From an uncultured Actinomycetes bacterium (lineage in GTDB: Bacteria > Actinomycetota > Acidimicrobiia > Acidimicrobiales > Microtrichaceae): 36,946 nucleotides of DNA. This document shows, piece by piece, positions 1 to 36,946 of the stretch; the first letter of the stretch is position 1, and the number at the start of each line of letters is the position of its first letter. Under the pieces are notes generated by a model, which saw nothing but the letters and a program-made list of their open reading frames with translations, ran no database searches and had not been told where the DNA came from. Location of the stretch: positions 1 to 36,946 of the forward strand of contig CAIQNH010000158.1 in NCBI GenBank assembly GCA_903873135.1, written 5' to 3'. The position numbers and the translations under genes were made by a program.

Positions 1-249
1 GCCGACTGGCACAGTTCTGGCTTCCCCCCGTGAGACGGGGGGATGTCCGGAAAGTGCATAAATTGAATTGAAAGGGTGTCCGAGCACCGATGAATCGGCA
101 CGCGGACGCCCGCACTCGCCTTTTGGCATCCTCTCTTCCGTTGTCAAGGATCGCTCGGTCTCCCGGAGGGGACCAGCGGGGACGTGGGGCGCCTGAGCGG
201 CGATCCAGAGGTCCCGGACCTCGGTGGCCAGTGGCTCACCGGGGCGAAT
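1..249 (-). other. Probable pre-rRNA leader (rRNA operon beyond left edge)
   Basis: This stretch has no convincing gene. Read on the minus strand it follows a strong promoter and carries a CTTGACAACGG element (138-148) and GATGCCAAAAGG (119-130), which resemble the boxA-like part of actinobacterial 16S rRNA leaders. There are also two inverted repeats: an 8-bp perfect stem at 24-42 and a CCGAT/ATCGG hairpin near 88-99. An AT-rich patch lies at about 52-76. No mature 16S sequence is reached, so the rRNA assignment is inference from leader-like features and position downstream of tyrS. It could instead be the leader of another unseen gene. Confidence 0.4.
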
Positions 250-253
250 GGCA

Positions 254-282
254 AAGCTACCGGGGTTGGACGGCCGGGTCAA
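254..282 (-). promoter_or_regulatory. Sigma-70-type promoter pointing left (probable rRNA promoter)
   Basis: On the minus strand a TTGACC -35 box (277-282) is separated by exactly 17 nt from a TAGCTT -10 box (254-259). Transcription would begin near 246-249 and run out of the left edge. The promoter lies just after the tyrS stop codon. It is the best promoter match I see in the window, as expected for a stable RNA operon. Confidence 0.6.
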
Positions 283-329
283 CTCGGGCGACGGGACGCC
301 CGTCACACCTGCCGAGCGCCCGCTCAGGT

Positions 330-1625
330 TCAGCCGGCTGCGACCAGGAGGTGGCGCTGCTTGCGACCCCGACCGAGCAGGACGAACCGCCCGTGCAGGA
401 GGTCGCCCTCCCCCACGTCCGAGCCCCGCTGGGCCAGGTCGACCCCGTTGACCGAGTAGCCCGCAGCGTTCCGGCGGACCTCACCCCTGGACTTCGCCAG
501 CCCCACCTCGGCGAGGAGCTCGACGGCGTCCGCACCGACCAGCGCGTCGCGGGCCCGTTGCGACGACGGCAGCTCCGCAGCGAGCAGGTCCAGCGTGCTG
601 GCGTCGACCTCGGTGATGGGCAACCCGCTGAAGAGCACCTCGCCCGCCCGCTCGACGGCCGGGAGGACCTCCGTGCCGTGGACCAGGCCGGTGACCTCCC
701 GGGCGAGCCGCCGCTGTCCGGTGCGACCGGCCGGCGCCGCGAGGTGCGCGGACGCCACGTCCCGGCACGTCTCCACGGGGACCAGGGTCAGCCGGAGCAG
801 CAGCGCCTCCACGTCGTCGTCGGGGACGTTGAGCAGGTACTGGAACATGGCGAACGGAGAGGTGCGCTCGGGGCTGAGCCACACGTTGGCCCCCTCGCTC
901 TTGCCGAACTTCGTCCCGTCGGCCCGGACGATGAGCGGCGCCGTGAGCCCGTGGACGTGGTCGCCCGTGCGGCGGCGGACCAGGTCGATGCCGGCGGTGA
1001 TGTTCCCCCACTGGTCGGAGCCGGCGACCTGCAGGTCGCAGCCGTGGCGACGGTGGAGCTCGGCGAAGTCGTTGGCCTGCAGGAGCATGTAGCTGAACTC
1101 GGTGAACGAGATGCCCGTCTCCCGGTCGATCCGTCCCCGCACGGAGTCCTTGGCCAGCATGGTGTTCACGGTCACGTGCTTGCCGACGTCCCGGAGGAAC
1201 TCCAGCAACCCGAGCGGCTCGGTCCACTCCCGGTTGTCCACCAGCAGCCCGGTTCCACCCGGGCCGACGTCGAGCAGGCCGGCGAGCTGGTCCCCGATGG
1301 CCGCCCGGTTGGCGTCGAGCACGTCGGCGTCGAGGAACTGCCGTTCCTCGCTGCGGCCCGAGGGGTCCCCGATCATGCCGGTGGCGCCCCCCACCAGGGC
1401 GATGGGCGGGTGCCCGGCGTCCTGGAAGCGGCGGAGCAGGAGGATGCCCTGCAGGTTCCCGAGGTGCAGCGAGTCCGCCGTCGGGTCGAATCCGCAGTAG
1501 ACGGGGGTGGGCCCGGCCGACAGGCGGTCGGCGAGCGCCCCGAGATCGGTGTGGTCCTGGACCAGTCCCCGGTCGGCGAGGTCGTCGAGGACCGCCGCAC
1601 CCCGCACGTTGCTCCCGTCCACCAA
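330..1625 (-). CDS. tyrS: Tyrosyl-tRNA synthetase
   Basis: Class I aminoacyl-tRNA synthetase (431 aa) that charges tRNA-Tyr in the cytoplasm. The HIGH signature is HLGN (residues 54-57) and the KMSKS loop is KFGKS (239-243), the form typical of bacterial TyrS. The YCGFDPTADSLH segment forms the tyrosine/ATP pocket, and an S4-type RNA-binding domain occupies roughly residues 365-431. The start chosen is TTG at 1625, with AGGAGG 9 nt upstream; a GTG one codon later is a close alternative. It is transcribed alone, divergently from the penicillin-binding protein gene. In many actinobacteria tyrS neighbours mpg and argH; here two plus-strand genes and a Nudix gene lie between. Confidence 0.97.
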   Translation of the reverse strand: MVDGSNVRGAAVLDDLADRGLVQDHTDLGALADRLSAGPTPVYCGFDPTADSLHLGNLQGILLLRRFQDAGHPPIALVGGATGMIGDPSGRSEERQFLDADVLDANRAAIGDQLAGLLDVGPGGTGLLVDNREWTEPLGLLEFLRDVGKHVTVNTMLAKDSVRGRIDRETGISFTEFSYMLLQANDFAELHRRHGCDLQVAGSDQWGNITAGIDLVRRRTGDHVHGLTAPLIVRADGTKFGKSEGANVWLSPERTSPFAMFQYLLNVPDDDVEALLLRLTLVPVETCRDVASAHLAAPAGRTGQRRLAREVTGLVHGTEVLPAVERAGEVLFSGLPITEVDASTLDLLAAELPSSQRARDALVGADAVELLAEVGLAKSRGEVRRNAAGYSVNGVDLAQRGSDVGEGDLLHGRFVLLGRGRKQRHLLVAAG

Positions 1626-1650
1626 CCGTCGACACCTCCTCGGCGCGGCG

Positions 1651-1656
1651 ATCGTA
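1651..1656 (-). promoter_or_regulatory. Candidate -10 box for tyrS
   Basis: TACGAT on the minus strand fits the TAnnnT actinobacterial -10 pattern and would give a leader of about 20 nt containing the AGGAGG ribosome-binding site of tyrS. No good -35 box is found at 16-19 nt; a TTGGCA lies 22 nt upstream, which is too far. Confidence 0.3.
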
Positions 1657-1717
1657 GCCGTCGGACCTCGGCGGCCTCTGCCAAGGTTCCGGGCCCCGGA
1701 GACGGCAGACTCTAGGG

Positions 1718-4165
1718 GTGCCTCGTCCCCCCGTCGGCCCGACGCGCGCCCGGCAGCGACCTCCTCGTCGCCTCCTCACGGGCGTCCTGGCAGTCGCCGT
1801 CCTCGGGTTCGGCACGACGGCGTGCGGGGGTGCCCGCGAGGCTCCCCCGCTGGCGCTCCCCGTGAACGCCGAGCCCTCGGTGCTCCTCGACGCCGACGGC
1901 GGGGTCCTCACCGTCCTGCGGGAACAGAACCGGCAGGTGGTGTCGCTCGCCCAGATCCCCAGGTCGGTGCAGGACGCGATCGTCTCGATCGAGGACAGTC
2001 GGTTCTACGAGCACGACGGGGTGGACCCTCGCTCGGTGCTCCGTGCCGCCGGGGCGAACGTGGAGGCCGGGGGCGTGGCCGAGGGTGGTTCCACGATCAC
2101 GCAGCAGTACGTGAAGAACGCCCTCCTCACCCCGGAGCGGACGATCCAGCGGAAGCTCGAGGAGGCCTCGCTCGCCGTGTCGATCGAGCGGGCCTACTCC
2201 AAGGAGGTGATCCTCGAGCAGTACCTCAACACGATCTACTTCGGGGACGGCGCCTACGGCATCGAGGCCGCCGCCAGGAACTTCTTCGGCGTCCCGGCGA
2301 CGGGCCTCACGCTCGCCCAGTCGGCGCTGCTCGCCGGCCTGGTCCGGGCCCCGGGTGCCTACGACCCGAGGACGAACCCCGACGCCGCCGTGGAGCGACG
2401 CAACCTGGTGCTCGATCGCATGGTCGCCGTCGGCCGACTGGACCGGGCCGCCGCGACGGCCGCCGCCGCCGAGCCGCTCGTGCTCGCGCCCCCGTCCGGC
2501 GGGGCAGGGCAGGGCGCCTACCCCGCCGCCCACTTCGTCGACGAGGTGAAGCGCTGGCTGCTGCGGGACTCGGACCTGCTCGGCGAGACCGACGCCGAGC
2601 GGTACATCAACCTGTACCGAGGTGGTCTGCGCATCACCACCACCATCGACCCGTACCTGCAGTTCATGGCCACCGCCGCCGTCACGGGGGTCCTCCCCGA
2701 CCAGGTGGCCAACCCGGCGACCCCCGACGCCGCCCTCGTCTCGATCGAGCCCGGGACCGGTCACGTGGTCGCCATGGTCGGCGGCCTCGACTACTTCGGC
2801 TCCCACCCCTACCGACAGGTCAACCTGGCACGCGGCAACGGACGGCAGACCGGTTCGACCTTCAAGCCGTTCGTGATGGCGGCGGCGCTGGAGGCGGGGG
2901 TCCCGGCCTCGGCGGTGTTCTCCGCCCCCGGATCGGTCACCCACCGGCTCCCCGGCTCGGAACCCTGGACGGTGACCGGCGGGGCACTCGGACGGGCGAC
3001 CATGGCGGAGTGCCTGGTGGTGTCCTCGAACACCTGCTACTCCAACGTCATCCTCGACGAGCGGGTCGGTGGCGAACGCTCCATCGAGGTGGCCCGTCGG
3101 CTCGGGCTCGACGACACGGCGCTCGACACGAACCCGGCCGCCGTGCTCGGCACGAACGACGTGACGGTCGAGGACATGGCGACGGCCTACGCCACCTTCG
3201 CCAACGACGGCGTCCACGTGCCACCGGTCTACGTGACGCGCATCGAGCGGGCCGACGGGACGCTCCTCTACGCGCACCAGCACCGTCAGGACAAGGCGGT
3301 GGAGCCCGAGACCGCTCGGGTCATGAGCGAGGTCATGGGCGAGGTGATCCTCCGGGGCACGGGCCGTGACGCCGCCGTCGACCGACCGGCCGCCGGCAAG
3401 ACCGGCTCCAGCGAGGACAACGTCGACGCGTGGTTCTGTGGCTACACCCGCCAGGTGGCGACCGCCGTCTGGGTCGGCTTCGCCGAACCCCGCCCCGACG
3501 GCGACGGTGTCTACCGGCCCGTGTCCATGTCGCCGCCGACGACGCCGATCGAGGTCCAGGGCGGCACGTACCCGGCCCAGATCTGGGCTGCGTACACCCG
3601 GGCCGCCACGGCGGGCCTCCCCCCGCTCGGACTGTTCGACCCGGTGTCCATCCCGACGGCAACCACCACGACGGCGCCGCCGACCCGGTCGGACGCCATC
3701 GAGGAGCGGGTCAGGCCACCGGACCGGCTCGAGGTCCCCGCGGTCGTGGGGGTCGACGCCGACGACGCCCGATCCGAGATCGACGACGCCGGCCTGTCCG
3801 CGCGGGTCGTCCGGGTTCCCGCCCGTGGCCGACGAGACACCGTCGCCGCCCAGTCACCTCCGCCGGGGACACGGGTTCCCGAGGGGACCGTCGTCGTCCT
3901 CGAGGTCGTCTCGGGGCCCGCCGGTTCCGGGACTGCGGTCCCCGCCCTGGTCGGGATCGACGGGTCCGAGGCCCGCCGGAGGCTCCTGTCGGCCGGCTTC
4001 GAGGTCACCGTGAGCGCCGGGACCGCTGGGGATCCCGCCACGACACCGGGCACCGTGATCGCCACTGAGCCCCCGTCCGGGGCGATCAGCCGCGACGGCC
4101 GGGTCCGCCTCACCGTGGCGGCTGCGCCGGAGTCAGGCACCGGGCCCCCGCAGGCCGGCGGCTGA
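1718..4165 (+). CDS. Bifunctional penicillin-binding protein (class A) with two PASTA domains
   Basis: Class A PBP of 815 residues that polymerises and cross-links peptidoglycan outside the membrane. A hydrophobic anchor spans about residues 19-36. The GT51 glycosyltransferase domain has its catalytic Glu92 in EDSRFYEHDGVD and the second motif EGGSTITQQ (122-130). The transpeptidase domain has the nucleophile Ser380 in STFK (380-383), SSN (436-438) and KTG (561-563). A Thr/Pro linker then leads to two PASTA repeats (about 672-731 and 740-802), which bind peptidoglycan or beta-lactams in related proteins. This is the PonA-like architecture of actinobacteria. The cysteine in TTACGG after the anchor does not fit a lipobox well (Thr at -3), so I do not call it a lipoprotein. 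The start is GTG. Confidence 0.94.
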   Translation: MPRPPVGPTRARQRPPRRLLTGVLAVAVLGFGTTACGGAREAPPLALPVNAEPSVLLDADGGVLTVLREQNRQVVSLAQIPRSVQDAIVSIEDSRFYEHDGVDPRSVLRAAGANVEAGGVAEGGSTITQQYVKNALLTPERTIQRKLEEASLAVSIERAYSKEVILEQYLNTIYFGDGAYGIEAAARNFFGVPATGLTLAQSALLAGLVRAPGAYDPRTNPDAAVERRNLVLDRMVAVGRLDRAAATAAAAEPLVLAPPSGGAGQGAYPAAHFVDEVKRWLLRDSDLLGETDAERYINLYRGGLRITTTIDPYLQFMATAAVTGVLPDQVANPATPDAALVSIEPGTGHVVAMVGGLDYFGSHPYRQVNLARGNGRQTGSTFKPFVMAAALEAGVPASAVFSAPGSVTHRLPGSEPWTVTGGALGRATMAECLVVSSNTCYSNVILDERVGGERSIEVARRLGLDDTALDTNPAAVLGTNDVTVEDMATAYATFANDGVHVPPVYVTRIERADGTLLYAHQHRQDKAVEPETARVMSEVMGEVILRGTGRDAAVDRPAAGKTGSSEDNVDAWFCGYTRQVATAVWVGFAEPRPDGDGVYRPVSMSPPTTPIEVQGGTYPAQIWAAYTRAATAGLPPLGLFDPVSIPTATTTTAPPTRSDAIEERVRPPDRLEVPAVVGVDADDARSEIDDAGLSARVVRVPARGRRDTVAAQSPPPGTRVPEGTVVVLEVVSGPAGSGTAVPALVGIDGSEARRRLLSAGFEVTVSAGTAGDPATTPGTVIATEPPSGAISRDGRVRLTVAAAPESGTGPPQAGG

Positions 4166-4202
4166 CCCGTCGGGACGGCCTCGTGGGTGACAAGCTGTCG
4201 AC

Positions 4203-4748
4203 GTGACCGACACGACCGACGCGACCGAGGGACCGACCCTGACGAGGTCGCAGGTCGTGGCCCGGGTCGCCGGCACCGTGTTCGCGGTCGGGGTCTTCTC
4301 CATGTGGCTCTACGCCTTCTTCATCTACGACCCGGGGCTCAAGATCGACGAGCTCGCGGACCGGACGTTCCCGACCGCCGCCGAGGAGATCTGCGCGGTC
4401 ACGGCCGCTCGGCTCGAGGCACTCCCCCCGGCCTACCGGGCGGTGGACGCCGCCGAGCGGGCCGACGTCGTCGATCAGGCGAACGTCGAGCTCCGTTCGA
4501 TGGTGCAGGAGCTGCGGGCCGTCGTCCCGACAGCGCAGGGCCAGGTCACCACGGGGATCTCGGAGTGGCTCGACGACTGGGAGGTCTACATCGGCGACCG
4601 GCAGGTCTACGCGGACGGCCTGCGTGCCGACGACGACACCCGGTTCACCGAGACCGTCAAGGCGAACCGTCAGATCTCCCGGGCCATCGACGGGTTCGCC
4701 GAGGTCAACCGCATGGAGTCGTGCACGACTCCGGGCGACGTCGGCTGA
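4203..4748 (+). CDS. Hypothetical single-pass membrane protein
   Basis: I do not recognise this 181-aa protein. A short acidic/Thr N-terminus is followed by one strong transmembrane helix (about residues 22-42, AGTVFAVGVFSMWLYAFFIY). The soluble remainder is mostly helical, with two cysteines (EEICAVTA and MESCTTPG) that could pair if it lies outside the cell. The Ala/Glu/Arg-rich stretches suggest a helical bundle. It starts with GTG 37 nt after the PBP stop codon, in the same direction, so co-transcription and an envelope role are plausible but inferred. It converges on the Nudix gene with a 3-nt gap. Confidence 0.75.
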   Translation: MTDTTDATEGPTLTRSQVVARVAGTVFAVGVFSMWLYAFFIYDPGLKIDELADRTFPTAAEEICAVTAARLEALPPAYRAVDAAERADVVDQANVELRSMVQELRAVVPTAQGQVTTGISEWLDDWEVYIGDRQVYADGLRADDDTRFTETVKANRQISRAIDGFAEVNRMESCTTPGDVG

Positions 4749-4751
4749 ACC

Positions 4752-5351
4752 TCAGGACTCCTCCAGCGCCCGGAGGCCGGCCCGGGCCAGCCGCACCAGC
4801 CCCGACTCGTCCGCCAGGTCCTCGAGTTCCGCCAGGTCGAGCCAACGGAGCTCCAGCGACTCGTGGTTCCCGGGCGCGACCGACCCGGGCGGCGCCACCA
4901 CGACGAAGCGCAGGTCGAGGTGGAGGTGCTCGCCGAGGGCGTCACCGTGGTCGACGGTGTGGACGTCGACGTCCACGGCCGGCACGAGGACCACGAGGCC
5001 GTCGATGCCGGTCTCCTCGGTGGCCTCGCGCAGCGCCACGCCGGCGAGCTCGTGGTCGCCGTCGGCGTGGCCGCCGGGCTGCAACCAGCGGCGCAGCTTG
5101 GCGTGCAGCAGGACGACCATCCGGCCCGTCGACGGGTCCACCACCAGTGCCGACCCCGTCAGGTGTCCGGGCGAGGTCGACCGGTCGGCCAGCGGCGCAC
5201 CGATCCGGTCGAGGAGCTCGAGCACCTGCGCCCGTGCCGCCTCCTGGGACTTCGCGACGACGGCGTCACGGAGACGCTGTCTGGAGCGGGCCGGATCCCG
5301 ACTGGGCCGGAGCTCCGTGTCGTCCGCAGCGAGGCGACGGAATCCGCTCAC
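4752..5351 (-). CDS. Nudix hydrolase
   Basis: A 199-aa Nudix hydrolase expected to cleave a nucleoside diphosphate linked to another group; the substrate cannot be told. The Nudix box follows WLQPGGHADGD and ends in REATEETGI, so the REUxEExGU core is intact. The first glutamate of the canonical G(x5)E spacing is replaced by His, with Glu one position later. The start is GTG at 5351, overlapping the glycosylase stop by 4 nt (GTGA); longer upstream reading in this frame is Arg-rich shadow coding. It is the last gene of the long arg-containing series, and coupling to a DNA glycosylase makes a nucleotide-pool or repair role possible. Confidence 0.88.
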   Translation of the reverse strand: MSGFRRLAADDTELRPSRDPARSRQRLRDAVVAKSQEAARAQVLELLDRIGAPLADRSTSPGHLTGSALVVDPSTGRMVVLLHAKLRRWLQPGGHADGDHELAGVALREATEETGIDGLVVLVPAVDVDVHTVDHGDALGEHLHLDLRFVVVAPPGSVAPGNHESLELRWLDLAELEDLADESGLVRLARAGLRALEES

Positions 5352-5935
5352 CGTGCGGACCCGACGTGGGCCGGGACGCAGAACCGCCACGGCAGGTCGA
5401 CCCCCCGGGAGATGCCGACGCGTGTCGTCACGACCGGTCGATCCGGTGGCGCCACGCCGTCCCGGACGAGCCGCACCCGGGCGTCGACGTCGAGCAGGTC
5501 CGACCCGTCGTCGGCGCCGGTGACGCCGAGCGCGGCACACAGCTTCCCCGGGCCGTCGGCCAGGTCGCGATCGCGCCGGGCCCGGGGACGGTCCCGGCGC
5601 ATCCCGTCCAGCCCGGTCAGCGGGGCGACGGCCCGGACGAGGACCGCAGCGGCCTCACCCTCGGGGCCGCAGACCACGTTGGCGCACCAGTGGAGTCCGT
5701 AGGACCGGTAGACGTAGAGCGTGCCGGGCGGACCGAACATCGACGCGTTGCGGGCGGTCCGTCGCCGGTGGGCGTGACTCGCCGGGTCCTCCGCCGCACC
5801 GTAGGCCTCGACCTCGACGATCCGGCCCGAACGATCCCCCACCACCAGGACGGCGTTCAACAGCTGCGGAGCGACGGCGACCACCGACCCCTCGAGTCCG
5901 GACCGCTCGGGCGTCGTCAGGTGGCCGAGGCTCAC
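5348..5935 (-). CDS. mpg: 3-methyladenine DNA glycosylase (AAG/MPG family)
   Basis: Base-excision repair enzyme (195 aa) that removes alkylated purines. AAG-family motifs are all present: the catalytic glutamate in IVEVEAYG, the ASHAHRRRTARNASMF segment, YGLHWCANVV, and DGPGKLCAALGV near the C-terminus. The length is normal for bacterial members. The start is GTG at 5935, giving a GTGA overlap with the argH stop. A repair gene at the end of an arginine operon, near tyrS, is a familiar actinobacterial arrangement and probably reflects conserved order rather than a metabolic link. Confidence 0.93.
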   Translation of the reverse strand: MSLGHLTTPERSGLEGSVVAVAPQLLNAVLVVGDRSGRIVEVEAYGAAEDPASHAHRRRTARNASMFGPPGTLYVYRSYGLHWCANVVCGPEGEAAAVLVRAVAPLTGLDGMRRDRPRARRDRDLADGPGKLCAALGVTGADDGSDLLDVDARVRLVRDGVAPPDRPVVTTRVGISRGVDLPWRFCVPAHVGSAR

Positions 5936-7368
5936 CGCTCGGTCGCCGGTCCCGGTCGGTCCACGCGCGCCCGGGCGTCCACCAGCGCCGCGGCCAGCCG
6001 GTCCCGCTGGACCGTCACCGGTACGGGTCCGGCGCCCCCGGGCGTCGTCCGACGCCGCACCGCGGCACCGGGCGCGAGCAACGGGAGCGCCCGCTCCCCC
6101 AGCTGGGGCTCTGCGGCGACGAGCTCCGCGAACGGCAGCCCCTCGTCGATCGACCGCCGCACCAGCGCGCCGACCACGGCGTGTGCGGAACGGAACGGCA
6201 CGCCGTCCGACACGAGGAACTCGGCCAGGTCCGTCGCTGCTGCGTAGGGTGAGTCGGCTGCCGAGGCCATGCGGTCCGTCAGGAAGGTCGTCGTCCGGTA
6301 GAGGCCGGCGAGCGCCCCGAGACCGAGTCGGACCGTGTCGAGCGCGTCGAAGACCGGCTCCTTGTCCTCCTGCAGATCCCGGTTGTAGGCGAGCGGGAGC
6401 GACTTGAGCGTGGCCAGGAACCCGGTCAGGTCCCCGATCACCCGGCCTGCCTTGCCACGGGCGAGCTCGGCGATGTCCGGGTTCTTCTTCTGGGGCAGCA
6501 TCGACGACCCGGTGGCGTACGCGTCGTCGAGGCGGGCGAAACCGAACTCGTCGGTGCTCCACAGGACCACCTCCTCCCCGAGCCGTGAGAGGTGGACCGC
6601 GACGAGACTGCACACGAAGAGGGTCTCAGCGGCGAAGTCGCGGTCCGAGGTGGCGTCGAGCGAGTTCTCGAACCTGGCGGCGAAGCCGAGCTCGTCGGCG
6701 GTCCCGTCGGGGTCCAACGGGAGCGACGAGCCCGCGAGCGCGCCCGCACCGAGCGGCGACACGTCGGCCCGCCGACGACAGTCGACGACCCGGTCCACGT
6801 CCCGGAGGAGCGCCCATGCGTGCGCCATGAGGTGGTGTGCGAGCAGCACCGGCTGCGCGTGCTGCAGGTGGGTGTAGCCGGGCAGTCGGGCCCCGTCGTC
6901 GCCGGTCCCGGCCTCGTCGGCACGGGCGAGGAGCACCCCGGCCAGCTCCAGCAGGCGGGAGCCGAGGTCGCCGAGCTCACGGACGACGTACCGCCGGAAC
7001 GCCGTGGCCACCTGGTCGTTGCGCGACCGCCCGGTGTGGAGCTTGCCCCCGGCCGGACCGACCAGTTCGGTCACCCTCCGCTCGATGGCGGTGTGGACGT
7101 CCTCGTCCCCGGGTGCGTACTCGAGCCGACCCGAGCGGAACTCCATCTCGACCGCGTCGAGGCCACCCAGGATCGCCCCGAGCTCCTCCTCGGTGAGGAG
7201 ACCAGCACGGTGGAGGCCACGGACGTGCGCCTTGGAACAGGCGACGTCGTCGACCAGCAGCCGCTGGTCGACGGCGAGGCTCCCGGTGAACGCGACGAGC
7301 TCGTCGGCCGGAGCCACCTCGAACCGTCCGTGCCAGAGCTGCCCGCGCGGCTCGTCGTGGTCGGTCAC
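5932..7368 (-). CDS. argH: Argininosuccinate lyase
   Basis: Last step of arginine synthesis: argininosuccinate to arginine and fumarate (478 aa, fumarase/aspartase superfamily tetramer). The superfamily signature TGSSMLPQKKNP is at residues 286-297 and holds the catalytic serine. HTGRSRND (111-118) and PGYTHLQHAQP (163-173) form the other active-site regions. The start is GTG at 7368, which overlaps the argG stop by 4 nt. Extending the frame upstream into argG gives a low-quality Arg/Gly-rich sequence, so the longer start is rejected. Confidence 0.97.
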   Translation of the reverse strand: MTDHDEPRGQLWHGRFEVAPADELVAFTGSLAVDQRLLVDDVACSKAHVRGLHRAGLLTEEELGAILGGLDAVEMEFRSGRLEYAPGDEDVHTAIERRVTELVGPAGGKLHTGRSRNDQVATAFRRYVVRELGDLGSRLLELAGVLLARADEAGTGDDGARLPGYTHLQHAQPVLLAHHLMAHAWALLRDVDRVVDCRRRADVSPLGAGALAGSSLPLDPDGTADELGFAARFENSLDATSDRDFAAETLFVCSLVAVHLSRLGEEVVLWSTDEFGFARLDDAYATGSSMLPQKKNPDIAELARGKAGRVIGDLTGFLATLKSLPLAYNRDLQEDKEPVFDALDTVRLGLGALAGLYRTTTFLTDRMASAADSPYAAATDLAEFLVSDGVPFRSAHAVVGALVRRSIDEGLPFAELVAAEPQLGERALPLLAPGAAVRRRTTPGGAGPVPVTVQRDRLAAALVDARARVDRPGPATER

Positions 7369-8567
7369 GACCGGCCCTCGGCCCCGGGGCCCTGCACGTC
7401 CGACCAGGTCTGGACGCCCAGGCCCCAGATCCGCACGAACCCCTCCGAGTCGGCGTGGCGGAACCGGTCGGCGGCGTCGTAGGTGGCCAGCCCGTAGTCG
7501 TAGAGCGACCGCTCGGCCCGGCGACCCACCACCCAGCACCGGCCGGGCTCGAGCGCCATGCGGACCTCGCCGGTCACGTGCTCCTGGGACTCGTCGACGA
7601 ACGCGTCGAGGGCCCGCTTGAGCGGGGAGAACCACAGACCGTCGTAGACGAGCTCGGCGTAGCGGTGCTGGAGCCGGATCTTCTCGCGCTGCAGGTCGCG
7701 CTCGAGGGTGATCGACTCCAGGTCGGCGTGGGCCGCCATGATCGCCAGCGCTCCCGGTGCCTCGTAGGTCTCCCGGCTCTTGATGCCCACCCGACGGTTC
7801 TCGACCATGTCGAGTCGGCCCCAGCCGTACGAGCCGACCAGGTGGTTGAGACGGACCACGAGCTCGTGGAGCGGCAGGCGCTCACCGTCGACCGACACCG
7901 GGACGCCCCGCTCGAACCCGACGACGAACTCGGTCCGCTCGGTCGCGGTCGGGACGGTCATCTTCCAGACACCGACCGGCGGCTCGGCCCACGGATCCTC
8001 CATCTCGCCGCACTCGATCGCCCGGCCCCAGAGGTTGTCGTCGATCGAGTACAGCTTCTCCTTGGTGGCACCGACGGGGATCCCGTGGCGGGCTGCGTAC
8101 TCGATCGAGTCCTCCCGGGTGAAGCCCCAGTTGCGCACCGGGGCCAGTTGCTCGAGGTCCGGAGCGAGCGCCATGTAGCTGACCTCGAAGCGGACCTGGT
8201 CGTTGCCCTTGCCGGTGCACCCGTGGGCCACGCCGTCCGCGCCGTGGGCGCGGGCGACCTCCACCTGCTTGGCGGCGATGAGGGGACGGCTCAGGGCCGA
8301 GACCAGCGGGTACTGGTCCTCGTAGAGCGCGTTCGCCTTGATCACCGGCGCCAGGTACTCGTCGGCGAACTCCGCCCGGAGGTCGAGTTCCTCGTAGGCG
8401 ATCGCGCCGGCGCCGAGCGCCTTCTCACGGTTGCCCTCCAGCGTGCCCTCCTGGCCCAGGTCGGCCGAGAGGCACACGACCTCCACACCGAGGTGCTCGA
8501 TCATCCACCGCACGGCCACCGAGGTGTCCAGTCCGCCGCTGTAGGCCAACACCACTCGTCTCGCCAC
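7365..8567 (-). CDS. argG: Argininosuccinate synthase
   Basis: Joins citrulline and aspartate with ATP to form argininosuccinate (400 aa). The N-terminal ATP pyrophosphatase P-loop is LAYSGGLDTS (7-16). The citrulline/aspartate pocket includes HGCTGKGNDQVRFE. Length is typical. It starts with GTG at 8567 behind a strong AGGAGGAG Shine-Dalgarno. A 59-nt gap separates it from argR, the largest gap within the arg series, but no promoter was recognised there. It overlaps argH by 4 nt. Confidence 0.98.
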   Translation of the reverse strand: MARRVVLAYSGGLDTSVAVRWMIEHLGVEVVCLSADLGQEGTLEGNREKALGAGAIAYEELDLRAEFADEYLAPVIKANALYEDQYPLVSALSRPLIAAKQVEVARAHGADGVAHGCTGKGNDQVRFEVSYMALAPDLEQLAPVRNWGFTREDSIEYAARHGIPVGATKEKLYSIDDNLWGRAIECGEMEDPWAEPPVGVWKMTVPTATERTEFVVGFERGVPVSVDGERLPLHELVVRLNHLVGSYGWGRLDMVENRRVGIKSRETYEAPGALAIMAAHADLESITLERDLQREKIRLQHRYAELVYDGLWFSPLKRALDAFVDESQEHVTGEVRMALEPGRCWVVGRRAERSLYDYGLATYDAADRFRHADSEGFVRIWGLGVQTWSDVQGPGAEGRS

Positions 8568-8626
8568 GTCTCCTCCTGCTGCTCTGCTCGTCGAATCCTG
8601 CCGTCGCTGGTCGGGAACTGCCCGGC

Positions 8627-9094
8627 TCAGTCGCCGAGCCCTGCCAGGGTCGAGAACGTGCCGGCCACGTCCGCACCCGATCCCTCACGGGCCACCACCA
8701 GCACGGTGTCGTCGCCCGCCACCGTGCCCACCACGCCCGCCGTCCCGTTGCGGTCGATGGCCGAACCGACCACGTGAGCGGAACCGGGTGGGGTCCTGAG
8801 CACCACCAGGTCGCCCGAGCGCTCGACCTCGACCACCCACTCGCCCACGACCCGCCGGAGGTGGTCCTCGGGGGCGACCTGGTCGCGGGGCAGCTCCGGC
8901 ACGGCGTAGGCGGCCTCCCCGCCCGGGACCCGAACCTTGATCGCCCCGAGCTCCTCGAGGTCCCGGGACACCGTGGCGGAGTTGACGCTGAACCCCTCGG
9001 AGGCGAGCAGCTCCGCGAGCTGGGCCTGACTGGTGACGCGGTGCTCCTCGAGCAACCGTCCGACCACGTGCTGACGTTGCGTCTTGCCGGCCAC
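8627..9094 (-). CDS. argR: Arginine repressor ArgR
   Basis: Arginine-sensing hexameric repressor (155 aa). The N-terminal winged helix-turn-helix has the recognition helix SATVSRDLEELGA. The C-terminal oligomerisation and arginine-binding domain contains GTVAGDDTVLVVA, where the paired aspartates contact arginine. The start is GTG at 9094, one nucleotide after the argF stop, with GGGGAG inside the argF end as ribosome-binding site. It likely acts on the tandem ARG boxes in front of argC, so it would repress its own cluster. Confidence 0.96.
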   Translation of the reverse strand: MAGKTQRQHVVGRLLEEHRVTSQAQLAELLASEGFSVNSATVSRDLEELGAIKVRVPGGEAAYAVPELPRDQVAPEDHLRRVVGEWVVEVERSGDLVVLRTPPGSAHVVGSAIDRNGTAGVVGTVAGDDTVLVVAREGSGADVAGTFSTLAGLGD

Positions 9095-9095
9095 C

Positions 9096-9998
9096 TCAGC
9101 TCCCCTCCCCGACCAGGAACGACAGCAGTCCCCGGGCGGTGTGCATCCGGTTGTGGGCCTGGGGCCAGATCCGGCTCTGCGGGCCGTCGAGCACCCCGTC
9201 GGTCGCCTCCTCGCCACGGTGGGCCGGCAGGCAGTGGAGGAACACGGCGTCGGTCGCCGCTGCGGACAGCAGCGCCTCGTCCACCCGCCACCCGGCGAAG
9301 GCGTCGAGCCGAGCGGCCCGCTCCGCCTCCTGACCCATGGAGTACCACGCGTCGGTGTAGACGACGTCCGCCCCGGTGACGGCCCGGACCGGGTCGTCCA
9401 CCACCTCGAGCGTGCCGCCGACGGCACCGATCCGGTCCAGGTCCTCGTCGCTGAACGCGAACCCGGGAGGCGAGGTGACCCTGAAGGGCAGGCCGAGCGA
9501 GGCACACCCGATGGCGAGCGACCGCGCCACGTTGTTGGCGTCACCGACGTAGGTGACCACGACCCCCTCGAGCCGCCCGAGCGACTGACGGATGGTCAGG
9601 AGGTCGGCCAGTGTCTGGACCGGGTGTGCCTCGTCCGAGAGCAGGTTCACCACCGGGACGCTGGCGGCCGCAGCGAGCCGCTCGACCTTGTGGTGCTCGA
9701 ACACCCGCGCCCCGATCGCTGCGCCGTAGCCGCTGAAGAGCCGGGCGAGATCCTCTGCGCTCTCGCGCGTGTCGATCCCGACCTCCTCGTGCCGCAGGGT
9801 CACCGGGTGGCCGCCCAACTGGATCGTGGCCAGCTCCATGGACGCCCGGGTGCGAGCCGAGGGCTTCTCGAACAGCAGCACCACACCCCGGCCCGCCAAC
9901 ACCTGCGGGGGGTCGGTCAGCTCCGAGAGGTCGAGGACGTGCCGGAGCTCGTCCGGGCTCAGGTCGTCCACCTCGAGGACGTGACGCGGCGTGCCCAT
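9096..9998 (-). CDS. argF: Ornithine carbamoyltransferase
   Basis: Makes citrulline from ornithine and carbamoyl phosphate (300 aa). The carbamoyl-phosphate loop is SARTR (47-51), the ornithine loop is DAWYSMG (216-222) and the catalytic HCLP is at 255-258. The usual HPCQ/HPTQ motif reads HPVQ (125-128), a mild departure. The SMG loop argues for ornithine rather than N-acetylornithine as substrate, which matters because argJ is missing nearby. The start is ATG at 9998, with an ATGA overlap with argD. Confidence 0.96.
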   Translation of the reverse strand: MGTPRHVLEVDDLSPDELRHVLDLSELTDPPQVLAGRGVVLLFEKPSARTRASMELATIQLGGHPVTLRHEEVGIDTRESAEDLARLFSGYGAAIGARVFEHHKVERLAAAASVPVVNLLSDEAHPVQTLADLLTIRQSLGRLEGVVVTYVGDANNVARSLAIGCASLGLPFRVTSPPGFAFSDEDLDRIGAVGGTLEVVDDPVRAVTGADVVYTDAWYSMGQEAERAARLDAFAGWRVDEALLSAAATDAVFLHCLPAHRGEEATDGVLDGPQSRIWPQAHNRMHTARGLLSFLVGEGS

Positions 9999-11230
9999 CA
10001 GTTCGACTCCCCCGTCCGCTCGGCCACCCGAGCGATCGACGCGAGCAGGGCCGACACGCCCAGGTCGACCTCGTCGTCGGTGACGAGGAGGCTCGGGGCC
10101 AACCGGATCGCCGTGGGCGTGACCGCGTTGACCACGACGCCGGAGGCGAGCAGGTCGGCCGCCACCTCGCCGGCGGGCACCTCGAGCTCCACGGCGAGCA
10201 GGAGCCCGCGGCCCCGCACACCCACCACGCCTGGCTCCCCCTCCAGTCCGGAGGCGAAACGGGCGCCCGCCCGCCGGGCCAGCGCCGGGACGTCCTCGCG
10301 CCGCATCACCTCGAGGACCCGCCGGGCCGCGGCCGTGGCCAGCGGCTGGCCGCCGTAGGTGGTGGCGTGATCGCCGGGCCGGAACGACGCAGCCGCCTCG
10401 GCCGTCGCCCAGCACGCCCCGATCGGGACGCCGTTGCCGAGGGCCTTCGCCATCGACACCACGTCGGGACGGATGCCTGCCGCCTGGTGCGCGAACCAGT
10501 CGCCGCAGCGACCCAGGCCGGTCTGCACCTCGTCGATCATCAGCAGCACACCTCGCTCGGTGCAGATCTCACGGGCGGCCCGCAGGTACTCCACGGACGC
10601 CGGCTGCACGCCGCCCTCGCCCTGCACGGCCTCGAGCAGGACGGCGGCGACGTCCGTCGTGACCGCTGCGTCGAGGGCGGCCACGTCGTCGAAGGACACG
10701 TGCCGGAACCCCTCGGGGAGCGGCTGGAAGGGCTCGTGCTTGGCGGGCTGCCCGGTGGCGGCGAGCGCCGCCAGCGTCCGGCCGTGGAAGCTCCCGAGGG
10801 CCGAGACGACGGCGAAGCGTCCGGCTGCGGCCGGACCCCACCGCCGGGCGAGCTTGAGCGCGCACTCCACCGCCTCCGCGCCGGAGTTGCAGAAGAACAC
10901 CTGGCCTCCTCCGCCGAGCAGCTCGTCGAGCTGCCCGGCCACCACCGGGGCGTGCTCGGTGGCGAAGAGGTTCGAGACGTGCAGGAGGGTCCGGGACTGC
11001 TCGGAGATGGCCTCGGCGACCTCCGGGTGCGCGTGTCCGAGCGACGTCACGGCCAGACCGCTGAGCAGGTCCAGGTACCGGCGACCCTCACGGTCCACCA
11101 GCCAGGAACCCTCGCCCCGGACGAACGTGACCGATGGCGGGCCGTAGGTCCCCATGATCGGACAGCGCTCGAGCCCCGGGTCCGCCCCGACGGCGTGCCG
11201 GTGGACGGCCACGGGATCGGGACCACTCAC
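9998..11230 (-). CDS. argD: Acetylornithine aminotransferase
   Basis: PLP-dependent class III aminotransferase (410 aa) that converts N-acetylglutamate semialdehyde to N-acetylornithine. The PLP Schiff-base lysine is K262 in SMAKALGNG, preceded by the DEVQTGLGR segment (233-241). NSGAEAVE (115-122) binds the cofactor phosphate. The start is GTG at 11230 because it gives the 4-nt GTGA overlap seen throughout this cluster. An internal ATG (residue 26, MGTYGPPSV) would also leave a complete enzyme. Confidence 0.96.
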   Translation of the reverse strand: MSGPDPVAVHRHAVGADPGLERCPIMGTYGPPSVTFVRGEGSWLVDREGRRYLDLLSGLAVTSLGHAHPEVAEAISEQSRTLLHVSNLFATEHAPVVAGQLDELLGGGGQVFFCNSGAEAVECALKLARRWGPAAAGRFAVVSALGSFHGRTLAALAATGQPAKHEPFQPLPEGFRHVSFDDVAALDAAVTTDVAAVLLEAVQGEGGVQPASVEYLRAAREICTERGVLLMIDEVQTGLGRCGDWFAHQAAGIRPDVVSMAKALGNGVPIGACWATAEAAASFRPGDHATTYGGQPLATAAARRVLEVMRREDVPALARRAGARFASGLEGEPGVVGVRGRGLLLAVELEVPAGEVAADLLASGVVVNAVTPTAIRLAPSLLVTDDEVDLGVSALLASIARVAERTGESN

Positions 11231-12111
11231 GACGCGCCTCCGTCCGCTGCAGTGGTGCTCACCATCGTCCCGACGCCCGCGTCGGTGAGGAGCTCGAGCA
11301 GGAGCACGTGCGGGATCCGGCCGTCCACGATGTGCACCGAGCCGACGCCGGCGGCGACCGCCCGTGCGCACCCCGCCATCTTGGGCACCATCCCGCCGCT
11401 GATCGTCCCGTCGCCGATGAGCTCCTCGATCCTCGCGGGGGTCACCTCCGTCACCAGGGTCTCGGGCCGGTCGACGTCCTCGAGCAGACCCGGCACGTCG
11501 GAGAGGAAGACGAGCTTGTCGGCCCCGAGCCGGACGGCGACCGCCGTGGCGGCGTCGTCGGCGTTGATGTTGTAGGTCTGTCCGGCCCGGTCGACGCCGA
11601 TGGTGGCGATCACCGGGATGAGGTCCATGGCGAGCGTCCGTTCGATCAGCTCGGGGTTGACCTCCGTGATCGCGCCCACGTAGCCGAGCTCCGGGTCGTG
11701 CGGCTCGGCGACCAGCATCCGGGCGTCCGTGCCCGCCAGACCGAGCGCGACCGGACCGTGGGTGTTGAGCGCCGTCACGATGTCGGCGTTCACCTTGCCC
11801 ATGAGGACCATCTGTGCGACCTCGAGCGTCTCGGCGTCGGTCACCCGCCGCCCGTCGATGAACGCGGTCTCCTTGCCCATCCGGACCAGCCAGTCACCGA
11901 TCTGCGGTCCGCCGCCGTGGACCACCACCGGACGCATCCCGATCCGGTGCATCAGGACGACGTCCCGGGCGAACTCCTGGGCCAGCTCGGGCCGCACCAT
12001 GGCGTTGCCCCCGAACTTCACGACCACCACCGCACCGCGGAACCGTTCGATGTACGGCAGTGCCTGGAGGAGCACCTCGACGGCGACCTCGGGTCCCGAC
12101 GGTGAGCTCAC
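11227..12111 (-). CDS. argB: Acetylglutamate kinase
   Basis: Phosphorylates N-acetylglutamate (294 aa, amino acid kinase family). Visible motifs are the N-terminal VVVKFGGNAM, VVVHGGGPQIG for substrate, and NINADDAATAVAVRLGADK with LSDVPGLL for nucleotide. In many organisms this enzyme is feedback-inhibited by arginine; the N-terminal helix before VVVKFGG (residues about 9-22) is compatible with that but does not prove it. The start is GTG at 12111, overlapping the argC stop by 4 nt. argJ, which usually lies between argC and argB in actinobacteria, is not here. Confidence 0.96.
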   Translation of the reverse strand: MSSPSGPEVAVEVLLQALPYIERFRGAVVVVKFGGNAMVRPELAQEFARDVVLMHRIGMRPVVVHGGGPQIGDWLVRMGKETAFIDGRRVTDAETLEVAQMVLMGKVNADIVTALNTHGPVALGLAGTDARMLVAEPHDPELGYVGAITEVNPELIERTLAMDLIPVIATIGVDRAGQTYNINADDAATAVAVRLGADKLVFLSDVPGLLEDVDRPETLVTEVTPARIEELIGDGTISGGMVPKMAGCARAVAAGVGSVHIVDGRIPHVLLLELLTDAGVGTMVSTTAADGGAS

Positions 12112-13172
12112 GGGGTCACCCCGCACAGCGGCAGTCCGGCGGTCTCCGACAGGCCGAGCGCCAGGTTCACGCACTGCAGCGCCTGACCGGAGGCCCCCTT
12201 GCCCAGGTTGTCGATGGCGGCGACGGCCAGCACGGTGCCGGTCCGCTCGTCGTACCGAGCCGTCACGTGCGCCGAGTTGGAGCCGAGCGTCGCCTTGGTC
12301 GAGGGCGACCCCTCGGTGACCGTCACGAAGGGCTCGTCGGCGTACGCCGACCGGAGGGTGTCGAGGACCAGGTCGGTGGACAGCCCGTCCCCGGCGGGTC
12401 GGCCGTAGCAGGTGGCCAGGATGCCCCGGCTCATCGGGACGAGGTGCGGGGTGAACAGCACCGACGCGCCCAGGTTCAGCTCCATCTCGACGGTGTGACG
12501 GTGGTCGAGGAGCCCGTAGGCGACCACGTCGGAGTCGACGGCACAGAAGGTGGTGTTGGGCTTGGGCGGTCGACCCGCGCCGGACACGCCCGACACCGCG
12601 TCGACGACCACGCCCGTCCGCTGCACGAGACCCGCGTCGACCAGCGGCCGGAGGGCGAGCGTGGCCGCCGTCGGGTAGCAACCCGGGGCCGCCACTGCGG
12701 ATGCACCCCGGAGCTGGTCGCGGTGCAGCTCGGGGAGTCCGTAGACGAAGCGCTCGAGCAGGTGGGGGGCGGCGTGGGGTTCGTGGTACCACCGCTCGTA
12801 GAGCTCCGGGTCCTGCAGCCGGAAGTCGGCCCCGAGGTCGACCACGAGCGGTACCCGGTCGAGGACGTCGCCGACGAAGGTCTGGCTGACTCCGTGGGGC
12901 AGGGCCACCACGAGCACGTCGAGACCGTCGGCGAGATCCGGTGTCCAGGGCTCGTAGCGCAGGCCCGGGTACGCAGCCGCCAGTCCCGGGTAGAGCTCCC
13001 CGACCAGGGTGCCGGCGTGGCTGTCGGCGGTCGCCACGGCCAGCTCGAGGTCCGGGTGGCCGACCAACAGCCGGAGCAGCTCGGCGCCGGTGAAGCCGGA
13101 GGCACCCACCACGCCGACGCGCCGGGGGGCGACCGACCCGGATGCGTGCTCGTGGTCCCCGGTGGTGCTCAC
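12108..13172 (-). CDS. argC: N-acetyl-gamma-glutamyl-phosphate reductase
   Basis: NADPH-dependent reductase (354 aa) making N-acetylglutamate semialdehyde. The Rossmann motif is VGVVGASGFTGAE (about 19-31) and the catalytic Cys165 lies in AAPGCYPTAA. The first 16 residues are a variable extension. The start is GTG at 13172. There is no clear Shine-Dalgarno, but a TAGGGT box ends 6 nt upstream, so the transcript may be leaderless. It is the first gene of the arg cluster, with a double ARG box just upstream. Confidence 0.96.
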   Translation of the reverse strand: MSTTGDHEHASGSVAPRRVGVVGASGFTGAELLRLLVGHPDLELAVATADSHAGTLVGELYPGLAAAYPGLRYEPWTPDLADGLDVLVVALPHGVSQTFVGDVLDRVPLVVDLGADFRLQDPELYERWYHEPHAAPHLLERFVYGLPELHRDQLRGASAVAAPGCYPTAATLALRPLVDAGLVQRTGVVVDAVSGVSGAGRPPKPNTTFCAVDSDVVAYGLLDHRHTVEMELNLGASVLFTPHLVPMSRGILATCYGRPAGDGLSTDLVLDTLRSAYADEPFVTVTEGSPSTKATLGSNSAHVTARYDERTGTVLAVAAIDNLGKGASGQALQCVNLALGLSETAGLPLCGVTP

Positions 13173-13178
13173 CCACCC

Positions 13179-13184
13179 ACCCTA
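13179..13184 (-). promoter_or_regulatory. Candidate -10 box, leaderless argC transcript
   Basis: TAGGGT on the minus strand ends 6 nt before the argC GTG. In actinobacteria a TAnnnT box at this distance often marks an mRNA whose first bases are the start codon. No consensus -35 is seen at 17 nt; the expected position falls in the ARG-box region, so bound ArgR would block polymerase. Confidence 0.4.
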
Positions 13185-13185
13185 G

Positions 13186-13219
13186 CGCATTGATCTGCAG
13201 CAGGATGCAAATATTCGCA
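13186..13219 (-). promoter_or_regulatory. Tandem ARG-box operator for ArgR
   Basis: Two similar near-palindromes lie in the pheT-argC gap. Box 1, TGCAAATATTCGCA (13206-13219), is palindromic apart from one symmetric pair. Box 2, CGCATTGATCTGCA (13186-13199), is a weaker palindrome with the same TGCA/CGCA half-sites. Their centres are 20 bp apart, about two helical turns, matching the paired ARG boxes bound by ArgR hexamers in other bacteria. argR itself is encoded four genes downstream. Box 1 is an AT-rich island in very GC-rich DNA. Confidence 0.72.
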
Positions 13220-13222
13220 CCA

Positions 13223-15625
13223 TCACGAACGGAGGGTGGCACCGTCGATCGACTCCACCGCCTCGATGATCCGCTGGCGGACCTCGGCGACCTCGGGGTC
13301 GGTCAGCGTCCGGTCGGGTGCCTGGAACCGGACCGTGTAGGCCAGGCTGCGACGGCCCGGACCGAGCGCGTCGGAGCGGAAGACGTCGAAGAGTCGTACC
13401 GAGGTCACCAGCGGTGCCCCCGTCTCCCGCACGGTGGCCCGGACGGTCTCGGCCGGCACCGCGTCGTCGACGACGAACGCCAGGTCCACGTCGGCCGACG
13501 GGTAGCGACTCACCGACCGGGCACGGCGGGCAGCGACCTCGAGGGCGAGGAGGACCGAGAGGTCGAGGTCCAACCACGCGACCGCCTCGGCGATGCCGTG
13601 GCGCTCCAGCACGACCGGGTGGATCTCGCCCACCGAGCCCACGTCGACCAGCGATCCGGTCCGATCGTCACGGACCCGGACGCGGGCGGAACGACCCGGG
13701 TGCAGGCCCGGCAGCGGTTCGTTGACGAGCGTGGGTCCCACGATCCCGACGGCCTCGAGCACCGCTTCGAGCAGGCGGACGGCACTCCCGGCGTGACGGC
13801 CGCCGAGCACGACACCGAGACGCTCACGCTCACCGGCGAGCACCCGACCGGCGCGCGACGAGTCCCCGACGTCGGTCAGGACTCCCTCGCCCACCTCGAA
13901 CACCCGGCCGATCTCGAACAGTCGGACCTCGGTCGAACGGTGGGTGGCGTTGTAGGCGACCGCCGCGACGAGCCCGGGGAGCAGCGAGGGTCGCAGGACG
14001 GACTCCTCGGCGACCAACGGGTTGGCGAGGAGCAGGCCCGTCACGGGGAGCTCGCAGCGCTCCAGGTCCCCGGGCGCCAGGAACGGGAGCGGCATCGCCT
14101 CGCTGAGGCCGGCACCGACGAGCGTGCGACGGATGGCCCGGCGCCGGACCTGCGCCTCGGTGAGCCGGCCGCGCTGGGTGATGCGGGGCAACGTGCGGGG
14201 CAGACGGGAGAGGCCGTACATCCGACCGACCTCCTCGACCAGGTCGACCTCGACGGTGCAGTCCGGTCGCCACGTGGGCACCGAGACCACGAGTTCGTCG
14301 TCGCCGACGACCCCGAACCCCATCGGCTCGAGCAGCGAGCGGACCTCGTCGGTCGGGAACGCCCGGCCCAGGGTGCGCGCCACCCGCTCCGGGCGCAACG
14401 GGATGGTGGCGGGGACGGGCAGGTCGCCGGTCACCTCGGCCACACCCGGCCGCACCGAGGCCCCGGCGTGCTCCACGAGCAGCTCGGCGACACGGTCCAT
14501 GGCCCGTCGGCCGATCCCCGTGTCCACGCCGCGCTTGAACCGCAACGACGCCTCCGAGTGCAGGCCGAGTCGGGCCGACGTCGCCGCCACGGTCGGCGGA
14601 TCCCACCACGCCACCTCCAGCAGGACGCTCGTGGTCGTCCCGGAGATCTCCGTCTCGGCTCCGCCCATGACCCCGGCCAGGGCCAGGACCCGGTCGTCCC
14701 GGTCCACGACCACGGCGTCCGCGAGGTCGAGCGTCCGCTCCACTCCGTCGAGGGTCACGAGTCGCTCACCGGCACGGGCCCGACGGACGCCCAGGTGGCC
14801 GTCCGGGACCAGGGCGAGGTCGAACGCGTGGCTCGGCTGGCCGAGTTCGAGCATGACGTAGTTGGTGACGTCGACCACCACGTTGATCGGCCGCATGCCC
14901 GCCGCCTCGAGCCGTGCCGCCAGCCACGCCGGGGACGGCCCGACCCGCACGTCGTCGAGGACGCACGTGGCGAACCGCCCGCAGAGGTCCGGGGCGTCGA
15001 GCGCGACCGAGGCACCCTCGAGCGGACCGTCGAGGACCACCGACGGACCGCCGTCCACGTCGAACGGGGTCCCGAGCCGAGCGGCGACGTCACGGGCCAC
15101 GCCGAGCACGCTGAGGGCGTCGGGGCGGTTGGGCAGGACGTCGACCTCGACCACCACGTCGGGCCGGACGCCCAGGACGTCCACCAGCGGACTGCCCGGC
15201 GTGGCCGGCCCGTCCAGCACGAGGATCCCCTCGTGGCCGTCACCCAGACCGAGCTCACGCTCGGAGCAGAGCATCCCGTCGCTCACCTGCCCCCGCATCC
15301 GGCGGCTCGCGATCTCCAGGCCGTCGGGCATCACCGTCCCGACGGGGGCCAGGGCCACCAGGTCGCCGGCGGCCATGTTGTTCGCACCGCAGCAGACCTG
15401 CAGGGGCGAGCCGTCGCCGGGGTCCACGTCGACGAGACGGATCCGGTCGGCGTCCGGGTGCGGCCGGACCTCGAGCACGCGTGCCACGACCACCTCGGAC
15501 GGGACGTCGCCCACCGTCGTGACCTCCTCGACCTCGAGGCCGAGGTCGCTCAGCAGGTCCGACAGCTCGTCGGCGGCGAGTTCGAGCGGGGTGAACTCCG
15601 CCAGCCAGCTGCGCGCCAGTCTCAC
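13223..15625 (-). CDS. pheT: Phenylalanyl-tRNA synthetase beta subunit
   Basis: Large subunit of the (alpha-beta)2 PheRS (800 aa), handling tRNA binding and editing. In order: N-terminal tRNA-binding OB domain (about 40-150, with VRPHPDADRIRLVDV and CGANNM), B3/B4 editing core (about 210-380), B5 domain (about 405-475, with PTWRPDCTVEVDLVEEVGR), the catalytic-like module, and the anticodon-binding FDX-ACB domain at the C-terminus (from about 705, SRYPSADVDLAF). The start is GTG at 15625, overlapping the pheS stop by 4 nt, so the two subunits are translationally coupled. The stop is only 3 nt from the first ARG box. Confidence 0.97.
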   Translation of the reverse strand: MRLARSWLAEFTPLELAADELSDLLSDLGLEVEEVTTVGDVPSEVVVARVLEVRPHPDADRIRLVDVDPGDGSPLQVCCGANNMAAGDLVALAPVGTVMPDGLEIASRRMRGQVSDGMLCSERELGLGDGHEGILVLDGPATPGSPLVDVLGVRPDVVVEVDVLPNRPDALSVLGVARDVAARLGTPFDVDGGPSVVLDGPLEGASVALDAPDLCGRFATCVLDDVRVGPSPAWLAARLEAAGMRPINVVVDVTNYVMLELGQPSHAFDLALVPDGHLGVRRARAGERLVTLDGVERTLDLADAVVVDRDDRVLALAGVMGGAETEISGTTTSVLLEVAWWDPPTVAATSARLGLHSEASLRFKRGVDTGIGRRAMDRVAELLVEHAGASVRPGVAEVTGDLPVPATIPLRPERVARTLGRAFPTDEVRSLLEPMGFGVVGDDELVVSVPTWRPDCTVEVDLVEEVGRMYGLSRLPRTLPRITQRGRLTEAQVRRRAIRRTLVGAGLSEAMPLPFLAPGDLERCELPVTGLLLANPLVAEESVLRPSLLPGLVAAVAYNATHRSTEVRLFEIGRVFEVGEGVLTDVGDSSRAGRVLAGERERLGVVLGGRHAGSAVRLLEAVLEAVGIVGPTLVNEPLPGLHPGRSARVRVRDDRTGSLVDVGSVGEIHPVVLERHGIAEAVAWLDLDLSVLLALEVAARRARSVSRYPSADVDLAFVVDDAVPAETVRATVRETGAPLVTSVRLFDVFRSDALGPGRRSLAYTVRFQAPDRTLTDPEVAEVRQRIIEAVESIDGATLRS

Positions 15626-16671
15626 AGCTGCTCCAGGAATCTGATGTCGTTGGTCACGAAGTCACGCAGGTCCTCGACGCCGTGGCGGATCTTGGCCAGA
15701 CGGTCGATCCCGAACCCGAACGCGAAGCCCGACCACTCCTCGGGGTCGAGGCCGCAGGCGCGCAGCACGTTGGGGTGCACCATCCCGCACCCGCCGACCT
15801 CGAGCCAGGAGCCGTCCGGTTGGGAGATGTCGACCTCTGCCGAGGGCTCGGTGAACGGGAAGTACGACGGTCGCAGGCGGCTCGTCAGGTCGCCGCCGAA
15901 GTAGGCCTTGGTGAACGCCTCGATCGTGCCGGCGAGGTCGGCCATCGAGACGTCACGGTCGACCACGAGCATCTCGATCTGGTGGAAGACCGGCAGGTGG
16001 GTCGCGTCGGCGGTGTCGCGCCGGTAGACGCGCCCGGGGCACACCACGTGGATCGGGGGCCCTCCGCCCGTCCGCACGGCGTCGAGCATCGTCCGGATCT
16101 GCACCGGCGAGGTGTGGGTGCGCAGGAGCAACTGCTCCTCCCCCACCCCGGCGAGGCCGTCCGGGTCCAGGTAGAGCGTGTCCCAGAGCGATCGCGCCGG
16201 GTGCGAGGGCGGCAGGTTCAGTGCCTCGAAGTTGAACCAGTCCGTCTCCACCTCGGGACCGTCGGCCACGGTGAACCCCATGCCGACGAACACGTCCTCG
16301 AGCTGCTCCCAGGTCTGGGTGATCACGTGCAGGTGGCCGTGACGGTCCCGGCCGAGCTCCTCGGTGAGGTCCAGTCGCTCGGCGTCGAGACGGGTCCGGG
16401 TCGCAACCTCGCCCAGCTCGGCCCGGCGGTCCTCGACGGCCGACTCGATCTGGGTCCGGGCGAGGTTGAGGGCCTCTCCGACGGTCGCCCGGTGCTCGGC
16501 TGCGACGTCGCGCAGTCCCGCCTTGAGCTGGGAGAGCCGGGAGTGCTTGCCCAGGAACCTCGACGCCGCAGCGCCCAGGTCGCCGAGGTCGTCGACGGCG
16601 GCCAGCTCGTCGAGTCCGTCGGCGGCGAGCCCGACCAGCTCCTCCAGGATCTCGTCGTGCCCCTCGCTCAC
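15622..16671 (-). CDS. pheS: Phenylalanyl-tRNA synthetase alpha subunit
   Basis: Catalytic class II subunit (349 aa). An N-terminal coiled-coil arm (about 1-95) is followed by the aminoacylation core. Class II motif 2 is around GRVYRRDTADATHLPVFHQIE and motif 3 is GFGIDRLAKIRHG near the C-terminus. GCGMVHPNVL forms part of the phenylalanine site. The start is GTG at 16671, behind GGGAG; this length matches the family. The frame stays open upstream into the methyltransferase gene, but that sequence (Gly/Asp-rich) is not PheS-like. Confidence 0.96.
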   Translation of the reverse strand: MSEGHDEILEELVGLAADGLDELAAVDDLGDLGAAASRFLGKHSRLSQLKAGLRDVAAEHRATVGEALNLARTQIESAVEDRRAELGEVATRTRLDAERLDLTEELGRDRHGHLHVITQTWEQLEDVFVGMGFTVADGPEVETDWFNFEALNLPPSHPARSLWDTLYLDPDGLAGVGEEQLLLRTHTSPVQIRTMLDAVRTGGGPPIHVVCPGRVYRRDTADATHLPVFHQIEMLVVDRDVSMADLAGTIEAFTKAYFGGDLTSRLRPSYFPFTEPSAEVDISQPDGSWLEVGGCGMVHPNVLRACGLDPEEWSGFAFGFGIDRLAKIRHGVEDLRDFVTNDIRFLEQL

Positions 16672-16723
16672 GCGTCCGCTCCCGTCGCTCGCCCCGCCGG
16701 GCCCGGTCCGTGCATCGGCCCCA

Positions 16724-17575
16724 TCATGACCCACCACCACCTGCGGACCGTTCACCGGTTCCCGCCCGTCGTTGCCGGGCCGCCTCGAACAGGAGCACCG
16801 CTCCGGCGACGCCGGCGTTGACGGACTCCACCGCTCCCGACATGGGGATCGACACGAGCCGGCCGACGGAGGCGACGGCCTCCTCGGGCAGGCCGTGGGC
16901 CTCGTTGCCGAGCAACAGGACGAAGGCTCCGGCGAGGTCGGTGGACTCGGGCGCCTCCCCGACCACGGGGACCGTGCCCACGGTCGGGAGGCCCCGGTCG
17001 GCGGCGGCGCCCAGCACCTCCGCACAGGGCACGTCGACCACGACGGGCACCCGCAGCGCGGATCCCGCCGAGGCCCGCACCGCCTTGGGCGACCAGACGT
17101 CCACCGATCCGTCGGTCAGCACCACCCCGGCGGCGTCGCTCGCCTCGGCCACCCTGACGAGGGTGCCGGCGTTGCCCGGATCCTGGATCCCCACGAGCAC
17201 CACGACGGGCCGTTCCGTGTCGACGGCCCGGGCCAGCACCTCGGCGAGGGTGTGCTGCGGACGACGCACGACGGCCACCACCCCACGCGGGGTCACCACG
17301 TCGAGCACCTTGGCGAGCTCGCCCGAGGCCACGGTCCGCACCGGGACCCCGGCGGGGACCTCCGCCGTCAGCACGCTGTCCTCCTCCACGAAGACCTCGA
17401 CCACGGCGGCCCCGGTCTCGACGGCATCGGCGAGCAGCACGGGGCCGTCGACCAGGAGGAGCGACTCCTCGCGTCGGACGTCACGGCGACGGCTCAGGCG
17501 CCGCAGGCGCGCCAGCGCGGCGCTGGAACGTCGCAGCGGGGCGCCGTCGTCGGAGACGCGCGGCTCCGGCGCCAA
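16724..17575 (-). CDS. SpoU/TrmH-family RNA 2'-O-methyltransferase
   Basis: SPOUT-fold methyltransferase (283 aa) that probably methylates a ribose in rRNA or tRNA; the exact nucleotide cannot be told. An N-terminal substrate-binding domain (about 20-105) precedes the SpoU domain, whose three motifs are clear: VGIQDPGNAGTLVR, LLLGNEAHGL and IPMSGAVESVNAGVAGAVLL. The start is TTG at 17575, 9 nt after the rplT stop, with GAGGA overlapping that stop; no ATG or GTG fits better. Position between rplT and pheS is the standard place for the actinobacterial TsnR-like methyltransferase. Confidence 0.9.
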   Translation of the reverse strand: MAPEPRVSDDGAPLRRSSAALARLRRLSRRRDVRREESLLLVDGPVLLADAVETGAAVVEVFVEEDSVLTAEVPAGVPVRTVASGELAKVLDVVTPRGVVAVVRRPQHTLAEVLARAVDTERPVVVLVGIQDPGNAGTLVRVAEASDAAGVVLTDGSVDVWSPKAVRASAGSALRVPVVVDVPCAEVLGAAADRGLPTVGTVPVVGEAPESTDLAGAFVLLLGNEAHGLPEEAVASVGRLVSIPMSGAVESVNAGVAGAVLLFEAARQRRAGTGERSAGGGGS

Positions 17576-17584
17576 CCGGGATCC

Positions 17585-17965
17585 TCAGTCGGTCTGGGCC
17601 GGCACGGCACCGGCGAGCGCCTCGTCGGCCACGCCCACGAGCGACGCGAACGCCTCGGGCTGCGTCACGGCCAGGTCGGCGAGGACCTTGCGGTCCACCT
17701 CGACACCGGCCAGCTTGAGGCCGTTGATGAACCGGTTGTAGCTGGTTCCGTTGGCACGGCACGCCGCGTTGATGCGCTGGATCCAGAGCTTGCGCATCTC
17801 GCCCTTGCGGGCCCTGCGGTCCCGGAAGGCGTACTGGCCGGCGTGCATGACGGCCTCGTTGGCGGACCGGAAGGACCGGCTCCGGTTGCCGTAGTAGCCC
17901 TTGGCCTTGGCCAGGACTGCCCGGCGCTTCTTCTTGGAGTGGACGCTGCGCTTCACACGTGCCAT
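17585..17965 (-). CDS. rplT: 50S ribosomal protein L20
   Basis: Large-subunit assembly protein binding 23S rRNA (126 aa). The basic N-terminal extension ([15 protein letters not shown]) and the conserved [19 protein letters not shown] and [11 protein letters not shown] segments are diagnostic. In several bacteria L20 represses the infC-rpmI-rplT operon by binding a leader that mimics its rRNA site. The start is ATG at 17965, 66 nt after rpmI. Confidence 0.99.
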
Positions 17966-18004
17966 CTCGGCGCTCCTCTCGGTCGTCTCGTCTCGTCGGG
18001 GGTC

Positions 18005-18021
18005 GGCCGCCGTCGGCGGCC
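18005..18021 (-). repeat. Perfect stem-loop between rpmI and rplT
   Basis: GGCCGCC and GGCGGCC form a perfect 7-bp stem around a 3-nt loop, with further GC pairing outside. There is no T-run after it, so it is not a classic terminator. It could stabilise the rpmI part of the mRNA or modulate rplT expression. Confidence 0.5.
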
Positions 18022-18031
18022 GGGGTTCGGA

Positions 18032-18226
18032 TCAGATGCCGAGCTGCCGGCGGGCGCGCTTGCGGTCGCCGCCGGTCACCTCCGTGGTGCCGGCGAGCCG
18101 CCGTGTCCGCTTGGACGGCTTCTTCTCCAGGATGTGGTTCCGGTTGGCCTTGCGACGGAGGATCTTCCCCGTCCCCGTGACCTTGTACCGCTTGGCGGCA
18201 CCTCGGTGGGTCTTCATCTTCGGCAT
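18032..18226 (-). CDS. rpmI: 50S ribosomal protein L35
   Basis: Small, very basic ribosomal protein (64 aa) beginning [20 protein letters not shown], with the conserved [14 protein letters not shown] segment. Order infC-rpmI-rplT is nearly universal. The start is ATG at 18226, 41 nt after infC, with GTGAGGTG just upstream as ribosome-binding site. Confidence 0.99.
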
Positions 18227-18267
18227 GTGTTCACCTCACGGTGCGGCGACCCGGCGGGTCGCTGGAT

Positions 18268-18951
18268 CTAGTTGGTCGGGCTGGCCGACGACTCGGTGGC
18301 CTCGGTCGTCCCGGCCTCGGTGGCGGTGTCGGTGTCGGTGGCCGTGGTGATGTCGGTCGCGGTGGTGTCTGCGGACTCGACCGCGTCGCCCTCGGACTGC
18401 TCCTGGGCCTTGGCGTGGGCCGCCTGGGCCTTCTTGTCGGGACCCAGCACCATCGTCATGTTCCGTCCGTCCTGCTTGGGCATGACCTCGACCCGGCCGA
18501 CGTGGGCCACGGCCTCGGCGACCCGGTCCAGGATCCGACGGCCCAGCTCCGGGTGCTGCATCTCCCGGCCCCGGAACATGATGGTCACCTTCACCTTGGA
18601 GCCCTCGCCGAGGAACTGCTCCACCTTCTTGGTCTTGGTGTTGAAGTCGCCCTCACCGATCTTCGGGCGGTACTTCATCTCCTTGACCACGATGTTGGTG
18701 GCCTTCTTCCGCGACTCCTTGGCTCGCTGCTGCGCCTCGTACTTGAACTTCGTGAAGTTCATGATGCGGCACACCGGCGGGTTGGCACCGGCTGCCACCT
18801 CGACCAGGTCGAGCTCCATCGACCGAGCGGTCGACAGGGCCTCCGGGACGGGCACGATGCCGAGCTGTTCCCCACCCGGCCCGATCAGACGGACCTCACG
18901 GGCCCGGATCTGCTCGTTGACCCGGGTGTCGTCTCCCGATGACGCAGCTAT
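18268..18951 (-). CDS. infC: Translation initiation factor IF-3, ATA start, extended tail
   Basis: IF-3 (227 aa) binds the 30S subunit and polices start-codon choice. The N-terminal domain begins [17 protein letters not shown] and runs to the [11 protein letters not shown] linker; the C-terminal domain includes [19 protein letters not shown] and [19 protein letters not shown]. The first ordinary start in frame, GTG at 18855, would remove about 32 conserved residues, and an in-frame TGA lies 9 nt before 18951. The only sensible start is ATA at 18949-18951, 9 nt after GAGGAG. Near-cognate infC starts are known to let IF-3 repress its own translation. Beyond the normal end (about residue 175) there is an acidic, Thr/Ala-rich tail of roughly 45-50 residues, probably disordered. 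Confidence 0.93.
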
Positions 18952-19160
18952 GGCCGATCACTCCTCAACAGCTCATCCTGTTCGTGATGCTCCTCGACTC
19001 GTGCCACCGTCGGTGGCTCCTGTCCTGACACCGCTGCCAGAACGCAGACGGCGGACACCACAGGGGGCGTCCGCCTCGAACTCGACGTGCGTCGAACACG
19101 ATGGTCCCCCGGGGAGTCGAGCTCCGGGCCGGAGGAGGGGCGGCAACCCACTTGTTGTGA
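18952..19160 (-). promoter_or_regulatory. Structured infC leader (putative regulatory RNA)
   Basis: On the minus strand the region before infC contains two strong hairpins: GGCGGAC/GTCCGCC (7 bp, 19050-19075) and GCCACCG/CGGTGGC (inverted repeat at 19003-19017). The GAGGAG ribosome-binding site and ATA start follow. Leaders of infC-rpmI-rplT operons bind L20 in other phyla; similarity to those is by position only, since no T-run or rRNA-like motif was recognised. No protein gene is apparent here on either strand. Confidence 0.35.
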
Positions 19161-19165
19161 CCGGG

Positions 19166-19176
19166 GTACCGTACCA
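19166..19176. promoter_or_regulatory. Possible overlapping divergent -10 boxes, infC / DUF1844
   Basis: The palindrome GGTACCGTACC contains TACCGT on the plus strand (19167-19172) and TACGGT on the minus strand (19168-19173), so it could supply -10 boxes in both directions. Leaders would be about 50 nt to the DUF1844 gene and about 210 nt to infC. No convincing -35 box was found on either side, so confidence is low. Confidence 0.25.
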
Positions 19177-19227
19177 GCACGAACCTCCGGTGGTCGCATC
19201 GGAGCCCGACAGCGGAGGCCAGCAGCC

Positions 19228-19701
19228 GTGGGATCACTGTGGACACCGGACGGCGAGCACCAGGTGGAACGGCCCGGTCCCGATCCGTCGACGGCTCCCG
19301 CCGACGGACCCGCCGACGACTCCGACCTGGCGCTCGCGCAGGCGGCGGAGGCGCTCGGACTCGACCTCGAGACGATGTCGGCGGAGGAACGGGCCCAGCT
19401 CGCCGCCGAGCTGGCGGAGATGGCCCGGGTGCGGGCCGAGGTCGCGTCCACCCCCGTGGCGGAGGTCCTGACCTCCTACCTCACCAGGTTCTTCGACCTG
19501 GCCCTGATCTACCTGGACGCGACCCCGCCACGATTCAACGACGCGGCGGTCGTGATCGAGTCCTTCCGAGCGGTGCTCGACACGGTCGGCGGCGACCTGG
19601 GCGAGCACGAGCCGGTCCTCCGTCAGGCCCTGGCCCAGGCGCAGATGGTGTTCGTGAAGGTCCGCGAGGCCAGCGAGGCAGCTGCCGGCGCCACGGAGTG
19701 A
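19228..19701 (+). CDS. DUF1844-family protein
   Basis: A 157-aa protein with unknown molecular role. The start SLWTPDGEH and the C-terminal helical domain (about 75-150, EVLTSYLTRFFDLALIYL followed by a LGEHEPVLRQALAQAQMVFVKV helix pair) match DUF1844 proteins of actinobacteria, which typically sit beside infC. The N-terminal third is acidic and Ala-rich (APADGPADDSD). The start is GTG at 19228 with GGAGG 9 nt upstream; a longer frame to 19087 gives unconserved sequence. It is transcribed divergently from infC. Confidence 0.85.
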   Translation: MGSLWTPDGEHQVERPGPDPSTAPADGPADDSDLALAQAAEALGLDLETMSAEERAQLAAELAEMARVRAEVASTPVAEVLTSYLTRFFDLALIYLDATPPRFNDAAVVIESFRAVLDTVGGDLGEHEPVLRQALAQAQMVFVKVREASEAAAGATE

Positions 19702-19737
19702 AGGACCCGGCCCCGACCCGGCGTGGGGGATCGCTCC

Positions 19738-19953
19738 TCAGGCCGGCGTGACCGCGACCGCCTCGGTGCGGCCCGTCGGTCCGGTGCGCCGGAGGAAGCT
19801 CACCGGCCGACCCTCGGCCACCCGTCGGGAGCCGTCGGCGATCGAGACGCAGTGGAAGTCCACGAGGTGTCCGTCCACGTCGGCGATGGCCCCGACGCCC
19901 GCGGCGTCGTCGAACCAGGCCACCACCCCGCGCTCGGGCCGGACCGCCGACAC
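19738..19953 (-). CDS. Small cold-shock-domain-like protein
   Basis: A 71-aa protein resembling a divergent cold-shock domain: GVVAWFDDAAGVGAI aligns with the GxVKWFN...KGFGFI start of CspA, and FHCVSIADGSR takes the place of the FVHFSAI strand. The aromatic RNA-binding residues of RNP1 and RNP2 are largely lost, so nucleic-acid binding may differ. I recall an actinobacterial CSD subfamily with FHCTxIADGSR. The start chosen is GTG at 19953, with GAGG 9 nt upstream around the hisG stop; TTG at 19959 is an alternative. It is probably co-transcribed after hisG. Confidence 0.75.
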   Translation of the reverse strand: MSAVRPERGVVAWFDDAAGVGAIADVDGHLVDFHCVSIADGSRRVAEGRPVSFLRRTGPTGRTEAVAVTPA

Positions 19954-19964
19954 CGCCAACCGCC

Positions 19965-20840
19965 TCAGTGGACGATCTTCGAGAGCGGGAGCTCGATGAT
20001 GTCGGTCGCTCCGGCGTCCTTGAGCGCCGGGACGAGCACGTTGATCTGGGACTTGGCCACGACCGTCTCCACGGCGTAGCCGGCTCCGCCGTAGAGCTCG
20101 TTGACCGTCGGCGTCTTCATGGCCGGCAGCACGGCGATCACGGCGTCGAGGAACTCGGCGGCGACGTTGAGCTTGACCAGCACCTGACCGCGGGCCTCCA
20201 GCACGCCCTGCAGGAGGGTGAGCAGCTGCTCCATGGCGTGGCGGCGCTCCGGGTCGGCGTACGCGACCGGATTCGCGACCAGCTCGGTGTAGGACACCAG
20301 GACCTCGTCGATGATCCGGAGTCCGGCTGCCCGGAGGGCCGAGCCCGTCTCGGTGATGTCGACGACGCAGTCGACGATGTCCGGCACCTTGGCCTCGGTC
20401 GCCCCGTAGGAGAGCCGGAGGTCGGCGCGGACGCCCTTGGACTCGAAGAACCGCCGGGTCAGCTCGAGGTACTCCGTGGAGACCCGGACCCCGTCGGGCA
20501 GGTCACCGACCTGCTGGACCGGCGAGTCGTCGGGAACGGCCACCACGACCCGGATCGGGTTGGCGGTGGCCTTGGAGTAGCGGAGCTCGCCCAGGGAGAC
20601 CACCTCCGACGAGGTCTCCTCGACCCAGTCCCGACCGGTGATCCCGAGGTCGAACACCCCGTCGGCCACGTAGTGGGGAATCTCCTGGGGCCGCAGGATC
20701 CGGACGGAGTCGATGCGTGGGTCCTGGATCGTGGCGCGGTAGGCCACCGAGGAGGACCGGAGGACGGGCAGGTCGGCGTCCTCGAACAGGGCGAGCGTCG
20801 CCGCCTCGAGGGAACCCTTCGGCAGGACCAGGCGGAGCAC
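19965..20840 (-). CDS. hisG: ATP phosphoribosyltransferase (long form)
   Basis: First and feedback-regulated step of histidine synthesis: condenses ATP and PRPP. This is the long form (291 aa) with catalytic domains to about residue 205 (LVLPKGSLE at the start, DLGITGRDWVEE, DCVVDITETGSALRAAGL for PRPP) and a C-terminal ACT-like regulatory domain (about 215-291) typical of arginine-independent, histidine-inhibited HisG. The start chosen is GTG at 20840 because family members begin just before LRLVLPKGSLE, and a TAGCTT box ends 7 nt upstream. A GTG at 20861 would add 7 residues. No other his genes are nearby. Confidence 0.95.
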   Translation of the reverse strand: MLRLVLPKGSLEAATLALFEDADLPVLRSSSVAYRATIQDPRIDSVRILRPQEIPHYVADGVFDLGITGRDWVEETSSEVVSLGELRYSKATANPIRVVVAVPDDSPVQQVGDLPDGVRVSTEYLELTRRFFESKGVRADLRLSYGATEAKVPDIVDCVVDITETGSALRAAGLRIIDEVLVSYTELVANPVAYADPERRHAMEQLLTLLQGVLEARGQVLVKLNVAAEFLDAVIAVLPAMKTPTVNELYGGAGYAVETVVAKSQINVLVPALKDAGATDIIELPLSKIVH

Positions 20841-20847
20841 GGCGCCG

Positions 20848-20853
20848 AAGCTA
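20848..20853 (-). promoter_or_regulatory. -10 box of a probable leaderless hisG transcript
   Basis: TAGCTT on the minus strand lies 7 nt before the GTG at 20840, and neither candidate start has a Shine-Dalgarno sequence. TTCGTG 18 nt upstream is a poor -35. This supports a leaderless mRNA and the shorter protein start. Confidence 0.42.
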
Positions 20854-20941
20854 GCCGCCACCCGCTGCGGTCACGAACCGAGTTCCCGGGCCGGGCGGGG
20901 CCGGGATGCCGCCGAGCACCGGGCGAGCCCACGCCTGAAAC

Positions 20942-20957
20942 CTCAAGATTTACTCAA
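20942..20957 (+). repeat. CTCAA direct repeat upstream of acyltransferase gene
   Basis: Two CTCAA copies (20942-20946 and 20953-20957) start 11 bp apart, one helical turn, in an unusually AT-rich patch 18-33 nt before the acyltransferase start. This could be an operator or part of a promoter. No standard -10/-35 pair was recognised. Confidence 0.3.
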
Positions 20958-20974
20958 TTGCCTCCTCACCCCTT

Positions 20975-21820
20975 GTGGTCGACGACGTGACGGTGTGGCC
21001 TGTTCGCCTGCCCGGTGCCGATGTGGCACCGCTGGGGGGGCGTGTCGCCGAGGTGGGACACGTGGCACTCCAACTCCGATCCGACCCCGACCGGTCCGGC
21101 ACCCCGCCGCCGACGGTCGACCTGACCGCTCCTCCGGGCCTCGTCGCGGCCCACGATCCCCGTCGCGACTTCGAGCCCGAACGACTCGAGACCGGCCTCC
21201 GGTTGCACTCGGTCGACCCGGGCTCGGCGCTCGGCGTGCTCGCCGAGGGGTTCGTCTACGACGTCTACCGGACCAGCGAGTTCTGCGCCGAGTCCCCGCG
21301 TCGCCACGTGGAGGAGAGCGAGCCCTGGCGGGCCGGGAGCACGCTGCACGTCGTCACCGACGACCAGGCGGCCGACCGGATCGTGGGCGTGGTGCGCACG
21401 ATCGTCGGGCCGTTCCCGACCCTCCCGACCGCCGCGCACGTCGACGGCGCGCCGGACCGCGACGGGCGGGTCTGCGAGATCGGCTCGCTCGCGGTGCACT
21501 CGAGCCAGCGAGGCCTGGGCGTCGCCAACGAACTCCACCGGGCGGCGTTCGTGGCCGGGTTCCGGGCCGGGGTCTCGGGCTTCTGCTTCCTCGTCGAGCA
21601 GTGGATGGTCGACTTCTTCACCGAGGTCTACGGGCTCCCGGTCCACCCCCTCGGTCCTCCACGCCACTACATGGGCGGCGACGTCGTCCCCGTCGCGATG
21701 TGGCTCCCCGAGATGCTCGACGTGATCGCCCTCGAGCGTCCGGCGGTGCACGCCTGGGCGGTCGAGGATCTGGAGGAAACCCTCCAGCAGCGGCTGCGAC
21801 TGCCGACGAGGACCGCGTGA
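20975..21820 (+). CDS. LuxI/FeeM-fold-like GNAT N-acyltransferase
   Basis: A 281-aa protein resembling the GNAT branch that includes LuxI autoinducer synthases, FeeM N-acyl amino acid synthases and exosortase-associated acyltransferases. Seen: GFVYDVYRTSEFC (about 90-102) like the YxVYxxE start of these enzymes; RIVGVVRTIVGPF where they have GxxRLL; CEIGSLAVHSSQRG (about 168-181) like the ExSRxAV strand; and a C-terminal YGLPVHPLGPPRHYMGG like their LGxPxxYxG end. If active it would transfer an acyl chain from acyl-ACP/CoA to an amine; substrate and product are unknown. The start is GTG at 20975; GTG at 20987 is possible. It overlaps the next gene by 4 nt. Confidence 0.6.
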   Translation: MVDDVTVWPVRLPGADVAPLGGRVAEVGHVALQLRSDPDRSGTPPPTVDLTAPPGLVAAHDPRRDFEPERLETGLRLHSVDPGSALGVLAEGFVYDVYRTSEFCAESPRRHVEESEPWRAGSTLHVVTDDQAADRIVGVVRTIVGPFPTLPTAAHVDGAPDRDGRVCEIGSLAVHSSQRGLGVANELHRAAFVAGFRAGVSGFCFLVEQWMVDFFTEVYGLPVHPLGPPRHYMGGDVVPVAMWLPEMLDVIALERPAVHAWAVEDLEETLQQRLRLPTRTA

Positions 21821-22296
21821 CCACCACGGCTCGACCCGCCCGGGTCCCCCACGACGACTCCTCGGACGCCGACCGACCCGGCTGGATCGGCGAGGTCCGT
21901 TCGCTCGGGCGGCTCGGCCGGTCCTGGGCCGTGGGCGTCGTGGTGTTCTCCGCAGCCCGGGCGCTGCTCGCCTGGCCCACGCTCGGGCGCTACGGCGTGG
22001 ACCCGTGGACCTTCCTCGCGATCGACCTCGTGACGGCTCCTCCCTACGGGGTCGCCCAGGCGGTCACGGTGAAGATCCTGTGCCGGACCGACCGGACGTG
22101 GCGGGACGCAGCGGGCTGGGCCGCCGTGGTCGTCGCCGCCTTCCTCGCGCCCTACGCGTACATCTTCGCCGCCTCCGGATCCCTGCCGACCGGGGCCGTC
22201 GTGGGCGTCCTCGTCTGGATGGTCGTGTTCGGGGCCGTCGCGCTCTGGCGCACCGTCCGGCAGGTCCGGGCGGGGCGCAGCGCAGCCACCGACTGA
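21817..22296 (+). CDS. Hypothetical small integral membrane protein
   Basis: A 159-aa protein I cannot assign. After a charged cytoplasmic-looking N-terminus (1-35) there are about four transmembrane segments: 38-57, 64-85, 95-117 and 121-143. A short Arg-rich tail follows. The second segment, FLAIDLVTAPPYGVAQ, carries a Asp and a Pro-Pro within the membrane, which may be functionally important. The start is GTG at 21817, overlapping the acyltransferase stop by 4 nt, so the two proteins are made together and may work together (membrane partner, exporter or receptor of the product are all speculative). Confidence 0.72.
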   Translation: MTTTARPARVPHDDSSDADRPGWIGEVRSLGRLGRSWAVGVVVFSAARALLAWPTLGRYGVDPWTFLAIDLVTAPPYGVAQAVTVKILCRTDRTWRDAAGWAAVVVAAFLAPYAYIFAASGSLPTGAVVGVLVWMVVFGAVALWRTVRQVRAGRSAATD

Positions 22297-22335
22297 GTGC
22301 CGTCCGGGGCCGCCGCGCCCGAACGGGTGGTTTTC

Positions 22336-22361
22336 CTCACATCCGCCGGGCAGCTGCCGAC
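22336..22361 (+). promoter_or_regulatory. Possible sigma-28 (FliA/WhiG)-type promoter
   Basis: CTCA (22336-22339) and GCCGAC (22356-22361) are 16 nt apart, the spacing of FliA/WhiG promoters, whose -10 core is GCCGATAA. The -35 departs from the canonical TAAA. It lies 33 nt before the GGDEF-EAL gene. This is weak evidence from pattern and context only. Confidence 0.25.
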
Positions 22362-22393
22362 GGGACCTCCGACGGCGGACCCGACCGGGTCCG

Positions 22394-25300
22394 ATGGACC
22401 GACGGAAGGTGACTGGGGCGCGACGTCGTCCTCTCGACATGGACCCACTGGCGTCGAGCTCCGACGCAGACCGAGGAACCGACCCCACCGAGGGTGGGCG
22501 ACGACGATTCCGACTGCTCGCCGCGCTCGGTGCCGCGGGCGTCGTCGCCGTCGGCCTCGCCCCGACGGTCGTCGCCGGACCCGCCTACCTCCTGCTCGGC
22601 ACCGCCACGCTCGTGGTGGCCGGCTCCCGCCTCCGCCACCTGGACCCGCCCATCCGTCGGGCGGCCACCTGGATGGTCCTCGCGGGAGCCTGCTCGCTGG
22701 GCGGCGCGCTGTTGCGGGGCGTCGAGTCGCTCCTCACCGGCGTCACGTACCCGTTCCCGAGCGTCGCCGACGCGCTCGCACTGGTCTCGTACCCGATGTT
22801 CGTCGTGGCCATGGCCCTGGTGGTGCGCGGCCGGATCGGTCGACCGGACGGTGACCTGCGGATCGACGCGCTCGTCGCCGCCATCGCCGTCGGGGTCCTC
22901 CAGTGGCAGGTCGTGCTCCTGCCGGCGCTCGAGCAGGGCTCCGGGACGTCGGCGGCGTTGGCGCTCAACGTGGTGTACGCCGGGCTGTCGATCCTGCTCG
23001 TCGCTGCCGCCATCGGCATCTCCCTGGCAGGTGGCCACCGCTCCACGAGCAACCGCCTGCTCGCTGCGAGCCTCACGGGCGTCGTCCTGCTCGACCTGAC
23101 CGCCACGCTCGTCACCACCGGCCAGATCCCGTCCCAGTGGCGGCTCGTGCCCGCCGCGGCGGTGTTCGTGCTCGGTGCCGCCGGCCTCGTGCACCCGAGC
23201 GTCTCGGGGCTCCTCGAGCGACCGTCGGGCCGGGCGCACCTGCGACGCCTCACCTACACGAGGATCGGCGTGCTCGGACTGGCCCTCGTGGTGCCACCAG
23301 CGCTGGTCGCCGTGGCGCTGCTCACCGACGACACGAGCTCCCTCTGGCTCCCCGTCGTCGGCTCCCTCCTCCTGGCCCCGCTGGTGGTCGTCCGGCTCGG
23401 TCGCCTCGTGCAGCGCAACGCGGTCGTCGCGGACATCGAGTCGGCGGTGCGAGCGGTGAGCGAGGACCTGGTGGGCGCCACGTCGGCCGAGGAGATCGCC
23501 GCCATCACCGAGCGGGGCGTGACGGCGGTGACGGGCTCCCCCGACACCCGCCCGGAGTTCGTGATGCTGGACGAGGTCGACGTCGGCCCCGGGGCGACGG
23601 ACCGAGCCCCGCACCCGGCCACCGCTCCCCTGGTCCGAGCCGCCGTGTCGGCCCGGCGACAGGCCGGCAGCCCGCCGGCGTCCGGCGAGCTCGTCGAACT
23701 CGGGGTCCCGGGCTGGGCGGCAGCCGTCGTCGTGGTGGACGGCCGGGTCCGGGGCGCCGCGCTCCTCCAACCCGGCCGGCTCGGCGTCGAGCAGGTCCAG
23801 GCCATCCAGACCGTGTGCCGGGACGCCGCCCTCGCCCTGCGGTCGATCGACCGGACCGAGCTCACGGTCCGGCGACGGTCCGAGGAACGGTTCGCCTCGC
23901 TCATCGACAACTCGTCCGACATCGTCGTCGTGCTCGACAGCGACCACCGCTCCGTCTACGTCTCCCCCGTCGCCACCCGACTGCTCGGGTACCCGATCGA
24001 CTACCTGACCGGACTCGACGTCCACGAGCTCGTCCACCCCTCGGACCTCGAGGTCCTGGCCGGGTTCGAGGCGTCGGTCGCCCAGGGCCGCCGGGTGAGC
24101 CACGAGGTGCGGCTCCGTCACGTCGCCGGCACCTACCACTGGTTCGAGATGGTCGGCACCGACCTCACCCACGATCCGAACGTGCGGGGCGTGGTGCTCA
24201 CCGCTCGTGAGATCGGGGACCGGAAGTCCGCCGAGGACCGCCTCGTGCTCTCGGAGGCCCGATTCAAGGCGCTGGTGCAGCACTCGAGCGACCTGGTCGT
24301 GGCCGTGCTCCCCGACGGCGTGCTCCGCTACGCCAGCCCGTCCGTGGGGGCCCTCACGGGTCGATCGCTGGACCAGCTCGCCGTGCTCGAACTCGACGAC
24401 CTCTTCCCCAACAGCGCCCTCGACTGGGACGAGGCCCTGCGCTCGACCGCGTCGGAACCCGGCTGCCTGCTCACCTACTGGTTCGACGACGTGACCGGCC
24501 GGCGACGGCACATCGAGGCCACCGTGCGGGACCTGCGCGCCGAGCCGTCCCTCGGCGCCTACGTGCTCAACGGTCGCGACGTCACCGAGCGGACCGCCAT
24601 GGTCGAGCGGCTCGAGTACCAGGCGACCCACGACGGCCTGACCGGACTCCCCAACCGGACGCACGCCTGCACGGTGCTCGGCACCATGCTCGACCGGAAC
24701 CCCGGGCGGAGCACGGTCGCCGTGGTCTCGATCGACCTCGACGACTTCAAGAGCATCAACGACAGCCTCGGTCACGCCGTCGGCGACCGTGTGCTCACGA
24801 CGATCGCCCAGCGGGTCGCCCGGGTCGCCGAGGAGGACGACGTCGCCGCCCGGAGCAGCGGCGACGAGTTCCTCCTCGTCGTCGAGCGGGCCCGGGGGGA
24901 GGACCGCGTGACCGAGCTGGCCGGGCGCCTGCTGGAGCTCGTCGGCCGCCCCGTCGAGATCGACGACCGCACCATCACCGTCACGGCCTCGGCTGGGATC
25001 GCCTACGACCACGACCGGAGCCACTCCGCAGAGGACCTCCTCCGCGCGGCGGACACGGCGATGTACCGGTCCAAGGCCGAGGGCAGGGGCTCCGGCCGCC
25101 ACCGCATCACGGCGTTCGAGCCGTCGATGCACGCCGACAGCATGACGCGCTTCGAGCTGCGGGCCGACCTGGCCGCAGCGCTCGCCACCGACCAGCTGGA
25201 CGCGCACTACCAACCCGTGGTCGATCTCTGCACCCAGCGCATCATCGGTCTCGAGGCCCTGGTCCGCTGGCACCACCCGACGCGCGGGAGCCTGAGCCCC

Positions 25301-25933
25301 GGCGTGTTCGTCCCCATCGCCGAGGAACACGGCCTGGTGCTCGAGCTCGGTCGGTGGATGCGTCGACGGGCGTGCCGTGACCTGGCGCACTGGCGTCGGA
25401 CCCAGCCGGAGACGGCGGCGCACCTCACGGTCGCGGTGAACGTGGCGGCCGCCGAGCTCCACGACGACGAGCTGGTCGGCTCCGTGGCGGACCTCCTGGA
25501 GGAGCACGGGCTGCCGTCGGACTGCCTGACGCTCGAGCTGACCGAGTCCTCGCTGCTCACCGAGACCGAGCTGGTCCGCTCACGCATGGAGGCGCTGCGC
25601 GGACTCGGCGTCCGGCTGGCGATCGACGACTTCGGGACCGGCTACTCCTCGCTCGGCTACATCCACCGCTACAGCTTCGACATCCTCAAGATCGACCGGT
25701 CGTTCGTGAGCGCCCTCGAGCACGCCACGAACCGTCAGATCATCACCTCGGTCACGGACCTCGCCGCCCAGCTCCAGGCGTCCGTCGTCGCCGAGGGCAT
25801 CGAGACCGTCGAACAGGAGGCGGTGCTCGCCCGGCTCGGGATCGAGCTCGGACAGGGCTTCCTCTACTCCCGCCCCGTGCCCGCCGAGGCGATCGGCCAC
25901 CTGCTCGGCGCCCAGCAGATCGACCTCACCTGA
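22394..25933 (+). CDS. Membrane PAS-PAS-GGDEF-EAL c-di-GMP signalling protein
   Basis: A 1179-aa sensor enzyme. About eight hydrophobic segments (roughly 40-335) form a membrane input domain I cannot name. A GAF-like region (350-490) and two PAS domains (about 496-612 and 618-735) follow. The GGDEF domain (about 770-925) keeps DLDDFKSINDSLGH but its signature is SGDEF (822-826), and the RxxD inhibitory site is absent. The EAL domain (about 935-1170) has EAL (954-956), LTESSLL, DDFGTGYSS (1078-1086), KIDRSF and AEGIET, so phosphodiesterase activity is likely; cyclase activity is uncertain. The start is ATG at 22394; in-frame GTG at 22409 or ATG at 22439 are alternatives, and no site has a strong ribosome-binding sequence. 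Confidence 0.93.
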   Translation: MDRRKVTGARRRPLDMDPLASSSDADRGTDPTEGGRRRFRLLAALGAAGVVAVGLAPTVVAGPAYLLLGTATLVVAGSRLRHLDPPIRRAATWMVLAGACSLGGALLRGVESLLTGVTYPFPSVADALALVSYPMFVVAMALVVRGRIGRPDGDLRIDALVAAIAVGVLQWQVVLLPALEQGSGTSAALALNVVYAGLSILLVAAAIGISLAGGHRSTSNRLLAASLTGVVLLDLTATLVTTGQIPSQWRLVPAAAVFVLGAAGLVHPSVSGLLERPSGRAHLRRLTYTRIGVLGLALVVPPALVAVALLTDDTSSLWLPVVGSLLLAPLVVVRLGRLVQRNAVVADIESAVRAVSEDLVGATSAEEIAAITERGVTAVTGSPDTRPEFVMLDEVDVGPGATDRAPHPATAPLVRAAVSARRQAGSPPASGELVELGVPGWAAAVVVVDGRVRGAALLQPGRLGVEQVQAIQTVCRDAALALRSIDRTELTVRRRSEERFASLIDNSSDIVVVLDSDHRSVYVSPVATRLLGYPIDYLTGLDVHELVHPSDLEVLAGFEASVAQGRRVSHEVRLRHVAGTYHWFEMVGTDLTHDPNVRGVVLTAREIGDRKSAEDRLVLSEARFKALVQHSSDLVVAVLPDGVLRYASPSVGALTGRSLDQLAVLELDDLFPNSALDWDEALRSTASEPGCLLTYWFDDVTGRRRHIEATVRDLRAEPSLGAYVLNGRDVTERTAMVERLEYQATHDGLTGLPNRTHACTVLGTMLDRNPGRSTVAVVSIDLDDFKSINDSLGHAVGDRVLTTIAQRVARVAEEDDVAARSSGDEFLLVVERARGEDRVTELAGRLLELVGRPVEIDDRTITVTASAGIAYDHDRSHSAEDLLRAADTAMYRSKAEGRGSGRHRITAFEPSMHADSMTRFELRADLAAALATDQLDAHYQPVVDLCTQRIIGLEALVRWHHPTRGSLSPGVFVPIAEEHGLVLELGRWMRRRACRDLAHWRRTQPETAAHLTVAVNVAAAELHDDELVGSVADLLEEHGLPSDCLTLELTESSLLTETELVRSRMEALRGLGVRLAIDDFGTGYSSLGYIHRYSFDILKIDRSFVSALEHATNRQIITSVTDLAAQLQASVVAEGIETVEQEAVLARLGIELGQGFLYSRPVPAEAIGHLLGAQQIDLT

Positions 25934-25944
25934 GGCCCTCGGGC

Positions 25945-26448
25945 TCAGCCCGCCTGGATGGCCCGCAGGACGGCGACCATCTCGATCGCCACCTCGGCGG
26001 CCTCGGCACCCTTGTCGTCGCCCTCGACGTCGCCGTCCACGGTGGAGCGCACCAGCGCCTGACGCCGGTTCTCGGTGGTGAGCACCCCGAAGACCACGGG
26101 GACCCCGGTGTCGAGCTGGACCCGCAGCAACCCGTCGGCGGCCCCGCCGGCGACGAAGTCGAAGTGGGCGGTGTCGCCCCGGATCACCGCTCCGATCGCC
26201 ACCACCGCGTCGTAGCGGCCGGTGCGGGCGAGCGCCGATGCGGCCAACGGCAGCTCGAACGCCCCCGGCACCCACGCCACGTCGACGTCGGCCTCGTCGA
26301 CGCCCAGCGCGGCCGCTCGGGCGGTGAAGCCGCCCAGCAGCCGGTCGGTGATCGCCCGGTTCCACCGGGCACACGCCACGCCGATCCGGACGCCGGTGCC
26401 GTCCAGCTCGGGCTGGTCCGCACCCACGGCCACGAAGTCACGCCCCAC
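25945..26448 (-). CDS. ribH: 6,7-dimethyl-8-ribityllumazine synthase
   Basis: Penultimate step of riboflavin synthesis: condenses the pyrimidine with 3,4-dihydroxy-2-butanone 4-phosphate (167 aa). The conserved ARWNRAITDRLL, VPGAFELPLAA, GAVIRGDTAHFD and FGVLTTE segments are present. The His in GDTAHFD is the usual catalytic base. The C-terminal DDKGAEAAEVAIEM helix is also typical. The start is GTG at 26448 with GGGAGG upstream, 15 nt after ribBA. It converges on the GGDEF-EAL gene with an 11-nt gap and no obvious terminator. Confidence 0.97.
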   Translation of the reverse strand: MGRDFVAVGADQPELDGTGVRIGVACARWNRAITDRLLGGFTARAAALGVDEADVDVAWVPGAFELPLAASALARTGRYDAVVAIGAVIRGDTAHFDFVAGGAADGLLRVQLDTGVPVVFGVLTTENRRQALVRSTVDGDVEGDDKGAEAAEVAIEMVAVLRAIQAG

Positions 26449-26463
26449 CGGACACCTCCCCCG

Positions 26464-27711
26464 TCACGAGTCCTGGTCCTCGAAGAGGTGACCCATCCGC
26501 TCCCGCTTGGTGCGCAGGTACTCGACGTTCTCCGGGTTCGGCTCGGTCACCACCGGCTCCCGGCCCGTGATCTGCAGGCCGAACCCCTCGAGTCCGCCGT
26601 ACTTGGCCGGGTTGTTGGTCATGAGCCGCATGGTCGTGATGCCGAGGTCGTTGAGGATCTGCGCGCCGATCCCGTACTCGCGGGAGTCCACCGGCAGGCC
26701 GAGCTCCACGTTGGCGTCGACGGTGTCGCGCCCCTGCTCCTGCAGGCTGTAGGCGCGGATCTTGTGGCCCAGGCCGATCCCCCGCCCCTCGTGTCCACGC
26801 AGGTACACCAGCACCCCGAGGTCCTCGGCGGCGATCCGCTGCAGGGCCTTGTCGAGTTGCACCCCGCAGTCGCAGCGCAGCGAGCCGAACACGTCGCCCG
26901 TCAGGCACTCCGAGTGCACCCGCACCAGCACGTCGTCCTCGCCCTGCACCGCGCCGCGGACCAGGGCCACGTGCTGCTCGCCGTCGAGGAGCGACTCGTA
27001 GACGTAGCAGGTGAAGTCCCCCCAGTCGGTCGGGATGCGGGCCTCCGCCACCCGGCGCACGAGCTTCTCGGTCTGACGGCGGTGGCGGATCAGCTGGGCG
27101 ATGCTGATCAGCAGCAGGTCGTGCTCACGGCAGAACTCGACGAGGTCGGGCACCCGGGCCATCGTGCCGTCGTCGTTGACGATCTCGCAGAGCACGCCGG
27201 CCGGCGCCCGACCGGCCAGGCGTGCCAGGTCGACGGCGGCCTCGGTGTGGCCCGCCCGCTTGAGGACGCCACCCTCGGCGTAGCGGAGCGGGAAGATGTG
27301 GCCGGGCCGGGCCAGGTCGCCGGGCCTCGTGGCGGGGTCGGTCAGCGCCACGAGCGTCGCGGCCCGGTCCGCCGCCGAGATCCCGGTCGACGTCCCGTGG
27401 ACGAGGTCCACCGAGTAGGTGAACGCCGTCCGGTGCGACTCGGTGTTGTCGCGCACCATCAGCGGGATCTGGAGGTCGTCGAGCCGGTCGCCGGTGAGCG
27501 GGGCGCAGATCACACCCGAGGTGTGTCGGACGAAGAACGCGATCTTCTCGGGTGTGGCGGCGTCGGCGGCCATGATGAGGTCGCCCTCGTTCTCGCGGTC
27601 CTCGTCGTCGACCACCACGACGATCTCCCCGCGGGCGACGGCCTCGATCGCCTCCGGGATGGAGGCGAAGGCGGATCCCACGCTCCCCTGCTCCTCGACT
27701 GGTTCACGCAC
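26464..27711 (-). CDS. ribBA: Bifunctional DHBP synthase / GTP cyclohydrolase II
   Basis: Supplies both riboflavin precursors (415 aa from this start). The N-terminal RibB half has DDEDRENEGDLI and the HTSGVIC and GHTEAAVDLARLAG active-site segments. The C-terminal RibA half has the zinc ligands in CLTGDVFGSLRCDCG and the GTP-site segment RGHEGRGIGL. Start choice is uncertain: GTG at 27711 has GAGGAG 7 nt upstream and overlaps ribE by 8 nt; GTG at 27714, GTG at 27681 (also with GAGGAG at 9 nt) and GTG at 27762 are alternatives. The family core begins at FASIPEAI, inside all of them. Confidence 0.96.
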   Translation of the reverse strand: MREPVEEQGSVGSAFASIPEAIEAVARGEIVVVVDDEDRENEGDLIMAADAATPEKIAFFVRHTSGVICAPLTGDRLDDLQIPLMVRDNTESHRTAFTYSVDLVHGTSTGISAADRAATLVALTDPATRPGDLARPGHIFPLRYAEGGVLKRAGHTEAAVDLARLAGRAPAGVLCEIVNDDGTMARVPDLVEFCREHDLLLISIAQLIRHRRQTEKLVRRVAEARIPTDWGDFTCYVYESLLDGEQHVALVRGAVQGEDDVLVRVHSECLTGDVFGSLRCDCGVQLDKALQRIAAEDLGVLVYLRGHEGRGIGLGHKIRAYSLQEQGRDTVDANVELGLPVDSREYGIGAQILNDLGITTMRLMTNNPAKYGGLEGFGLQITGREPVVTEPNPENVEYLRTKRERMGHLFEDQDS

Positions 27712-28330
27712 CACCGGGCTCCTCGCCTCCGCTGTCGGGACCGGAATCGTCCCGGTCCCCACCTCTGGTGTACCCGACGAGGAGCCGTTCGGCGTACTTG
27801 GCCATCACGTCGACCTCCAGGTTCACCGGATCCCCCGGAGCCCGGACCCCCAGCGTCGTCACCTGCATCGTGTGGGGGATGACGGCGACGGTGCACCGGT
27901 CCTCGAGGGCGTCGACCACGGTGAGGCTCACGCCGTCCACCGTCACCGAGCCCTTCTCGACCAGGTAGCGGGCGAGACCGGCCGGCACCTCGACCGCCAG
28001 GTCGGGGGCCGCGACGAGCACCCGACCGACGCCGTCGACGTGCCCCTGGACCAGGTGCCCGCCGAGTCGGTCCGCCAGCCGCACGGGGCGCTCCAGGTTC
28101 ACGGGGTCACCGGGACGGAGCCCACCGAGCGAGGTGCGGTCCAGGGTCTCCTGGCTGAGCTCCGCCCGCCACCACCCGTCGGACCACTCGACCACCGTGA
28201 GGCAGCACCCGTTGACCGCGATCGACGCACCGAGCGTGACGTCCTCGAGGACGGTGGTCGCTGCCACCACCAGGTCGGGACCCGAGCAGCGTTCGACCGT
28301 CCCGAGCTCCTCGACGATCCCGGTGAACAC
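27704..28330 (-). CDS. ribE: Riboflavin synthase alpha chain
   Basis: Dismutates two lumazine molecules to riboflavin (208 aa). Two homologous lumazine-binding domains are visible. The first begins FTGIVEELG with NGCCLTVV; the second begins near GHLVQGHVDGVG and contains VDGVSLTVV. A Gly/Asp/Glu-rich tail (last about 18 residues) is extra to the family. The start is GTG at 28330, one nucleotide after the ribD stop, giving VFTGIVEE as in other RibE; the frame's upstream extension lies inside ribD and is rejected. Confidence 0.96.
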   Translation of the reverse strand: MFTGIVEELGTVERCSGPDLVVAATTVLEDVTLGASIAVNGCCLTVVEWSDGWWRAELSQETLDRTSLGGLRPGDPVNLERPVRLADRLGGHLVQGHVDGVGRVLVAAPDLAVEVPAGLARYLVEKGSVTVDGVSLTVVDALEDRCTVAVIPHTMQVTTLGVRAPGDPVNLEVDVMAKYAERLLVGYTRGGDRDDSGPDSGGEEPGGA

Positions 28331-28331
28331 C

Positions 28332-29411
28332 TCAGACCGACCCGTCGACGGACCGGACACCCGCCTCGTCCTCGGGCAGGGCGTCCAGCGGGGTCAGCTC
28401 GATGCGCAGGTCGTCCCCGACACGCTCGACGCTCGTGAACCGGCCCCGCCAGAGCTCGGAGATGTCGAACGCCCCGTGCCCCCCGAAGAGACCCGGCGCG
28501 TCGCTACCGCCGAACAGCGCCGGGGCCAGGTACACCACGTAGCGATCCACGAGCCCGGCCCGGTGGAACTCGCCGGCGACCCGGGCACCGCCCTCGACCA
28601 GCAGCTGGACCACCCCCTCCTCGCCGAGCTGGTCCAGGACGTCGGCGAGCTCACCCTTCACCTCGGTGCACGGGTGCACGGCGGCGTCGAGCGGTGCGGA
28701 ACCGAGGACGATCCGTCGGGGGTCGAGGCCCCCACGCTCGGGCACCATCGGATCGTGGTGGTCCCGCACCGTGAGCGACGGGTCGTCCCGGCGGACCGTT
28801 CCGGCACCCACGAGGATCGCGTCCGACTCGGCCCGCAGCCGGTGGCCGTCGGCCCGGGCCTCGGGCGAGGTGATCCACTGGCTCGAGCCGTTCGGCGCCG
28901 CCGTCCGACCGTCGGTCGACGCCGCGAGTTTCAGGACCACCCAGGGCCGACCCGTCCGACGGTGCTTCAGGTAGGGACGCAGCTGGTTCGTGACCTGCGC
29001 CGCCTGGATGCCGACGTCGACGACGATCCCGGCCGCACGGAGCGCGGCCACCCCGCTGCCGGCCACCTGCGGGTCCGGGTCCTCGATGCCGACCACGACC
29101 CGACGCACCCCGGCGGAGCGGACGGCGTCGACGCACGGTGGGGTGCGACCGTGGTGGGAACACGGCTCGAGGGTCACGTAGAGCGTCGCGCCCTCGGCGT
29201 CGGCACCCGCAGCGTCGAGCGCCACGATCTCGGCGTGACGACCGCCCACCCGCTCCGTGGACCCCTCGTAGGTCCGCCCCTCCGGGGTGCGGACCACCGC
29301 CCCCACCCACGGGTTCGGCGGGGCCAGGCACCGTGACCGGGCGCCGGCGGCGATGGCGCGGGTCATGCACTGACGATCGACTGCGTCACCCGCCGGCTCG
29401 ATGGAGGACAT
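28332..29411 (-). CDS. ribD: Riboflavin biosynthesis deaminase/reductase RibD
   Basis: Bifunctional enzyme (359 aa). The N-terminal deaminase has zinc ligands in GGRHAEIVAL and EPCSHHGRTPPC. The C-terminal NADPH-dependent reductase starts near PWVVLKLAASTDGR and includes QLLVEGGARVAG. The start is ATG at 29411; there is no clear Shine-Dalgarno, but a TAGGCT box ends 9 nt upstream, so the leader may be only 2-3 nt. First of the contiguous ribD-ribE-ribBA-ribH set. No FMN riboswitch fits in the 52-nt gap before it. Confidence 0.97.
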   Translation of the reverse strand: MSSIEPAGDAVDRQCMTRAIAAGARSRCLAPPNPWVGAVVRTPEGRTYEGSTERVGGRHAEIVALDAAGADAEGATLYVTLEPCSHHGRTPPCVDAVRSAGVRRVVVGIEDPDPQVAGSGVAALRAAGIVVDVGIQAAQVTNQLRPYLKHRRTGRPWVVLKLAASTDGRTAAPNGSSQWITSPEARADGHRLRAESDAILVGAGTVRRDDPSLTVRDHHDPMVPERGGLDPRRIVLGSAPLDAAVHPCTEVKGELADVLDQLGEEGVVQLLVEGGARVAGEFHRAGLVDRYVVYLAPALFGGSDAPGLFGGHGAFDISELWRGRFTSVERVGDDLRIELTPLDALPEDEAGVRSVDGSV

Positions 29412-29420
29412 CGGCCGCCC

Positions 29421-29451
29421 AGCCTAGACGTGGGGGGTCCGGGGCCCCACG
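29421..29451 (-). promoter_or_regulatory. ribD upstream hairpin and candidate -10 box
   Basis: In the moaB-ribD gap the minus strand has an inverted repeat, CGTGGGG/CCCCACG (29429-29451), directly followed by TAGGCT (29421-29426), a TAnnnT -10 candidate 9 nt before the ribD ATG. The hairpin lacks a T-run. It may end or slow transcription from moaB while the -10 box starts rib transcription. Confidence 0.35.
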
Positions 29452-29463
29452 CCGGTTCGCTCC

Positions 29464-29958
29464 TCAGTCGTGGTGGCCGTGCACCCCGGCGAGCAGGTCC
29501 ACGGCGTGGTCCACCACGTCGAGGATGGCCTCGAGCATCTCGATCGCCCCTCGGGGGCTCCCGGGCGTGTTGACGATCAGGGCAGCCCCGCGGATCCCGG
29601 CGGTGCCACGGGACAGGCGACCGAGCGGGTTCACCGCTCGCATGGCCTCGGCCAGACCAGGCGCCGGTCGGTCCAGGACCCGGGCGGTGCCCTCCGGGGT
29701 GACGTCCCGGGGACCGAACCCCGTGCCCCCGGTGGTCACGATGAGGCCGTTGAACCCGTAGGCCATGTAGCTGAGGGCGTTGGCGACCTCCTCGACCGAG
29801 TCCGACACCACTCGGTGCTCGACCACCTCGAGTCCGGCGTCGCCCAGTCGCTCGACCACGGCCGAGCCGCCGAGGTCCTCACGGTCGCCGGCGTCGACGC
29901 TGTCGGACACCGTCAGGACCTTGGCCAGACGCCGACGTTCGGGTACCGGGTCGCTCAC
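29464..29958 (-). CDS. MoaB/Mog-family molybdenum cofactor protein
   Basis: A 164-aa MoaB/Mog-type protein; members adenylylate molybdopterin before molybdenum insertion. The family signature TTGGTGFGPRDVTPE is complete, as are ALIVNTPGSPRGA and the KVLTVSDSVDAGDRED start. No other molybdenum cofactor genes are nearby, so whether it acts in that pathway here is inferred from family alone. The start is GTG at 29958, with a 4-nt overlap with the rsmB stop. Confidence 0.9.
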   Translation of the reverse strand: MSDPVPERRRLAKVLTVSDSVDAGDREDLGGSAVVERLGDAGLEVVEHRVVSDSVEEVANALSYMAYGFNGLIVTTGGTGFGPRDVTPEGTARVLDRPAPGLAEAMRAVNPLGRLSRGTAGIRGAALIVNTPGSPRGAIEMLEAILDVVDHAVDLLAGVHGHHD

Positions 29959-31127
29959 GGACGCATCGTAGTGTCGGGACCCGATCGGCGGTACCGGAAG
30001 AGCGCCATCCCGTCGTGCTCACCACCGACCGGCACCAACAGTGCGCCCCGGCCCCAGGGGATCCACGGGGGCCCCGGAGGCGGCAGCGCGACCAGATCGA
30101 CGGACGCCGCTGCGAGCCGCTCGTCCACCCCGACGGACTCGACGCGCGTCAGGGTGCACACGCTGTAGGTCAGCTCGCCACCGGGTCGGACCAGATCGGC
30201 AGCTGCGAGCAGCAGTTCGAGCTGCAGGTCCGCCAGACGCTCGGGTGCCGTGGACTCGACGCGCCAACGGGCGTCGGCCCGGCGACCGAGGACGCCGAGG
30301 CCGGAGCACGGGGCGTCCACCAGGACGCGATCGAAGCCGGCCCGGCGGAACGGAGGCCGACGACCGTCGGCACCGACCACGAGGACACGTCCCGGGTCCG
30401 AGCGACCGGCGGCGTCCGCGAGCAGGCTGAGTCGTGGACCCGCCGGTTCGCAGGCGACCACGGTGGCGCCGACGCCGGCCACGGCCGTCGCCTTGCCCCC
30501 CGGGGCCGCACAGACGTCGAGCACCAGCTCCCCGGGACCGGCGCCCACCGACCCGGCCACCCACTGGGAGGCGAGGTCCTGCACGTAGCCGTCGGCACGC
30601 ACGTGGACCGGAGGGGGCTGGTTCATGGCGATCATCGCGGCGCGTGCCGGCTCCGGACCGAGGTCCTCCACGAGCCGGTCGTGGATCCAGTCCGGGTAGC
30701 TCAGCTCCTCGGCCGGGGAGGCGTAGCTCGGAGGCGCACCGTCGAGGTCGGCCGACACGCGACGGAGCACGGCGTTCACCAGCCCGCGGAAACGACTCGG
30801 TGCGGCCGCCACCGTCGTCGAGACCACGGCGTACGCAGGGAGGTCGGGCCGATCCGCGAGCTGGTAGGCACCGAGCCGGAGCGCACGCCGCGCCGACGGG
30901 GGTGGCGGCGTCCGGAGGTGCGGGTCGCACACGGCGTCGAGCGCCCGGCGCCGACGCACGGTGCCGGCGACGAGGTCGGTCACCAGCCGGCGGTCGACGT
31001 CGGGCAGCGAGCACCCGTCGAGCGCGTGGCGGAGCGCGATGTTGGCGTAGGCGTCGTCGTCCTCCACCCGGGCCAGCACCTCGAGGGCCAACCGCCGGGC
31101 GGCGACTCCCGGAGCCGGCTCACCCAC
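29955..31127 (-). CDS. rsmB: 16S rRNA m5C967 methyltransferase
   Basis: RsmB/Sun-type cytosine-5 methyltransferase (390 aa). The N-terminal NusB-like RNA-binding domain (about 1-130) is followed by the SAM domain: motif I LDVCAAPGGKATAVAG, motif IV VDAPCSGLGVLGRR with its cysteine, and motif VI YSVCTLTRVE with the catalytic cysteine. The start is GTG at 31127, overlapping the fmt end by 8 nt, with GGGGGAA 7 nt upstream. Adjacent fmt and def are the usual partners. Confidence 0.94.
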   Translation of the reverse strand: MGEPAPGVAARRLALEVLARVEDDDAYANIALRHALDGCSLPDVDRRLVTDLVAGTVRRRRALDAVCDPHLRTPPPPSARRALRLGAYQLADRPDLPAYAVVSTTVAAAPSRFRGLVNAVLRRVSADLDGAPPSYASPAEELSYPDWIHDRLVEDLGPEPARAAMIAMNQPPPVHVRADGYVQDLASQWVAGSVGAGPGELVLDVCAAPGGKATAVAGVGATVVACEPAGPRLSLLADAAGRSDPGRVLVVGADGRRPPFRRAGFDRVLVDAPCSGLGVLGRRADARWRVESTAPERLADLQLELLLAAADLVRPGGELTYSVCTLTRVESVGVDERLAAASVDLVALPPPGPPWIPWGRGALLVPVGGEHDGMALFRYRRSGPDTTMRP

Positions 31128-32010
31128 CGAGACGTTCCCCCGGGTCGGGCCGGTAGCCACGCGTGAACGACGCAGCGTCCTGGTCGGAGCGACCCTCGGG
31201 TCTGACCACCAGGAGGTCGAGCGCCGCACCGTCCCCGCACCGGACCCGCAGGCCCGGCGATCCCAGGAGCGCACCCGGATCCACCACCGGAGCCCCCGTC
31301 GCGTCGAGGTCGGACGGGACTGCAGCGACCACTCCCAGTCGACGACCCCGGAAGGTCGTCCACGCCCCACCCACGCGGACCACCCGGTCGAGCTCCTCGG
31401 CCGGGAGACTCCAGTCGAGCCGGCGGTCGGCCGCGGAGAGCTTCGCCGCGTAGGTGACGCCTTCCTCCGACTGGGGCGTCGGAGGTCCGATCCCGTCCCG
31501 GAGCGCGTCGACGAGCAGGTCGGCGCCCACTCGACTCAGCTCGGCAGACAGCTCGGCAGCGGTCACCCTCGGGCCGATCGGGTGCTCGACGGCGGCGTGG
31601 ACCGGCCCGGTGTCGAGCGTCGGTTCCACCTCCATCAGGCAGACGCCCGTCACGTCGTCACCGGCCAGGATGGCCCGTTCGACCGGGGCGGCCCCCCGCC
31701 AACGCGGCAGGAGCGAGAAGTGGAGGTTCACCACCGGCAGGGCGTCGAGGACGGCGCTCGAGAGGATCCTCCCGTAGGCCACGACCACACCCAGCTCGGC
31801 ACCCACGTTCGTCGCCTCGAGGGGGTCGTCGGTGACCGTCAGTCCGAGCTCGGTGGCGGCGAGGGCGACCGGCGTGGGACTGGCGACGCCACCCCGACCA
31901 CGGCGGCGATCCGGGTTGGAGACCACCAGCACCACCTCGTGGCCGGCACCGACGAGCGCCCGGAGCGGTGGGACGGCGATCTGGGGAGAGCCGAGGTAGA
32001 CGATCCTCAC
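31120..32010 (-). CDS. fmt: Methionyl-tRNA formyltransferase
   Basis: Formylates Met-tRNA(i) for translation initiation (296 aa). The start RIVYLGSPQIAVPPL matches the family. The catalytic region NLHFSLLPRWRGAAPVERA holds the Asn-His pair, and the TLDTGP segment the aspartate. The C-terminal OB-like domain follows LDWSLPAEEL. The start is GTG at 32010, overlapping the def stop by 4 nt. Frame extension into def is a shadow. Confidence 0.97.
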   Translation of the reverse strand: MRIVYLGSPQIAVPPLRALVGAGHEVVLVVSNPDRRRGRGGVASPTPVALAATELGLTVTDDPLEATNVGAELGVVVAYGRILSSAVLDALPVVNLHFSLLPRWRGAAPVERAILAGDDVTGVCLMEVEPTLDTGPVHAAVEHPIGPRVTAAELSAELSRVGADLLVDALRDGIGPPTPQSEEGVTYAAKLSAADRRLDWSLPAEELDRVVRVGGAWTTFRGRRLGVVAAVPSDLDATGAPVVDPGALLGSPGLRVRCGDGAALDLLVVRPEGRSDQDAASFTRGYRPDPGERLGG

Positions 32011-32549
32011 CGCAGTCCGAACCGCGCACCGAGCGACGGCTGGGGTTCGCTGGACTCGAGCTGCAGCTTCCGCACGGCTCGTCGCGCCGCTCGACGCTGG
32101 TCCTCGTCGAGCCGCTCGACCATCAGGACACCGTCGAGGTGGTCCAGCTCGTGCTGGATCACCCGGGCCAGGAAGTCCTCGGCCTCGAGGCTGACCTCGT
32201 TGCCGTCCAGGTCGACGCCGGTGACGTGGACCACCCGGGGTCGGACGATGTCGAAGTGGAGGCCGGGGATGCTCAGGCAGCCCTCGTAGTACTCCCACTC
32301 CCCCTCGGACTCCTCGATCACCGGGTTGATCAGCACCTCGGGACCGCCGCCCTCGCCCAGGTCGTACACGAAGAACCGCTTGCCCACGCCCACCTGCGGC
32401 GCTGCCAGACCCACACCCGGTGCGGCGTACATGGTGGCGAACATGTCCTCGCAGAGCCGGGCGAGCCGACCGTCGATGTCGGTGACCTCGGCCGCACGCT
32501 CGCGCAGGACCGGGTCCCCGATGATCCTGATGGAGTGCGGCGCGTCCAC
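32007..32549 (-). CDS. def: Peptide deformylase
   Basis: Removes the N-formyl group from new proteins (180 aa). All three motifs are present: GVGLAAPQ (45-52), EGCLS (89-93, metal-binding Cys91) and QHELDH (132-137, catalytic Glu134). It reverses the modification made by the neighbouring fmt product. The start is GTG at 32549; no Shine-Dalgarno is visible, but a TAGCCT box ends 6 nt upstream, suggesting a leaderless mRNA. Confidence 0.97.
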   Translation of the reverse strand: MDAPHSIRIIGDPVLRERAAEVTDIDGRLARLCEDMFATMYAAPGVGLAAPQVGVGKRFFVYDLGEGGGPEVLINPVIEESEGEWEYYEGCLSIPGLHFDIVRPRVVHVTGVDLDGNEVSLEAEDFLARVIQHELDHLDGVLMVERLDEDQRRAARRAVRKLQLESSEPQPSLGARFGLR

Positions 32550-32555
32550 GGCCCA

Positions 32556-32565
32556 AGGCTACCGT
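32556..32565. promoter_or_regulatory. Overlapping divergent -10 boxes, def / rsmC-like gene
   Basis: AGGCTACCGT carries TAGCCT on the minus strand (32556-32561), 6 nt before the def GTG, and TACCGT on the plus strand (32560-32565), 7 nt before an in-frame GTG at 32573. Both spacings fit leaderless transcription. The boxes share two bases, so only one polymerase could bind at a time. -35 boxes are not convincing. Confidence 0.35.
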
Positions 32566-33178
32566 GACGACGGTGTCGGGACCCGACCACTACTTCACCG
32601 ACGACCCTCGGTCGGCGCGCACCCCGCAGCAGGTCCGGCTCCGGATCGACGGCGAATCGGTCGAGCTCACCACCTCGACCGGCACCTTCTCGCCCCGCAG
32701 GATCGACCCCGGCACGGCGCTGCTCCTCGAGTCGCTCCCCCCGCCGAGCACCTGGCCGGAGGGACCCGTCCTCGACCTGGGGTGCGGCTACGGGCCGCTC
32801 GCCGTCGCCGTCGCCCACCGGTCGAGCGGCACCGGACGGGAGGTGTGGGCCGTCGACGTGAACGCCCGGGCGCGCGACGACTGCCGGGCGAACGTCGCCC
32901 GGCTCGGCCTCGAGGTGCGCGTGGCTGCGCCCGACGAGGTCCCCGAGGGACACCGGTTCGCGGTGATCGTGTCCAACCCACCCGTGCGGATCGGCAAGGA
33001 CGCCCTGCACTCGCTCCTCGAGCACTGGCTCGACCGCCTCCGTCCCGACGGCGTGGCCTGGCTCGTGGTGTCGAGGCACCTCGGCGCCGACTCGCTCGCA
33101 GCGTGGCTCACCGAGCGCGGTCGCTCCGTGGAGCGGGTGCGATCACGTCGTGGCTACCGGGTCCTGCAGGTGCGCTGA
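32564..33178 (+). CDS. RsmC-like class I SAM-dependent methyltransferase
   Basis: A 204-aa methyltransferase of the small RsmC type, which methylates guanine N2 in 16S rRNA in other bacteria; the target here is inferred. Motif I is VLDLGCGYGPLAVAVA and the amine-methylating motif is SNPPVRIGK (NPPV in place of NPPF). The N-terminal DHYFTDDP start is typical of the family. The first GTG is at 32564; GTG at 32573 fits a leaderless start from TACCGT and gives a protein three residues shorter. It is the only plus-strand gene within the right-hand series and converges on priA with a 10-nt gap. Confidence 0.88.
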   Translation: MTTVSGPDHYFTDDPRSARTPQQVRLRIDGESVELTTSTGTFSPRRIDPGTALLLESLPPPSTWPEGPVLDLGCGYGPLAVAVAHRSSGTGREVWAVDVNARARDDCRANVARLGLEVRVAAPDEVPEGHRFAVIVSNPPVRIGKDALHSLLEHWLDRLRPDGVAWLVVSRHLGADSLAAWLTERGRSVERVRSRRGYRVLQVR

Positions 33179-33188
33179 GGCGACCGCC

Positions 33189-34958
33189 TCAGCGGGTTCG
33201 CACCGGATCGACCCACAGTCGCAACCGACCCGGGGGCCGGTCGACCGCCGCGAGCGCGTCGAGCAGGAGCCGCTGGTCCTCGCTGCGCAGGAGCCACTGG
33301 CCTGACTCGTCCGGACCGAGTCGCTCGACGCCGGCGACGTCGCCGAACCGCTCGATGAACGCCGCTGCGCCCTCTCGGGCCACCACCGCCACGGTGGCCG
33401 CAGGCGGGTCGCCGAGCAGTCGTCGCTGCGCCCACGTGGACTCGACCAGCGCTCCCGGGTCGGCGGCCACGGCGGCGGCGATCACCGGGTGGTCGGGCAG
33501 GCGGGTCTGCACCAGGACCGACCCGCCACCCCGCCGCCGTCCCCCGACCAGTCGCCCGGCGGCCACGACGAGCCCGAGCGCCTCCTCGGTGGCCCGGTAG
33601 CGAGGAGCGAGCAGCTCGGCGTCGACGTCCAGGAGCGCCACGAGCCCGGCGTCGGGGACCCGGTGCAGGACCGCCTCGGTCCCGACCACGACACCGGTCG
33701 ACTCCACGAGCAGGTCCCCGGGCGCCCGGCGGTCACCCCCCGTCACCGCCGTCACCGGCTCCCGCACCAGCGCCTCGAGCTGCTCCCGGACCGTCGTGAC
33801 ACCCGGGCGCAGGTTCGCGAAACCGGAGCCGCCGCACCCGAGGCACACGACCGGTCGTTCGGTGGCACAGCGCTGGCAGGTGAGGGTCCCGGCGTCGTCG
33901 AGACGGACGACCGCCCCGCAACGCTCGCAGTCGGCCACGAGACCGCAGGACCGGCACGCCAGGAGCCGGGCGCGACCGGTCCGGTTGACCACGCACACGA
34001 CACGACCGCCGTCGGCACGCACGGATCGGATGCGCTCCACGAGCGTCGGCGAGTACAGGCCCGTCCGGCCCCGGTCCTCGTCGCGGCGGTCCACCACCTC
34101 GACTCGCGGCCAGGACGCGGCCAGGTCGCTCCTCGCCGCGACCGGAGGTGCCGACGCAGCACGGCGGGCCTCGAGCGTCGGCACGGGAGTGACCAACAGG
34201 CAGGGCACCCCGGCTCGTCGGGCCCGCTCGATCGCCACGTCGCGGGCGTTCCACGTGGGCGACTCCTCCTGCTGGAGGCGCTCGTCGTGCTCGTCGATCA
34301 CCACGATCGCCCGCAACGCCGGGGCCGGAGCGAACACCGCTCCCCGACCACCGACCACCGTCGCGCCGCCGCACGCCGCGGCGAAGTCCCGGTTCCACCG
34401 GGCTGCCGACGCTCCGGCACGTCGCAGGTTGGTCCCCACCGTCGTCACCGTCCGAGCGGAGGGTGCGACCACGATGGCCTGGCCGGTCGCCGCAGCGGCG
34501 AGCGCCACGGGCGTCGGATCCGCGTCGACGGGCCACTCGAGCACCCAGGTCCCCGGACCCCGCGCCAGGAGCTCGGCCGCGACCGGGTCGGGGGTCCCGC
34601 CCGTCGGTGGACGGGGCTCGACCACCGGCGCGCTCCGCACGCGCCGGTCCGGCGTGCCGTGGCGCAGCACGCTCGGCAGGCGCCCGGCCCAGCGCCAGGC
34701 GACCCAGCGACAGAGGTCGATCACGTCGGCGCTCGGACCGATCCCGCTCACCTGCAGGATCGGCTGCAGCTCCACACCGTCCGGCGGTGTGACGTCGACG
34801 CCGAGGACCCAGCCGTCGACCCTCCGGCCCGCCAGCCGGACACGCACCAGGGTGCCCACCTCCACGGATCCGACGAGATCCTCCGGCACGAGGTAGTCGA
34901 ACGCCCGGTCGATCGCCGGGACGTCGACCAGGACGGAGACCGCCGAGGGCCCGTCCAC
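33189..34958 (-). CDS. priA: PriA-like primosomal protein N', ATPase motifs degenerate
   Basis: Replication-restart protein homologue (589 aa). The N-terminal 3'-DNA-binding domain (about 5-105, FDYLVPEDLVGSVEVGTLVRVRL) and the zinc module with four CxxC pairs (CRSC, CERC, CQRC, CLGC) are intact. Where helicases have the Walker A GxGKT there is only VVAPSARTVTTVG, and the DEEH box reads DEHD. So helicase activity is doubtful; this degenerate form is, to my knowledge, common in actinobacteria. The start is GTG at 34958, 4 nt after the metK stop. Order metK-priA-def-fmt is typical. Confidence 0.9.
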   Translation of the reverse strand: MDGPSAVSVLVDVPAIDRAFDYLVPEDLVGSVEVGTLVRVRLAGRRVDGWVLGVDVTPPDGVELQPILQVSGIGPSADVIDLCRWVAWRWAGRLPSVLRHGTPDRRVRSAPVVEPRPPTGGTPDPVAAELLARGPGTWVLEWPVDADPTPVALAAAATGQAIVVAPSARTVTTVGTNLRRAGASAARWNRDFAAACGGATVVGGRGAVFAPAPALRAIVVIDEHDERLQQEESPTWNARDVAIERARRAGVPCLLVTPVPTLEARRAASAPPVAARSDLAASWPRVEVVDRRDEDRGRTGLYSPTLVERIRSVRADGGRVVCVVNRTGRARLLACRSCGLVADCERCGAVVRLDDAGTLTCQRCATERPVVCLGCGGSGFANLRPGVTTVREQLEALVREPVTAVTGGDRRAPGDLLVESTGVVVGTEAVLHRVPDAGLVALLDVDAELLAPRYRATEEALGLVVAAGRLVGGRRRGGGSVLVQTRLPDHPVIAAAVAADPGALVESTWAQRRLLGDPPAATVAVVAREGAAAFIERFGDVAGVERLGPDESGQWLLRSEDQRLLLDALAAVDRPPGRLRLWVDPVRTR

Positions 34959-34962
34959 CGGG

Positions 34963-36162
34963 TCAGGCCAGGCCCAACGCGCTGCGGAGCGCGTCGACCC
35001 GGTCGGTGTGCTCCCACGTGAACGTCTCGCCGGTGCGCCCGAAGTGTCCGTACGCCGCCGTCGGGCGGTACACGGGTCGTCGCAGGTCGAGGTCCCGGAC
35101 GATGGCTGCCGGCCGGAGGTCGAACAGCTCGCCGATCGCGGCGTCGAGCGCCTCGGGCGACACGACGCCGGTCCCGAACGTCTCGACCAGCACGCTGACC
35201 GGCCGGGCGACACCGATGGCGTAGGCCACCTGGACCTCGCACCGGCTCGCTGCACCTGCGGCGACGACGTGCTTGGCCACCCAGCGGGCGGCGTAGGCGG
35301 CGGACCGGTCGACCTTGGACGGGTCCTTGCCCGAGAACGCGCCGCCGCCGTGACGTGCCGCTCCCCCGTAGGTGTCGACGATGATCTTGCGACCCGTCAG
35401 GCCTGCGTCGCCGACCGGACCACCGACGACGAAGCGGCCGGTGGGATTGACCACGACCTCGTAGTCGTCGTCGGCGAACTCCGGGGGCACGACCGGTCGT
35501 ACGACGTGCTCGAGCAGGTCCGGACGGATCTCCGTGTCCCGGTCCACGCCGTCGTTGTGCTGGGCCGAGATCAGCACGGTCCGCAGGGCCACCGGTCGGC
35601 CGTCCTCGTACTCGAAGGTGACCTGGGTCTTGCCGTCGGGACGCAGGTACGGGACCGTCCCGTCACGTCGGACCTCGGCCAGCCGCTCGGCGAGACGGTG
35701 GGCCAGGTGGATCGGGAGCGGCACGAGTTCCTCGGTCTCCCGCACGGCGTAGCCGAACATCATCCCCTGGTCACCCGCGCCCTGACGGTCCAGGTCGTCG
35801 GTGACGCTGCCGTCGTCGGCCCGGTCCTCCTCGGAGCGGTCCACACCTCGGGAGATGTCGGCGGACTGAGGGTCCAGGGCGACCAGGACCCCGCAGGTCC
35901 GGCCGTCGTAGCCGTAGCTCTCGCTGTCGTAGCCGACCTCACAGATCGTGCGGCGGACGGTGGCCGGGATGTCCAGGTAGGCCGTCGTGGAGATCTCGCC
36001 GCCCACGATGGCCAGTCCCGTGGTCACGAAGGTCTCGCACGCCACCCGGGCATCTGGGTCCTCGGCCAGCAGACCGTCGAGCACGGCGTCGGAGATCTGG
36101 TCCGCCAGCTTGTCCGGGTGTCCCTCCGTCACCGACTCGGAGGTGAAGGTCCAGCGACGCAC
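34963..36162 (-). CDS. metK: S-adenosylmethionine synthetase
   Basis: Makes SAM from methionine and ATP (399 aa). ATP-binding TEGHPDK (12-18), the signature [12 protein letters not shown] (128-139) and the glycine/phosphate loop [12 protein letters not shown] (272-283) are all present. The start is GTG at 36162 with GGGGGAG upstream, 25 nt after coaBC. The product feeds the RNA methyltransferases encoded nearby (rsmB, rsmC-like, SpoU-type), though that link is general rather than specific. Confidence 0.98.
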
Positions 36163-36187
36163 CCGACGACTCCCCCGCCCGTCCGGC

Positions 36188-36946
36188 TCAGCGGGCCCGG
36201 TGCACGACGACCGCGTCGAGCACGGCGTCGGCCACCTCGAGCTTGGAGCGGAGTGCCACGTGGGCCAGCTCGCCCCCGGCCCCCAGGATGCGGACCTCGT
36301 TCGTGTCGTGCTCGAACCCTGCGCCCGGTGCCGAGACGTCGTTGACGACCATCAGGTCGACCCCCTTGGCAGCGAGCTTGGACGTGGCGTGCGCGACGAC
36401 GTCGTCGGTCTCGGCGGCGAACCCGACCAGCGTCTGTCCCGGTACCCGGTCACGACCCAGCTCGGCGAGGATGTCGACCGTCGGGCGCAGCTCGATCGAC
36501 GGGACGCCGTCGCACTTCTTGAGCTTGTGCTCCGCCGGGGCCACCGGGGTGAAGTCGGCGACCGCAGCGGCCATCACGACCACGTCGGCCGCCGGCGCGC
36601 ACGCCCGCACGGCGTGCAGCATCTCGTCCGCCGTCCCCACCCGGACGACCCGGGCACCGGGGGGACCCGCGACGCCGGTCGTGGTCACGAGCGTGACGGC
36701 GGCGCCCCGGCGGGACGCGGCCTCGGCGATCGCGTGCCCCTGCTTGCCCGAGGAGCGGTTGCCCAGGAACCGGACCGGGTCGATCGGTTCCCGTGTGCCC
36801 CCGGCGGTCACCACCACGTCGAGCCCCTCGAGGTCGCGTCGCACGCCGAGCACGTCCTCGACGGCGGCGAGGATCGTCCCCGGGTCAGCCAGGCGTCCCG
36901 GACCCTCGTCACCGCCGGCCAGTCGCCCGGACTCAGGGTCCACCAC
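36188..36946 (-). CDS. coaBC: Phosphopantothenoylcysteine synthetase part of CoaBC (partial)
   Basis: The 3' end of a gene cut by the right edge (252 residues visible, no true start). This is the CoaB domain, which joins phosphopantothenate and cysteine using CTP in coenzyme A synthesis: [21 protein letters not shown] at its start, the HKLKK phosphate-binding loop, and [11 protein letters not shown] with the conserved Asn. The residues before [10 protein letters not shown] form the linker from a CoaC decarboxylase domain that would lie beyond the edge, which is inferred from family architecture. Confidence 0.94.

Follow-up and report, generated by a model that had tools for sequence, protein, structure and literature searches.

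A FeeM-type acyltransferase gene linked to a membrane GGDEF-EAL gene across families of the Acidimicrobiales

FeeM-type enzymes are producers of N-acyl amino acids, and relatives of LuxI are usually tied to transcription factors. In Mycobacterium tuberculosis, tyrosine and phenylalanine are N-acylated by the enzyme TyzA (Rv2336), whose closest structural homologues were reported to be FeeM and BjaI and whose neighbours are ThiF and nitroreductase genes, with which an acyl-oxazolone is made (PMC10404671). The bifunctional membrane c-di-GMP enzyme MbaA of Vibrio cholerae is responsive to polyamines and works via a separate polyamine-binding protein, NspS (PMC8967002). At the locus described here the constant neighbour of an acyltransferase, in several families, is a c-di-GMP enzyme, and a cassette with an arginine decarboxylase can replace the acyltransferase. 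In the open-licence literature searched we found no description of a linkage of FeeM or N-acyl amino acid synthases with GGDEF proteins or c-di-GMP, nor of this type of arginine decarboxylase with GGDEF proteins, which is weak evidence of absence.

The three genes and their predicted products

The window, i.e. the whole stretch of 36,946 nt that was analysed, contains three plus-strand genes, flanked by hisG in divergent and ribH in convergent orientation. The first, AT (20975-21820, +; GTG start, 281 aa), encodes a predicted FeeM/LuxI-fold N-acyltransferase with a conserved domain from about residue 66. Its start codon is uncertain, as residues 1-60 are unconserved and of low confidence in the structural model. 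The second, MEM (21817-22296, +; GTG start, 159 aa), encodes a small four-helix membrane protein; its GTG shares the letters GTGA with the stop codon of AT, and the 4-nt overlap of the two genes is therefore real. The third, GE (22394-25933, +; ATG start, 1179 aa), encodes a membrane PAS-PAS-GGDEF-EAL protein and begins 97 nt downstream of MEM. The three-gene layout that an earlier sequence-only reading had proposed for 20975-25933 (+) is thereby borne out. In the spacer between MEM and GE a pattern scan marked a weak hairpin resembling a terminator (22316-22329, +), which may separate the transcription of GE from that of MEM. Rfam gave no RNA elements in the window, a scan for a sigma-70-type promoter was negative, and PADLOC identified no defence system.

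AT matches the Pfam FeeM family (PF21926) with 32.7 bits, above the curated cut-off of 27, and the same profile matches 25 of 34 aligned members of the AT family at E ≤ 0.01. The AF2 model of AT is confident from about residue 62 onward, and its best solved structural match is FeeM (2g0b; Z 17.9 over 171 residues, 2.5 Å), at a sequence identity of about 14%. The AHL synthases LasI (Z 15.7), RpaI (15.4), TofI (15.1) and BjaI (15.1) all score below FeeM; a few generic acetyltransferases reach values similar to these, and protein N-acetyltransferases are found among the matches at Z 12-14. By this structural ranking AT falls, within the GNAT fold, into the branch of N-acyl amide and AHL synthases and lies closest to FeeM. 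The earlier claim of an acyltransferase fold is supported, as FeeM rather than LuxI. AT belongs to the LuxI-type fold by structural match (Z about 15) and not by Pfam: Autoind_synth (PF00765) is absent among its Pfam matches up to E 10, and a LuxI-type AHL synthase proper was rejected on this ground. Likewise rejected was the exosortase-associated acyltransferase (TIGR03694), against which AT scored 14.2 bits at a cut-off of 111.95. A search of the window genome for PF13444 was negative. As AT shares its FeeM/BjaI-like fold with TyzA, an N-acylating enzyme, our best guess by analogy is that its product would be an N-acyl amide.

The model of MEM consists of four long helices and Pfam gave no convincing family, in agreement with the unknown four-helix membrane protein that had been read from the sequence. 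NCBIfam gave no match for the MEM of the window, and a fold search against the PDB returned nothing significant (best E 0.96). The Pfam family Rv2743c weakly matches 9 of 29 members of the MEM family (best E 0.0009); the MEM of one genome (G624) reached 16.2 bits against the PspM/Rv2743c model of NCBIfam, far from the curated cut-off of 80, and an assignment as PspM/Rv2743c was rejected on this ground. Relatives of MEM are also found alone in unrelated contexts (L047-L049, L051-L055), and some of them weakly match Pfam Rv2743c.

In GE, Pfam recognises PAS, PAS, GGDEF and EAL domains, and the hydropathy profile indicates some nine hydrophobic stretches between residues 42 and 335, as expected for the large membrane protein described before. 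The positions of both catalytic domains are taken from Pfam and a motif comparison across relatives. The EAL domain (25163-25876, +; residues 924-1161, EAL at 954-956) has all motifs intact (EAL, N, ExTE, DDFGTG, KIDRSF, AEGIE and QG), and they are intact across the AT-linked GE proteins as well. The signature of the GGDEF domain (24623-25090, +; residues 744-899, SSGDEF at 821-826) is degenerate, reading SSGDEF or SNGDEF in the window GE and its two nearest relatives, while most GE relatives carry the canonical RxGGDEF; the window GE does not count as a canonical GGDEF protein. With an EAL half that looks active and a degenerate GGDEF half, GE is here probably mainly a c-di-GMP phosphodiesterase. 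The window genome contains 17 GGDEF/EAL matches, i.e. GE and 16 others. None of the 16 matches GE upstream of residue 478, while AT-linked GE proteins match it along the N-terminal membrane part too, and the AT-linked GE is therefore a specific type. Of 248 genomes, 54 have relatives of its N-terminal part. A tree of GE places most of the AT-linked proteins in two groups. As to further neighbours, a codirectional SpoU-type RNA methyltransferase gene lies 3' of GE in some relatives (L041:5509-6336, L064:13090-13890, L066:10309-11115, L104:4636-5472) and is absent from this position in the window. A second GGDEF-EAL gene was seen on the other side of AT in G002, G210 and a low-GC genus, representing two separate lineages (L042:10443-13352, L043:10619-13414, L109:7214-9367).

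Linkage of AT and GE across genomes

In a first search, which covered 248 genomes of the order, 21 genomes had MEM and 12 had AT. A fuller search of two families, with more than 140 bits required for an AT orthologue, yielded 29 orthologues in 29 genomes, of which three were excluded for their position at a contig end. In all 26 assessable loci of the two families AT adjoins a GE orthologue, in varied surroundings and orientations. No GE is present near six lower-scoring proteins of the AT profile (73-97 bits; G167, G215, G002, G651, G646, G649). A further five FeeM-type genes, more distantly related and from four other families, do adjoin GE, two of them in the same genome (G024, with two loci, G057, G139 and G170). 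A random gene would be no more than two genes away from a GGDEF/EAL gene with a probability of about 2%, given 17 matches and an estimated genome of about 3,100 genes, and the adjacency of AT and GE is far above chance. The divergence of AT and that of GE run in parallel (Mantel r 0.84), of which shared ancestry alone could yield much. In a 55% complete genome (G634, L114) an in-frame stop lies inside the AT match and GE is fragmented, so both genes appear broken together.

The trio is located between hisG and ribH in the genus of the window and several more genera of the family, and within this family the constant setting means that synteny alone could explain the linkage. In the second family (G002, G210, G160, G185 and others) the trio is found in unrelated surroundings and with MEM inverted, which rules out housekeeping synteny at hisG-ribH as the cause of the adjacency. 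In two genomes (G019 and G628) AT and GE are divergently oriented. The sequence-only reading had linked the genes by adjacency and shared direction and had voiced doubt on this account; this doubt is removed, as the AT-GE linkage recurs across families and rearrangements, and the test of neighbourhood conservation that it had named was passed with AT and GE together in 26 of 26 loci and MEM kept beside both in 21.

As a module of three genes the locus stands in part: AT and GE are the constant pair, while MEM, missing from 5 of the 26 AT loci (G019, G617, G628, G647, G643), is not essential. In three of these five (G019, G617, G628) a different small protein of 160-180 aa, hydrophobic by reading, adjoins AT or GE. 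The loci without MEM, together with the MEM relatives among unrelated genes, rule out MEM as an obligatory partner of AT.

Exchange of AT for an arginine decarboxylase cassette

Twenty loci with relatives of the N-terminal part of GE were inspected, out of the 54 genomes bearing them, and most are without AT. In ten of the twenty a conserved pair lies beside GE, consisting of a protein X of about 180-217 aa and a predicted pyruvoyl-dependent arginine decarboxylase (PvlArgDC); an eleventh locus (G231) has PvlArgDC and a shorter X at this place. Three of the X-PvlArgDC loci also have a PrmA-related methyltransferase. Loci of the GE type with PvlArgDC and X were noted in other families of the order (L175-L179, L181, L183-L187) and at L219. 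The assignment of the enzyme as PvlArgDC is based on a score of 89.6 bits against Pfam PF01862 (cut-off 22.7), a match to 1n2m at 1.7e-12, and an alignment in which Ser59, the self-cleavage site, and Glu119 are invariant. An independent search of the 248 genomes of the order recovered 13 with PvlArgDC, each time adjoining a GGDEF-EAL gene; twelve of these GGDEF-EAL genes are of the GE type and one (G205) is shorter. Against PDB profiles protein X gave weak N-acetyltransferase matches only, so the label 'GNAT-like' for X is tentative. A relationship of X with AT was rejected, the profile comparison being not significant (probability 2%).

Both synthase types also meet in single genomes. In G019 the PvlArgDC reading frame overlaps the AT reading frame next to GE (L046:9060-10338), an arrangement that hints at a route from arginine to agmatine and on to N-acyl agmatine, and in G617 PvlArgDC is found near AT, likewise beside GE. 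In G231 the GE that lies next to PvlArgDC branches, fully supported (SH-aLRT only), inside the group of AT-linked GE proteins of its family, and the downstream MgtE_N/CBS and DUF1003 genes of the AT-linked relatives are kept. By this tree position and the unchanged downstream genes G231 shows a cassette exchange beside one GE. The locus is thus better described with GE as the constant part and with exchangeable small-molecule synthases.

Signalling and alternative readings compared with known systems

We read the locus as a conserved signalling cassette, and give this reading a probability of roughly 45%. GE would be its membrane-anchored constant enzyme and act mainly as a c-di-GMP phosphodiesterase; AT would transfer a fatty acyl group to an amine or amino acid and so form an N-acyl amide; MEM would assist, either by placing or handling the lipid-like product or by anchoring AT at the membrane; and the product of AT, or its precursor, may be sensed by the N-terminal membrane/PAS part of GE, with a change in c-di-GMP as the result. 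Most likely the product of AT is an amine or amino acid bearing an N-acyl group, which GE links to c-di-GMP; the identity of the product, its sensing by GE and the role of MEM are what we infer. PvlArgDC was not found in the window genome, and the acceptor of AT would here therefore not be agmatine from this enzyme. That AT can be swapped for an enzyme producing an amine suggests that an amine-derived small molecule is what counts for GE and what GE may respond to. That synthases are exchanged beside one GE also gives better support to the product as a signal and GE as its reader, which we continue to infer.

The order of events may be the reverse, with GE responding to some other cue and c-di-GMP switching the production of an N-acyl amide that serves as surface-active, membrane or matrix lipid; both genes, AT and PvlArgDC, would then be effectors rather than synthases of a signal. 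The linkage of AT or PvlArgDC with GE is equally expected if c-di-GMP governs lipid production, the PAS domains within GE are available for other cues, and N-acyl amino acids are known also as surfactants and modifiers of biofilm communities. Yet a Pfam scan recognised no c-di-GMP-binding domain in AT, and that a cassette making an amine can stand in for AT next to one and the same GE is easier to understand if GE senses the molecule, compatible as it is with an output role. We regard this reading as doubtful. As unlikely we regard a system of one receptor and many synthases, in which GE would read a self-made acylated amine and in which the FeeM-type AT, PvlArgDC with the GNAT-like protein, or both would have been exchanged in the course of evolution; GE would then be the receptor for a family of molecules derived from amines, N-acyl agmatine for example.

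Directly 5' of AT lies a tandem direct repeat of CTCAAG with an 11-bp period, CCTCAAGATTTACTCAATTGC (20941-20961, +), which is a candidate operator or promoter element. The pattern CTCAAG-N5-CTCAA has a single match in the window and 0 in shuffled sequences, and the element precedes AT not only in the window but also in five relatives, of which one is low in GC. In two genera (L251, L252) the repeat is also found 5' of a PAS-GAF-PAS-GGDEF gene, i.e. at a separate diguanylate cyclase operon. A genome-wide CTCAAG regulon was considered and rejected, since the totals are barely above the reversed-pattern control; the claim is therefore limited to conservation at orthologous positions and is a lead. 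In three genomes of the genus (L233, L241, L230) the repeat was further seen 5' of an operon of an unknown protein and an RDD-family protein.

The repeat common to AT and the separate diguanylate cyclase operon would fit with mere co-regulation, in which the amide lipid of AT is needed in the same phase of life as the c-di-GMP change, e.g. during surface attachment, without direct coupling. The variable orientation of AT and GE points the same way, but the linkage has outlasted both rearranged gene orders and exchanged partners in several families, more than co-regulation alone usually brings about, and we find this explanation improbable. Least probable is that AT acylates GE or MEM and thereby controls GE without release of a small molecule, for which the GNAT fold, the protein N-acetyltransferases among the structural matches and the constant AT-GE pairing can be cited, but FeeM and the AHL synthases outrank these acetyltransferases (Z 17.9 and about 15 versus 12-14) and PvlArgDC as the alternative partner speaks for a small amine.

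If GE senses the product, as in the signalling cassette that we prefer, a self-made lipid or amine signal would feed directly into c-di-GMP, in an actinobacterial group in which such signalling is little known. The position of AT or PvlArgDC beside GE in these aquatic actinobacteria suggests a new coupling of a home-made amine or acyl-amide to the control of bacterial lifestyle, and the loci offer a set of genes with which the ligand of an orphan membrane GGDEF-EAL protein could be sought.

Among the described systems AT shares both Pfam family (PF21926) and fold (2G0B) with the FeeM-type synthases. Its partners are MEM and a c-di-GMP enzyme, whereas TyzA is accompanied by ThiF and a nitroreductase. 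With the LuxI-type AHL synthases (LasI, BjaI, TofI, RpaI) AT has the overall fold in common (Z about 15); it differs from them by the absent Autoind_synth match and by its constant partner, a GGDEF-EAL enzyme. The exosortase-associated LuxI-like acyltransferase (TIGR03694) shows a distant GNAT/LuxI-like likeness, with a score far below the cut-off. GE and MbaA are both membrane c-di-GMP enzymes tied to amines, GE by adjoining an arginine decarboxylase in related loci. While MbaA works with the binding protein NspS, no NspS-like protein was identified beside GE, and the neighbours of GE are synthases.
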